DNA of 64,000 nucleotides from an uncultured Alphaproteobacteria bacterium (lineage in GTDB: Bacteria; Pseudomonadota; Alphaproteobacteria; Rhodobacterales; Rhodobacteraceae), in contig CACBBC010000002.1 in the NCBI GenBank assembly GCA_902537415.1, positions 1 through 64,000 of the forward strand. The letters run 5' to 3'. Shown here one piece after another: positions 1 through 64,000 of the stretch (its first letter is position 1; every line of letters begins with the position of its first letter). The notes beneath the pieces are model-generated. The model ran no database searches, was not told the origin of the DNA, and saw only the letters and a program-made list of their open reading frames with translations. The translations under genes were made by a program, and so were the position numbers.

Positions 1-449
1 AAACCTCGCTGCTGAAGACCACGGTCCTCGGTATTCTAATTTTTTATAGATATTAAGTGATTTTTCTATTTTTCCAATATTCTTATATGCTAAAGCTAGG
101 TTTGCCTTAGCTTGTTGGTAGTATGGCTCTTCTGTTACTATTACTCGTAACAGCTTTATTGCTTCCTTTAAATGGCCCTTTTGTAACTCAATATTAGCAA
201 TATTCATCTTTGCTGCGATCAGGCTCTTATCTATTTTAAGTGCTTTTTTGGAATGCCAAACGGCTTCGTCTAAACGCCCCAATCGTCTGCTTACAATCCC
301 AACTAGGTTAAAATATTTTGCGTTGTTAATATTAGCCGATCTTATTTTTTCACAAATGCTCAGTGCTTCTTTATAAGCACCGGATTTAGCTAGCTCAATG
401 GCAACCAAAAATTCTCTTGAAAGAACATTATCTTTTTTTTTTGACTCAT
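1..449 (-). CDS. TPR-repeat protein, partial (runs off left edge)
   Basis: Minus-strand reading gives ...DNVLSREFLVAIELAKSGAYKEALSICEKIRSANINNAKYFNLVGIVSRRLGRLDEAVWHSKKALKIDKSLIAAKMNIANIELQKGHLKEAIKLLR..., TPR spacing. Start uncertain: the ATG at 449 is out of frame because of an A10 tract. Confidence 0.75.
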
Positions 450-463
450 TTGATCTCCACTAA

Positions 464-494
464 AAAAAAGGGCGGGATATACCCGCCCTTTTAA
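464..494 (-). terminator. Rho-independent terminator downstream of porin
   Basis: Perfect stem gggcggg/cccgccc with 5-nt loop; on the minus strand followed by T8. Confidence 0.85.
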
Positions 495-513
495 CGTTAG
501 TCAGTTGCTCAAT

Positions 514-2067
514 TTAGAACTTGAATGACGCTGTCAATGTTGAAGAACCTGTGCTTGTCATCACAGCACTTATGGTCCCTGCTGAACCCAGAGGTCCAGA
601 AGCACCAATAGTTGTCAACGCATCATCTTTGTTGTAACTACCGGTTAGCGTGATGGTTGGTGACATCGCTATTGAACCACTAGCTACGAGGTTATCACCT
701 CCTGAACTTGTACCAGCTTTCTCTTGGTAAGTAATACCAACAGAGGTACCACCACCTGCGTAGTTGATACCGACAGTACTGATGCTTTTGTGCACTGCTT
801 TAAGAGCAAACGCATCGGTAATAGATTTCGCGTCAGCTGTACCCGCAGCAGTCCAGGAAGCTGTTGTACCATCAGCACTCATAGACGCCGCACTGTAGGT
901 AAGAACTTTGTCCTGAAGCCCATCAGAGTTTTGCGCATTAGTTGCACTCAACGTCATTCCGCCACCGAGATCTACTGCAGCTGCAAGACCCATTGAGTAG
1001 GTAGTACCAGCGTTAACCCTGCTTATAGTTAGGCCAACACCACCAAGGCTTGTACCGATTGAGAAACCTAAATCTCCGTCAGCTTGCCATCCAAGACCGT
1101 AGGACATTGTTCCGTACGCTCCTTTGATACCGATTGTTTGGCTTTTTGGTTCTAAGTTATCGCCATCCATCTCATTATCAACCTGAACAGTAGCTCCACC
1201 TAGTGCCATAGTGGCCTGAAGCTGTGTATCAGCTGAGTTTGTATCAAGCGCAACATCCATACCGTATATGGCAGATACAGCAGAAGTAGCAGCGTGCTGT
1301 GTCTTACCAACAGACAGAGTCAACGTTCCATTACTTACTGCAAGTGTACCTCCGGAAACGGATCCACCACCTAGATTAATTGATCCGCTAGTAGTTGCTG
1401 TCCAGCCGTCACCAGCCGACATTGCAACGCCCAATGAAGCAGATGTATTGATAGAAGCTGTCGTTTCTGTAGCTTCGGAACCAGCGTCTTGCGCATCAGC
1501 AAAAGCTTTTACGTCTGCTGCAAGGTCAGCGTTTGCTGACGCATTTGGAGTCTCACCGTTACCTGCTACTTCCATAAGAATGTCCATAGCCTCAGAGTGT
1601 GAACCACCCAAGAAGTCGTCGATTACATCTTCCACGGCTGACATACCAGCTTCAGCGGCACCACCGACAACTGCTGTTGCCAAGTTATAGCTTGCGTGTC
1701 CGTTGATAGCAACTCTCATTGCCTCAATCCGAGCAACCGCGTAGTCGAAGTTTGCAGAATTTGCAATAGTATCCGTAGCGAAGGTGTTAAGTGCAGCTCC
1801 AGCTACGACTTCTTCTGCTGTACCATTGGCGTTAGCATTACCTCGCGCTAAAAAGTCAAAGAAAAAGTCTCTTTTAATGGACTTTTCTGTTGTCTTATCA
1901 GCATCTTTAGATGACTGATTAGTCAAAGTCATAGACATACCTCCAGACCACGTCATTGGATGTGCGTGGTGGAAATATGGTTGATCAGACACGGCGGTCG
2001 GATCTGCAGCAAACGCAGGAGCGGTAAGCCCCACAATCGCTGTCGTCGTTAATAGAACTTTTTTCAT
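514..2067 (-). CDS. Outer-membrane porin with signal peptide and C-terminal Phe
   Basis: MKKVLLTTTAIVGLTAPAFAA signal; Gly/Ser/Thr-rich alternating beta pattern; ends TASFKF. Confidence 0.8.
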   Translation of the reverse strand: MKKVLLTTTAIVGLTAPAFAADPTAVSDQPYFHHAHPMTWSGGMSMTLTNQSSKDADKTTEKSIKRDFFFDFLARGNANANGTAEEVVAGAALNTFATDTIANSANFDYAVARIEAMRVAINGHASYNLATAVVGGAAEAGMSAVEDVIDDFLGGSHSEAMDILMEVAGNGETPNASANADLAADVKAFADAQDAGSEATETTASINTSASLGVAMSAGDGWTATTSGSINLGGGSVSGGTLAVSNGTLTLSVGKTQHAATSAVSAIYGMDVALDTNSADTQLQATMALGGATVQVDNEMDGDNLEPKSQTIGIKGAYGTMSYGLGWQADGDLGFSIGTSLGGVGLTISRVNAGTTYSMGLAAAVDLGGGMTLSATNAQNSDGLQDKVLTYSAASMSADGTTASWTAAGTADAKSITDAFALKAVHKSISTVGINYAGGGTSVGITYQEKAGTSSGGDNLVASGSIAMSPTITLTGSYNKDDALTTIGASGPLGSAGTISAVMTSTGSSTLTASFKF

Positions 2068-2341
2068 GTTCTTTCCTCTAATTTAAATGTTTACATTTAG
2101 GTGCACCTGCTTGGACAATGATAATAACTAGAGTCCAGGCAAATATGTATCTATAATTCTTTCTAACGCCGTAAACGTCAAGAAAGCTTTCAAAATTAAG
2201 GATCGGTTTTTTTTTAATGATGTAAAATTGCAACAAAAATGCTCTAAACTTTACTAATTCCTAAATTAATTGTAGTTGAAACCAGAGATAAAGGAAATTT
2301 TAGTAACTTAATCACTATACTTAACGAAATACGAGTAAAAA

Positions 2342-4897
2342 ATGGAACGATATAACGCAAAATCTACGGAAAAAAAATGGCAGGAAAAATGGGAGGAAGA
2401 GAAAACCTATTTTACTGACTTGGATGTGAGCAAAGAAAAATATTATGTTCTGGAGATGTTTCCATATCCATCAGGGAAAATTCATATGGGTCACGTGCGC
2501 AATTATACAATGGGAGACGTTATCGCCCGCTATAAAAGGCACAAGGGATTCAATGTTTTGCACCCTATGGGATGGGATGCTTTCGGTATGCCCGCTGAAA
2601 ATGCTGCAATAGAAAATGGTATTCACCCAGGAACATGGACGTATAAAAATATAAACGAGATGAAGTCTCAGCTGAAGCCGATGGGCCTATCAATAGACTG
2701 GTCAAGAGAGTTTGCAACGTGTGATGAAAATTATTACAAGCACCAGCAAGAGCTATTCATCGATATGTTAAAGCACGATCTTGCTTACCGGAAAAAGTCA
2801 CTTGTTAATTGGGATCCTGTGGACAAAACAGTCTTGGCAAATGAACAAGTAGAAAATGGGAGAGGTTGGAGGTCAGGGGCCGAAATTGAAAAACGAGAGC
2901 TGACACAATGGTTTTTTAAGATTTCAAATTATTCAGAAGAACTATTGAAAAGCTTGGACAACTTGCCAAACTGGCCTGAAAAAGTGAAGACCATGCAAAA
3001 AAATTGGATTGGCAGGTCTGAAGGTGCTTCTATAATTTTCTCGTTGGAAAATTCTCCACACTCGGACAAACTAGAGGTGTTTACCACACGAGCTGATACA
3101 ATCTTCGGAATGTCCTTCTGCGCAATATCTCCAAACCACTCATTGGCAAAGGCTCTTGCAAAAAATAATGAGAGCATCAAACTTTTTTTAGATGAATGCA
3201 ATTCATTGTCGACAGATCGAGCTAGTTTGGAAAAGCTCGAAAAGAAGGGAGTTAAGACTGCAATAGAAATAAAGCACCCCTTTAAAAATATCAGCGTACC
3301 TCTATACATCGCAAATTTTGTTCTTATGGAATATGGTACTGGAGCTATTTTTGGTTGCCCAGCGCATGACCAAAGAGATCTAGAATTTGCATTAAAATAT
3401 AACTTGGATGTGTTTCCAGTTGTATGTCCATCAGATCAAGATGCGGCTACATTTGTAATCAAAGAGGAGGCGTATACGGGATACGGAAAAATCATAAACT
3501 CCGATTTTTTAAATGGAATGAGTATCGAAGATGCAAAGGAGAAGGTTGTCTCCATGCTCTCTGAAAAACAAATTGGCCAAAAGAAAGTGACTTACAGGCT
3601 AAAAGATTGGGGTATTTCTCGGCAGAGATATTGGGGTTGCCCGATACCAGTTATACATTGTGAGAAATGTGGGGTTGTACCTGAAAAAAAAGAAAATCTT
3701 CCGGTAAAACTGCCAGAAACCGTTTCTTTTAAAAATCCTGGAAATCCTCTGGAGGCTGCAACTGAGTGGGTCAATTTAAATTGCCCCGTTTGTGGCAACC
3801 CGGCTAAACGTGAGACGGATACGATGGATACATTTGTTGACAGCTCATGGTATTTTATGAGGTTTACAAGTCCTAAACATAATAGACCTACTAAAAGCGA
3901 CGACTTAAAGTATTGGATGAGTGTGGATCAGTACATCGGTGGCGTTGAACATGCTATCTTACACCTACTTTATTCACGTTTCTTTGCCCGCGCTATGCAT
4001 AAAACTGGGCACATTTCTGAAGATTTTTTAGAACCGTTTTCAGCACTATTCACTCAGGGGATGGTTTGCCATGAAACATATAAGGACACAGAAGGAAATT
4101 GGCTCTCTCCAGAAGAAATAACAATATCCGTAAATAGTTCAGGCGAAAGAATAGCAAAAAGTATTAAGAAAGGTTCACGGGTTGAAGTTGGACCATCAGT
4201 AAAAATGTCTAAATCCAAGAAGAATGTTATAGATCCAATAGACATTATAGATCAATTTGGTGCTGATACAGCAAGGTGGTTTGTAATGTCTGATAGCCCT
4301 CCGGATAGAGATATTTCATGGTCAACAGAGGGAGTTGAGGGTGCATGGAGGCATCTCAATCGTGTTTGGCGCTTGACAAAAGAGATAGCTATTGAGCTCA
4401 AGAAATCTGACAAAGCGCTGATGTTGGCTGAAGACAGACAAATCGATGATTATATTTTAAATGCATCAAGGTTTATTGAAGGCTTTTCGTTTAATAAAGC
4501 AATTGCAAAAATTTATGAATTGACAAACTTCTTAGCCAAAAAAGACACCAGAACAGAACAGAGAATTTATGGGATTAAGGCTCTTGCTATGCTCATGGAA
4601 CCATTTACCCCTCACTTAGCACAAGAAATTTGGGTGACGATAGGAGAAGAGGGGCTTATCGCTGAAGCGCAATGGCCAGATATTAAAGAGTGGGAAAATA
4701 ATAAAGAAGAAACTATAACCCTACCTATTCAGATCAATGGAAAAAGAAAAACTGAAATATCGGTAGCCTCTGATCTTACGGAAGAGGCTCTGAAGGAATT
4801 TGTTCTTAAAGAAACCATAATAAAAAATGCTTTACAGAATTCCGACTTAAAACGATTCATTTATATCCCTAAAAGAATCATAAATCTTGTAATCTGA
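2342..4897 (+). CDS. leuS: Leucyl-tRNA synthetase
   Basis: 851 aa; [16 protein letters not shown] (HIGH region), [12 protein letters not shown] (KMSKS). Confidence 0.98.
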
Positions 4898-4905
4898 GGG
4901 GTGGC

Positions 4906-5397
4906 ATTATCTTCAAGCACATATTAATAATTTTCATAATTTTCGCAAACGCCAATTGCGGGTATTCACCTCTATATAAACACACAGATTCAATGAAAAT
5001 ATTTAAAAATATTGATATACAAAAAGACGAAAATACTTTGGCTTTTTTAATTAAAGAGGCGCTTGAGGGGAAGGCACCTTTTGAAGAAAGTGGGCAAAAT
5101 GCTTTGCAAATAACGCCATCTATTAAAAATTCTTATGGGGTAATTACAAAAGAAAATGAGATAACAAGATATTCAGTAACTTTGGATGTTGAATATCGTT
5201 TGTATGACAAAAAGACAAAAAAAGTTGTTTTTAAAAATAAAGTTTCTGCAACGTCAGATTATAGCGCTGCTGTAACCTTTACGGGTTTCGCCACAGAAAT
5301 AGCTAGAAAAGATACTTATGAGAGACTTGCAGATACAGTTGCCGAAAAAATGATAACAGATATTTTAATTAGTAATTTGAGTGAATACGCCCCTTGA
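4906..5397 (+). CDS. lptE: LPS-assembly lipoprotein LptE, non-canonical start
   Basis: Frame upstream of the track start reads IFKHILIIFIIFANANCGYSPLYKH..., lipoprotein-like signal plus LptE-type CGYSPLY; sits between leuS and holA as usual in alphaproteobacteria. Confidence 0.75.
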   Translation: MIFKHILIIFIIFANANCGYSPLYKHTDSMKIFKNIDIQKDENTLAFLIKEALEGKAPFEESGQNALQITPSIKNSYGVITKENEITRYSVTLDVEYRLYDKKTKKVVFKNKVSATSDYSAAVTFTGFATEIARKDTYERLADTVAEKMITDILISNLSEYAP

Positions 5398-6401
5398 TTT
5401 ATTACAGGCAAAAGATTGACAATTTCACTGAAAAATTCGAAGAGTGCTCCATAATTGTTTTACTCGGTGAAAACCATTCAATATTACAAAAAGACGCAAA
5501 AAAAATTTCTGATGCACTCGCAGGAAAAGTTGCAGATGAAGAAATGCGAGTAAACAAATATTTCAATCATGAAATAATTGAAAAAAGAAATGAAATAATA
5601 ACAAGCCTGAAAACAAAAAGTTTTTTCCCTGGCCGTCAAATAATATTGCTGATTGAGCTGAATGAGAAAGATTACAAAATTATCACTGAGATAGACGCGG
5701 AATGGCAAAATGACGATGCTATAACTATCGTTACCATGAATGCATTATCAAAAAAATCTGAAGTTATAAACTTACTGGCATCTAGTGATCGGATAGCTGT
5801 CGTTAACTATACTAATAGTAAAATAGATAGAGATTTTTTTGTGGAAAGATTGAACAATGCAGGAATAAATTTTTCTGGGAAGGAAGTATTAGATGTACTT
5901 ATCGATTTCGCTAACTTTACGCCAGAAAATATTTTAGAAAATGAGTTGGAAAAGTTGATGCTTTTCAAGCTTTATGATGACAAGCCTCTTTCGGTAGACG
6001 ATTTTTTTGATATAATATCAATAAATTATGAAATTAAAGAATTAAGCCTGGCAGTTGCATTGGCCGAAAGAAACATTGTAGAATTAGAGAAAAATCTAAG
6101 CACGTTCTTTTCATACAGTAAAAGCCCGATATCTATTCTGCATTTTGTATCCGCTTATTTCTATAAGTTATCTTTAATAAAGTTATACGGGCCCTCCAGT
6201 TTTGAGGTGCGTCGTGGATATCCTTTTCTTATTGCACATGATCTTGAAAAAGCAAAACAACATGTGAATCAATGGTCTTTGCAACAAATTAGCCGGGCAA
6301 CTGACTCCCTTACTGCTTCAGATCTAAAATTAAGAAAATATCCCTCTTTGTTTCAACGCTCTATTCTAACCCAATGTCTACATAAAATTATGGAAATTTA
6401 A
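5394..6401 (+). CDS. holA: DNA polymerase III delta subunit
   Basis: 335 aa, HolA-like sequence pattern and leuS-lptE-holA synteny. Confidence 0.85.
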   Translation: MIYYRQKIDNFTEKFEECSIIVLLGENHSILQKDAKKISDALAGKVADEEMRVNKYFNHEIIEKRNEIITSLKTKSFFPGRQIILLIELNEKDYKIITEIDAEWQNDDAITIVTMNALSKKSEVINLLASSDRIAVVNYTNSKIDRDFFVERLNNAGINFSGKEVLDVLIDFANFTPENILENELEKLMLFKLYDDKPLSVDDFFDIISINYEIKELSLAVALAERNIVELEKNLSTFFSYSKSPISILHFVSAYFYKLSLIKLYGPSSFEVRRGYPFLIAHDLEKAKQHVNQWSLQQISRATDSLTASDLKLRKYPSLFQRSILTQCLHKIMEI

Positions 6402-6406
6402 CTTTC

Positions 6407-7384
6407 TTGGTACCCTTTTTAAATAATATAAGGAAGGTATGTCTTTATCCCATATTGTATTTACTGTCTTTAGTTTGGATTATTGCACACCGCTTAAGAA
6501 TGAAGTATGGGAGATATCAAAAAATGCCAATCCCTATAGTGTGTATTGGAAACATTACTTTGGGCGGTGCTGGTAAGACCCCAACAGTTATTTTTTTAGC
6601 AAATTACTTTAAAAAAAATAATATCAAAGCCCACGTCGTCAGTCGAGGGTATGGCAGAGCATTTAAAGATACTGTTTTTGTTGATCCAAGAACTCATAGT
6701 GCCTATCAAGTGGGTGATGAACCTTTGTTAATTTCTCAGCATGCTAAGGTTTGGGTATCAAAGAAAAAGAAAGAAGGAATTTTAGAAGCCTATAAGGCAG
6801 GCGCGGAATTAGTCCTTCTGGATGATGGCTTTCAAAATTTTTCGATTGCAAAAGATGTAAATATTTTGGTACTTGATGCGGAAGTTAGCCTCAAGAATGA
6901 AAACATTTTTCCTTTAGGAAACTTAAGAGAAAGTCCTCGACTAGCAATTGACAGAGCCGACTTTTTGATTTCCATAGGTACTTCAATTTCAAATAAAAAT
7001 TTACGAGAAACTATTTTTCAAAGTTATGACCAAAAGATCATAGACGGAGAATTTGTCCCTAACATAATTCCAAAATTAAAAAACCGAAAGCTTGTTGCAT
7101 TTTGTGGTATTGGAAGACCAGAAAAGTTCTTTTCAATGCTACGGAAGCTAAATCTCAAAATTATTAAAGAATACTCATTTCCCGACCATCATTTTTATTC
7201 TAGACGACAACTTACCAAAATCTTGGATATTGCTATAAAGAATAACGCGCTTGTTGTAACCACCGAAAAAGACTTTGTAAAAATACCCATAACTTTTAAA
7301 AAAAATATATACCCGATAGATATAGAATTACATTTGTCAAAAAATAAAAAACTGCTATTGGAATTAAAGAAATTAGTTACTTAA
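6407..7384 (+). CDS. lpxK: Tetraacyldisaccharide 4'-kinase
   Basis: VCIGNITLGGAGKTPTVIFLA P-loop, RGYGR, LLDDGFQN motifs. Confidence 0.93.
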   Translation: MVPFLNNIRKVCLYPILYLLSLVWIIAHRLRMKYGRYQKMPIPIVCIGNITLGGAGKTPTVIFLANYFKKNNIKAHVVSRGYGRAFKDTVFVDPRTHSAYQVGDEPLLISQHAKVWVSKKKKEGILEAYKAGAELVLLDDGFQNFSIAKDVNILVLDAEVSLKNENIFPLGNLRESPRLAIDRADFLISIGTSISNKNLRETIFQSYDQKIIDGEFVPNIIPKLKNRKLVAFCGIGRPEKFFSMLRKLNLKIIKEYSFPDHHFYSRRQLTKILDIAIKNNALVVTTEKDFVKIPITFKKNIYPIDIELHLSKNKKLLLELKKLVT

Positions 7385-8008
7385 CTCTTTATCGATTATT
7401 TTCTTTAATTCATCATAGGACCGGTTTGCGTATTTCTTTCCATTTATAATAAAAGTCGGTGTAGACTCAACAGCATCTTTATCAACATAAATCTGAAATT
7501 CATTCACCAAATCTAATGCTTTTTCTTGGTCCTCTAAGCAAGAAATTGCTTTTTTCTTTTCAATTCCTGCTTTCGCAGATATTTTTAAAAGTGAATCTAC
7601 AATTTTATCACTGGATTCATATCTAGACCAAATTGACTGCTCGGAATAAAGTAAATCAAGCATACCAAAATAACGATTTACCACATTTGTGCAGCGTGCA
7701 GTCAAAGCTGCCCATAACCCAGCTTTATCAAAATAAATTTCTCTATGTATGAATTTTACTTTACCAGTTTCGATATACTCCTTATTCAACTGCGGATAAA
7801 CATTAGAATGAAATGCCGCACATGCTGGACAAGTCAATGAAGCATATTCAACAAAAACAACAGGCGCTTCGTCATTTCCTTTCGACATTTCAATATACTT
7901 GCTTTCAACTTTTGAGGGGTCTGCTGCATAGCCGAATCCTGACATGAAAATTAATAAAAGTAGGAAACATGTGCTTTTCCAATATTTTTCAGTCTTCCAT
8001 AATCTCAT
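7373..8008 (-). CDS. DsbA/DsbG-family thiol-disulfide oxidoreductase
   Basis: Signal peptide; YASLTCPACAAFH (CPAC active site); STPTFIINGK. Confidence 0.9.
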   Translation of the reverse strand: MRLWKTEKYWKSTCFLLLLIFMSGFGYAADPSKVESKYIEMSKGNDEAPVVFVEYASLTCPACAAFHSNVYPQLNKEYIETGKVKFIHREIYFDKAGLWAALTARCTNVVNRYFGMLDLLYSEQSIWSRYESSDKIVDSLLKISAKAGIEKKKAISCLEDQEKALDLVNEFQIYVDKDAVESTPTFIINGKKYANRSYDELKKIIDKELSN

Positions 8009-8480
8009 TTTTTTTCCTTGAATAACTAAGGTTATTTTTCATTTTGGTTAGTGCATCCTCTAATTGAATGGCAACAATTTTGGGGTCAGTAGTTTCTATT
8101 CTTTTTGTAGCACTAAAGTCATGCGAATTATCTAATTCTACCACGTTTTTATGATTAAAGTCATGTAGTCGTACCAATTTTATCTGAACTATCACTTCTT
8201 TTGAATAAAAAGAATTTATTTTTTCGATTATATCTTGTAGCTGCAAAGACAATTCTGCCATATGAGGACCCTTCATACCAAGATAAAGAATATTTTTTTT
8301 ACCACCTTTTAAAGTTTTCATTTTAACTGGACGAGTTTTTTTTGATATTTCTTCCCCAACAATTGTATCCCATATGTCTAATAATTTGGTATAACTAATT
8401 ATGTTTAGTTGACCATATCTTTTTAATAATGGTTCAATTAACTTTCCAACGGATTTGAAATTTTTTTTATGATACTTCAT
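7989..8480 (-). CDS. DUF721 / DciA-like protein
   Basis: WDTIVGEEISKKTRPVKMK...LYLGMKGPHMAELSLQLQDIIEKIN; neighbour of mutY and a thioredoxin-fold gene as in other alphaproteobacteria. Confidence 0.75.
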   Translation of the reverse strand: MKYHKKNFKSVGKLIEPLLKRYGQLNIISYTKLLDIWDTIVGEEISKKTRPVKMKTLKGGKKNILYLGMKGPHMAELSLQLQDIIEKINSFYSKEVIVQIKLVRLHDFNHKNVVELDNSHDFSATKRIETTDPKIVAIQLEDALTKMKNNLSYSRKKNEIMED

Positions 8481-8512
8481 TTCTCACGCAAGTTTTAAGG
8501 CCATTATAATTT

Positions 8513-9577
8513 ATGGTATATAAAATTGAAATGGCAATTATAAGCAAAATCCTATTAAGGTGGTACGCCGAGAACGGTAGAACATTACCGTGGCGAGTAA
8601 GACCTAAAGACGCAGAGGCAGGGCAACATCCTGATCCCTATAAAATTTGGATATCTGAAATAATGTTACAGCAAACTACTGTAAACACTGTGATTCCATA
8701 TTTTAAGAGTTTTTTAAAAAAATGGGATAGTATAGATAAGCTTAGCTATGCTGATGAGGGTGATATTTTAGCTTTTTGGGCGGGTCTTGGTTATTATGCA
8801 AGAGGAAGAAATCTTTTGAAATGCGCAAAGGAACTGAGCAAAAAGTTTGATGGCAAAATACCAAATGACAAAAAGGCTCTTATGAAATTACCCGGTATAG
8901 GTGAATATACCGCTTCAGCTATAAGATCAATTGCCTTTGGTGAAAGAGAAGTTGTAATTGATGCAAATATTGAACGAGTCGTTTGTAGACTTTTCAAGAT
9001 TGAAAAGCCTGTAAAACAATCTAAAAAAGACATTAAAAAATATGCTTCCCGACTTTTCCCCAAACTTCATAGTGGTGACTTTGCTCAAGCATTAATGGAT
9101 TTTGCAAACGTAGTTTGCAAGCCTAAGAAACCTAGCTGTAATAATTGTCCAATTGCGACATCCTGTTTAAGCTTGAAGCTAGGTGTAGTAGAAAATATTC
9201 CCGCAAAATCAGTCAAAAAAGACAAGCCGATAAGAAGGGGTTTCGTATTTTTCATAAAAGTACAGCCAAACAGTTTCTTACTTGAACGAAGGCCGAGTGA
9301 AGGAATATTAGGAGGACTTTTGGGCTTCCCCACAACTGATTGGGAGGTAATTAAAAATAAGCCCACTTTACCTTTTGAGGCGAACTGGACTTTTACCAAA
9401 CAATTAGTTACACATCAATTTTCCCATTTTAAATTGGAACTCGAAATTGTGTTAGGTGAAAAAGGAAACTCTAAGTTTGATGGTTCTAAATATTTGGCAG
9501 TCGAACAACAAAGTTTTGATTTAATGACACTACCAACATTAATGCGGAAAGTGTACACTAAAGCTATCAAGCTTTAA
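8513..9577 (+). CDS. mutY: A/G-specific adenine glycosylase (start may be 8531)
   Basis: PWR..., EIMLQQTTVNTVIPYF, LPGIGEYTASAI, CxxxxxxCxxC-type Fe-S loop. Confidence 0.95.
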   Translation: MVYKIEMAIISKILLRWYAENGRTLPWRVRPKDAEAGQHPDPYKIWISEIMLQQTTVNTVIPYFKSFLKKWDSIDKLSYADEGDILAFWAGLGYYARGRNLLKCAKELSKKFDGKIPNDKKALMKLPGIGEYTASAIRSIAFGEREVVIDANIERVVCRLFKIEKPVKQSKKDIKKYASRLFPKLHSGDFAQALMDFANVVCKPKKPSCNNCPIATSCLSLKLGVVENIPAKSVKKDKPIRRGFVFFIKVQPNSFLLERRPSEGILGGLLGFPTTDWEVIKNKPTLPFEANWTFTKQLVTHQFSHFKLELEIVLGEKGNSKFDGSKYLAVEQQSFDLMTLPTLMRKVYTKAIKL

Positions 9578-9579
9578 TG

Positions 9580-10704
<1,125 letters not shown>

Positions 10705-10770
10705 TTATGTAACGTTGAGTCAAATTATCAAGAGCGTCAAATTTTTTATTTAAAAACAGTCACTTATTTT

Positions 10771-11361
10771 TCACAAACACAACATGTTGTATATGGGTTT
10801 GAAAGATCTCCTATGCTCAGTGTTAATACCCAACTTGTAGATGGCGGCTTTATGTTCCTCCACTCCATATCCCACATTCCTTTCCCAACCATAACCTGGA
10901 AAGCGTATATTTAATGATTTCATATGAAAGTCGCGTGACACTTTTGCAACAATGGAAGCTGCCGCTATGCTCGCTATTTTATTATCTCCTTTAATTATGC
11001 TGTAGGCCCTTGAAGCAGATCGATATGCTCCTGGTAATATATTTCCATCAAAGTATAAACTATCTTTTGTCTCAGAGACTTTCTCAACGGCCTTTTGCAT
11101 TACAAATAATGAACTGCTCAAAATATTAAATCGATCAATCATCTTGGCTGAGGAGAAAGAAACCCCTACTGAAAAAGTTTCTAATATCTCAAAGTAAAGT
11201 TCAATTCTCTGACGAGGGCTTAAGGTTTTTGAGTCAGCTAGCCCTCTAATATTATGGTTTTTATCAAACCTTACGGCTGCTGCCACAACAGGGCCGGCCC
11301 ACGCACCCCTGCCGACCTCATCTACTCCACAGTGAAACCCTAAATCTTTAAAATCTTTCAA
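10771..11361 (-). CDS. rnhB: Ribonuclease HII
   Basis: CGVDEVGRGAWAGPVVAAAV; ccrM neighbour. Confidence 0.95.
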   Translation of the reverse strand: MKDFKDLGFHCGVDEVGRGAWAGPVVAAAVRFDKNHNIRGLADSKTLSPRQRIELYFEILETFSVGVSFSSAKMIDRFNILSSSLFVMQKAVEKVSETKDSLYFDGNILPGAYRSASRAYSIIKGDNKIASIAAASIVAKVSRDFHMKSLNIRFPGYGWERNVGYGVEEHKAAIYKLGINTEHRRSFKPIYNMLCL

Positions 11362-11510
11362 TTAGATTAAACCTTCAAAAACATCTTTATAATTGAAGGT
11401 TAATTTTTACATGTCAATAAGGTCATTTACCTGTAAATTAATACGATATGATTTAAATAATCAAAAATTTATTCGTTAATAATAATCATGGGTAAAAATG
11501 GTAAGCGCAT

Positions 11511-11783
11511 ATGAAAGTTTGGATAATAGTTTCAGTGATGTTTCTGATGGAGAATTCTCAGGTGAAAATTGCCGAAACGGTCAATGATAGCTCTCGATTT
11601 TTTTATACAGAAAAACAATGCCTCAATTCCTTGGAAAATAAAATGCTTGATGGAGACAATATGGTTGAGTTTTTTGGTGGGGCATTTATAACGAGTGGCT
11701 CCGTTTTTCAAAAAATCAAGCAATGTATGGCTATGGAGTTAGAAGAAAAACAATTAAAGAGACTTTTACGAGAAATGAAATAA
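11511..11783 (+). CDS. Small hypothetical protein with N-terminal hydrophobic segment
   Basis: 90 aa intergenic ORF, not antisense to a known gene. Confidence 0.5.
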   Translation: MKVWIIVSVMFLMENSQVKIAETVNDSSRFFYTEKQCLNSLENKMLDGDNMVEFFGGAFITSGSVFQKIKQCMAMELEEKQLKRLLREMK

Positions 11784-11788
11784 ACTGT

Positions 11789-12031
11789 TCACATTCCCAC
11801 AAAATTCACACGTTTTGTAAGATAGAACACTATAACAAAAAAAATAATTGCCACAAAACCAAAAAAATAAATTTTATTTTTTAACCTAGACGAGCGCTTC
11901 CTCATTTCATCAGAACTCTTTCCAAAAAATTGGCTAAAAGTTTCTTGCAGCCTCCTTACATCCTCTCTTTTTATTGTTTGCATGTCAGCTTTAAAATCCT
12001 GACTTGTTTCTGATTTATTTTTTTTTACCAA
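11789..12031 (-). CDS. Small single-TM hypothetical protein
   Basis: 80 aa; basic helical N-terminal half, KIYFFGFVAIIFFVIVFYL TM. Confidence 0.5.
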   Translation of the reverse strand: MVKKNKSETSQDFKADMQTIKREDVRRLQETFSQFFGKSSDEMRKRSSRLKNKIYFFGFVAIIFFVIVFYLTKRVNFVGM

Positions 12032-12160
12032 AACTTACCAATCTTCACATTATCTCAACCGTTTTTAGTGACTAAAAATAGAAGAGAGTATACCTTTTTA
12101 AAAATGATTTCGATCAGATGACATAATAATGCAATCGTGAATAAAGTAAAAGAGGTAACA

Positions 12161-12310
12161 ATGAAATTGACTAAAGAAACTATATGGCATTTTACTTGTG
12201 ATTTTTGCAAACTTTGGTGGTCGTTTGCATCAAGTGATGACTTTCAACCAAAGAAAAAAATATTCTGCCCTCATTGTGGAAAAAAAAACGAAATTGATGA
12301 TGACACATAG
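12161..12310 (+). CDS. Small zinc-ribbon protein (unlisted ORF)
   Basis: MKLTKETIWHFTCDFCKLWWSFASSDDFQPKKKIFCPHCGKKNEIDDDT; two CxxC knuckles; preceded by AAGAGGTAACA. Confidence 0.75.
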   Translation: MKLTKETIWHFTCDFCKLWWSFASSDDFQPKKKIFCPHCGKKNEIDDDT

Positions 12311-12463
12311 TATCAATTAACTTTGAGAAATATATAACTTAAATAAACGCAAACTTTTAACCAATATCGCTCCGGTATTTAAGTTCGGTTTCTTTTCATA
12401 TTCCTAAGAAGTTAAAACATGTTATTCACATTGTTCATGAATTGATTATAATTTACCCTAAAA

Positions 12464-12538
12464 GGACCCGTAGTTAAACGGATATAACAAATCCCTCCTA
12501 AGGATTAGTTCTAGGTTCGATTCCTAGCGGGTTCGCCA
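12464..12538 (+). tRNA. tRNA-Arg (anticodon CCT), CCA encoded
   Basis: Acceptor ggacccg/cgggttc, anticodon loop ctcctaa, T-arm ctaggttcgattcctag, 3' gcca. Confidence 0.95.
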
Positions 12539-12540
12539 AT

Positions 12541-13980
12541 TCAATTTTTATCATCACTTTTGTATTGTCTAATGAAATCCTCTAAAAGCTTTGGGAGTTG
12601 AGGCCCAAACTTACGCAGCACTTGTGCTATCTTCAAAAAATCTCTCAAAATAGCTTTTGGTCCCAAAGTGGCAGCTATATATTTTTCAACAACAGGTCGG
12701 GCTGTTTCCCACATATTTATATTTGGATCTAAGCTTCTGGAAACACCTTCAACTACGACCATTGTCCTCTGCAATAGCAATAACTCTGTTCGAGTTTCCA
12801 TTCCAAATTGCTCAGTTACTTCAAATAATCTAGATAGTAATCTCGCCATCGATATGTCAGAGGCCTCCATACCAAATATTGGCTCACCCACTGATCTAAG
12901 AGCTTGGGAAAATTCTTGCACATTTTGATTTTCTGGAACATACCCAGCCTCAAAATGTACTTCTGCAACTCTTAAATAATCACGCCTTAAGAATCCTATA
13001 AGTATTTCCGCATAAGTCTTTCTGGTATACTCGTCTATTCTTCCCATTATGCCGAAATCCATTACTATAAGAGTTCCATCACTTCTACATTTCAGATTAC
13101 CTTGGTGCATATCCCCGTGAAAAAAACCATCCCGTAGAGCTTGGGTCAAGAAAGTCTTGATAATTCTTTTTGCAAAGCTCTCGATATCCACTCCGCTCTT
13201 CTTTATTCTATCGATATCTCCAACCGACATTCCGTCTACCCACTCCGTTGTTACAACTCGTCTACCAGAAAGAGACCAAATAACTTTAGGAACATAAAAA
13301 TTACGATCACTTTTTGTGTTTTCTGCAAATTCAGCTGCAGCTGATATCTCCATTCTTAAATCTAGCTCCTCACGCACTAGTCTTTCAAAATGGTTAATAA
13401 CTTCTGTGGGCTTAAGTCGCCTGAAGCTTGGTATGATAAACTCTATGAATTTTGCTAAAAATAACAAAGCAGCTAAGTCTTTGAGAAAGACCTTTTCTAC
13501 ATCAGGTCTTAATATTTTCACTGCTACCACTTCCTTTGTTTCCTTTACGGTTGCTTTATGAACCTGAGCAATTGATGCAGCGGCAACCGAATCTGAAAAT
13601 GAAGAAAAAATACTCTCAACGGGACTCCCAAGTTCCTCATTTACGATTTTTTTTGCCTCTGTGGTTGGGAAAGGATCTAAAGAATCTTGTAGAACCTTTA
13701 GCTCATTAGCCAAGTCAGCTCCCACTATGTCGGGCCTCGTGGATAGCAATTGCCCAAACTTAATATATGCAGGTCCCAATGCGATAAGCGCTCTAACAAT
13801 TGGAGATTTCTTGTAGGGCCCTTTAATCCCAAAAACAAGTAAAGGTTTCCCCATGAATAAGATACCGAATTTCATCAGCTTTGAAACTTTGGTAATTTTC
13901 AAGACCTGTTCAACAGCGCCGGTTCGAAAAAAAGTTCCAACCACCCTAACTAATCTAAAGGGGTTATGAAACCACTTCAT
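12541..13980 (-). CDS. ubiB: Ubiquinone biosynthesis atypical kinase UbiB
   Basis: ALGPAYIKFGQLLSTRPD (KxGQ), AAASIAQVHKA, GFFHGDMHQGN. Confidence 0.96.
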   Translation of the reverse strand: MKWFHNPFRLVRVVGTFFRTGAVEQVLKITKVSKLMKFGILFMGKPLLVFGIKGPYKKSPIVRALIALGPAYIKFGQLLSTRPDIVGADLANELKVLQDSLDPFPTTEAKKIVNEELGSPVESIFSSFSDSVAAASIAQVHKATVKETKEVVAVKILRPDVEKVFLKDLAALLFLAKFIEFIIPSFRRLKPTEVINHFERLVREELDLRMEISAAAEFAENTKSDRNFYVPKVIWSLSGRRVVTTEWVDGMSVGDIDRIKKSGVDIESFAKRIIKTFLTQALRDGFFHGDMHQGNLKCRSDGTLIVMDFGIMGRIDEYTRKTYAEILIGFLRRDYLRVAEVHFEAGYVPENQNVQEFSQALRSVGEPIFGMEASDISMARLLSRLFEVTEQFGMETRTELLLLQRTMVVVEGVSRSLDPNINMWETARPVVEKYIAATLGPKAILRDFLKIAQVLRKFGPQLPKLLEDFIRQYKSDDKN

Positions 13981-14714
13981 CAGATCTTCCAGCCGCTGTG
14001 CATGGCAACTACTCCTTGAGTTAAGTTCCTGTATTTAACCTGTCTGAAGCCAGCTTCAGCAACTAGATTTGCAAGTTTTTCTTGAGAGGGAAATTTTCTT
14101 ATACTCTCAATTAAGTATTGATAGCTTTCAGCGTCATTGGCTATCAATTTCCCAAGCCTAGGAACTAAATTAAATGAGAACGCATCATAAATCTTGTTTA
14201 AGGTCTCATTTTCAACTTTACTAAATTCGAGGATCAAAATTCTTCCTCCAGGCTTTAAAACTCTCAGGGCTTCGGATAAACACTTTTTTAAATCCAAGAC
14301 ATTTCTTATTCCAAACGAAATTGTATAATAATCAAAAACCTCATTCTCAAAAGGTAATTTCATAGCATCTCCACACACCCATTCTAAGCCTGTATCTAGT
14401 TGCCCAAGTTTTGATCTTCTTTTTCCCTCCTTCAGCATATTTTCATTTCTATCAAGTATTGTTACTCTTGCTTGATGCTTGGTTTTCTTAATAAATCGGA
14501 AAGCAATATCCCCAGTTCCGCCTGCAACGTCAAGAAGATGTGTATTTTTTCTAGGCGCGAGCCAATCGATAAAACTATCTTTCCATAATCGATGCAAACC
14601 CGCACTCATCAGATCGTTCATTAGATCATATTTATAAGCAACACTATCAAAAACCTTATTTACTAATTTGGGCTTTTCTTTTTTACTAACTTTTTTAAAA
14701 CCAAAATTTTCCAT
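13980..14714 (-). CDS. ubiE: Ubiquinone/menaquinone methyltransferase
   Basis: YDLMNDLMSAGLHRLWKD, LLDVAGGTGDIAFRF, GIRNV. Confidence 0.97.
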   Translation of the reverse strand: MENFGFKKVSKKEKPKLVNKVFDSVAYKYDLMNDLMSAGLHRLWKDSFIDWLAPRKNTHLLDVAGGTGDIAFRFIKKTKHQARVTILDRNENMLKEGKRRSKLGQLDTGLEWVCGDAMKLPFENEVFDYYTISFGIRNVLDLKKCLSEALRVLKPGGRILILEFSKVENETLNKIYDAFSFNLVPRLGKLIANDAESYQYLIESIRKFPSQEKLANLVAEAGFRQVKYRNLTQGVVAMHSGWKI

Positions 14715-14745
14715 TTTTTACTTTTCTAACAATAAACAAGCAAAT

Positions 14746-15333
14746 TCACTCGTTGAAACCTTTAAAGAAGTTCAAAAATGTTTTTCCGATTTTTTTGCTT
14801 CTTAAGAGTTCAAGTCCATCAATTGTTTCTAATTCTCTATTACACTCATATATAATTAACGAATTAATCTTTGTCACTCTTAACTCTTTTAATCTCATAA
14901 AAACTTTACTAGCTTTTATCAGCTCATATGGTGGATCCAAAAAAACAACATCAAACTTTTTACTAGGTGATAAATTTTTATCAAAAAAATCATGGTTAAT
15001 TACGCCCAAGCAATTTACATGGTCATTCTCATGGAGCTTAAATTTAGCAAAATTTTTAGTTATGCATTCACAAGCTGCACGATCTTTATCTAAAAAAGTA
15101 ACTATTGAGGCTCCTCTTGATATTACCTCAATACCAATAGCGCCCGACCCAGAAAAGCAGTCAAAAAACGAAATCTTTGAAAAATCAATGTTGAAACCGT
15201 GCTCCAATATGTTGAATAATGTTTCTTTAACCCTATCTGACGTCGGTCGAGTAATGAAGCTCTGAGACCCTTTAAATTTTTTGTCATTTGTTAGGATCTT
15301 TAAGCCTTTTAGTTTTCCACTGAGAACCCTCAT
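14746..15333 (-). CDS. rsmD: 16S rRNA (guanine966-N2)-methyltransferase
   Basis: RPTSDRVKETLFNIL, DCFSGSGAIGIEVISRGA, VFLDPPYE. Confidence 0.95.
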   Translation of the reverse strand: MRVLSGKLKGLKILTNDKKFKGSQSFITRPTSDRVKETLFNILEHGFNIDFSKISFFDCFSGSGAIGIEVISRGASIVTFLDKDRAACECITKNFAKFKLHENDHVNCLGVINHDFFDKNLSPSKKFDVVFLDPPYELIKASKVFMRLKELRVTKINSLIIYECNRELETIDGLELLRSKKIGKTFLNFFKGFNE

Positions 15334-16547
15334 TTGAGATTTAAAGCGTCTTTAATATCAAAATTTATGTCACGTAGAATATCTTTTTTTGGAGATTTTT
15401 TTTCTTCAATCAAACGTTTACCTATCATATAGCTATATGGGTCATTAAAAGAGTCAACTGCCAGCAAAATCTCATCTTTATAATACCAGAATGATAGTTT
15501 ATTATTTACTTTTCGTTCTATAATCTCAGTAAAACCGGCACAAAGACCCGCTATTTGCAACTTTTGATGAAACTGCTCGGTCCAAAACCATGGCTTTGCA
15601 TTGAAGTTGGTTTTTTTGCCAGCAAGGTTTAATGCAACTGTTTGACCTTGATCGATGGCATTTCCAACTGATTCAAGCCGCAAAAACCCTCCGTTATGAT
15701 TAAATGAAGCGCAGTCTCCCGCGGCATATATTGAGGGGTCACTTGTCTCTAGTCTTTCATTAACTTTTATACCGTTTTCAATCTGCAAGTTTGCATCTCT
15801 TGCAAGATCAACGTCTGGGTATCCACCAGTGGCAACTAGCAAAGTGTCCACATCAATCAGTCTTCCAGAAACTAGTTCAATATTTGTAACTTCACTTTCG
15901 AAGTTATTTATTTTTTTGACAAAATCATTTTCAATAATTTCAACCCCTTTTATTGAAAAGATCTCCCTCAAATAAGCTGCTGTCGGTTCTCCAGCCACCC
16001 TTTTGAGTATTCTGTCAGCCCCTTCAACGACTGTTGTTTTCATGCCAAATGACGAACAAACCGACGCAACTTCCAGACCCAAATAGCCACCTCCGATTAT
16101 CAAAATATTTTTTCCAGTGTGTAGCTGGTTTTTTAAATTTTTAGCATCATGCAAATTACGCAAATAATAAGCGTTTGAATAATTATCACGATTGCTTAAA
16201 GGAGCCTTTTTAGCTTTACTACCAATCGCGATAACTAATTTAGTGTAATCAATCATTTCTCCACTTTGTAAATGAACTTTTTTACTATCTCTGTCTATTC
16301 TTGTAGCCTTCTTCGAAAGAAGAACCTGGATGTTGTTGGTTTTATAATAGTCAACTTTTTTCAGTAGAAGGCGTTCTTCGAGAAATTGTCCGGTTAGAAA
16401 CTTCTTCGACAGAGGTGGTCTTTGATATGGATAATAATTTTCTTCACATATCATACAAATATCACCTTTAAAACCAAGAGACCTTAAATGGCTTGCACAA
16501 GATATAGAGGTCTGACCACCACCTATAATTACTATTTTCTCTTTCAT
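15330..16547 (-). CDS. FAD-dependent ferredoxin/rubredoxin reductase family
   Basis: IIGGGQTSISCASHLR, IIGGGYLGLEVAS, YAAGDCAS. Confidence 0.9.
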   Translation of the reverse strand: MKEKIVIIGGGQTSISCASHLRSLGFKGDICMICEENYYPYQRPPLSKKFLTGQFLEERLLLKKVDYYKTNNIQVLLSKKATRIDRDSKKVHLQSGEMIDYTKLVIAIGSKAKKAPLSNRDNYSNAYYLRNLHDAKNLKNQLHTGKNILIIGGGYLGLEVASVCSSFGMKTTVVEGADRILKRVAGEPTAAYLREIFSIKGVEIIENDFVKKINNFESEVTNIELVSGRLIDVDTLLVATGGYPDVDLARDANLQIENGIKVNERLETSDPSIYAAGDCASFNHNGGFLRLESVGNAIDQGQTVALNLAGKKTNFNAKPWFWTEQFHQKLQIAGLCAGFTEIIERKVNNKLSFWYYKDEILLAVDSFNDPYSYMIGKRLIEEKKSPKKDILRDINFDIKDALNLK

Positions 16548-16644
16548 TATAAATTAGTAAGAAAGTTCTTCAAAAAAATCAATTAACGTTGTATTAAACC
16601 TTAAGATATATTAAGTACACATGTACATTCAATAGAGGCCTTTT

Positions 16645-17139
16645 ATGAAATACTCTGTGGGAGACGAATTTCCAGAAGTTACATTTAACTGGATGGATGA
16701 CAAATTCGAAGTCCAGAAAGCTGGAGCGGGTGAGCTTTTTGAAAACAAGAGGGTTATACTTATTGGAATGCCCGGTGCATTTTCACCTACTTGCTCTATG
16801 AAGCACCTACCGAGCTTCATTAAAAGTGCTAAGAAATTTAAAGACTTGGGAATTGATGAAATTTTTTGCGTTTTAGTAAATGATGTTTACGTTGCAAAAG
16901 TTTGGGGTGAATCCACTGGTGCAACAAAAGCTGGGATTAAAATTATTACCGATCCATTATCCGTTCTTGCTGAAACATTAGACTTTGAATTTACGGTGAA
17001 GGGCACAGGTTTATTAAGAAGGCTCCAGAGATTTACCGCTTTACTAAAGAATAAAAAGATCGAAAAGCTTTACTTTGAAAAAGAACGCGGGGTTTGTGAT
17101 ATGACTTCAGCACAAACAATTTTGAATGATATAACTTAA
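16645..17139 (+). CDS. Peroxiredoxin (Prx5-like)
   Basis: GMPGAFSPTCSMKHLPSF active-site motif. Confidence 0.93.
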   Translation: MKYSVGDEFPEVTFNWMDDKFEVQKAGAGELFENKRVILIGMPGAFSPTCSMKHLPSFIKSAKKFKDLGIDEIFCVLVNDVYVAKVWGESTGATKAGIKIITDPLSVLAETLDFEFTVKGTGLLRRLQRFTALLKNKKIEKLYFEKERGVCDMTSAQTILNDIT

Positions 17140-17429
17140 GTTTCCATCTCCACCTTATTCGCAAAATTAAGATCTAGTTCTGTTAACCCACCTGCATCAT
17201 GTGTTGAAAGGGATACATCGACCGTTTTAAATACATTAGTCCAGTTTGGATGGTGGTTAATCTCCTCCGCTATAAATGCGATGCGGCACATCCATGAAAA
17301 TGCCTCCTTGAAGTTTTTAAAAACAAAGGTTTTTTGGATGTAGATTTTATCCTCCGAAAGACTCCATCCTTTTGAAAGCAAATGTTCAAACTTTTCATCT
17401 ATTTCTTTATCACTAAGTTTTCTTGGCAT
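17136..17429 (-). CDS. phhB: 4a-hydroxytetrahydrobiopterin dehydratase
   Basis: EEINHHPNWTNVFKTVDVSLSTHDAGGLTELDLNFA. Confidence 0.93.
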   Translation of the reverse strand: MPRKLSDKEIDEKFEHLLSKGWSLSEDKIYIQKTFVFKNFKEAFSWMCRIAFIAEEINHHPNWTNVFKTVDVSLSTHDAGGLTELDLNFANKVEMET

Positions 17430-18573
17430 CTATTTTTTCTCCTTTTTTAAATGGGCTGATAAACTGTATTTGTTTACTGCTATGGCTAACAATTTTTTTC
17501 TCTTCTTTTAAAAAATCATCCACAGCATTCATAAAACCTTTGTGAGGGAACCAATGGCTTGAGTGTGTTATACACGCTTCATATCCTCTCGCAATCTTAT
17601 GATCTCCTTGAGCGCCAGCCTCGACCCTTTTCAAACCTTGCTCGATAGCAAAATCTATAGCTTTATAGTAGCAAAGCTCAAAGTGCATGGAAGGAAAAAA
17701 CTGATTGCACCCCCAATATCTTCCATACAAGCAATCTGATCCTATAAAATTCATGGCGCCCGCTACATACTGATCATTTTTTTTTGCCATCACTAGTAGA
17801 ATGTTATCTTTTAGGTTTTGCTTTAGACCCATAAAAAAATTCTTAGTAAGGTAAGGATAGCCCCATTTTCTCTGTCCAGTATTTTGATAAAAATGCCAAA
17901 ATGACTCCAACTCAAGGTCTGTTAGTTGACTTCCAGTTAAAGACTTAATCTCACCACCAAAGTTCCTTGCCTGTCTTCTTTCCTTTGTTATGTTTTTCCT
18001 CTTGCGGTATGTTAATGAACCTAAGAAATCATCAAATGATTTATAGTCTCTATTAAACCAATGATATTGGATGCCTTCTCTTACAAGCAGATTGTTTTTT
18101 TTGGCAACACCAACAAAACTTTTACTACAGAAAGTTATATGCAATGACGAAAGATTATTTTCCTCAACTAGTCTCTTTGCTGACGAAATCATTTCACCAA
18201 CCTTATCTTCGTATTCACTTTGTACTAGTATTCTTTCCCCAGAAACAGGAGTAAATGGTACCGCGACTTGTAGTTTTGGATAGTAATTTCCTCCTGATCT
18301 CTCATAGGCATCGGCCCAGCTATGATCAAAAACATACTCTCCTTGGGAATGATTTTTTAAAAAACTTACGATTATTCCTACTACAATATTTTTTTCTTTA
18401 AAAATTATGTAGAAAGGAATCCAACCGGTTTTAGGTCCTACAGAATTGCTAGTTTCCAAAAGAAAAAAAAAATCATATGACAGGAAGGGATCACCACCTG
18501 CCCTACTAGAACGGCATGCTTCCCATTCATCTCTTGATATGGACGCTATAGTTGTGCAAATTGCTGTTTCCAA
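17413..18573 (-). CDS. FemAB/GNAT-like DUF482 protein
   Basis: YRKRKNITKERRQA, FELCYYKAIDFAIEQGLKRVEAGAQGDHKIARGYE typical of this family. Confidence 0.85.
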   Translation of the reverse strand: METAICTTIASISRDEWEACRSSRAGGDPFLSYDFFFLLETSNSVGPKTGWIPFYIIFKEKNIVVGIIVSFLKNHSQGEYVFDHSWADAYERSGGNYYPKLQVAVPFTPVSGERILVQSEYEDKVGEMISSAKRLVEENNLSSLHITFCSKSFVGVAKKNNLLVREGIQYHWFNRDYKSFDDFLGSLTYRKRKNITKERRQARNFGGEIKSLTGSQLTDLELESFWHFYQNTGQRKWGYPYLTKNFFMGLKQNLKDNILLVMAKKNDQYVAGAMNFIGSDCLYGRYWGCNQFFPSMHFELCYYKAIDFAIEQGLKRVEAGAQGDHKIARGYEACITHSSHWFPHKGFMNAVDDFLKEEKKIVSHSSKQIQFISPFKKGEKIDAKKT

Positions 18574-18592
18574 TATCTTCCCTTTGCAATCT

Positions 18593-19357
18593 TTAATCTC
18601 TTATATCAGGCTCATAATGCTCAAAGGTGATATTATCTACTAATCCCTTCAAACTCTTCTCGATTTCCCTTGAAGTAATTGTCCATGATAAAATTGCAAT
18701 ATCTAATTTTTTTAACCTTTTAACTCTGATATTTTTAATCCCTTTCCAGTCCTGAGAGATAAACTGCAATCTATTAGCAACTATTTCATTTTCAATTTTG
18801 TTATTTTTAATCTTGCTACCAATACTCTCAATTTTTGGAAAACTTGTAGTTAGACCTAAAGGAACCCTACCAAACAAATTTCTTTTTCTGATATGTTTTA
18901 TTAGATCTGAGTTAAAAGACATTAGAGCAACAGGGCCCTTGTAGCTTTCAAGTTTCTCTGCAAGAACCCTTGTGAACATATTCAAGTTTTTTTTAATGTA
19001 CTTAGAGTATTTGATTTCTAATAGTATGGGCACACGGCCGTTTACTAAATCAAAGACCTCTTCTATCGTGGGCACTTTTTCATTGTTAGATAGCTTCGCT
19101 TTTTTTATGTAACTTAGGTTTTTATTAAAAACAAAACCTTTTTTTGTCGTAAGCCGACCAAGAAAAAAGTCATGAAACACGATAATTTTAAAATCCTTAG
19201 TGAAATGTATGTCCATTTCAATTGAGTAGTTTTTCTCAATTGCTAACCTAAATGCTTCCAGAGAGTTTTCAGGAATTGTTTCAGAAACTTTGGAGCTTGA
19301 ATGAAAGCCTCGGTGCGCAAAAGGCCTTTGAGTCAAGAAGCTGTGAGGGTTCCTCAA
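18593..19357 (-). CDS. Glycerophosphodiester phosphodiesterase family
   Basis: FAHRGFHS...IPENSLEAFRLAIEKNYSIEMDIHFTKD. Confidence 0.9.
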   Translation of the reverse strand: MRNPHSFLTQRPFAHRGFHSSSKVSETIPENSLEAFRLAIEKNYSIEMDIHFTKDFKIIVFHDFFLGRLTTKKGFVFNKNLSYIKKAKLSNNEKVPTIEEVFDLVNGRVPILLEIKYSKYIKKNLNMFTRVLAEKLESYKGPVALMSFNSDLIKHIRKRNLFGRVPLGLTTSFPKIESIGSKIKNNKIENEIVANRLQFISQDWKGIKNIRVKRLKKLDIAILSWTITSREIEKSLKGLVDNITFEHYEPDIRD

Positions 19358-19359
19358 GG

Positions 19360-19818
19360 CTAGGATTCTACTTCAAATATTGCATCAATTTCAACGGCAA
19401 CTCCTAGTGGTAGATTTGCGCCAACTGCCGTTCGGGCATGCCTTCCTTTTTCACCGAATAATTCAACTAAAAGATCAGAAGCTCCATTGATGACGCTGGG
19501 TTGCTCGGTGAAATCTGGTGCAGAATTTACAAAACCACCAAGCTTCACTACTTTGGTCACCTTATTTAAGTCTCCATTTACTGCACTTTTCAATTGCGCC
19601 AGTAACGCAATGGCGCATTGTCTTGCTGCATTATATCCTTCTTCTACATTAAGATCTTTACCTAAAACTCCTTTAATATAGCCATTATCATTTTGAGACA
19701 CTTGTCCAGATACAAAAACCAGTTTATCAATCTTTACGTAGGGTATGTAGTTTGCAGCCGGTGGTGGTGCGTCGGGTAATACTATACCTTTGTCGATAAG
19801 TGTTGTATTGATGTCCAT
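19360..19818 (-). CDS. RidA/YjgF family
   Basis: LVFVSGQVSQ..., NLPLGVAVEIDAIFEV. Confidence 0.92.
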   Translation of the reverse strand: MDINTTLIDKGIVLPDAPPPAANYIPYVKIDKLVFVSGQVSQNDNGYIKGVLGKDLNVEEGYNAARQCAIALLAQLKSAVNGDLNKVTKVVKLGGFVNSAPDFTEQPSVINGASDLLVELFGEKGRHARTAVGANLPLGVAVEIDAIFEVES

Positions 19819-19911
19819 TTTTCAATCCTTTCAAAAAATCAAATGTTAAGGTATACTACTGATAATTATTTATACATAATTCCTTAGTCTTTATAAACAA
19901 AAAGGTATTTT

Positions 19912-20793
19912 ATGAAAAATACAAACACTGAGATTAAAGCTTTTTTCCATCAATCTACAAATACCATTTGCTACGTCGTTAGTGACAAGGAAACAAAATG
20001 TGCTGCGATAATTGATAGTTGTCTAGACTATGATCATGCCGACGGTAGTTTAGACACAGAACATGCTGACTCTGTGATACAATACATACAAACAGAAAAC
20101 TTAAAACCTGCTTGGATCCTCGAGACACATGTACATGCTGACCATTTATCTGCAGCCCCATACTTTAAAGAGAAGTTCGATGTACCAGTTGCCATTGGTA
20201 AAAATATAACAAAGGTACAGCATACTTTCGGCGTGATTTATAATACTGAGCGAGGTTTTAGAAAAGATGGTTCGCAGTTTGATCACCTTTTTGAAGATGG
20301 TGAGAATTTTAGTATTGGCAATTTAAATTGTGAGTATATTTTTACACCAGGCCATACACCAGCGTGTGGTTCTTATAAAATTGAGGATAATATTTTTGTA
20401 GGTGATACACTTTTTATGCATGATTTCGGCACTGCTAGATGCGACTTTCCAGGAGGCGATGCTCGTGATCTCTTTAAGTCAATAAGACGAATTTTAGGTT
20501 ACCCCGAAAATACAAATCTTTGGATGTGTCATGACTATTTGACCGATAATCGAAAAAATCATCAGTGGAAATCTACTGTGGAAAAACAGAGGAAGTTAAA
20601 CCCTCACGTAAAAGATGGTATCAATGAAGAAGAGTTTGTAAAAATAAGAGAAGAAAAAGACTCACGTCTTGGGGCACCTAAACTTATCGTGCCATCGATA
20701 CAAGTAAACATGCGCGCAGGAGAGATGCCTCCACCAGAACGTAACGGAGTTTCATACCTAAAGGTTCCTGTAAAGTTTAAAGAGAAAGAATAA
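19912..20793 (+). CDS. MBL-fold hydrolase (persulfide dioxygenase-like)
   Basis: ETHVHADHLSAA, FTPGHTPACGSY, DTLFMHDFGTARCDFPGGDA. Confidence 0.92.
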   Translation: MKNTNTEIKAFFHQSTNTICYVVSDKETKCAAIIDSCLDYDHADGSLDTEHADSVIQYIQTENLKPAWILETHVHADHLSAAPYFKEKFDVPVAIGKNITKVQHTFGVIYNTERGFRKDGSQFDHLFEDGENFSIGNLNCEYIFTPGHTPACGSYKIEDNIFVGDTLFMHDFGTARCDFPGGDARDLFKSIRRILGYPENTNLWMCHDYLTDNRKNHQWKSTVEKQRKLNPHVKDGINEEEFVKIREEKDSRLGAPKLIVPSIQVNMRAGEMPPPERNGVSYLKVPVKFKEKE

Positions 20794-20819
20794 ACTCAAT
20801 TCTTATATTTGTTACTCAT

Positions 20820-21419
20820 ATGCACATTTCACTAAAACCATTTTTATTCTGTTTTCTATTTCTTTTGAACTTATTCAGTTTCCAGAACTTATATGCAGAT
20901 AGGATAATTCAATCCCAGAAATTGGTTGAAAATCTATATAATGACTTAGTTGCCACATCGATGAAAGAGCTATCCATTGATGAGCAAAAAATAGAGCTCA
21001 AAAACCTTTTTCAAGAATATGTTGATATTCCTATCATAGCGAGAGCAGTTTTGGGGAGAAGCTGGCGTCAGGCTAACAACAATCAAAGAAAGCGATTTAT
21101 CAGTGTATTTAAAACATATGTTTCTAATAAATATGGAAGGCAATTTTCAGAATTTAAAGGTACTACGCTGGAAATCACGAAAAGTCGTGATACTCTTACA
21201 AAAGCTGGTGTACTTGTATCTTCAATAGTCGCGGTCCCAGGCAATCCTTCTTTGAAAGTCGTATGGCAAGTATCAGATGGAAGTGGATCTTTAAAGTTAG
21301 TTGACATGAGAGTAGAGGGTATATCAATGCTTTCAACTGAGAGACAGGAATTCAGATCAAAATTAAAGAAATTTGAGGGGTCTATGGATGACCTTATTCA
21401 AGCTATTTCCCACGAATAG
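20820..21419 (+). CDS. MlaC/Ttg2D-type phospholipid-binding protein
   Basis: Signal peptide; ARAVLGRSWRQANNNQRKRFISVFKTYVSNKYGRQFSEF. Confidence 0.85.
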   Translation: MHISLKPFLFCFLFLLNLFSFQNLYADRIIQSQKLVENLYNDLVATSMKELSIDEQKIELKNLFQEYVDIPIIARAVLGRSWRQANNNQRKRFISVFKTYVSNKYGRQFSEFKGTTLEITKSRDTLTKAGVLVSSIVAVPGNPSLKVVWQVSDGSGSLKLVDMRVEGISMLSTERQEFRSKLKKFEGSMDDLIQAISHE

Positions 21420-21422
21420 ACC

Positions 21423-23438
21423 TTAGTTACCCCACAAAAGAGCCCTGATCAAGCCTCCTATAAGGGAAGAGTTTTTTGGGTTTCCATCCGCTTCACCTTG
21501 AGATTGAAACTGAAATTTTGTTAATGTCTCATCATAATTTCTTAACGTATCAAACTGATCAGGTGAGATCATTGCTATTTCCTTTTTTGAATCAAGCTGG
21601 AGGCTTATTTTTGTCATTATCTTGGAAAATATCTTTGCTGGCAAACCACCCCCATTTACGTTTTTCAATGGTTGGTTGTCATCATTGCCCATCCATACAC
21701 CAATGACATAATTATTAGAAAAACCAACAAACCATGCGTCTCTGAAAGATTGACTCGTACCTGTTTTGCCAGCTATTTGCCATTCTGAAACAGATGCATT
21801 TTTACCTGTTCCATTTTCTACACTCGAAAACATAAGATATTTAAGTGTCTGCGCGGCCAGCTTAGAAAATACTCGAAACCCTGGCTCAGAACCTTCCCTG
21901 ATAATTACCTCGCTGGTTTCCTTAATACTTAAGTCTCTCCATCCCTTAGGGTAAACTCTTATACCATTATTTAGAATTCCTGTATATGCAGAGGTAAGCT
22001 CTATTAAATTTACCTCAGACGATCCCAAAGCTATTGAAGGTTCACTGGGTATAGCTGTCTCTATTCCTAACTCTTTAGCTAAAGTTTTTACTCTATTTAT
22101 ACCAATTTTATCTCCTACCTTTACTGCTACTGTATTAAGAGATTTTGAAAACGCTTCTTCTATAGTAACTGGACCAAGATACCTATTATCATAATTTTTA
22201 GGAGAATATTTTTTATGATTGTTTTTACCAAAAACGATCGTTATGGGCTCATCCATAAGCACTGTGTTAGGCGAGATACCAAGGTCTAGAGCAGCTCCAT
22301 AAACGAAGGGTTTAAAAGCTGATCCTGGTTGTCGTTTAGCCTGATAAGCTCTATTAAATTGTCCTGGTATTTTCTCTGAAGGTCTTCCGCCACTCATTGC
22401 TCTCACACGTCCGTCTGCAGACATAACAACGACCGCAATTTGTGCTGTCGAATCTGACATAATTTGTGTTTCCAAAAAGGAAGATATTGTCGCATCAACT
22501 TCTTTCTGAATTTTGGGGTCAAAGTATGTTCTAATAATGATGTCTTCTTTACTTTGTTTTGTTATTTCTTGGGGTGCATCTTGCATTATCCAATCAGCGT
22601 AATAGGAACCGATCTCATTGATGTTGTTCTTTTCTATTGTAGGAAGCGCTTTTGCAGCCTTATTAAAATCTTTACTTGAAATCAATTTCTGATCTCTCAT
22701 AATTTTTAATACGGTAAGCGCTCTAGCTTGTGAGAGTTTTTTGTTATTTATCGGTGAATACCTTGAGGGAGCTTTTAACAGACCAGCTAAAAGTGCAGCT
22801 TCACCTATTGAAAGTTCAGATGAATTTTTATTGAAATATCTCTCTGACGCAGCCTCAAAACCATATGCCCCAGAACCTAAATATACTCTATTTATGTAAA
22901 TAGAAAGAATATCTTCTTTAGAGTATGCATACTCTAAAGCTAAAGCGAAAGGTATCTCAAGCAATTTTCTAGAAATAGTTGATCTTCTGCAATGTTTTTG
23001 AGTGTTGGAGTCACCTTGTAAAAGGCAAAGTATCTTTGCTACTTGTTGAGTAATGGTTGAACCCCCATGACCGGAAAAGGGTCCTCTTCCCTCTCTCAAA
23101 TTTATTCTTATTGCGCCCAGAATTCCCCTTATTGAGATTCCATAGTGATAGTAGAAAGATCTATCTTCCACGGATATTATTGCGTCATGAAGAACAGGAT
23201 TCAAACCTTTCGATTTTAAAATGCCACCAAATTGGTTGCCACGCCAAGCAAAGACATCATTATTTTTATCAAGAAGTGTTACCGACCCTCTTTTTCTATC
23301 ATCTAAAAGTGTAGCAATTGGTGGTAACTTATTTACATAATTAACTGTCGCTATAAACAGCATTATGGAAACTATCATAGCTACATTCAGGGACACCCAA
23401 AGAAAGTATTTTAATATTTTTCTTAAAATTGTACTCAT
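21423..23438 (-). CDS. Penicillin-binding protein 1A family
   Basis: Transglycosylase HGGSTITQQVAK, SVEDRSFYYHYG; transpeptidase PGSAFKPFVYGAA, SLNT, GKTGTS. Confidence 0.95.
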   Translation of the reverse strand: MSTILRKILKYFLWVSLNVAMIVSIMLFIATVNYVNKLPPIATLLDDRKRGSVTLLDKNNDVFAWRGNQFGGILKSKGLNPVLHDAIISVEDRSFYYHYGISIRGILGAIRINLREGRGPFSGHGGSTITQQVAKILCLLQGDSNTQKHCRRSTISRKLLEIPFALALEYAYSKEDILSIYINRVYLGSGAYGFEAASERYFNKNSSELSIGEAALLAGLLKAPSRYSPINNKKLSQARALTVLKIMRDQKLISSKDFNKAAKALPTIEKNNINEIGSYYADWIMQDAPQEITKQSKEDIIIRTYFDPKIQKEVDATISSFLETQIMSDSTAQIAVVVMSADGRVRAMSGGRPSEKIPGQFNRAYQAKRQPGSAFKPFVYGAALDLGISPNTVLMDEPITIVFGKNNHKKYSPKNYDNRYLGPVTIEEAFSKSLNTVAVKVGDKIGINRVKTLAKELGIETAIPSEPSIALGSSEVNLIELTSAYTGILNNGIRVYPKGWRDLSIKETSEVIIREGSEPGFRVFSKLAAQTLKYLMFSSVENGTGKNASVSEWQIAGKTGTSQSFRDAWFVGFSNNYVIGVWMGNDDNQPLKNVNGGGLPAKIFSKIMTKISLQLDSKKEIAMISPDQFDTLRNYDETLTKFQFQSQGEADGNPKNSSLIGGLIRALLWGN

Positions 23439-23514
23439 AAATAGATTACCTTTTTGTCTAACAACAATTACCCCGTGAAAAAATCTTTGTAAACCGAAGA
23501 CTGCTTATTAAAAA

Positions 23515-23530
23515 GGGTACTTTTTTTGCC
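23515..23530 (+). promoter_or_regulatory. Candidate sigma-54 type -24/-12 element upstream of glnK
   Basis: GGGTACTTTTTTTGCC contains GG-N10-GC; ~155 bp before the glnK start. Confidence 0.35.
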
Positions 23531-23684
23531 TAAAATTTAACCAATCTACTTTTTTTGCTCAATTATTAATCAAATTTACGTGTTTCTTTCAAAATTAGGC
23601 TTCATTACGAAAAATTGCCATTTCTATTTTTAAATCATCACCTACAAGTTGCATCTATAAATTGTAATTGCGAAAGGAGACTTA

Positions 23685-24023
23685 ATGAAACTTATAATAG
23701 CAGTTATTAAACCTTTCAAACTGGAAGAGGTTCGTGATGCATTGAAGGATATAGGCATCCAGGGCCTCATGGTTTCAGAAGTAAAAGGTTACGGAAGGCA
23801 AGATGGCCACTCCGAAGTTTACAGAGGGGCGGAATATACCGTTAGCTTTGTTCCAAAATTAAAATTAGAAATAGTGGTTACTGACAAGGATGCATCCAAA
23901 ACTGTCGAGACCATTAGTGAGGTCGCTAAAACAGGAAAGATAGGCGATGGTAAAATTTTTGTTTCCCCTATTGAGTCTGCCCTGCGGATAAGGACTGACG
24001 AAAAAAATGATGATGCAATTTAA
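23685..24023 (+). CDS. glnK: Nitrogen regulatory protein P-II
   Basis: 112 aa; KGYGRQDGHSEVYRGAEYTVSFVPK; followed by amtB. Confidence 0.97.
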   Translation: MKLIIAVIKPFKLEEVRDALKDIGIQGLMVSEVKGYGRQDGHSEVYRGAEYTVSFVPKLKLEIVVTDKDASKTVETISEVAKTGKIGDGKIFVSPIESALRIRTDEKNDDAI

Positions 24024-24051
24024 CCCTATGTTTAAAAAGAAAGAGCAAAGA

Positions 24052-25368
24052 ATGTCTAAATTATTATTATTGAGCACTGCTGTGCTAGGTTTATCTTCGA
24101 CAACATTGTTCGCAGATGGACATGCCCAAGACTATAGTGAGTCTGGGTACTTTATATTTAATACGTTGCTATTCCTAATCGGCGGTTTTTTGGTGATGTG
24201 GATGGCCGCTGGTTTTGCAATGCTGGAAACGGGATTGGTAAGATCGAAAAATGCATCTACACAACTTTTGAAGAATGTTGCGTTATTCTCTCTCGCGTCA
24301 ATCGCATACTTCATTGTAGGATTTAATTTAATGTATCCTGGAGATGGTTGGATTATCAACGGATGGATGGGAGGTTTCTCACTAACGGGTCTAGAACCCG
24401 CTGGGGTTGGTGCTGACGGCGTCGACCTAACATATGCTTCGGTTGGATCTGATTTTTTCTTTCAATTAATGTTTTGTGCTGCTACTGCCTCAATAGTTTC
24501 TGGAACAGTTGCAGAGCGTGTAAAGCTTTGGCCTTTTTTGATCTTCACCATTGTGTTAACAGGAATCTTTTACCCAATAAGCGCTTCATGGCAGTGGGGT
24601 GGCGGTTGGCTCTCAGAAGCCGGTTTTTCAGATTTTGCTGGATCAACGGTGGTGCACGCAACTGGTGCTGCAGCTGCTTTGGCCGGTGCAATGGTAATTG
24701 GTGCCAGACATGGAAGGTATAAAGAAGACGGATCTGTCATACCAATGCCTGGTTCAAACTTGCCACTCGCAACACTAGGGATGTTTATTCTCTGGTTAGG
24801 ATGGTTTGGTTTCAATGGCGGCTCACAACTAGCTATGGGAACAATTGGTGATGTCGCTGATGTATCCAGGATATTTGCGAACACTAATACTGCAGCTGCC
24901 GGAGGAGCAGTCGCAGCTCTCATTTTAACACAAATTATGTATGGTAAAGCCGACTTGACCATGGTATTAAACGGCGCGCTAGCAGGTCTTGTATCGATAA
25001 CCGCTGAGCCTCTAATGCCTTCGTTAGGGCTTGCTACAATTATAGGTGCTATCGGTGGAGTAATAATTGTATTCTCAGTACCGCTACTCGATAGACTAAA
25101 GATAGACGATGTAGTAGGGGCCATATCAGTACACGGTATAGCCGGAATTTGGGGAACTCTTGCCGTGGTCCTTTCTAATTCGGATGCTTCGTTTGGCACC
25201 CAATTACTTGGTACGGTATCCATCTGCCTATTCACTTTCATCGTTTCATATATTGCATGGATGATTTTGGACATGCTGATGGGCGCAAAAGTAAGTGAAG
25301 AGAGTGAAGTAGAGGGACTTGATAAGACTGAGCTAGGAATCGAAGCTTATCCAGATTTTTCTAAATAA
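24052..25368 (+). CDS. amtB: Ammonium transporter (track start 24007 overlaps glnK; MSKLLLLSTA at 24052 likelier)
   Basis: FNTLLFLIGGFLVMWMAAGFAMLETGLVRSKN; HATGAAAALAGA. Confidence 0.96.
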   Translation: MSKLLLLSTAVLGLSSTTLFADGHAQDYSESGYFIFNTLLFLIGGFLVMWMAAGFAMLETGLVRSKNASTQLLKNVALFSLASIAYFIVGFNLMYPGDGWIINGWMGGFSLTGLEPAGVGADGVDLTYASVGSDFFFQLMFCAATASIVSGTVAERVKLWPFLIFTIVLTGIFYPISASWQWGGGWLSEAGFSDFAGSTVVHATGAAAALAGAMVIGARHGRYKEDGSVIPMPGSNLPLATLGMFILWLGWFGFNGGSQLAMGTIGDVADVSRIFANTNTAAAGGAVAALILTQIMYGKADLTMVLNGALAGLVSITAEPLMPSLGLATIIGAIGGVIIVFSVPLLDRLKIDDVVGAISVHGIAGIWGTLAVVLSNSDASFGTQLLGTVSICLFTFIVSYIAWMILDMLMGAKVSEESEVEGLDKTELGIEAYPDFSK

Positions 25369-25392
25369 TCTTTAGAAATAGTTTCTCCTCCT

Positions 25393-25428
25393 AAACCCAC
25401 TCGTTTTTAACGAGTGGGTTTTTTTTTA
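25393..25428 (+). terminator. Rho-independent terminator of glnK-amtB
   Basis: aaacccactcg tttttaa cgagtgggttt + T-tract. Confidence 0.95.
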
Positions 25429-25496
25429 TATTATTTGATTTTTGGTCAAAAAGATGATTTGATTCTTAGATGTAAATATAACTTTAAGGGTACATT

Positions 25497-25787
25497 ATGA
25501 CACAAAAACCGATGACAAAGGCACAGCTTGTATCGGCGTTAGCAGACGCGACAGGTTCCGATAAGGCATCTTCCAACAGAATGTTAGATGCATTATCAGG
25601 TATTATTACCAAAGAGGTAGCCGCAGGTGGTGCAGTAACAGTTCCAAGTGTTGGAAAGTTTTTTTGTAGAGCCAGACCTGAGAGAATGGTTAGGAATCCT
25701 GCTACAGGCGAGCAAATGAAAAAACCGGCTGATAAGGTAGTTAAAGTCACTATTGCAAAAGCTCTGAAAGACGTAATCAACTCTTAA
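25497..25787 (+). CDS. HU-family DNA-binding protein
   Basis: GKFFCRARPERMVRNPATGEQMKKPADKVVKVTIAKALKD. Confidence 0.95.
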   Translation: MTQKPMTKAQLVSALADATGSDKASSNRMLDALSGIITKEVAAGGAVTVPSVGKFFCRARPERMVRNPATGEQMKKPADKVVKVTIAKALKDVINS

Positions 25788-25813
25788 TAAAAATCTGTCC
25801 AAAATTGATTTAG

Positions 25814-29160
<3,347 letters not shown>

Positions 29161-29208
29161 TTAAAAATATCACGTAATAATTATTATATTTTATTAAAAT
29201 AAGGGAGT

Positions 29209-30246
29209 TTGGGTTTGATGAAAAGACAAGTTGTAGACCTCATCGGTAATACACCTCTTATAAAACTAAAAAAGGCATCAGAAGAAACTGGTTGTAATAT
29301 TTTTGGTAAAGCAGAATTTTTAAACCCAGGACAATCTGTCAAAGATAGAGCCGCCTTGGAAATAATAAAACAAGCAATTGCTTCCAAAGACATCGATCCG
29401 GGTGGTTCAATAGTTGAAGGAACAGCGGGGAATACTGGGATCGGTCTTTCTCTTGTGGCTAGTTTCTATGGTTTTAAATCGGTAATAGTCATACCTGAAA
29501 CACAAACAGAGGAAAAAAAAGAAGCTTTGAAAATGCTCGGTGCTAAATTGGTAGAAGTACCTGCAAAGCCATATAGTGACCCTAATAATTATATTAGATA
29601 CTCCGAACGATTAGCCTCTGAATTAAATAGGGTTTCAAAGACAGGAGCTTTTTGGGCAAATCAATTTGACAACGTAAATAATAGACAAGCACATATTGAA
29701 AATACAAGTCAGGAAATTTTTGAGCAGACAAATGGAAAGATTGACGGCTTTATCTGTTCTGTTGGAACCGGTGGAACTTTAGCAGGCGTTAGCATTGGAT
29801 TGAAACAGAAAAACCCCAATATAAAAATTGGATTGGCTGATCCCGACGGATCAGCTCTCTTCAAATATTATACTGATGGAATCTTAAAATCTGAAGGTTC
29901 ATCAATTACTGAAGGTATTGGTCAAGGACGTATTACTAAAAATTTAGAGGGTCTAAAACCTGACTTCAGCTTTAATATTAAAGATGATGAGGCGCTAAAA
30001 ATCATTTACTCTCTTATAATTGAAGAGGGTCTGAGCCTTGGCACGTCATCTGGGATAAATATCTGTGGAGCGATTAAAATGGCCAAAGAACTTGGGCCTG
30101 GTCAAACCATTGTTACGATACTGTGTGATCATAGCCAGAGATATAAATCCAAACTTTTTAATATTGAATTTCTAAAAGAAAGAAATTTACCTATCCCTGT
30201 TTGGTTTGAAAACAAAAATCAAGACTTACCGAACGTCTTAATATAA
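29209..30246 (+). CDS. Cysteine synthase family
   Basis: IGNTPLIKL, NPGQSVKDRAAL, GTAGNTGIG, CSVGTGGTLAG. Confidence 0.93.
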   Translation: MGLMKRQVVDLIGNTPLIKLKKASEETGCNIFGKAEFLNPGQSVKDRAALEIIKQAIASKDIDPGGSIVEGTAGNTGIGLSLVASFYGFKSVIVIPETQTEEKKEALKMLGAKLVEVPAKPYSDPNNYIRYSERLASELNRVSKTGAFWANQFDNVNNRQAHIENTSQEIFEQTNGKIDGFICSVGTGGTLAGVSIGLKQKNPNIKIGLADPDGSALFKYYTDGILKSEGSSITEGIGQGRITKNLEGLKPDFSFNIKDDEALKIIYSLIIEEGLSLGTSSGINICGAIKMAKELGPGQTIVTILCDHSQRYKSKLFNIEFLKERNLPIPVWFENKNQDLPNVLI

Positions 30247-31023
30247 TGAGAAAAAATCTGATCCATACAAAAGATTAATAGAAGCAAAAAGTAGGAAAAA
30301 CATAAGAAACGTTTCGAACAACTTCTCGGATATAAATGATCTTATTTTTTCCCCTATTAAAAACCCGAAAACCGAAGGGAAAATCATTAAAGTAGAGAGT
30401 ACTAAGGTTTTGCTATCCAATAATTCGAAGAAATAGTGGGTAGAAAAAAGTCCGAGTGAACCAACGAATATGTAAAGACCTGTAAGACCAACGAATTGGT
30501 CTTTGTTGGCTTTCCTTATAAGAAGAAGTATAGCAATTGTTGGTGCCCAAACGTGGGTGAACCCTGCGGCTGTGCCTATAATGGCTCCTGATACAACTTG
30601 TATTATTTTATCAAACCCAAGGCCAAAAGATAAAGAAAAGCCCGTCCAGCGATAAATTATAAAAATGAAAATCATTGAGCCGAGTAAAAAGGAAAGTGTT
30701 TTCTGATCTAACGAAAATGAAAAATAACTGAAAATGAAAGTACAAACCAAAAGGGATACCAACAGATATTTATTTGATAAAACCATATGAACCTTTTCAA
30801 TTGACCTATAATACTGTAAAAAGTTTGTAACCAGCGTTGGTATAATTATCATCATCATTGCAAGTCTCGGTGAGGTATAAAGGCTTAGAAGTGTTATTGA
30901 AACGATAGGTAGTCCCATCCCTATGCTACCCTTTACTATTCCAGCAATTAAAAAAACAGCAGCTGTTAGGAAAATAAAATAACTCGAGATATCATCATTA
31001 AAAAAAGTGAGTAAATTAGACAA
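30238..31023 (-). CDS. TauE/SafE family permease
   Basis: IAGIVKGSIGMGLPIVSITLL and multiple TMs. Confidence 0.88.
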   Translation of the reverse strand: MSNLLTFFNDDISSYFIFLTAAVFLIAGIVKGSIGMGLPIVSITLLSLYTSPRLAMMMIIIPTLVTNFLQYYRSIEKVHMVLSNKYLLVSLLVCTFIFSYFSFSLDQKTLSFLLGSMIFIFIIYRWTGFSLSFGLGFDKIIQVVSGAIIGTAAGFTHVWAPTIAILLLIRKANKDQFVGLTGLYIFVGSLGLFSTHYFFELLDSKTLVLSTLMIFPSVFGFLIGEKIRSFISEKLFETFLMFFLLFASINLLYGSDFFSLY

Positions 31024-32347
31024 TTAAAGTTTCTTTACTCTGTTCAGATAATCCAAAAGTTTTTTTGTATTGTTTTATTTTGTTTTCTGGTCCCATTGCC
31101 TTATTAGAATTATCTGACAATTTCACGGTCGGTTGTCCATTTGCAGAAACAGCTTTACATACCAATGAAAAGGGATCCAATGCCCCATTATCAATTAAAC
31201 CTCTAAAATCATTTGTTAATAAAGTTCCCCAGCCAAAACCTATTTGGACCCTTTGGGAAAATTTTTTATAAAGCTCAATAATTTTTTTTGTGTCGAGGCC
31301 GTCTGAGAATATTATCAATTTTTCTTTGGTATCTTCACCTTTATTTTGCCACCAGTCAATTGCGTGCTGAGCTCCTATCTCAGGATCACCTGAGTCGATT
31401 CTTACTCCGGTCCACGAAGCAAGCCAGTCAGGAGCATTATTTAAAAAATTTTGGGTGCCATACGTATCAGGTAGTATAACCCTTAAATTCCCATCATGCT
31501 CTTCATGCCAATCCTCTAAAACTTTATAAGGAGCTTGTTTTAGTTCTGTCTCCGTTTTTGCCAAAGCAGAAAAGATCATGGGTAGCTCATGGGCATTGGT
31601 TCCTATAGCTTCAAGCTCACGTCGCATAGCGATGAGGCAATTCGAGGTGCCAATAAACTTTGACCCCAAACCTTCACACATTGCCTGCACACACCAATCT
31701 TGCCAGAGGAAACTATGCCGCCTTCTAGTTCCAAAGTCAGCTATTCTCATGCCATCGAAAGGCTTCAACTGCTCTATTTTTTCCCACAGCTTTGTCATCG
31801 CCCTAGCATAAAGAACCTGTAACTCGAAACGCCCCATATTTTTTAAAACAGCTTTAGATCTCAACTCTGTCAGTACGGATAAAACTGGAACCTCCCAAAA
31901 CATAACCTCGGCCCATGGCCCTTCAAAACAAATTTCAAACTGCCCATCTTTTTTTCTGATCTCATATTCTGGTAACTTTAGTTTTTCTAACCAATCAATA
32001 AATGATGGTCGAAATATAGCGCGCTTTCCATAAAATAAATTTCCTCTTAACCAAGTGGACTCTCCCTTACTTAAGGATAAATCTCTTATATGGTTCAATT
32101 GCTCCCTTAATTCTTCTTCATCTATTACGTTTGCGAGGAGTATTTTACTTGATCTATTTAAAACGGAAAACTTAACGGTTACGTTAGGAGCATTTCTCAA
32201 CACAAATTGAGCCATTAATAATTTGTAAAAGTCTATATCCAGCAAAGACCGCACTATTGGATCAATTTTCCAATTATGGTTATATACTCTGGAAGCAATA
32301 TCTATCATTAAATCATAACACAAAGATTTTAGTCCAATTGCAAGCAC
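31016..32347 (-). CDS. pncB: Nicotinate phosphoribosyltransferase
   Basis: DIDFYKLLMAQFVLRN, FGTRRRHSFLWQDWCVQ, RIDSGDP. Confidence 0.95.
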   Translation of the reverse strand: MLAIGLKSLCYDLMIDIASRVYNHNWKIDPIVRSLLDIDFYKLLMAQFVLRNAPNVTVKFSVLNRSSKILLANVIDEEELREQLNHIRDLSLSKGESTWLRGNLFYGKRAIFRPSFIDWLEKLKLPEYEIRKKDGQFEICFEGPWAEVMFWEVPVLSVLTELRSKAVLKNMGRFELQVLYARAMTKLWEKIEQLKPFDGMRIADFGTRRRHSFLWQDWCVQAMCEGLGSKFIGTSNCLIAMRRELEAIGTNAHELPMIFSALAKTETELKQAPYKVLEDWHEEHDGNLRVILPDTYGTQNFLNNAPDWLASWTGVRIDSGDPEIGAQHAIDWWQNKGEDTKEKLIIFSDGLDTKKIIELYKKFSQRVQIGFGWGTLLTNDFRGLIDNGALDPFSLVCKAVSANGQPTVKLSDNSNKAMGPENKIKQYKKTFGLSEQSKETLIV

Positions 32348-32488
32348 TAATAGAAGGGGATCTAATTACAATAATACGAGTCACATTGGTAAAATTTTTT
32401 ATTTTAAAATTGCCAAAGTATTGAGAAAATAAATTTTTTTATGGTTTATCGTTGTTATGAGTGTCTGAAAAAAAGGGAGATCAGCTCT

Positions 32489-33409
32489 ATGCCGTTTGAA
32501 TTTTTTAGTAATAAGGGAAACTTTTTTAAAGGTAATCTGCATGGGCACAGCAATTACTCCGACGGAAAACTAACGCCAGAAGATGTTTGTAATGCATATA
32601 TTGAAAAAGGGTATGACTTTATCTCTATAACAGACCACTTCCTCAAAATGTTTGACTATCCGATAACATCACCTGAATTAAAGATAAAAAATTTTACAGT
32701 TATACCTGGAGCTGAGTTACATACAAGCAAGATGGAAAATGGAGAACTTTGGCATTTGCTCGCTTTGGGTTTGAATGACAAGTTTAAACCACCTGACCAA
32801 CCTAACTTTTTGATAAACACTAAATCAGAGAATATTGAAAACCTTAGCTCACGTCTTTTCGATGCGGGTGCCTTTGTGTCGCTTACACACCCAGAATGGA
32901 ATGGAATGACGCTCAAAGACACACTTAATATAAACAAAGCGCACGCTATAGAGATTTATAATCATAGCTGTGCCATTGAATGTGACAGAGGGTCAGGGGT
33001 CGCAGTACTGGATCAGCTTCTTAACTATGGGAAAGAACTTAATATCATTGCCACAGACGACTCCCATTTTCATGTCGATGATGCGTTTGGAGGCTGGGTT
33101 ATGGTAAAGTCAGAGATTAATAGCGGAGAGGCGATACTTGAGGCCCTTAAAAACGGTCACTACTATTCATCTCAAGGTCCTGATTTCAAAAATATAAAGG
33201 TCCAAAATGGTCGATTGGAGGTGTTATGCTCACCTGTTGAAAAAATTATTGTTAGTGGATACGGATCAGCAAGCATATATAAGAATAAAACTGCTATGGG
33301 GTCTGCAGCTTTTAATTTAGGACTACTTCCCCAAGAAAAATGGCTAAGAGTTACCATCATTGATAATAAGGGAAAGAAGGCTTGGACAAACCCAATCTAT
33401 GATTATTGA
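32489..33409 (+). CDS. PHP-domain phosphoesterase
   Basis: GNLHGHSNYSDGKLTPEDV, SITDHF, ATDDSHFH. Confidence 0.88.
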   Translation: MPFEFFSNKGNFFKGNLHGHSNYSDGKLTPEDVCNAYIEKGYDFISITDHFLKMFDYPITSPELKIKNFTVIPGAELHTSKMENGELWHLLALGLNDKFKPPDQPNFLINTKSENIENLSSRLFDAGAFVSLTHPEWNGMTLKDTLNINKAHAIEIYNHSCAIECDRGSGVAVLDQLLNYGKELNIIATDDSHFHVDDAFGGWVMVKSEINSGEAILEALKNGHYYSSQGPDFKNIKVQNGRLEVLCSPVEKIIVSGYGSASIYKNKTAMGSAAFNLGLLPQEKWLRVTIIDNKGKKAWTNPIYDY

Positions 33410-33416
33410 GCCTTTT

Positions 33417-34352
33417 TTATATTGTTTGATTTATAAATCTTATAATCTCATCAAAAACTATTCTGGCTTTTTTGGATAAATGACGTGCTCTAAGAAAACC
33501 ATGGGGCAAACCTAACCCTTCTAGATAAGTTATATCGCACCCGTATTGCTTTAGACTTTCTACATAAGACTGACAATCATCCGCTAAAGGGTCTATTTCA
33601 GCACTGACCAGTAATGTCTTCGGCATATTATCATTATCAAAATTTCTAATGAGATCATGAAGCCCCATTTTTAATGGAAGGCCAGCACATTTATGATAAA
33701 AATCTATATCATCTTGTGTTAAAAGCGGCGCATCATAGAACCTTCTCTTATTAGCTCCACTGATCTCACTAGCCAAATCAGGATAGATGAGCACTTGGGC
33801 TTCTGGGCGAATTGAAACATTTCTAACCTTGTTTGCCACAAAACCTGCTAAAGTACCTCCTGCACTATCTCCTACCAAAATTAGTCGTCTTTCAGGATTT
33901 TTAATAAAATAGTAAAAACGAATGGCGTCCAGAAAAAACTCTGGGTATTTAACCTCTGGAGCGAGTGAATAGTCTAATGAGAAAACGTTACAACCTGTGC
34001 TTTCACAAATTTCAGCACATATATCGTCATGACTTTCAAGTCCTCCGACAACAAACCCTCCCCCATGGAAATATATGAGATCAGACTTACTGTCGGCACC
34101 TTTAGAGTACTGTCGATATATCAAAGACCTTTCTTTGAAGGCTACTTTTTTATCCTCAACTTGTACGTTTGGAGGTCTAACTTGTCTGAAATGTTTCACC
34201 ATTTCATTGTAGTTTTGCCGTAGCTTTTCTACTGTGTCCCGTGGATGTTCTTGTGCGAAAGTTTCATAAATACGTATAAATTCTTTTATTTCTTCGTCGA
34301 ACAACTTTTCATATTTTGGGTTCATTTTCAATCTTACTTTACGTGGGGTCAA
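33417..34352 (-). CDS. Alpha/beta hydrolase fold-3
   Basis: YFHGGGFVVGG, VGDSAGGTLAG, GLPHGF. Confidence 0.92.
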   Translation of the reverse strand: MTPRKVRLKMNPKYEKLFDEEIKEFIRIYETFAQEHPRDTVEKLRQNYNEMVKHFRQVRPPNVQVEDKKVAFKERSLIYRQYSKGADSKSDLIYFHGGGFVVGGLESHDDICAEICESTGCNVFSLDYSLAPEVKYPEFFLDAIRFYYFIKNPERRLILVGDSAGGTLAGFVANKVRNVSIRPEAQVLIYPDLASEISGANKRRFYDAPLLTQDDIDFYHKCAGLPLKMGLHDLIRNFDNDNMPKTLLVSAEIDPLADDCQSYVESLKQYGCDITYLEGLGLPHGFLRARHLSKKARIVFDEIIRFINQTI

Positions 34353-34485
34353 TCGTTGAAATATTAATGTTTTCTCTTGTCATAGTGTAAATTGTTACTT
34401 AACATTTAACCTAATCTTTACAATAAATTAAAAAAATCTTTCCATAACGGATAGATTTACTCAAAAATTTAGGGGAGAAATTAAA

Positions 34486-36078
34486 GTGAAAGATAAATTC
34501 ATAAAAGCTCAACAAGAGAAATTGACGCTTGGAGCAATTGATCGACGACAGTTTATGACATCGGCAATCGCTGCGGGTATAGCAATACCAACAGCCTTGT
34601 CATTGGCTAGTGATGCAATTGCGGCAACACCAAAGAAAGGTGGAAAATTTAGAATGGGTTTAGGGCACGGCTCGACTACAGATACGCTAGACTCAGGAAC
34701 ATCTGAAAACCATTTTACTCTTGTAAATGGGTACACCTTTGGAAATCATCTAACCGAAATCAATAATGAAGGAAAGCTTGTTGGCGAATTAGCTGAAACC
34801 TTTGAGTCGGATGATGGTAAAACTTGGGTGTTTAACTTAAGAAAAGGTGTTGAATTTCACAACGGAAAAACAATGACATCAGAAGATGTTTTAGCGTCTT
34901 ACGAGCATCATATGGGCGAAAAGTCAACTTCTGCTGCAAAGGGATCACTATCACCTGTAAAGAGTATAAAAGCTGATGGAAAATACAAAGTAATCATGGA
35001 ATTAGACAGTCCCGATACTGACTTCCCTTACATTGTAAGCGACTATCACATCTCCATTAGGCCTGCTGGCGATATGACCTCAGGAGTTGGTACAGGTGGA
35101 TACATCGTTCAATCCTTCGAACCAGGCGTAAAGTCTGTATTGAAGAGAAATCCAAATTACTGGAAAGAAGGTGCAGCACACTTTGATGAGGTCGAATTAT
35201 TATCAATTGTTGACCCAAATGCTAGACAAACTGCTTTGATAAGTGGTGAAATTGATGCGATGGATAGAGTTGATCTAAAAACCATCAATTTGATGAAGCG
35301 TAACCCAAATATAAACATTATGCAGGCAACAGGAACGGCTCACTACACCTTTCCAATGCGACTAAATGTTGATCCTTTTGGTGATTACGACTTGAGGATG
35401 GCCTTGAAATGGGCTGTGGATCGTCAAGAGCTTGTTGACAAGATCCTCCTTGGTTATGGAGCAGTAGGTAACGATATTCCAATCGGTACTGCGAATTATT
35501 TCCATAACTCGGACTTACCTCAAAGAGAATTTGATGCTGATAAAGCGGCTTTTCACTACAAAAAATCAGGTCACTCCGGAAAAATACAATTATCAGCCGC
35601 TGATGCCGCATTCGCTGGTGCAGTAGATGCTGCCCAATTAATGGCAAACTCTGCGAAAAAAGCTGGAATTGACATCGAAGTGGTCCGTGAGCCTAACGAT
35701 GGATATTGGTCTAATGTGTGGAATAATGACGCAAAAGGCTGGTGTGCATGTTACTGGGGTGGACGACCCGCTGAGACTATGATGTTCTCAGCCGCTTATG
35801 TCGCCGAGTCAAAATGGAATGACACAATGTGGAAAACAACCGACTCTGCTGTTAAGTTTAATCAACTTGTTAAAGACGCTAGGAAAGAACTCGATGAGAG
35901 CAAGAAGCGGGATATTCTTTATGAATGCCAGCGTTTAATTTATGATGATGGCGGATTGCTCTGCCCTCTCTTTAACAGTTACGTAAGCGCAAACAGCAAG
36001 AAAATTGCCCATGGCAAAATAGCAGCCAACTGGGATAGCGATGGCGCCAAGTGTGTTGAGCGTTGGTGGTTTGCATAA
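34486..36078 (+). CDS. ABC transporter substrate-binding protein, family 5, Tat-type signal
   Basis: DRRQFMTSAIAAGIAIPTA; WVFNLRKGVEFHNGKTMTSEDV. Confidence 0.95.
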   Translation: MKDKFIKAQQEKLTLGAIDRRQFMTSAIAAGIAIPTALSLASDAIAATPKKGGKFRMGLGHGSTTDTLDSGTSENHFTLVNGYTFGNHLTEINNEGKLVGELAETFESDDGKTWVFNLRKGVEFHNGKTMTSEDVLASYEHHMGEKSTSAAKGSLSPVKSIKADGKYKVIMELDSPDTDFPYIVSDYHISIRPAGDMTSGVGTGGYIVQSFEPGVKSVLKRNPNYWKEGAAHFDEVELLSIVDPNARQTALISGEIDAMDRVDLKTINLMKRNPNINIMQATGTAHYTFPMRLNVDPFGDYDLRMALKWAVDRQELVDKILLGYGAVGNDIPIGTANYFHNSDLPQREFDADKAAFHYKKSGHSGKIQLSAADAAFAGAVDAAQLMANSAKKAGIDIEVVREPNDGYWSNVWNNDAKGWCACYWGGRPAETMMFSAAYVAESKWNDTMWKTTDSAVKFNQLVKDARKELDESKKRDILYECQRLIYDDGGLLCPLFNSYVSANSKKIAHGKIAANWDSDGAKCVERWWFA

Positions 36079-36101
36079 TATTTAAAGGTTAATTTAAATA
36101 G

Positions 36102-36125
36102 GAAGGGCAGAATTATCTGCCCTTC
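36102..36125 (+). repeat. Perfect hairpin between substrate-binding protein and permease genes
   Basis: gaagggcag aattat ctgcccttc, 9-bp stem, no downstream T-tract on + strand. Confidence 0.8.
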
Positions 36126-36144
36126 TAAAAAAATAGATATTTCT

Positions 36145-37125
36145 TTGCATCCTGTAGTTAAAACAGTTCTTGAGCGTTTGGGGTTGGGCTTGGCCACCCT
36201 TTTCTTTGTTTCTATAATCATTTTCTCAGCAATTGAAATGCTTCCCGGAGACTTTGGACAAGCAATACTCGGTCAAGCAGCATTACCCGAAACAGTGGCT
36301 GCTTTCCGACAGGAATTAGGACTTGATAAACCTGCATATATTCGATACTTCGACTGGGCACTAGGTGCAATACAAGGGGATCTTGGAACTTCTTTTTCTG
36401 GACGTAATGCTTCTGGCGCCGACAGATCCGCTGAAGTGGTAGATAAAATCGCTCCAAGATTATGGAATACACTGTTTCTGGCTTCAATGGCAGCTCTTAT
36501 TGCCGTTCCTCTATCTTTAATATTAGGGATATTAACGGCCCTCTACCGCAACTCGTTTTTTGACAGGTCTGTAAACACAGCTACCTTGACAACAATTTCA
36601 TTTCCTGAATTCTTTGTTGCTTACATCTTGATTTTATTTTTTGCCTCGCTTAATCAGATATTTCCATCTCTGGCAAACGTTGATCCTGATACAAATTTTG
36701 GTGAAAGAATTTACCGTACAGCGCTACCTGCTTTCACGTTAACATTAGTGATCGTCGCTCACATGATGAGAATGACACGAGCAGCGATAATAAACTTACT
36801 TGCTAGTCCTTACATTCAGATGGCCAAACTATCAGGCGCCTCTCAAACAGAAATTATTCTTAAACATGCGTTACCCAATGCTTGGGCTCCAATCGCAACT
36901 GTAATAGCCTTCAATCTAGCGTATCTTGTTGTAGGCGTGGTGGTCGTAGAGGTCGTTTTTGTATACCCTGGCGTTGGTCAATTGATGGTTGATGCTGTAA
37001 GGACACGTGACATACCTGTTGTACAGGGATGTGCTCTTATATTCGCTGTTACGTACATTCTATTAAATCTTATAGCAGATATAATCGGTATAGTTACTAA
37101 CCCAAGATTACTGCATCCTAAATGA
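36145..37125 (+). CDS. Peptide-type ABC transporter permease (DppB-like), TTG start
   Basis: Permease EAA loop MAKLSGASQTEIILKHALPNAWAPI. Confidence 0.93.
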   Translation: MHPVVKTVLERLGLGLATLFFVSIIIFSAIEMLPGDFGQAILGQAALPETVAAFRQELGLDKPAYIRYFDWALGAIQGDLGTSFSGRNASGADRSAEVVDKIAPRLWNTLFLASMAALIAVPLSLILGILTALYRNSFFDRSVNTATLTTISFPEFFVAYILILFFASLNQIFPSLANVDPDTNFGERIYRTALPAFTLTLVIVAHMMRMTRAAIINLLASPYIQMAKLSGASQTEIILKHALPNAWAPIATVIAFNLAYLVVGVVVVEVVFVYPGVGQLMVDAVRTRDIPVVQGCALIFAVTYILLNLIADIIGIVTNPRLLHPK

Positions 37126-38042
37126 ATAAAGATACCAACACATATTCCGCTGCTGGCGAAGTGGGCTCCGTTCTGGAGAGCCGTTCAACTTTCACAAGAC
37201 TAAAGATTGAACTTAATAAAGCTCCACTTACCGCAAAATTTGGCATTTTTATAATAATTGTTTTTGTAGGGTTGGCTATTTTTGCTCCCCTAATAGCACC
37301 TTATGGAGAGGCTGAAGTCTTTCCTGAGCCTTACGCACCTTGGAGTGCAAATCATATATTTGGAACCGACCAGATCGGCCGGGATATATTTTCAAGATTG
37401 ATATTCGGGGCACGAAATACTGTTGGTGTTGCTTTTGCTACAACAATTCTTGCTTTTTTAATAGGAGGTGCATTGGGCTTGGCTGCAGCTATTAATAGAT
37501 CTTATCTGGATCTTTTTTTAAGTAGAACAGTAGATGTTTTAATGGCTATCCCTCAGCTCATTTTTGCATTGGTTTTGCTATCCATCTTCGGCTCTACAAT
37601 TATAAACTTGATCATAATAATCGCGGTGTTGGATTCTACCCGCGTATTTCGCCTTACGAGAGCAGTTTCTCTTAATGTTGTCGTTATGGATTATGTAGAG
37701 GTTGCTAAATTGCGTGGAGAAAATATAAGCTGGGTGATGCGAAAGGAAATTTTACCAAACATTCTTCCACCTTTGATAGCTGAGTTTGGTCTTCGTTTTT
37801 GCTTTGTATTCCTATCCATAGCTGCGCTTTCTTTTTTAGGAGTTGGTATTCAACCACCAACTGCGGATTGGGGTTCCATGGTTAGAGAAAATGCTTCTCT
37901 CATACAGTTTGCCCAATATGATTTAAAGGCAGCTATGACACCACTTTTACCCGCTGCAGCAATTGCTCTTCTTACAGTAGCCGTCAATTTTGTGGTTGAT
38001 TGGTTTTTACATAAAACCAGTGGAATTAAAGATGAAAAATAA
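37122..38042 (+). CDS. Peptide-type ABC transporter permease (DppC-like)
   Basis: FGTDQIGRDIFSRLIFGARN; VEVAKLRGENISWVMRKEILPNILPPLI. Confidence 0.94.
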   Translation: MNKDTNTYSAAGEVGSVLESRSTFTRLKIELNKAPLTAKFGIFIIIVFVGLAIFAPLIAPYGEAEVFPEPYAPWSANHIFGTDQIGRDIFSRLIFGARNTVGVAFATTILAFLIGGALGLAAAINRSYLDLFLSRTVDVLMAIPQLIFALVLLSIFGSTIINLIIIIAVLDSTRVFRLTRAVSLNVVVMDYVEVAKLRGENISWVMRKEILPNILPPLIAEFGLRFCFVFLSIAALSFLGVGIQPPTADWGSMVRENASLIQFAQYDLKAAMTPLLPAAAIALLTVAVNFVVDWFLHKTSGIKDEK

Positions 38043-39645
38043 AAAAGACAATACTACTCTGCTTCAAATCAAAGACTTAAAGATTGAAGGTTTTTCCGAT
38101 GAAAGATGGCATAAAATCATTAAGGGAGTGAATTTAGAGCTTAAAAGAGGAGAGGTGCTCGGACTGATTGGTGAGTCTGGAGCTGGGAAGTCCACGCTGG
38201 GTCTCGCAGCCATGGGCTATACACAACCTGGATGTCGTATTACAGGAGGTCAAATTAATTTTGACGGTGTTGATCTTACAAAGCGTACTGACTCAGAAAA
38301 AAGAAAGTATTGGGGCAATAGAATGACGTACGTAGCTCAATCAGCTGCCGCTTCATTCAATCCAGCTCATCGTTTAATTAATCAAACAACTGAGTCAACG
38401 ATTAGGGCTGGCCTAAAAAAGCAAAATGAGGCATTTGATGAGGCACGCGCTCTTTATGATGCTCTTAATCTGCCCAATCCAGAAACTATTGGTGAAAGAT
38501 ATCCACACCAAGTCTCGGGTGGGCAGCTTCAGCGTATAATGACAGCTATGGCTATGTCACCTAATCCTGATTTAATTGTGTTTGACGAGCCTACCACTGC
38601 ACTAGATGTAACTACCCAAGTTGAGGTTCTTGCCGCAATGCGTGATATCGTTAAAACCTATGGCACGGCAGCAATATATATAACACATGACCTTTCGGTC
38701 GTTGCGCAAATGGCGGATAGAATTAAGGTTTTGAGATACGGTGAAGAAGTTGAGGAAGCAATGACACGAAAAATGTTAAAGTCTCCAAAAGAAGATTATA
38801 CAAAAAGCCTTTGGTCTGTTCGATCTATTCAAAAGCCTGAGAAAAAAAGTAAAGACATTATTTTAGAGGTTAAAAATGTAGATGCGTTCTATGGAAGTTT
38901 TCATGTATTGAAAAATATTAATATAAAATTGCCCTTGGGCCGGACGGTGGCATTGGTCGGTGAAAGTGGGTCAGGGAAATCAACGGTGGCCCGCGTGATT
39001 ACTGGATTACTGGAGCCAAAAATAGGTTCTGTAAAATTCAAAAATCGTGAATTGCCTCCATCTCTGAAGGGAAGAACTAAAGATCAACTTCAAAAAATTC
39101 AAATGATCTATCAGATGGCTGATGTTGCAATGAACCCTAAGCAGACCGTTTATGATATTATCAGTCGGCCTGCTAGCTTTTTTGCTAGCTTAACGGGTGC
39201 TAATTTACGAAAAAGAGTAGTTGAACTCTTAGAGCAAATAGATCTGGATGAAAGTTTTATAGACAGATACCCAAGTGAACTATCTGGGGGGCAAAAACAA
39301 CGCATATGTATAGCAAGGGCTTTAGCCGCTAATCCAGAGGTAGTAATATGCGATGAGGTGACTTCAGCATTGGATCAGATCGTCCAAGAGGGAATTCTTA
39401 CGCTTTTAGGACGATTGCAGAAAGACTTAAATCTCTCCTATATTTTCATAACTCATGACATCGCTACGGTTAAGGCAATATCAGACGAGGTTGTCGTTAT
39501 GAATGAAGGAGAAGTTGTTGAACAGGGTTTAAAAAGTGAAATATTTTCACCACCACATCCAGAATACACCGAATTGCTTCTTTCCTCCGTGCCCGAAATG
39601 GATCCAGATTGGCTAACAGATCTATTGAAAGCGCGAAATTATTAG
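38032..39645 (+). CDS. Dual-domain ABC ATPase (DppD-DppF fusion)
   Basis: Two Walker A (GESGAGKST, GESGSGKST), two signature motifs (VSGGQ, LSGGQ). Start ATG at 38032. Confidence 0.95.
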   Translation: MKNKKDNTTLLQIKDLKIEGFSDERWHKIIKGVNLELKRGEVLGLIGESGAGKSTLGLAAMGYTQPGCRITGGQINFDGVDLTKRTDSEKRKYWGNRMTYVAQSAAASFNPAHRLINQTTESTIRAGLKKQNEAFDEARALYDALNLPNPETIGERYPHQVSGGQLQRIMTAMAMSPNPDLIVFDEPTTALDVTTQVEVLAAMRDIVKTYGTAAIYITHDLSVVAQMADRIKVLRYGEEVEEAMTRKMLKSPKEDYTKSLWSVRSIQKPEKKSKDIILEVKNVDAFYGSFHVLKNINIKLPLGRTVALVGESGSGKSTVARVITGLLEPKIGSVKFKNRELPPSLKGRTKDQLQKIQMIYQMADVAMNPKQTVYDIISRPASFFASLTGANLRKRVVELLEQIDLDESFIDRYPSELSGGQKQRICIARALAANPEVVICDEVTSALDQIVQEGILTLLGRLQKDLNLSYIFITHDIATVKAISDEVVVMNEGEVVEQGLKSEIFSPPHPEYTELLLSSVPEMDPDWLTDLLKARNY

Positions 39646-39654
39646 GAGATTAAT

Positions 39655-40347
39655 ATGAAAATTATTTGGCTGGGGCATGGAAGCTTTAGAATAGAAATTG
39701 AAGATCGGGTTATGCTTATAGATCCTTGGTTGAATGGCAACCCATTATTCCCCGTGGAAAAAAGACAAGAAGCATTACACGGCATAACTGATATTCTGAT
39801 CTCTCACGGACACTTTGACCATACGAATGATACTATAGAAATAGCTAAAGAAACTAATGCCCCCATTTATGGAATAGCCGATCTAATGTCGTATTGGGAA
39901 GAGAGTGAAGGGGTTACTACAACCGGATTTAATAAAGGTGGAACTGTTAATCTTGGAAACGTTAAAGTTACTATGGTAAATGCTGTTCACAGCTCATCTA
40001 TGATGAAAAATGGCCAGATAATGTATACTGGTGCTGAAGCTGGCTTTGTAATTGAAGGTGAGAATAATACAATTTATTTTTCTGGGGATACCGACGTCAT
40101 GGCTGACATGGAAATAATTAATGACCTTCACAAACCAAATATTGGCATTCTATCCTGTGGTGGACACTTCACTATGGATATGAAAAGGGCAGCCTATGCA
40201 GCAAAAAAATATTTTAACTTTAAGAAACTAATTCCCTGTCACTACAAAACATTTCCTCTGCTCGAACAAAATGCAGATGTTCTAATAGAAGAAGTGGGCT
40301 CAAACATAGTTGTTGAGCCAGTAATTATGAGCCCAATCGAAATCTGA
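39655..40347 (+). CDS. UPF0173-type metal-dependent hydrolase
   Basis: WLGHGSFRIE, ILISHGHFDHTND, YFSGDTDVMADM. Confidence 0.92.
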   Translation: MKIIWLGHGSFRIEIEDRVMLIDPWLNGNPLFPVEKRQEALHGITDILISHGHFDHTNDTIEIAKETNAPIYGIADLMSYWEESEGVTTTGFNKGGTVNLGNVKVTMVNAVHSSSMMKNGQIMYTGAEAGFVIEGENNTIYFSGDTDVMADMEIINDLHKPNIGILSCGGHFTMDMKRAAYAAKKYFNFKKLIPCHYKTFPLLEQNADVLIEEVGSNIVVEPVIMSPIEI

Positions 40348-40356
40348 TAAGGTATT

Positions 40357-40869
40357 TTATAGTTCCTTTGGACAAATGAATTCTTTTATCTTAAACATTG
40401 TATCACCCGTGTGTGACCACTTGTCTATTGTGGATGTAAGAGTACAGAAAGCGGCAGTAGGATACTTGTGTTCGACTCTATTCAGTAAATTCGAGTTTTG
40501 ATCGGTGTCTGAGAGACGCAGAACCGTCTCCTGTATAGCGGGATTATGCCCAACAATAAGTACTGATGATATGTCATCTGTTATTTTAGATATAAAATCA
40601 AGCATCATATGATCGTCAAAGGTATAGAGATCTTTTTTGTAGATTATCTCTGTATCCTTAATGGAGGGTTTAATGATCTCAATTGTCTCCACTGCTCTTA
40701 AAGCGGTTGATGAGAATACACTATCGAAATTCTTATTGGTTGATTCAAAGAAATCTTTCATAATTGTTGACGCTCTTTGCCCTCTATCTGCCAATCTACG
40801 GTCATGATCAGACACCAACGGAGAGGTCCAGTCTGATTTAGCATGACGTATAAAGGATAGAGATTTCAT
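40357..40869 (-). CDS. SixA-like histidine phosphatase
   Basis: SFIRHAKSDW, SSTALRAVETIE, VGHNPAIQE. Confidence 0.92.
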   Translation of the reverse strand: MKSLSFIRHAKSDWTSPLVSDHDRRLADRGQRASTIMKDFFESTNKNFDSVFSSTALRAVETIEIIKPSIKDTEIIYKKDLYTFDDHMMLDFISKITDDISSVLIVGHNPAIQETVLRLSDTDQNSNLLNRVEHKYPTAAFCTLTSTIDKWSHTGDTMFKIKEFICPKEL

Positions 40870-40990
40870 TTTTTTATCAATTTCTTTTATTAATTTCTTA
40901 AACCAATTGAAATTTTTCCAAGTAGCAATAATTCCGACAAGTGTAAAACATTAAGGTTCCAAGTCGAGCTTTAACTAATAATTTCGACAA

Positions 40991-41842
40991 TTACAAACTA
41001 TTCGAGGTAGAGTAATCAAATTCTGCAAGGGATGCTGACCTATACTTGGTTCTTAAATATTTACTTTCAACAATTGTCGACTTCCACCAACAATATGACC
41101 CATGTCTCCATGCATAAGCTGCCCTAATTTTTCTATAACGCTCATATAAATCAGGCCGTTCAACAAATTTCCAAAAACTATTAAAGTCTTTTGCGGAGAA
41201 AGGTGTTCCGTTAGCGAGTATCTGGAAACCTGGTGAAATAAATGAAAATATATCCTCACAGATGTCCCCTTTTGCTGGTGTTTGCCAATCAATTAACTTT
41301 ATGCCTCCTCTAAATTCACTTATCAAATTCTGCCTTATATCTCTATGTAAGAGTGAAAATTTTTTAAGTGGTGGGATCTGCTCCGGGTGCGGTCTTTTCA
41401 CTTTAGGCAATTTTTGGCACTTTGCCAGAAACACATCTCCCTGTTTCAAAAGTTCCTCTGGTTCACAACTGACCTCCTTAAATTTTTCTGGATTGATCCT
41501 CTCTTTTTCCAAAATAAGCTCTGCCACTGCCTTGATGTCATTTTGCCAAGGAATACCCTCAACATATCTGTAGGCAATAATAGAAAGATCAGGCCATGAT
41601 TTCACAAATTTAGGTGCAATATTTATTTTCTTAACAGTTTTAAGTGCCTTTTCTTCTTCCTGTAATGAATTTTCAAACAAAGATCCTTGAGGAACCTTGA
41701 GATATTTTTTCAACACAATCTCCTGCGCTCCTTTATACCTCCAAACATGATTAGAGTGGCCACCAACCATCTTTATTAAGTTTCCTTGGACATCTTCACT
41801 TTTATTTTTTGCCAGTGATACAACTATATTTTCTAAATCCAT
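40991..41842 (-). CDS. Aminoglycoside phosphotransferase-family kinase
   Basis: SLLHRDIRQNLI, IKLIDWQTPAKGDICEDIFSF. Confidence 0.82.
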   Translation of the reverse strand: MDLENIVVSLAKNKSEDVQGNLIKMVGGHSNHVWRYKGAQEIVLKKYLKVPQGSLFENSLQEEEKALKTVKKINIAPKFVKSWPDLSIIAYRYVEGIPWQNDIKAVAELILEKERINPEKFKEVSCEPEELLKQGDVFLAKCQKLPKVKRPHPEQIPPLKKFSLLHRDIRQNLISEFRGGIKLIDWQTPAKGDICEDIFSFISPGFQILANGTPFSAKDFNSFWKFVERPDLYERYRKIRAAYAWRHGSYCWWKSTIVESKYLRTKYRSASLAEFDYSTSNSL

Positions 41843-42049
41843 TGATGCTACTTATGTCCGACTTCTAACAATTTAATAATTAACTTTATTAAATTGCGAA
41901 ATACTTATCATAAAAAAAATTCATACGTGTACTTAATCTTCTCATTTGTGTGGATGACCCATCTGGTAGAAAAATGACAAAGCACTTAAAAAACGCCTTA
42001 ACTTAAAGGGGGATTTCATACATTTATTAACAATTGATATATAAATTTG

Positions 42050-42078
42050 TTTACATAAAAATTTCATATTTCTGACAA
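42050..42078 (+). promoter_or_regulatory. Candidate Pho box upstream of ugpB
   Basis: TTTACAT-AAAA-ATTTCAT-ATTT-CTGACAA: three half-sites in 11-bp phase, 52 bp before ugpB. Confidence 0.5.
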
Positions 42079-42129
42079 AATTTCTTAAAAATTCTTCAGC
42101 AACCTTGAGCTTTTGAAAGGATATATAGA

Positions 42130-43437
42130 ATGAAATTTATAAGGACTAAAGCAGTCGCACTTTTCTTGCTCTTTTTCTCGATATCGCCATCCTTCGCCAA
42201 AACAGAGATTCATTGGTGGTATGGAAATAGTGGGTTCTTGGGAGACGTAATTATAGAAATAGCGAAAAGATTTAATGAGTCTCAAGACGATATCGTAGTT
42301 ATTCCTACTGGCAAAGGAAGTTATGAAGATAACTTATCAGCTACAATTGCAGCTTACAGAGCTGGAGACCATCCACACTATACACAGGTCTACGATGCAG
42401 GCGCCGCTATCATGGTTGCTCAAGTGAAAAATGGAGTGGTAATTGGTTTTGAAGAAATGGGGGAAAAATACGGCATAGACGTAAATGCAGACAACTACAT
42501 TCCCCAAGTAAAAAACTTTTATGCCGATGCTGATGGCAAAATGATTGGAGTACCCTTTAATAGTTCAACATGTATCATGTATGCAAACATGGATATACTG
42601 AAAAAAGTTGGAGTTGACGTACCGACGACTTATGAGGAATTTGAAGAAATAGCTCAAAAGATTAAAGACGCAGGATACATTCCGCTCGTTCAAAGTCATG
42701 ATCCCTGGATTTGGACTGAAAACTTTTTTTCAAGGCACAATTTATTAATGACAGATGGAAACAATGGATTTGATGACGTTCCAACCAAAACTTTGTTCTC
42801 TGAAACTCCGGAGTTTATAACTCATTGGACAAAGGTAAAAGAATGGCATGATAAAGGTTGGTATGCCTACAAGGGAAGAGGATGGGGTGATAACCAAGCT
42901 CCGTTTAACGCAGGTGAAGCGGCTTTTTGGTTTGGCTCTTCTGGTTCTTTTGGTGGAATAAAGGATTTACCAATTAATTTTACTACCAATCAAATTCCTT
43001 ACTGGAGCTCAATTACAGGCGGCAAGGCATATCCCACTTTTATTGGTGGCGCGGCAAACTGGATCTTAAATGGCCATACTGAAGAGGAATACGCTGCGCT
43101 AGCAAAGTTCATCAAGTTTATGGGCTCACCCGAAATGGACCTTTATTATCATAATACTACTGGTTATACAGTCGTGACCAAAGGTGGTGGACAGCTTGCA
43201 GAAACAATAAATTTTTACAGAACTTCACCGTATCATAAAACCGCTCCAGAACAGTTAAATCTGGAAGGCGCAACTATTCCTGGTGGATATAGAGCAGGAA
43301 ATTGGCCACAAATAAGGGAGGTTATTTATGAGAATTTCCCAAAAATCTTGACTGGTGAGCTTTCAGTAGAAGAAGCTATGAAAAGAACCGATGAAGGAGC
43401 ATCAAAATTGCTTGCTCAGTTTGCTAAGACTTTGTAA
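42130..43437 (+). CDS. ugpB: sn-glycerol-3-phosphate ABC transporter substrate-binding protein
   Basis: Signal peptide, IHWWYGNSGFLGDVIIEIAKRFNESQ, followed by UgpA/E/C-like genes. Confidence 0.92.
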   Translation: MKFIRTKAVALFLLFFSISPSFAKTEIHWWYGNSGFLGDVIIEIAKRFNESQDDIVVIPTGKGSYEDNLSATIAAYRAGDHPHYTQVYDAGAAIMVAQVKNGVVIGFEEMGEKYGIDVNADNYIPQVKNFYADADGKMIGVPFNSSTCIMYANMDILKKVGVDVPTTYEEFEEIAQKIKDAGYIPLVQSHDPWIWTENFFSRHNLLMTDGNNGFDDVPTKTLFSETPEFITHWTKVKEWHDKGWYAYKGRGWGDNQAPFNAGEAAFWFGSSGSFGGIKDLPINFTTNQIPYWSSITGGKAYPTFIGGAANWILNGHTEEEYAALAKFIKFMGSPEMDLYYHNTTGYTVVTKGGGQLAETINFYRTSPYHKTAPEQLNLEGATIPGGYRAGNWPQIREVIYENFPKILTGELSVEEAMKRTDEGASKLLAQFAKTL

Positions 43438-43455
43438 GCCAATCAAAAATAATAT

Positions 43456-43484
43456 GGAGGGAGGGGTTTTCCTCCCTCCTTTTT
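43456..43484 (+). terminator. Intra-operonic terminator-like hairpin between ugpB and ugpA
   Basis: ggagggagg ggtttt cctccctcc ttttt: 9-bp stem plus T5. Confidence 0.85.
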
Positions 43485-43488
43485 GCTA

Positions 43489-44367
43489 ATGAAAAAAGTA
43501 CAATTTAAATCCAAATATACCCAATATATTTTTTTAGCTCCAACGCTAATAATTATATCAATTTTTCTTTATCTTCCTATAGTGCAAACGTTTAGAGATG
43601 CATTCACGACACAAGATGCGTTCGGCTTCGGTAGGTTTTTTGCAGGATGGGACAACTTTAAATTTGTGCTATCAGATCCCTCATATCTTGTAGCACTTAA
43701 ATTCACTTTTATTTACATATTTGTCATAACTGTTATCTCTTGCTCTTTAGGGCTGTTATTGGCGGTTCAGGCCAATAAAGTTATACATGGAAAAAGCGCT
43801 TACAAGACCCTTTTGATTTGGCCGTATGCTATAGCTCCTGCAGTTGTTGGGGTAACTGCTCAATATTTTTTTAGCGAAAGGTTTGGTATCCTATATGCTC
43901 TATTTAATTCTCTATGGGGGTTTGACTGGACCGCAAATATTTTTGATGCCTATATCTACTTATTCATAGCGGGATCTTGGAAACAAATCAGCGCGAACTT
44001 TATTTTTTTTCTTGCCGGGTTGCAAACGATACAAAAATCAGTTATCGAAGCTTCTTTAATTGATTGCAGAAGCAGTCTGCGTCGGTTCTGGACAATCACT
44101 TTCCCCCTACTAATGCCAACAACGTTCTTTCTCGTGATTATCAATATCACTTATGGTTTTTTCGACACCTTCGGGATTATTGATACTACGACGATTGGAG
44201 CGCCTTCAGGGGAAACTAAAACTCTAGTATATAAAGCATATATAGACGGTTTTCGAGGATTAGATTTGGGAGCTGCGGGTGCTCAGTCAATAATTATGAT
44301 GCTATTAGTACTCATCATAACAATAATTCAGTTTCGTTACATAGAAAGGAGGATTCACTACAATTGA
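43489..44367 (+). CDS. ugpA: ABC transporter permease UgpA
   Basis: IFLAPTLIIISIFLYLPIVQTFRDAF; IEASLIDCRSSLRRFWTITFPLLMPT. Confidence 0.92.
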   Translation: MKKVQFKSKYTQYIFLAPTLIIISIFLYLPIVQTFRDAFTTQDAFGFGRFFAGWDNFKFVLSDPSYLVALKFTFIYIFVITVISCSLGLLLAVQANKVIHGKSAYKTLLIWPYAIAPAVVGVTAQYFFSERFGILYALFNSLWGFDWTANIFDAYIYLFIAGSWKQISANFIFFLAGLQTIQKSVIEASLIDCRSSLRRFWTITFPLLMPTTFFLVIINITYGFFDTFGIIDTTTIGAPSGETKTLVYKAYIDGFRGLDLGAAGAQSIIMMLLVLIITIIQFRYIERRIHYN

Positions 44368-45218
44368 TGATCAATCGTCTTACTCAAATGTTTGCACACT
44401 TTATATTACTATTGGGAGTTTTACTTATGGTAATTCCTATTTGGCTAGCCTTTACAAGCTCAACCCATGATAATGTGACCCTAATAACAGAAGGGATGCA
44501 GTGGTACCCAGGACCTCTATTTATCGAAAATTATGACGAGGTGTTGAACGAAAAAGGGGGGTTTTCAGAAGAAATAACAGCTACTGGCATGCTGATAAAT
44601 AGTTTTATAATGGGGCTAGGGATCGCCACACTTAAGGTTATTATTTCGATGATGGCTGCTTATTCACTCGTTTATTTCCGATTTAGATTAGCCACACCCA
44701 TTTTCTGGTTTATCTTCATAACTTTGTTAGTTCCCTTAGAGGTCAGAATATTTCCCAGCTACAAAATTGTATCTGATATAGGCTTGACAAACAGCTATAC
44801 TGGCCTCGTACTCCCATTAGTTGCCTCGGCAACTGCAGTCTTTTTCTTTAGACAATTTTATAAGTCAGTTCCTGATGAACTTCTTGAGTCAGCCAAGCTT
44901 GATGGAGCTAATAGCTGGAGATTTTTTATTGACTTTTTAGTGCCCCTTTCAAAAACGATGATTGCAGCGATGTTTATTTTTATGTTTGTTTTTGGATACA
45001 GCCAATACTTATGGCCTCTTTTAATGACTACTGATGAGAAGTACTGGACAGTTGTAATGGGGATGAAATTAATCTATGTCGAATTATACGAAGGTGTGTC
45101 TTTACCTAGAGTGGGGCAAAGGTTTGCGTATATTATACTATCAATAATACCGCCCGTTCTCATTGTTGTTTTGTTGCAACGTTGGTTTATTAAGGGTCTT
45201 ATACAAACGGAGAAGTGA
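44364..45218 (+). CDS. ugpE: ABC transporter permease UgpE
   Basis: LLESAKLDGANSWRFFIDFLVPLSKTMIAA; LVPLEVRIFPSYKI. Confidence 0.92.
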   Translation: MMINRLTQMFAHFILLLGVLLMVIPIWLAFTSSTHDNVTLITEGMQWYPGPLFIENYDEVLNEKGGFSEEITATGMLINSFIMGLGIATLKVIISMMAAYSLVYFRFRLATPIFWFIFITLLVPLEVRIFPSYKIVSDIGLTNSYTGLVLPLVASATAVFFFRQFYKSVPDELLESAKLDGANSWRFFIDFLVPLSKTMIAAMFIFMFVFGYSQYLWPLLMTTDEKYWTVVMGMKLIYVELYEGVSLPRVGQRFAYIILSIIPPVLIVVLLQRWFIKGLIQTEK

Positions 45219-46274
45219 ATGAGTTTTATAAACCTTAAGAACGTTGTAAAAGTATATCCAGATGGAACCCAGGCTATTTTCAACTCTTCTTTATCGATTG
45301 AGAAGGGTGAATTAGTTGTCTTTGTTGGGCCCAGCGGTTGTGGAAAGTCAACATTACTTAGAATGATAGCTGGGTTAGAAGACGTAACGGAGGGAGAAAT
45401 AGACCTAGATGGAAACAGAATTAATGAAATAGACCCCTCTGAGAGGGATATAGCAATGGTTTTCCAGAATTATGCCTTATACCCCCATATGTCAGTCTAT
45501 AATAATATTGCTTATGGCCTAAGAAGTAGAGGAATAAAAAAACTGGAAATAGAAGCACAGGTTACAAATGTTTCAGAATTACTTCAAATTGGCGATCTAT
45601 TGAGTAAAAAACCAGGTCAACTATCAGGAGGACAAAGACAACGCGTTGCCATGGGGAGAGCAATAGCTCGTGATCCAAAAGTATTTTTATTCGATGAACC
45701 ACTTTCAAATTTAGACGCAAAACTACGGGTCCAGGTGCGACTGGAAATAAAAAAATTACAAAGAAAAATGGGAACGACTAGTATTTTCGTTACTCATGAT
45801 CAAACTGAAGCAATGACCCTGGGTGATCGATTAGTTGTTATGAATAAAGGAGTGATGGAGCAAGTGGGTACTCCAATGGAAATTTATTATCACCCCAAAA
45901 CTAAATTTGTAGCAGAATTTATCGGCACTCCTAGCATGAATTTCATCACAGGCAGTATAAAAGATAAGACCTTTAAAGCTTCGAGTTTCGCTGTACCAGC
46001 TAAATATGAAGATAAAGATGATGTTATCCTAGGAGTGAGGCCTGAAGATATATCAATCACTAAAGCTACAACCGGTGTCAAATGTAAGGTGGAGCTTATT
46101 GAAAAACTTGGTTCGAGTACCGTCATATACTGTGTTGATATGAAGGAAAATCAACTTTGCGTAAGTACTCAATCACGTGCTAGCGTGGAGGTAGGAGACA
46201 CCATACACATATCTACAAATAATAAAGCCTTGCATTTTTTTGATAGGGAAACTTCTAAAGCGTTAACTAAATAG
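45219..46274 (+). CDS. ugpC: ABC transporter ATPase UgpC
   Basis: GPSGCGKSTLLRMIAGLE, LSGGQRQRVAMGRA, LFDEPLSNLDAKLRVQ. Confidence 0.94.
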   Translation: MSFINLKNVVKVYPDGTQAIFNSSLSIEKGELVVFVGPSGCGKSTLLRMIAGLEDVTEGEIDLDGNRINEIDPSERDIAMVFQNYALYPHMSVYNNIAYGLRSRGIKKLEIEAQVTNVSELLQIGDLLSKKPGQLSGGQRQRVAMGRAIARDPKVFLFDEPLSNLDAKLRVQVRLEIKKLQRKMGTTSIFVTHDQTEAMTLGDRLVVMNKGVMEQVGTPMEIYYHPKTKFVAEFIGTPSMNFITGSIKDKTFKASSFAVPAKYEDKDDVILGVRPEDISITKATTGVKCKVELIEKLGSSTVIYCVDMKENQLCVSTQSRASVEVGDTIHISTNNKALHFFDRETSKALTK

Positions 46275-46457
46275 ATTTCTGTAAGCTTTTTCGCCTTATT
46301 ATTGAAGAGAGACAAGGGCATCTTAGTTCATTTGACAAACAACTAAAGAATTAAATGCTAATTGTTTAATCTATAAGCATAGTTTGTACCCATACAAATA
46401 GGTAAAAAATAAGGACGATGTTTTGCTTGTTCTTGCTTTAAGTTACATTCCGTTGTC

Positions 46458-47285
46458 TTAAAAAGCCAGCCCTCTTTCGCTGAGATAAGAAAATGCAAGT
46501 GGTATTTCTCCATAGTTTTTGAGTTCTAGGATTAAATGTGGGTTGCTCTCTAAGAAACTTAGGGATTGGAAAACAGAATGCCAATTAATTGTTCCATTGC
46601 CGGGTGCTTGGTGTCGGTCTGCATAACCATCACCATCTTGAATATGAACATGCTTCAATAGATTGCCTGCGTCTTCAACAAAAATATCGACGGGTGGGGC
46701 TTTAGAAGCAAGCCCTGCTATATGTGCATGACCAGTATCTATCGAAAGCTTTAGAGAATTAGATTCAATGCTCTCAACTAGCTGCCTTCTAGTCTGTGGA
46801 TTGATATCCTTAATATTTTCCATAACCAACTCGACTCCTTCATTTTCTGCAATCTTTAGAGCTGGAGAAATAATTCTTGCTACTACGTCAAAGACTTGTT
46901 CCAATGCTCGCTTACCATTGTAGATATTGAATCTATTAAATTCGTGCCAGTTATCAAATGGTGAGTGCATAACCATTTGTATCGCACCGGTTTCTGCTGC
47001 TGCTTCTACCCCTTGACAAAGTCTTTTAGAGATTACTTTTGCAACCTCAGAGTCAAAGCAAGAAAAGTCTAAACCCCAAAATGGGCCATGCACCCCCAGT
47101 CTTCCATTAAACCCTTTCAGTTTCTTTTTAGCAGTTTGAGCAATATTTTTCCAATCTTCGTTTATGTAAATTTCATTGCTGACGAAATCTTGAAGTTCTA
47201 AATCTCTTTCATCATCGAATAACCAAGGTTTATGATTTTCAACTTCACTTATTGGCATTGCCGCCCCAATTTTAAATGGTTTCAT
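46458..47285 (-). CDS. Sugar-phosphate isomerase/epimerase (AP endonuclease 2-type TIM barrel)
   Basis: GVHGPF, MVMHSPF, LVMENI, LSIDTGHAHIAG, HVHIQDGDG. Confidence 0.88.
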   Translation of the reverse strand: MKPFKIGAAMPISEVENHKPWLFDDERDLELQDFVSNEIYINEDWKNIAQTAKKKLKGFNGRLGVHGPFWGLDFSCFDSEVAKVISKRLCQGVEAAAETGAIQMVMHSPFDNWHEFNRFNIYNGKRALEQVFDVVARIISPALKIAENEGVELVMENIKDINPQTRRQLVESIESNSLKLSIDTGHAHIAGLASKAPPVDIFVEDAGNLLKHVHIQDGDGYADRHQAPGNGTINWHSVFQSLSFLESNPHLILELKNYGEIPLAFSYLSERGLAF

Positions 47286-47311
47286 CTGAGATCTCCTTTT
47301 AAGGTCAGCAT

Positions 47312-47340
47312 CTTCCAGTTTTATTACAAAAAAATGAAAA
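47312..47340 (-). promoter_or_regulatory. Candidate Pho box upstream of TIM-barrel isomerase
   Basis: Minus: TTTTCAT-TTTT-TTGTAAT-AAAA-CTGGAAG, 11-bp phase. Confidence 0.4.
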
Positions 47341-47472
47341 TTTTATCAAAAATTTCTAATTATTTATGTCGCTTTTTTAAAATAAAATTTACTTATTAGT
47401 AAGCAAAAAAGATAAACTTCAATAATCGGATACAATGTTAAAAGACTAGAAAAGCAAAAGAGAAAAAATTGA

Positions 47473-48129
47473 ATGACATATAAAAAAAACATAGCAGAGT
47501 TTATAGGTACCTCTTTTTTATTAGGGACGATAGTCGGCTCAGGCATAATGAGTGAAAGGCTTTCAGCAGGAATTGAGTCTTTGGCTTTATTAGGAAATAC
47601 CATAGCTACAGGAGCGATTTTATTTGTTATGATCACAATTCTAGCTCCAGTTTCGGGCGCTCATTTCAATCCAGCTGTATCACTAGTTATGCGTTTAAGA
47701 GGGAATCTTAATAATGTTGAGCTTTCTACATACTTACTTTCCCAAATAGCGGGATCAGTTTTTGGAACCTGGGTTGCTCATTTTATGTTTGATGTAAGTA
47801 TCATACAATTTTCGTCAAAGATAAGAACGGGCTCACCAATTTATATTGCCGAGTTCGTTGCGACTTTTGGCCTAATTTTTACTATATTGCTAGGATCAAG
47901 ATATAGTCCCAGAAAGGTACCCGCATTAGTAGGCTTATATATAACAGGTGCTTATTGGTTCACCTCTTCTACCAGTTTTGCTAACCCAGCAGTAACATTC
48001 GCTAGGACCTTGACGGATACATTTTCAGGCATTAATTTCTCTGATCTTCCCTTTTTTATATTATTTCAAGTATTAGGTGGAGTTTCTGCACTTACTGTTT
48101 GTAACCTAATTGAAAATGGTAGGAAATGA
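47473..48129 (+). CDS. MIP/aquaporin-family channel (AqpS/GlpF-like)
   Basis: Two NPA motifs: HFNPAVSLVMRLRG and ANPAVTFARTLTDTFSGI. Confidence 0.93.
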   Translation: MTYKKNIAEFIGTSFLLGTIVGSGIMSERLSAGIESLALLGNTIATGAILFVMITILAPVSGAHFNPAVSLVMRLRGNLNNVELSTYLLSQIAGSVFGTWVAHFMFDVSIIQFSSKIRTGSPIYIAEFVATFGLIFTILLGSRYSPRKVPALVGLYITGAYWFTSSTSFANPAVTFARTLTDTFSGINFSDLPFFILFQVLGGVSALTVCNLIENGRK

Positions 48130-48203
48130 TGTTATGCGGTTGAATTAGGCGGACCTCTTATGTTTGTATACTATAAAAAGGCGCCCTAATTTACTCATTT
48201 AAG

Positions 48204-48615
48204 CTACAGCTTTTCGACCATCAGATGCCAATGCCATGAGTTTGGTTTATCATGTTCTTGCATAGTAAGCCGATTAAATTCAAAATCCTTAAATATCGAC
48301 GTTAATTCGTTGGCAGTACAATAATAATGAGGATGAGCCTTATCGCTTTCAGAGTCTGAATTGACAATCCAAGTGTTTGTGGAAATCTCTTTGCAATCGA
48401 ATTCACTTTTTAAAAGGTCAATTCTTTTCTTAGGGAGCATGGTTCCATGAAACGTGCCTCCAGGTTTCAGTACTCTTTTTATCTCATTTACAGTATAGAT
48501 TAAAATATTGTGATTACCATGGTAAATCACATTCCACGATAACACGTGATCGAAGTAATCATTAGCAAAGGGTAATTGATCCATTTTTCCAAGTACTGTT
48601 TTTATAGAAATACAA
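48204..48615 (-). pseudogene. C-terminal fragment of class I SAM-dependent methyltransferase
   Basis: VLGKMDQLPFANDYFDHVLSWNVIYHGN...RVLKPGGTFHGTML, lacks the N-terminal SAM-binding half. Confidence 0.75.
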
Positions 48616-48853
48616 AATCTAATTTCTTTCCTCTCAAAGCCTCTGCTGTTGCAGTTTGATTGCTTACGGCAAAAAATTCAAAAGTATCACCAGTGGCTTT
48701 TTCTAAAGCTTCCTTAAATGGTCCCCACTCAGAGATAAGAGCATCCATTCCTTCAATATCAGTAACAGCCATTTTGTAATTTTTCGCTGAAACTACTGAG
48801 CCTATCCCTAGGGATAAGCATATTAACAATATAGTTTTAATAACAAATTTCAT
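48602..48853 (-). pseudogene. N-terminal fragment of PhnD-like phosphonate-binding protein
   Basis: MKFVIKTILLICLSLGIGSVVSAKNYKMAVTDIEGMD...ATAEALRGKKLDFVFL*; SD GGAG before ATG 48853; truncated at ~83 aa. Confidence 0.75.
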
Positions 48854-48975
48854 AATTAACTCCTTGCTTTTCCTTACCATGAAAGAGTTCATTAACGCTT
48901 TTGTGGCAGAAACCTAATAAATTTTTGACAATTTTATACCCTCATAAGATATCCACGATATTATTTCTTTTTCAG

Positions 48976-49012
48976 AAAAAAAGGGAGAACTCTACAGGCA
49001 CTAGATTCTCCC
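48976..49012 (-). terminator. Rho-independent terminator reading leftward
   Basis: Stem gggagaa...ttctccc; on minus followed by T7. Confidence 0.75.
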
Positions 49013-49278
49013 TTTGAGGGAAACGAGATCTAATTGTATTCAGATAAATAATACAAAAAGATAACATTATTATGAATTTTTTTAGTCATCAATTTTCTCA
49101 TTCAGTCTAAAGTCCAAGTTTCTCAGAGCGCTTGGTTTTATTGGGAAAAGGCCAAAAGAGAACATAACCATCTCTAGTTCGGGTTAGATAAATCTACCTT
49201 TTAGTTTCGTTTTCTTTAGCTAATGTTGGTAACCTACTGATTGTTTGACGCTGTGTTGACCCAGCTCTGATTTATAGC

Positions 49279-50112
49279 CTAAGACCAATCATAGGTTTGG
49301 CGCCTGAGATATTCTGTGACCACATTCCGGTTTTCCATTTCAGCTAGTTTGGAACTGTGTATAGAGGGACGCATCGTGACAGTTAAATTTGTCCCCATTC
49401 TTCTACAAATTTCCCTAAACATAAGTGAATAACCAAGCGTAAAGCTTATTTTTCTCACAATTTGAAATAACGCTGAATTACGTCCCTCAAAGTAGAACGG
49501 AATAGTAGTTGTGTCAGGCTGCAACGCTAATTTCGCAACAAATGTTTTCCACGGCGCATCACTTGCAGTTCCAAATATATTTGGCGCTAATGATATGGCA
49601 CCTGCTGGGAAGATTATAAGTGCACCACCATTTCTGAGGTGTTCCAACGCTCCACGGCGAGACTCCATATTTGTTTCAAGCGCAATTTTCGTCTCTGCAA
49701 AATCTATTGGCAGGATTTTGTCCATTACCGCTGGTGCCTGTCTCAATACCCTGTGGGTAATGATTTTATAGTCCTGCCGTACTTCGGCCATAATTGAACA
49801 TAAGGCAAGTCCATCTATTACACCATATGGATGATTAGCGATGGTCACGACCCGTCCAGTAGACGGTATGGACGCCATTATTCCATTTGAAACTTCTCGA
49901 CGGATGTCTAGTTCGATACGCAGTCGGTCAAGTGCATCTGACCAAAAATATTCTGGATTTAGATTATCATTTATATAGTCAAAATACAGTTTTTCTATAC
50001 GCGGTTGCCCCGTTAATTTTTCTAAGTAGCGGATTATTTTATTAGAAATTACACCCATTTCTCCATCGGCGAATGAAAACACAGGGTGTGTCTGACTTCT
50101 ATTTTGCAACAT
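49279..50112 (-). CDS. PlsC/OlsA-like lysophospholipid acyltransferase
   Basis: VVTIANHPYGVIDGLAL (HxxxxD-type: NHPYGVIDG), GALIIFPAGAIS, TIPFYFEGRNS. Confidence 0.85.
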   Translation of the reverse strand: MLQNRSQTHPVFSFADGEMGVISNKIIRYLEKLTGQPRIEKLYFDYINDNLNPEYFWSDALDRLRIELDIRREVSNGIMASIPSTGRVVTIANHPYGVIDGLALCSIMAEVRQDYKIITHRVLRQAPAVMDKILPIDFAETKIALETNMESRRGALEHLRNGGALIIFPAGAISLAPNIFGTASDAPWKTFVAKLALQPDTTTIPFYFEGRNSALFQIVRKISFTLGYSLMFREICRRMGTNLTVTMRPSIHSSKLAEMENRNVVTEYLRRQTYDWS

Positions 50113-50166
50113 CTAAACTCCTGCCTCAGGGATAGTTAAATGATGTAACAAATAATTAATGAATTT

Positions 50167-50184
50167 ATGAAAAATTAATGACAT
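50167..50184 (-). promoter_or_regulatory. Candidate Pho box upstream of acyltransferase
   Basis: Minus: ATGTCAT-TAAT-TTTTCAT, 55 bp before the start codon. Confidence 0.55.
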
Positions 50185-50275
50185 CCACGTGAGTAAGTTC
50201 TCAAGTTTTGATTGTACTTTTTCAATCAAATTAGATTGAACAATATAATTACTAACTTAAATGATGGTTTAAAAA

Positions 50276-50304
50276 TTTTCATCAAATTGTCATCAATCTT
50301 TAAC
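50276..50304 (+). promoter_or_regulatory. Candidate Pho box upstream of sRNA candidate
   Basis: TTTTCAT-CAAA-TTGTCAT-CAAT-CTTTAAC in 11-bp phase. Confidence 0.6.
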
Positions 50305-50314
50305 ATTTAAAAGA

Positions 50315-50388
50315 TAAATGATGTTCAAATACACGCATGTATTTCCCTCCCAACTGGGCCGTTGTAAGCAGGCGGCCCTTTTCTTTTT
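50315..50388 (+). ncRNA. Candidate Pho-regulated anti-SD small RNA
   Basis: Hairpin AAATACA-CGCA-TGTATTT (50327-50344), CCCTCCC, hairpin GGGCCG-N11-CGGCCC (50356-50378), TTTTCTTTTT. Start is approximate. Confidence 0.55.
50356..50388 (+). terminator. Rho-independent terminator of sRNA candidate
   Basis: GGGCCG TTGTAAGCAGG CGGCCC TTTTCTTTTT. Confidence 0.85.
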
Positions 50389-50532
50389 GATACATTGATG
50401 TAGCAGCTAGTCAATTTCTAAAATTGGACTTTAGAAGCGTATTGTAAGACTATTTTTAATTTTTATTTGACTGAATTATTTTTATTGCTAAATTTTGGCG
50501 CGATTAAATTTAAATCTTCAAAAGGAAGTAAA

Positions 50533-50955
50533 ATGTCGAAGGAAAGAGACGCTGATACCATCACTGAATTAGGCGAAGACGGCAAATTACATAATATAAC
50601 TACTAAAGCAGGAAGACTAGCAATGGAGTTAGCGTCTGAAAAAAAGAGGCTTGCTCAAGAGCTAGAGGAATTACAAGGCGAGTACGATGACATTAAACCT
50701 CTTACGCCTACTGGTACAAGAGATTGGTATGTTAAATGGGGAGCCATGATATTGTGTGTATTAGGAGTATTTCTTACATCAGGAAAAATGTATATTTTCG
50801 GGCAATTGTGTTATTTCTTTAGTGCCATCGGATGGATATATGTCGGCATGCAATGGAGCGACAGAGCACTAATGATTGGATCCGCGATATGTGGTACTGC
50901 AGTTGCCATGCTGTTGATAGACAATCCCGACTTGTATCTGCTTCTTTCAAGATAA
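50533..50955 (+). CDS. Hypothetical membrane protein with coiled-coil N-terminus (start 50533 preferred)
   Basis: aaaggaagtaaaATG; MSKERDADTITELGEDGKLHNITTKAGRLAMELASEKKRLAQELEEL... then ~3 TM segments. Confidence 0.75.
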   Translation: MSKERDADTITELGEDGKLHNITTKAGRLAMELASEKKRLAQELEELQGEYDDIKPLTPTGTRDWYVKWGAMILCVLGVFLTSGKMYIFGQLCYFFSAIGWIYVGMQWSDRALMIGSAICGTAVAMLLIDNPDLYLLLSR

Positions 50956-51017
50956 ATACTCCTATTGCTATTTTTAAAAAAATAGAATTAGTATCGCAAA
51001 AAAGGTTTTTAAAAGGA

Positions 51018-51791
51018 TTAATTTACCTCTTCGTTATGGATAGTATAATTCTCACCATCCAGTAGGATAATGCCATATCCCGAATTCTCACCTTTGGCAT
51101 ATTCTACTCTATCGGCTTTGAACTTTAAGACCATTTGCTGATTTATGCTTTTGAACGTGGAGAAATTATATCCTTCGTAAAGACCACATATACTTCTATG
51201 TATGTGACCAGATATTAGATGGTTTACATTATTGAAATTTTTTATAGTTGAAAAAAAATCGTGGGAATTTTTTAGTTTTAGTTTGTCCATAGCCTGCATT
51301 CCCGTGTTAAAAGCGGGATGGTGCATAAACAAAATTACTTTTTTATGATCCGCTTCTTTAAGTTTTTGACTCAACCAGTCGAGTCTTTTTTTACACAAGT
51401 AACCACAGCTTTTGGGTATGTCATCGTGAGGATCTTTAAGCGTATCTAAGAATATAAAATCAAGATTTTCATAAGCCTCACTACTCTGTAAGAATCCATT
51501 ATGATCTGGTTGGTAGTATGGAAATACATCGAGGAAGTTCTTTCGGTTATCGTGATTTCCAAGCATAAATTTTATGGGTCTATTTATTACCGAGACCAAA
51601 TTTCTTAAGGCTTTATATTCTTCAATTTTACCACTATCCGCTAAGTCGCCTGTAAAGACTAGCGTATCAAAATCATTATGATTGCCTTGCAAGTGCAGTA
51701 TAGCTTTCTCAAGTTTTTGAGATGATTTTTTTAAACTTGGTTCATCAGCAGAGTTTAAGTGAATATCTGAAAAGACTATGATTTTTTTCAT
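51018..51791 (-). CDS. Calcineurin-like phosphodiesterase (GpdQ/CpdA-like)
   Basis: SDIHLN, FTGDLADSG, MLGNHDNRK, FMHHPAF, SGHIHRS. Confidence 0.9.
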   Translation of the reverse strand: MKKIIVFSDIHLNSADEPSLKKSSQKLEKAILHLQGNHNDFDTLVFTGDLADSGKIEEYKALRNLVSVINRPIKFMLGNHDNRKNFLDVFPYYQPDHNGFLQSSEAYENLDFIFLDTLKDPHDDIPKSCGYLCKKRLDWLSQKLKEADHKKVILFMHHPAFNTGMQAMDKLKLKNSHDFFSTIKNFNNVNHLISGHIHRSICGLYEGYNFSTFKSINQQMVLKFKADRVEYAKGENSGYGIILLDGENYTIHNEEVN

Positions 51792-52069
51792 TTTTAGCTC
51801 TCGAAAACTTTATTGGTCTAAATGTCTGCCCCACCCCACGACGTGACTCTATAGCTCTTCTAAAGTTGCATTTTACAAAAGATAGATTCATTGGTCTACG
51901 ATTTAGTCTGCAGCTAAGTTTATTGTCTATACCCTTTTGAAGAAGTCGGAAATTTGAATTAATGGATATCTACTGTCAAATGAAACCCGATAGTGATATA
52001 ATTCGAATATGTGACCATATTTGATGCTAAAAATAACCTATTGTATAACTCAGAGACTAAAATTCCTTT

Positions 52070-53236
52070 TCACTGGCCTTCATGAAAGATATGTGGACTT
52101 TGGGGAGAATTAGGAGTCCAAACCCTTTGAATTATAGGAAAATTATTTTTTACATCAAAAAGAAGTAAATCAGCTCGCATACCAACCTTAATCAAACCGC
52201 GATCATTGAGATTAGCTGCTTTTGCTGGTGTCTCAGTAACCGCCTTTATTCCCTTTGCAAAATCTCCCAAAATATCTCCAAGTTTTACCGCTCCCATTAG
52301 CAGTGAAGAAGGCATATAATCCGATGAAAGAATATTACAGCAACCCATGGAAACAAGGTCCTTAGCGGCGACATTTCCCGAGTGGGACTCCCCTCTCAGA
52401 ATGTTTGGTCCTCCCATGATAATATTAATTGATGATCGATTTAATACCTTTGAAGCTTCAACAGTTGTTGGAAACTCGGCAATTTTACATCCATTTTCAA
52501 TTGATGTAATTGCATCATTCTCTGTCGTGTCGTCATGACTTGCGAGAATAGCGCCAAGTCTTTTATTAGCACTTAAAGTTGCGGCATGGTTTCTATCTCC
52601 CCAAGCCTTTTTTATTTTATAAAGACGTTCAAAATGATCTTCCAAATCTTTTGGACTCATAGAGTATTTTCCCTTTAAATACTCTGCCATTTTATCTAAG
52701 TCTCTAAATTGCTTTTGGCCAGGAGTATGATCCATTAAACTAACTATTCCAACTCTATCTTCTGGGGTAAACTCTTCCAATTCAATTTCCAAAGTTTCAG
52801 AACAAACTTCTGCTCTAAGATGCGTAAAATGACTTATTTTCAGGCTTTTCTCTGCTCTCAGCTCCTTAATGCTGTCCGTAACTTGCCTAGCATATTTAAG
52901 ATAGTTACCCCGTTTATCTGACACTATCGAACCAACCCGCAATGCGTCAAAAACAGTCGTAATACCAGCACTTTCTAGTTCTCTATCATGTGATAAAATC
53001 GCAGCTCTTATTGGCCATTTAACATTTGCTCTTGGTTGCATATGTCTTTCCAAATTGTCTGTGTGTAGTTCAACCAGGCCTGGTGATAAATAATTTCCAT
53101 TACAATCGAAAGAACCGCGTATAAATCCTTTTCCGGAGTTAACCTCTTTAATGACCCCATCTTCTACCCTGATGCTTCCGTTTACTACTTCGTTCTCCAG
53201 AATTAGACGAGCATTGCTTAAAATAAATTCATGCAT
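52070..53236 (-). CDS. phnM: PhnM, ribose 1-methylphosphonate 5-triphosphate diphosphatase
   Basis: YLSPGLVELHTDNLERHMQPR, MDHTPGQKQF, LASHDDTT, SSDYMPSSLL. Confidence 0.95.
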   Translation of the reverse strand: MHEFILSNARLILENEVVNGSIRVEDGVIKEVNSGKGFIRGSFDCNGNYLSPGLVELHTDNLERHMQPRANVKWPIRAAILSHDRELESAGITTVFDALRVGSIVSDKRGNYLKYARQVTDSIKELRAEKSLKISHFTHLRAEVCSETLEIELEEFTPEDRVGIVSLMDHTPGQKQFRDLDKMAEYLKGKYSMSPKDLEDHFERLYKIKKAWGDRNHAATLSANKRLGAILASHDDTTENDAITSIENGCKIAEFPTTVEASKVLNRSSINIIMGGPNILRGESHSGNVAAKDLVSMGCCNILSSDYMPSSLLMGAVKLGDILGDFAKGIKAVTETPAKAANLNDRGLIKVGMRADLLLFDVKNNFPIIQRVWTPNSPQSPHIFHEGQ

Positions 53237-53312
53237 ATAAATTCACACGTTTGACTTAAAAGTTTCATATAAATATTTCAAATTTTTTGTACTCTGTAAT
53301 TAGGACATTTTT

Positions 53313-54005
53313 ATGACAAATTATTCCAGATACGCAATTTATTTTTCTCCCTATCCAGATACATTTCTCGATAAAGTTGGGTCTCGATGGTTAGGCTGGA
53401 ATCCAAAGAAAGGAAAGATTACCAACCACAAGAAAATAAAAAATCCGAAATTTGTTGACTTAAAGTCTATCACGGAAAAAGCAAGGATATATGGCTTACA
53501 TGGCACACTCAAAGCACCATTTGTACTAAAAGAAAAATATTCATACAAAGATCTAATTAGCGATGTAGAATTAATTTCAAAGCGACATCGTAAGTTTATA
53601 ATCCGAAATCTAGTCTTAAAAAAGCTTGGCAGCTTTTATGCTTTAGTTCCTGAAAGAAGCACTAAGGCACTAAAATCTTTAGCAGATGATTGCGTTTCAT
53701 CTCTAGATAAGTTTAGAAAACCTCCTTCATCTACAGAACTAGAAAAAAGAAGATCTAATGGACTTGATTTTCAGGAGGAGGTAAATTTAAAGAAGTGGGG
53801 TTATCCATATGTGTTCAATAAATATAAATTTCATATTACATTAACTGGAGAAATAAGATTGGGTGAAGAGAAAAATATTCGAGAAACAATAGAATTAAAT
53901 TTTCAAAAAGTTATCGGATATCCCTTACCTTTTTTAGATATCTGTCTTTTTGGGCAAAGGGATGATAGCTACTTTTGTGAACTGAAAAGATTTTCTCTGC
54001 TTTAA
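53313..54005 (+). CDS. DUF1045 2H-phosphoesterase of phosphonate operons
   Basis: Two HxT motifs: YGLHGTLKAPF and KFHITLTG; RYAIYFSPYPD start. Confidence 0.88.
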   Translation: MTNYSRYAIYFSPYPDTFLDKVGSRWLGWNPKKGKITNHKKIKNPKFVDLKSITEKARIYGLHGTLKAPFVLKEKYSYKDLISDVELISKRHRKFIIRNLVLKKLGSFYALVPERSTKALKSLADDCVSSLDKFRKPPSSTELEKRRSNGLDFQEEVNLKKWGYPYVFNKYKFHITLTGEIRLGEEKNIRETIELNFQKVIGYPLPFLDICLFGQRDDSYFCELKRFSLL

Positions 54006-54526
54006 TGCATTACAGATAATAATTGAATAACTGCTTTATCTAGATCATGCTCATTGTTTATAATGATTGAGCCCGTTGGAATATCAAATTTCGCCCTTTT
54101 TAACCTTAGTTGAATATCCTTTGCATTTTCTCTAGCTCTTTTTTTCAATCTTTCGAGAACGGTTTCTTCTTTAGCATCAATGTAAATTATTTTTAAATCT
54201 GGAAATTGCTGCTTATATTCCTTAATAGCATGTCTAGATCCATTGAAAATTACGTTTGTTCCCTTATTAAGGTGATATATAATATCAATAGGTATCCCAT
54301 AAAAGTTATTATGCGCATACCAATGAATAGCGACTCTTTTTTCTTTTAATAAAATATCTATTTGAGACTGATCCACTTTAATAAAGTCTTCGTTGTCGAC
54401 CTCAGCATTCCTAGAAATATATCTTTTAGGGAAATATGCATCGACTTTATTCTTAGCAGCATTAAGAATTGAATCTTTCCCCACTCCAGAAGGGCCTACC
54501 ACTGTAAATAATGTTCCTTTACGCAT
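54002..54526 (-). CDS. phnN: Ribose 1,5-bisphosphate phosphokinase
   Basis: FTVVGPSGVGKDSIL P-loop in phn cluster. Confidence 0.93.
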   Translation of the reverse strand: MRKGTLFTVVGPSGVGKDSILNAAKNKVDAYFPKRYISRNAEVDNEDFIKVDQSQIDILLKEKRVAIHWYAHNNFYGIPIDIIYHLNKGTNVIFNGSRHAIKEYKQQFPDLKIIYIDAKEETVLERLKKRARENAKDIQLRLKRAKFDIPTGSIIINNEHDLDKAVIQLLSVMH

Positions 54527-54538
54527 AATAGATTTTTC

Positions 54539-55213
54539 TCAGCTTGCTGAAAAGTTGCTTACATCTATTTCTCGATCACACACTTTATCCCTTACTTCTT
54601 TGTCATGAAAGATACCGAGTATTGCTGACCCTTTTTCTTTTTTTTCTGAAATCATATCCATGACAATTTTTTTGTTTTCACGATCGAGGCTCGCCGTCGG
54701 CTCATCCAAAAGAAGCAACTTGTAGTCTTTAGAAAAGCCAATAGCGATATTTACCCTTTGTTGTTCCCCTCCTGAAAAAGTCAGTGGGGAGAGGTGCCAT
54801 AACTGAGAGCTTAAATTTAGCCTAGACAATAATGTCTCAGCGATATCCTTCGCTCTGGCGCGACTTTCAAATTGATCAAGAAGAGGTTCCATAACCAAAT
54901 CTATGGTGCTTACTCTCGGTAAAACTCTTAAAAATTGACTTACATACCCCATTTTTTGTTTTCTTAATATCGACATTTCAATGGCTTTTAAATCAAGGAT
55001 ATTTTCCTTATCTATATAAATCTCTCCTTCTGCACATACATAATTACCGTAAATCATTCTCATTAAAGTTGATTTGCCACAACCAGAGTTACCTATCAAT
55101 GCAACACATTCCCCCGAATTAACATTAAAGCAAGCATCTCTAATAACTGAAAATTTCCCTTTGTCTAAGTTCTTTAGATTGAAGGATTTTGCAACATTTT
55201 TTACTTCCAACAT
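54539..55213 (-). CDS. phnL: PhnL ABC-type protein
   Basis: GNSGCGKSTLMRMIYGNY, FSGGEQQRVNIA. Confidence 0.95.
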   Translation of the reverse strand: MLEVKNVAKSFNLKNLDKGKFSVIRDACFNVNSGECVALIGNSGCGKSTLMRMIYGNYVCAEGEIYIDKENILDLKAIEMSILRKQKMGYVSQFLRVLPRVSTIDLVMEPLLDQFESRARAKDIAETLLSRLNLSSQLWHLSPLTFSGGEQQRVNIAIGFSKDYKLLLLDEPTASLDRENKKIVMDMISEKKEKGSAILGIFHDKEVRDKVCDREIDVSNFSAS

Positions 55214-55215
55214 TT

Positions 55216-55986
55216 TTACACCTTTAGTATTGAGGAGACTAGTAATTGCGTGTAGGAATGCTGTGGATCATCCAAAACTTGGTCGGTTAATCCAGTTTCA
55301 ACAATTTTGCCATTTTTCATAACAATCAATCTATTCGCCATGAACCTTGCAACTGCGAGATCATGCGTTACGATTATTACTGACAATCCTAATTCTCTAA
55401 CCAAAGATCTTATAAGATCAAGTAATCTTGCTTGGACAGATACATCAAGCCCACCCGTAGGTTCATCCATAAATATTAGCCTAGGTTTCGTTATAAGATT
55501 TTTAGCAATCTGAAGTCTTTGTTGCATTCCACCAGAAAAAATACTCGGTTTGTCATCCAGTCTGATTGCATCTATTTCAACCTTTTCGATCCATTCGGTG
55601 GCTTCAGCCCTAATTTGGGAGTAATTTCTATACCCTATTGCCATTAGTCTTTCGCCAATGTTCCCTCCAGCACTCACTGCCATTCTAAGACCATCTCGAG
55701 GATTTTGATGGACAAAGGCCCACTCGGTTCTCAGTAGGTTTCTTTTTCTGGGTTCCGGCAAAGACAATAGATCCAACCAATTATTATCTCTATCCAAATA
55801 TGTTATATTACCACCATCTGGTACCAAGCTTCCAGACAAGCAATTTAGAAGAGTTGATTTGCCAGAGCCAGACTCTCCAACAATTCCAACGACCTCACCA
55901 GTGTAAAGCTCTATACTTAAGTTGTTGCAAGCATACACATCGCCAAATTTCTTATTTATAGCCTTCGCTTTTAAAATCTGTTCCAT
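55216..55986 (-). CDS. phnK: PhnK ABC-type protein
   Basis: GESGSGKSTLLNCLSG, FSGGMQQRLQIAKNL, EWAFVHQNPRDGLRM. Confidence 0.95.
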   Translation of the reverse strand: MEQILKAKAINKKFGDVYACNNLSIELYTGEVVGIVGESGSGKSTLLNCLSGSLVPDGGNITYLDRDNNWLDLLSLPEPRKRNLLRTEWAFVHQNPRDGLRMAVSAGGNIGERLMAIGYRNYSQIRAEATEWIEKVEIDAIRLDDKPSIFSGGMQQRLQIAKNLITKPRLIFMDEPTGGLDVSVQARLLDLIRSLVRELGLSVIIVTHDLAVARFMANRLIVMKNGKIVETGLTDQVLDDPQHSYTQLLVSSILKV

Positions 55987-55989
55987 TGT

Positions 55990-56826
55990 TTAACTTTTTT
56001 GACTATTGCAGTAATCACTATCTGAACATGAAAACATTCTAGTTCCCTTATCATCAATAACCACTTCATCGAGATATGTATTGGTGGCACCACATATTTC
56101 ACAAGTCTTCTCGGCTCTTGAGGCTTCAAATGGATAATCTTCAAAATCAAGACTTATAACCTTAGTATATGGAGGAACTGCGTAAATCCTTTGTTCTCTC
56201 CCAGCTCCAAAAAGCTGAATTGCCGAGCAAAAATTCATTTTTGGGTTATCAAATTTTGGTGTAGGTGATGGATCCATTATATAACGATCGTTAACTTTTA
56301 CTGGATAAGCGTATGCTGTGGAAATCTCCCCGTTAATAGATATGTCTTCATATAATTTAACATGCATCAAGCCATATTCTTCTAATGCGTGCATAACCCT
56401 TGTTTCGGTCTCTCTAGGCTCTAAAAATCTTAAGGGCTCTGGTATTGGGACTTGATAAACGAGTATTTGATCTTCTGATAAAACTTGTTCGGGAATGCGG
56501 TGTCTGGTTTGAATTACAGATGCTTTTCCAGTGTTTTCAGTGGTTTTTACACCAGTTACCCTTTCAAAAAATTTTCTTATAGAGACTGCGTTGGTTGTGT
56601 CATCTGAACCCTGATCTATGACCTTCAATACATCCGTTTCTTGCAAGCATGCTGCTGTGACCTGAACGCCGCCAGTACCCCAACCATAAGGCATTGGCAT
56701 TTCCCTACTTGCAAAGGGAACCTGATATCCTGGAATGCATATCGCTTTTATTAGAGCCCTTCTTATCATTCTCTTGGTTTGCTCATCAAGGTAAGCAAAA
56801 TTGAAATCCTCTTCGGAGTTACTCAT
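55990..56826 (-). CDS. phnJ: C-P lyase radical SAM subunit PhnJ
   Basis: CEIC-x21-C-x5-C near the C-terminus; VPFASREMPMPYGWGTGG. Confidence 0.97.
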   Translation of the reverse strand: MSNSEEDFNFAYLDEQTKRMIRRALIKAICIPGYQVPFASREMPMPYGWGTGGVQVTAACLQETDVLKVIDQGSDDTTNAVSIRKFFERVTGVKTTENTGKASVIQTRHRIPEQVLSEDQILVYQVPIPEPLRFLEPRETETRVMHALEEYGLMHVKLYEDISINGEISTAYAYPVKVNDRYIMDPSPTPKFDNPKMNFCSAIQLFGAGREQRIYAVPPYTKVISLDFEDYPFEASRAEKTCEICGATNTYLDEVVIDDKGTRMFSCSDSDYCNSQKS

Positions 56827-57905
56827 CCTTTTTTTGCCTCAAAAGCTGTTTTTCTTATCTTTCTAATTAGCTCCAGTTCTGCCTGAAAATCGACATAATG
56901 AGGAAGCTTAATATGCTCTACAAAACCAGTCGCTTGAATATTATCTCCATGGTACAGAACAAACTCTTCATCTTGAGCGGGAGCACCATCGCTAACCTCT
57001 CCCAATTCTTTCCAACGTAGAGCGCGATCAACTAAAGCCATCGATATCGCTTTCCTCTCCGATTGACCAAAAACAAAACCATAGCCTCTAGTAAATTTAG
57101 GGGGGTGGGTCTTTGAGCCCAGAAATTGGTTAACCGTCTCGCATTCTGAAATCTCTATCTCAGCTATCTCTATATTAAACCCTATCTCTGGGATTTCAAA
57201 TTCAACAGATATAAGTCCTATTCTTAGCTCACCAACGAATGGATGATTTCTTCCGAACCCCCTTTGGGTTGAGTATGCCATACCTAATAAAAACCCTTCA
57301 TCGCTTCGAGTAAGAGCCTGTAGCCGCAATGCTCTATTAGCAGGAATTTCCAAAGGCTGTCGAGTGAGATCTGGCGACTCCGCTTCACTAGATGATGTCT
57401 CTTCTGTCTCAATAATTCCTTCATTATTTAGGAACTGAGTGACGTGTTGGAACATTTGTTCAGTATCTTTTCCAGGCTCAAATTCATCGATGCTGCCATC
57501 TGCTAATAGTTTGAAATCTAAAAGTCGATGAGTGTAATCAAAAGTCGGTCCAAGAAGCTGGCCTCCTGGAATGTCCTTAAACGTCGCGGATATTCTTCTT
57601 TTAGCAATCATTTTGTCCGTATTTATAGGCTGCCCAACTCCAAATCTCGGTAAGGTTGTTCGGTATGCTCTTATTAAAAAAATCGCTTCGATTAAATCTC
57701 CTCTAGCTTGTTTTATTGCTAAAGAAGCAAGCTCAGGATCAAATAGCGAACCTTCAGCCATCACTTTTGCTATTGATAAAGATAATTGAGTCTTTATTTG
57801 ATCGACACTCAGATCTGTGACTTTTCTGTCTCCTCGACGTTCATCCTCCAGCCACCTATGTGCATTATCAATCGCTCTTTCGCCTCCTTTTACAGCTACA
57901 TACAT
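56823..57905 (-). CDS. phnI: C-P lyase subunit PhnI
   Basis: MYVAVKGGERAI, RGYGFVFGQSERKAISMALVDRAL. Confidence 0.97.
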   Translation of the reverse strand: MYVAVKGGERAIDNAHRWLEDERRGDRKVTDLSVDQIKTQLSLSIAKVMAEGSLFDPELASLAIKQARGDLIEAIFLIRAYRTTLPRFGVGQPINTDKMIAKRRISATFKDIPGGQLLGPTFDYTHRLLDFKLLADGSIDEFEPGKDTEQMFQHVTQFLNNEGIIETEETSSSEAESPDLTRQPLEIPANRALRLQALTRSDEGFLLGMAYSTQRGFGRNHPFVGELRIGLISVEFEIPEIGFNIEIAEIEISECETVNQFLGSKTHPPKFTRGYGFVFGQSERKAISMALVDRALRWKELGEVSDGAPAQDEEFVLYHGDNIQATGFVEHIKLPHYVDFQAELELIRKIRKTAFEAKKG

Positions 57906-57906
57906 A

Positions 57907-58470
57907 TTATGTCTCTACCATTGTTGTTCTAGGCAGTCCCATAACAAAATTTTCTTTTGCCAAAAAAATATCAACTCCTAAAGGAAAACTGATAGCACTT
58001 TCTCTTTCAATAATCTTTTCCGGGAGCTCTACATGAAGCGTCTCTTTAATCCCTGGTCCATTTAGAGAAAAACTTTTTACATCTTTGCTTGCATTTTCAA
58101 TCACAATATTGGCCGACCTGTCGGGATACTCGTCCGTACCAATAGGAAATTCGTGAAAAGGTAGTAGTTCCTCTATATGCCCCACTGCGAAATCAACATT
58201 TTTATCGCCAGAAATTTTTGCACCGGTATAAAAATTTATCCAATCCTCGACATTTTTATTTCGAAAGGTCTCTCCTAAAAAAATCTTAGTATTAAAATCA
58301 CAAAAAACTAATATAAGCGTTGCACCAGCGATAGATAGAGGGGTGGGAAGTCCATCAATGACCTGAAAATTCTGAATTTTTCCTGGCATTGCCATCGCTT
58401 TCAACGCTATCCTAAAAGCTCTAGCAGCATCCTTGGACTGGTCTTGGAAGAAGGGAAGCGGATTTGTCAT
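57907..58470 (-). CDS. phnH: C-P lyase subunit PhnH
   Basis: AFRIALKAMAMPGKI, FPLGVDIFLA; order G-H-I-J. Confidence 0.95.
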   Translation of the reverse strand: MTNPLPFFQDQSKDAARAFRIALKAMAMPGKIQNFQVIDGLPTPLSIAGATLILVFCDFNTKIFLGETFRNKNVEDWINFYTGAKISGDKNVDFAVGHIEELLPFHEFPIGTDEYPDRSANIVIENASKDVKSFSLNGPGIKETLHVELPEKIIERESAISFPLGVDIFLAKENFVMGLPRTTMVET

Positions 58471-58913
58471 TTTTCGTCTTCTCCACGCACAAGAGTAAAA
58501 AAATCCACCTTTGTTTTTTCTGCTTTTCTTTTAATTAAGTCATGTCTTTTTTTCTCAATTTCTTTTAGTTTTATTACTATTTTACTTTCAATTAAGGTCC
58601 TTTTATCGCTTTGCATTAAAGCGTCACATAGCGCAGCAACTGTCGACTTCTTTTTACTTCTACCTTGCACATATCCATGACCAACTAACTTACCGTCTTC
58701 TAATTGAATAGAGCATCGCGTAACGGAAATTTCGCCTGCATTAAATTTTTGCCCAGTGTTTCCAATCCTTGCTGTCGCCATAATTGTGCCTATTTCCGGT
58801 TTTCTCAGATAAGTATAGCTCGGATCTAACCCAGTAGACTCATACAACCCAACGAGATCGGATTCAGATGATTTTGCTAAATAGCTCAACCATTTAGACC
58901 TGACTAGTGACAT
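58467..58913 (-). CDS. phnG: C-P lyase subunit PhnG
   Basis: LRKPEIGTIMATARIGNTGQKFNAGEISVTRCSI, GHGYVQGRS. Confidence 0.96.
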   Translation of the reverse strand: MSLVRSKWLSYLAKSSESDLVGLYESTGLDPSYTYLRKPEIGTIMATARIGNTGQKFNAGEISVTRCSIQLEDGKLVGHGYVQGRSKKKSTVAALCDALMQSDKRTLIESKIVIKLKEIEKKRHDLIKRKAEKTKVDFFTLVRGEDEK

Positions 58914-58982
58914 GCTTACCCATACGGTTTATAATTAAATCGGTTTCAAACTAACCCATAATTGGATATTTATTTGAAAATT

Positions 58983-59000
58983 ATGACAAGAACATGACAG
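58983..59000 (-). promoter_or_regulatory. Pho box of phnGHIJKLN
   Basis: Minus: CTGTCAT-GTTC-TTGTCAT, then 10 bp to TAAATA; 70 bp before the phnG start. Confidence 0.85.
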
Positions 59001-59001
59001 A

Positions 59002-59769
59002 TTAAGTTCTATGAGCTTTTTCTTTAAGAAAAATCCTTATTTGCTCCAAATTGAACTTTGCATCATTATCACCATTATCAGCAGCCGACAAATACCACTT
59101 CATTGCCTCGGAAAAGCTTTGCTTCGTGCCGATTCCCATATGATGCATGTAGCCTAAATTAAATTGTGCCTCTACTAAGCCTGATGAGGCAGCTTTTTCA
59201 TACCAATAGAGAGCTCTCTTGAGGTCTTGCTTGATGCATTTACCTTTTTCAAGTAATAGCGCCAAGTTATATTGTGCATGATAATCTCCACCCTCGGCAG
59301 CCAAAAGGTACCAATATTTTGCTCTTGTAATATTTACTGGAGAGCCTTCTCCACTCTCGTACATGAGAGCCACATTGTATTGAGCCACCGAATTACCTAA
59401 CCTTGCAGCATCCAAATAAAGGTCAAGAGCTCTACCTTTGTTTTTTTCTAGCACTAATCCTTGATCATAAAAATATGCCAAGTTAGTCATAGCTTTAGGG
59501 TGCTTTTTTTTTGCTGCTTTTTTATACCATTTTATAGCCACTTCATTATTTTGTAACACCAACAGCCCTTTATCATACGCCCTTCCTAATTTGTATTGAT
59601 ATTCCGGATGGCCCGAATAGGCCATTACCTTATTGAAGCTGAGCTCCGTGAAACTAATATCATCTTTCTCTTTTTTTTTACCAGTTAAATCGATCACTAA
59701 AAGCGAGACAAATGCTATGAATACTAAAATGTATGGGGATTTCTTAGCGTATTTTTTTGAATAATACAT
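59002..59769 (-). CDS. Sel1-like repeat protein with N-terminal membrane anchor
   Basis: Repeated AMKWYLSAADNGDNDAKFNL-type Sel1 units. Confidence 0.9.
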   Translation of the reverse strand: MYYSKKYAKKSPYILVFIAFVSLLVIDLTGKKKEKDDISFTELSFNKVMAYSGHPEYQYKLGRAYDKGLLVLQNNEVAIKWYKKAAKKKHPKAMTNLAYFYDQGLVLEKNKGRALDLYLDAARLGNSVAQYNVALMYESGEGSPVNITRAKYWYLLAAEGGDYHAQYNLALLLEKGKCIKQDLKRALYWYEKAASSGLVEAQFNLGYMHHMGIGTKQSFSEAMKWYLSAADNGDNDAKFNLEQIRIFLKEKAHRT

Positions 59770-59773
59770 TATG

Positions 59774-59802
59774 ATGACATTTATATGACAGAAATATGAC
59801 TA
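59774..59802 (-). promoter_or_regulatory. Triple-half-site Pho box at Sel1 gene start
   Basis: Minus: TAGTCAT-ATTT-CTGTCAT-ATAA-ATGTCAT. Confidence 0.8.
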
Positions 59803-59882
59803 AGTAAAGCATTATTATTGTTGATTTTTTTATATTTATACGTATCATAATTTGTAAAAAAAAAGTCAGATTGAGGGGAAAA

Positions 59883-60041
59883 ATGAGGTTTCGAACAGTA
59901 AAATCAGAGAATTTTTTCAGAAAAAAGCAAACTAAGCTATTGAAAGCTTACGCTTTAGGAAAAGTAAAAAAGGCCGAGAAAATCAGGCAAGGCCTTCTTA
60001 TATCTAACACGGTTCACGTCAATAGATCTGGGTTTAAATAA
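59883..60041 (+). CDS. Unlisted small basic protein (52 aa)
   Basis: gaggggaaaaATG; MRFRTVKSENFFRKKQTKLLKAYALGKVKKAEKIRQGLLISNTVHVNRSGFK*. Confidence 0.5.
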   Translation: MRFRTVKSENFFRKKQTKLLKAYALGKVKKAEKIRQGLLISNTVHVNRSGFK

Positions 60042-61254
60042 TATTCGTCAATGTATTTAAATCCAATCCGTAATGTTTAAGTTGAGTGAAGCAAGCGCCC
60101 ATAAGGCCTAAAAAAATAAGAGCTAGCCAAGGTGACATCCGTAGATAAAAAATCAGGATGAAGGAAATTAGAATTAAAATAATCGATGTTTCTGATGTTG
60201 CTATCGATGGTATAACAAAAGCCAAAAAACTTACAAATAGAATTGAGGTTACAGCTACATTTACTCCCCTTATTCCCCGCAGAAAAATTCTATGTCTTTG
60301 AAGAACATTCCAAAAGTTTATTGCAGGAGATACGAGAAGTAAGGTGGAGCCATAAAGAGAAATTAGTAGAATTAATGAGTACAAGAGCTTTTTCTGATCT
60401 GACACGTCGCCTAATAGAGCACCAAGATACGCAGCAAAAGAAAATAGTGGTCCAGGAATAGCTTGGGCCATTCCATAGCCAAGCATAAAATCTTCCGAAG
60501 ATATAAAGCCATTCTGGACAACTACACCCTCTAACAACGGGAGCACAACGTGACCACCTCCAAAAACCAAAAAACTCATATTGAAAAAGTCCCGGCATAT
60601 TGCAGGAACGCCTTCTAAACTGATAACATTCGAAAAAATTAATAAAATCACAAGAATAAAAAGACAGAGAATAGAATGTATACTGTTCCCTATTTTCAAC
60701 TGGTTAGAAAAGTTTGGTCCTTTAACAGTGTCATTGGTTGAAAGCACACCATATATCCAGCCAATAAGAAGAATCGCGATAGGGTATAGTAATAAGTTAG
60801 TAAAAATTAAAATACCGGAAAAAATTATAAACCCTATTTTGTCCAAGTTATCATTACAAAACATCTTAAACATTGAATAGACCGCCTTCCCCACGATAGG
60901 AATAGAGATGGACGATAATCCAACAATAGTTAAGGAACTTAAAACCACCAAATCGTTGGATATAAATAGAGCAAAAGCAATCATTATAAAAGTTGATGGT
61001 AGGCTGAATGCTAATAAGGCTAGGTGACCACTAATAATTCCTCCTTGCTGCAACCCAATAGCTAATGCTAATTGACTCGAAGTTGGTCCTGGCAATGCTT
61101 GTGTTATCGATAGTAAATGCGTGAATCTCATATCATCGATAATCTTCATCCGCTCTACAAACTTTTCTCTAAAAAAACCTATATGGGCGGTAGGTCCTCC
61201 AAAGGATGTAAAGCCTAAAGAAAGAAATGTAATGAAAATCTTCCACAAAGTCAT
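60034..61254 (-). CDS. chrA: ChrA-family (chromate) transporter, bidomain
   Basis: TSFGGPTAHIGFFREKFVER, QALPGPTSSQLALAIG; second half FGGGHVVLPLLEG, QAIPGPLFSFAAYLG. Confidence 0.93.
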   Translation of the reverse strand: MTLWKIFITFLSLGFTSFGGPTAHIGFFREKFVERMKIIDDMRFTHLLSITQALPGPTSSQLALAIGLQQGGIISGHLALLAFSLPSTFIMIAFALFISNDLVVLSSLTIVGLSSISIPIVGKAVYSMFKMFCNDNLDKIGFIIFSGILIFTNLLLYPIAILLIGWIYGVLSTNDTVKGPNFSNQLKIGNSIHSILCLFILVILLIFSNVISLEGVPAICRDFFNMSFLVFGGGHVVLPLLEGVVVQNGFISSEDFMLGYGMAQAIPGPLFSFAAYLGALLGDVSDQKKLLYSLILLISLYGSTLLLVSPAINFWNVLQRHRIFLRGIRGVNVAVTSILFVSFLAFVIPSIATSETSIILILISFILIFYLRMSPWLALIFLGLMGACFTQLKHYGLDLNTLTNII

Positions 61255-61307
61255 CCTATGACGATATCAGTAGTATTAGGAAAGTAACCTTAAAAATTGA
61301 GAAATTT

Positions 61308-61336
61308 TTGTAAACTTTTTGTAACATTCTTGTCAT
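61308..61336 (+). promoter_or_regulatory. Triple-half-site Pho box upstream of second phnM
   Basis: TTGTAAA-CTTT-TTGTAAC-ATTC-TTGTCAT, 11-bp phase. Confidence 0.75.
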
Positions 61337-61343
61337 AATTTAA

Positions 61344-62516
61344 ATGTACACCGACACTATGTTTTCAGATTTTTCTTTCTCTAGCTCTAACGTTTTAATT
61401 GATGGCAAACTTCAAAAGGGAAGCTTAACCATTGAACAAGGTAAAATTCAATTAGATAGGGAAAGAAGCCCATACAGGCATTATAACATGGGGAATTTCT
61501 ACGTTCTTCCCGGAATAATAGATCTTCATGGGGATGGCTTCGAACGCCACTTATTCCCAAGACCTTCCGCTCCGGTAAAACATACAATAGCCCTCAAAAA
61601 TTTAAGTAACGAATTAATATATAATGGAATTACCACTGCCTATTTAGCTCAATGCTATTCTTGGGAAGGTGGATACAGAAGTCCTGAGTTTACTACTGAA
61701 TTGCTAACGTCTTTAAAAATGCTAAAAAATGACTTTTTGCCCGATCTACGGCTTCAAATAAGATTTGAAACACACCTGATTGACGAGAAAAAATATCTTA
61801 TTGATCTTATAGATCAATTTAATATTGATTACTTAGTCTTTAACAACCATTTGCCTGAGGCAATTAAAAAGTGGGAAAACGATAAACCGAGGATCGAGGC
61901 TTGGGCTGGTCAAACAGGTAGAACTGGCGAGCAACATATAAACATTGTAAAGGGTTACTTGAAGAATAATGTGAGAGTTAAGGGGTTTCTTGAAGAACTC
62001 TCAGGAGAACTGAAAAGAAGAAACATTACCCTTGGATCACATGATGACGATAGCCCTTCAGACAGAGAGTATTATAATTCACTCGGGGCTTACATCTGCG
62101 AATTTCCAACAACTTTGCAAACGGCTGAGGCAGCAAAGAAAAATAACAACGGTGTCATAATGGGAGCACCAAATATCATGAGAGGAGGATCACAAGCTGG
62201 AAACATAGATGCAATAAAATTAGTTAAAAGTGATCTAGTTGACTGCTTGGTTTCTGATTACTACTACCCAGCGCTCTTAGAGTCGGTATGGAAGATGGCT
62301 GATATGAAGGTTAGGTCATTTGAGAACTCGTATAAGATGATCTCGACTAATCCAGCTAGGCTTTTAAATTTAGCTGATAGAGGAGAGTTAGTAGATAATG
62401 CCCGAGCTGACTTACTGATATTAAACCCCGATAATAGAAAAATTGTCGCTGTCTTCTGTAGGGGAATTCCTTTTTTTGTGTCTGATGAGCTCGTGGGTAG
62501 TTTAAGCGCTGCTTAA
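61344..62516 (+). CDS. Divergent PhnM-like amidohydrolase (second copy; start may be 61359)
   Basis: YVLPGIIDLHGDGFERHLFPRP, TLGSHDDDSP, EFPTTLQTAEAAK, CLVSDYYYPALL. Confidence 0.9.
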   Translation: MYTDTMFSDFSFSSSNVLIDGKLQKGSLTIEQGKIQLDRERSPYRHYNMGNFYVLPGIIDLHGDGFERHLFPRPSAPVKHTIALKNLSNELIYNGITTAYLAQCYSWEGGYRSPEFTTELLTSLKMLKNDFLPDLRLQIRFETHLIDEKKYLIDLIDQFNIDYLVFNNHLPEAIKKWENDKPRIEAWAGQTGRTGEQHINIVKGYLKNNVRVKGFLEELSGELKRRNITLGSHDDDSPSDREYYNSLGAYICEFPTTLQTAEAAKKNNNGVIMGAPNIMRGGSQAGNIDAIKLVKSDLVDCLVSDYYYPALLESVWKMADMKVRSFENSYKMISTNPARLLNLADRGELVDNARADLLILNPDNRKIVAVFCRGIPFFVSDELVGSLSAA

Positions 62517-63208
62517 GAAAACTTCTCTATGAAGCTCTCTACTGAAAGTTCTCTAAAATCCTTTAACCGTTGACCTATCGTGTCATGATCCCAATCCCAC
62601 CAAGACATTTCCATAAGTTGATCAACAACTTTATCGTTAAATCGCATTCTTATAAGCCTTGCAGGATTTCCTGCCACTATTGAATATGGTTTAATATTTT
62701 TTGTAACAACACTTCCTGCTCCAATAATTGAGCCATGTCCAATAATTACTTCTGGTTTAATAATTGAGCCATGGCCTAACCAGGTGTCATGGCCAACATT
62801 AGCCATTCTTGCTTCTCGGGCAGCAAAAAATTCGTGATCCTCTTTCTGGTCCTTCCAGTAATCATTAGAGCGGTAAAGAAAATGGTGCAAAGATGCTTTA
62901 TCCATAGGATGGTCTGTTGGACCGATCCTAACAAAGCTTGCTATATTAGAGAATTTCCCTATCTCAACATTCGCAAAATCACAATATCTTGCACAGTAAG
63001 AGTAATCACCGACAAAAGCATTTAGAAGATGCGTACCCATTCCAATCTCTACAAAGCGTCCAAAGTTGCTATTCTTTATGCTGCACTCTTGGTGTATAAG
63101 CGGTTTTTCGATTGAGAGATTTTGGGTCATGCTTTGGTCTTGAAATTCTAATTCACCAAAACTTCCACCAAGGTTTTTGTTCTTCCTTATTAACTTTTTT
63201 ATCCTCAC
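62513..63208 (-). CDS. Phosphonate-operon hexapeptide-repeat acetyltransferase (start may be 63130)
   Basis: GMGTHLLNAFVGDYSYCARYCDFANVEIGKFSNIASFVRIGPTDHPMD..., left-handed beta-helix repeats. Confidence 0.88.
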   Translation of the reverse strand: MRIKKLIRKNKNLGGSFGELEFQDQSMTQNLSIEKPLIHQECSIKNSNFGRFVEIGMGTHLLNAFVGDYSYCARYCDFANVEIGKFSNIASFVRIGPTDHPMDKASLHHFLYRSNDYWKDQKEDHEFFAAREARMANVGHDTWLGHGSIIKPEVIIGHGSIIGAGSVVTKNIKPYSIVAGNPARLIRMRFNDKVVDQLMEMSWWDWDHDTIGQRLKDFRELSVESFIEKFS

Positions 63209-63575
63209 TGTTTTTTTGAACTTCAGTCACCGCATTATCTCCCACCTGACCAAATTTATCCGTAACTCCTTGTCGAGCAATTTCATAAGCATTTTTTGCC
63301 ATTTCAACAGCTTTTTCAACTTGCCCTTCACTACAAACTTTGTATGCACTTTCTAACATTCCCATTGCGTCTTTCCCAGCGGATTCAGTAGCTCTACTGA
63401 TTTCAAGTCTAATTTTTGCTCTAAGAACTAAAATCTCTGTATTATCACATTGGTCTATTATCTTTTGAAAGGTTTCCTCTGTATTTCTACTGGCCTCATT
63501 GCCAGCCTTCTGTTCCTGACCGAAACCGAGAGCGACACTACAAAATAACACAAAAAATGTCAGTAAAACCTTCAT
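63153..63575 (-). CDS. Secreted hypothetical protein
   Basis: MKVLLTFFVLFCSVALGFGQ signal; KPWWKFW C-terminus; SD aggagg upstream. Confidence 0.65.
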   Translation of the reverse strand: MKVLLTFFVLFCSVALGFGQEQKAGNEASRNTEETFQKIIDQCDNTEILVLRAKIRLEISRATESAGKDAMGMLESAYKVCSEGQVEKAVEMAKNAYEIARQGVTDKFGQVGDNAVTEVQKNSEDKKVNKEEQKPWWKFW

Positions 63576-63587
63576 CCAAACCTCCTT

Positions 63588-64000
63588 TTAATTTTTTTCT
63601 ATTCCAATTAAAAAACGTCTCAAAAATGCTGACATTTGATCCATGACTGTTACCAGTAGCACAATTAACACTGCCATATAACCAACGTTTTCAAAATCAT
63701 TACCCGTTCTTATAGCCCCAAGAAGTTGAAGGCCTATACCTCCAGCGCCCATAGCACCCAATATAACCGCTCCTCTTGTGTTGGATTCCAGATAGTACAG
63801 TGACTGAGATATAAAAACAGGCATTATCTGGGGAATAATACCAAATCTATGCTGGAGTATAGTTGATGCTCCAGTAGATTTGACACCCTCCTGCTGTTTA
63901 TTATCAGCGTTTTCTATTGCTTCCGACATCAACTTTCCCAACGTTCCTGTATCGGTGAAAGCTATCGCAAATATTCCTGTGAAAAGACCAGGGCCAAATG
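63588..64000 (-). CDS. phnE: Phosphonate ABC transporter permease PhnE, partial (runs off right edge)
   Basis: Open to the edge: GPGLFTGIFAIAFTDTGTLGKLMSEAIEN...LESNTRGAVILGAMGAGGIGLQLLGAIRTGNDF. Confidence 0.95.
   Translation of the reverse strand, partial: FGPGLFTGIFAIAFTDTGTLGKLMSEAIENADNKQQEGVKSTGASTILQHRFGIIPQIMPVFISQSLYYLESNTRGAVILGAMGAGGIGLQLLGAIRTGNDFENVGYMAVLIVLLVTVMDQMSAFLRRFLIGIEKN

Follow-up and report, generated by a model that had tools for sequence, protein, structure and literature searches.

A conserved small-RNA gene, probably PhoB-controlled and probably a diverged sibling of alphaR8/MmgR, in a Rhodobacteraceae phosphorus cluster

Positions 50276-50388 (+) of the window, by which we mean the whole 64,000-nucleotide stretch of DNA analyzed here, are a conserved small-RNA (sRNA) gene. 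Its sequence suggests a free-standing gene with a transcript of ~62 nt, predicted at 50327-50388, that probably belongs with the alphaR8/MmgR sRNAs (Rfam family suhB, RF00519) as a diverged sibling and is probably controlled by PhoB. The window makes up the first 64,000 nucleotides of contig C2, which belongs to a 1.6 Mb genome that is 65% complete. A preliminary description had proposed an sRNA behind a Pho-type promoter at this site, and this reading was strengthened by the conservation footprint, the rank and neighbors of the Pho box, genes for PhoB and Hfq, a held-out covariance model and copies at other loci. As to the class of the RNA, the sRNA reading fits, but the set of alphaR8/MmgR siblings had been missed.

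The Pho box (50276-50304, +), recognized by matrix rank and in orthologs and paralogs, comprises three half-sites in 11-bp spacing: TTTTCAT (50276-50282), TTGTCAT (50287-50293) and the weaker CTTTAAC (50298-50304), just as they had been described. The putative -10, TAAATG (50315-50320, +), lies 10 bp past the third half-site and is assigned from sequence and spacing only; from it, a transcription start at 50326-50327 is predicted. The transcript would begin with a 5′ hairpin, AAAUACA-CGCA-UGUAUUU (50327-50344, +), followed by the unpaired stretch CCCUCCCAACU (50345-50355, +; as DNA, CCCTCCCAACT), which is presumed to be an anti-Shine-Dalgarno-type seed. It would end in an intrinsic terminator (50356-50388, +), a GGGCCGUU/GGCGGCCC stem-loop with a U-tract, divided into the GGGCCG...CGGCCC stem-loop at 50356-50378 and the T-tract TTTTCTTTTT at 50379-50388. 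The terminator was supported by fold and alignment and was the sole match in a terminator search of 49800-50900, where shuffles average 0.4. No open reading frame of at least 80 aa was found inside 50276-50388, in line with the earlier description. The minimum free energy (MFE) structure of the 62-mer is the two-hairpin fold, at -17.4 kcal/mol. Its folding z of -1.96 is only mildly unusual by itself, and one ortholog reached -3.29. As a single-sequence z of only about -2 means that folding energy alone is no proof of an sRNA, the comparative evidence is the stronger.

That evidence came from eight same-genus genomes, including the window's own, with identities of 91-100%; the AG-numbered genomes of the genus we take to be single cells from the surface ocean. 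All elements were kept at the locus in each of the eight. Variable columns numbered 1 of 29 in the Pho box and 0 of 11 in the unpaired stretch, and 13 of 76 and 16 of 144 in the flanks. Mean pairwise differences were 0.009 for the Pho box, 0.024 for the 5′ hairpin, 0.000 for CCCTCCCAACT, 0.047 for the terminator stem-loop, 0.025 for the T-tract and 0.214 for the spacer and -10 region, with 0.079 and 0.055 in the flanks. This footprint matches exactly the parts named in the preliminary description: the AAATACA-CGCA-TGTATTT hairpin, which is in the MFE fold, the unpaired stretch and the terminator hairpin were kept in all eight syntenic orthologs, CCUCCC included. Its AT-rich -10 candidates fared less well, in that 10 of 22 columns of this region vary and only the TA at 50315-50316 is constant. 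This TA, ten bases past the third half-site, is common to all copies, orthologs and paralogs, and fits a -10.

Three diverged window-type copies were found elsewhere (G004:C32, G005:C68 and G020:C8). In these, the hairpin arms AAAUACA/UGUAUUU have become AAAUACG/CGUAUUU through compensating changes, and the terminator is nearly identical. Formal covariation is limited to a single pair in which both positions changed, and its excess over shuffles is not convincing. The seed CCCUCCC is constant in the syntenic orthologs only and reads CCCUUAA, CCCUUCA or UCUUCC in the diverged same-lineage paralogs. A fourth copy type (G003, G004, G006, G008 and G016) has lost half of the terminator stem and part of the Pho box, and looks decayed.

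The surroundings of the sRNA are one large phosphorus cluster, in which gene names outside the profile matches were read from translations. On one side is a divergent acyltransferase gene (49279-50112, −; PF19576/PF01553); on the other are a DUF6552 gene (50533-50955, +; by profile), a metallophosphoesterase gene at 51.0 kb (read from its translation) and the C-P lyase genes phnM, phnN, L, K, J, I, H and G (52070-58913, −; profile and translations), with a DUF1045 gene on the other strand and Pho boxes before phnG and phnM. This is the location that the preliminary description placed between Pho-linked lipid and C-P lyase genes. A second phnM (phnM2, from its translation) lies at 61.3 kb, and an operon of the ugpBAEC type for a glycerol-3-phosphate ABC transporter (read from translations) at 42130-46274 (+); ugp is a classical Pho-regulon operon. 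Past the window end, C2 carries phnC/D/E, phoR, pstSCAB, phoU, phoB, and a putative glycosyltransferase and PlcP, again as read from translations. At 48602-48892 (−), an open frame covers only positions 7-56 of the 242 of PF12974, the start of a phosphonate-binding protein, and looks like a truncated phnD-like gene.

The position of the element, upstream of the DUF6552 gene and on the same strand, is what could be expected of a mere 5′ leader, attenuator or terminator of a neighboring gene. We consider this extremely improbable. The upstream gene is divergent, so that there would be no + strand transcript to terminate. As regards INDEPENDENCE from neighbors, genome G011 keeps the DUF6552 gene and a similar upstream region without the sRNA, and other copies of the sRNA adjoin unrelated genes, e.g., bioY, on other contigs. 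These two observations indicate that the element is not the leader of the DUF6552 gene, which is a neighbor and not a gene that it serves; the preliminary description had itself named a leader of the gene at 50533 as the alternative, which is now disfavored.

Control by PhoB is suggested by the promoter and by the genes around it. Our Pho-box matrix, (C/T)TGTCA(T/C) pairs 11 bp apart, was fixed before the search and came from general knowledge, not from this organism. On it, the site at 50276 (+) is the 4th-best two-half-site on both strands of the 64-kb window, and 4 sites this good were observed where 0.03 are expected in 83.5 kb of Markov sequence. The sites ranked above it precede phnG and, as two overlapping sites, a Sel1-repeat gene; further sites within the best dozen precede phnM2, the acyltransferase gene and phnM. 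A second Pho-box-like site near the sRNA (50167-50184, −), the 7th-best of the window, faces the acyltransferase gene. Neither pstS nor plcP has a site among the best matches, which indicates that the matrix is incomplete. PhoB is encoded 30 kb off, at C2:80422-81099, above the equivalog cut-off; a sensor kinase gene, phoR by its translation, lies next to pstSCAB-phoU-phoB, and an Hfq gene is on contig C10 of the same genome. As expected of a Pho-regulon member, the sRNA has a conserved Pho box at promoter distance, and it is probably controlled by PhoB. Among triple Pho half-sites, the strongest in the window (59791-59802, −) lies directly before the Sel1-repeat gene (59002-59769), a candidate Pho-regulated gene by its sequence.

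The same RNA could be expressed from a promoter that is constitutive or under another OmpR-type regulator, with the likeness to a Pho box being that of an AT-rich promoter with TCAT repeats. The weak third half-site, the poorly conserved -10, the general origin of the matrix and the paralogs, which retain the Pho-box shape yet score just 5-9, are all compatible with this. It is unlikely, given the excess of such sites over chance, the C-P lyase genes behind the other best sites, and the fact that the Pho box is the most constrained DNA apart from the seed.

The relationship to alphaR8/MmgR emerged from covariance searches. An Rfam scan of the window at gathering cut-offs gave one tRNA only. 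The Rfam search advised in the preliminary description was informative when run permissively, with RF00519 the top of 4227 families for the sRNA stretch, albeit as a weak match (20.2 bits, E 0.021) well below the gathering cut-off of 41 bits. Window-type copies score 20-27 bits on this family, the best same-lineage copy reaching 26.6, and a further RNA of the window's genome, sibling B, scores 35 bits, with 31-42 bits across its copies, over the cut-off once. The unpaired stretch CCCUCCCAACU corresponds to the alphaR8 core UUUCCUCCCU (PMC12559287); relative to this 10-mer, the window core UUUCCCUCCC keeps CCUCCC, has an extra C and has the last U replaced. The exact 10-mer is present in sibling B of G005. 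Two features of alphaR8, the 3′ intrinsic terminator and a weak hairpin 5′ of the core, are present in the window RNA. The formylglutamate amidohydrolase neighbor, typical of the family but not universal, is replaced by the acyltransferase and DUF6552 genes; none was seen beside siblings B-E either, where neighbors were judged without a profile search. By two tested features, the window RNA is outside the strict alphaR8 family. We describe it as alphaR8-like, and not as a member in the strict sense, because it scores below the RF00519 cut-off and has an altered core.

Two further covariance models were built: R1, from window-type copies only, and the held-out R2, from the canonical alphaR8 RNAs of the class and siblings B and C, with no window-type copy. 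On the 64-kb window, R2 gave the window copy as its best match (25.7 bits, E 4.3e-5, or ~1e-3 per genome), although its E-values are rough and some of these bits come from the terminator; a bare terminator at another place in the window reached 16.4 bits. A terminator with a C-rich linker might also have arisen by convergence in an unrelated sRNA, as the score under the Rfam cut-off, the other 5′ arm sequence and the shifted core could suggest. We regard this as quite unlikely in light of the R2 result, the recovery of sibling B in four genomes by R1, and the linker end ACUGGGCC, which is identical in the window RNA and siblings B and C. A diverged sibling of alphaR8/MmgR is thus the probable identity of the RNA. 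Among 385 alphaproteobacterial genomes, a pattern of Pho box plus CCUCCC matched, besides the window, at five sites distributed over three other genomes, and R2 recognized none of these as alphaR8; the combination of Pho box and alphaR8 was found in none of the 384 other genomes.

A genus-wide search with R2 showed that the window's genome (G000) contains five types of sibling: A, the window copy (C2 50327-50388, +); B, at C29:555, which RF00519 also found, at C29:549-618; C, at C3:52663; D, at C7:15661; and E, at C1:45746. All share the layout of a hairpin, a CCUCCC-containing linker and a terminator. Their 5′ hairpin arms, picked by eye, differ between siblings, pairing at 100% of positions with their own partners and at 43% crosswise. 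The promoters of B-E are unrelated to the Pho-box promoter of A (Pho-matrix scores of 15.7 for A and at most 2 for B-E). A direct repeat with a period of ~11 bp, TTACGTTAACGTCACGTTA, is common to the promoters of B and E and was absent from the window; C and D have promoters of other kinds. Immediately 3′ of sibling B, in G000:C29 and other copies, is a conserved stretch, GGAACAG(T/C)CTG...TTTCTGTGGAATTTTCCTCCCCAACTGGTACA...CACAGACTTGTTCC, with complementary ends; judged by its sequence, it is possibly another structured RNA carrying CCUCCCC.

Several of these copies lie near a dispersed repeat with the core TTCTTGGAGTGTGCAGCAGATGG, conserved over ~50 bp (e.g., G000:C29:776-793). Of the genus genomes, 14 of 16 contained it, as against 0 of 9 others searched, and in several places its copies follow one another at 0.5-1.5 kb with single small genes between them, including those for DUF4440/SnoaL-like, ABM-like, BioY, DUF1330 and DMSP-lyase-like proteins. 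The repeat lies ~190-370 bases from B copies (most at 195-200) and 46-68 bases (~65) from diverged A copies; it was absent near siblings C, D and E, and at two B loci. Sibling B and the diverged A copies, whose spacing from the repeat is fairly constant, appear as if carried in these arrays. Between the DUF6552 and metallophosphoesterase genes, an insert at G004:C4:56152-56268, and in the same place in G003, G006 and G008, holds the repeat, one small gene and a second, decayed sRNA copy that lacks half of its terminator stem; the window genome is without it (50955 to 51018). An integron was considered and rejected, as the integron-integrase profile TIGR02249 gave nothing over its cut-off in 22 genomes, with weak matches, XerC/D-like by size, also in all control genomes, and the repeat folds no better than shuffles. 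The arrays look like gene-cassette arrays. Tentatively, alphaR8-type genes of this genus may be copied and moved in such arrays, which lack a recognizable integron integrase, so that one ribosome-binding-site seed acquires different promoters; the window copy may then be the one that the Pho regulon took over and that became fixed in its gene cluster.

We consider it likely that the RNA is an alphaR8/MmgR-like sRNA that is induced by PhoB and represses mRNAs by Hfq-assisted pairing to ribosome-binding sites. At low phosphate, phosphorylated PhoB would bind the Pho box and transcription would start at ~50327. The 5′ hairpin and terminator would protect the sRNA, Hfq would present the unpaired CCCUCCCAACU, and CCCUCCC would pair with G-rich (GGGAGG-type), purine-rich Shine-Dalgarno regions, blocking translation. 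A general alphaR8-type repressor seed would thereby come under phosphate control, while its siblings carry a seed of this kind behind promoters of their own. Given its own phosphate-starvation switch, the sRNA probably silences other genes when phosphate is short. A search for CCCUCCC targets, suggested earlier, was run on the window: counts of GGGAGGG and GGGAGG equal chance and do not indicate targets. Of the duplexes predicted at gene starts of the window, that with the ugpB-ugpA spacer (-16.9 kcal/mol) is in the top two, although such duplexes are not trusted. This spacer holds a strongly folding intercistronic hairpin, GGAGGGAGGGG-UUUU-CCUCCCUCC (~43456-43480, +), with one arm like the sRNA seed and the other complementary to it. 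It was rejected as a conserved target, as three relatives are >99% identical there and give no signal of covariation or constraint, and the coincidence is kept as a lead.

The sRNA might alternatively act on RNAs rather than ribosome-binding sites, with CCCUCCC competing with siblings B-E for targets or for a G-rich sponge such as the ugpB-ugpA hairpin. The Caulobacter RNA CrfA, a G/A-rich sponge of alphaR8 siblings (PMC12559287), offers a precedent, and the ugp duplex and hairpin are suggestive. We think this very unlikely, as GGGAGGG is no more frequent than by chance, the spacer has no constraint signal and its hairpin may be a plain intercistronic stabilizer. A PhoB-wired sibling, found in single-cell genomes from an uncultured alphaproteobacterium, would show how one conserved repressor seed is tied to different nutrient signals, and would provide a concrete route for phosphate stress to lower the translation of other functions.

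Compared to alphaR8/MmgR of Sinorhizobium meliloti, the window RNA has the same weak 5′ hairpin, unpaired pyrimidine CCUCCC core, ACU linker, GGGCC-type terminator and similar length, along with an hfq gene in its genome. It differs in its RF00519 score (20.2 vs 41 bits), in having UUUCCCUCCC for UUUCCUCCCU, in the lack of a formylglutamate amidohydrolase neighbor and in its Pho-box promoter; mmgR is reportedly under NtrC and AniA control. CcsR or "cuckoo" RNAs, encoded 3′ of DUF1127 genes and with CUCCUCCC in the loops of their hairpins, are likewise alphaproteobacterial sRNAs with an exposed CCUCC-type motif, whereas the window motif is a linker between hairpins and has no DUF1127 neighbor. 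Pho-regulon promoters share its TGTCAT-type half-sites, 11-bp spacing and proximity to phn, ugp, pst and phoBR genes, but here the promoter drives a noncoding RNA and its third half-site is degenerate. According to PMC12559287, the only characterized alphaR8 members are MmgR and, since 2025, Caulobacter SisA, both tied to carbon and storage metabolism; in the available part of that paper, no Pho-box-driven sibling is among those described. According to the same paper, SisA-D of Caulobacter crescentus are alphaR8 siblings that have the 10-mer core in common while their promoters are unrelated, are linked to carbon starvation via the sponge CrfA, and include in SisA an RNA whose repression of mRNAs was shown experimentally and attributed to the anti-Shine-Dalgarno 10-mer core. 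The window's genome resembles this arrangement in having several siblings, each with its own promoter, that share an anti-Shine-Dalgarno core.
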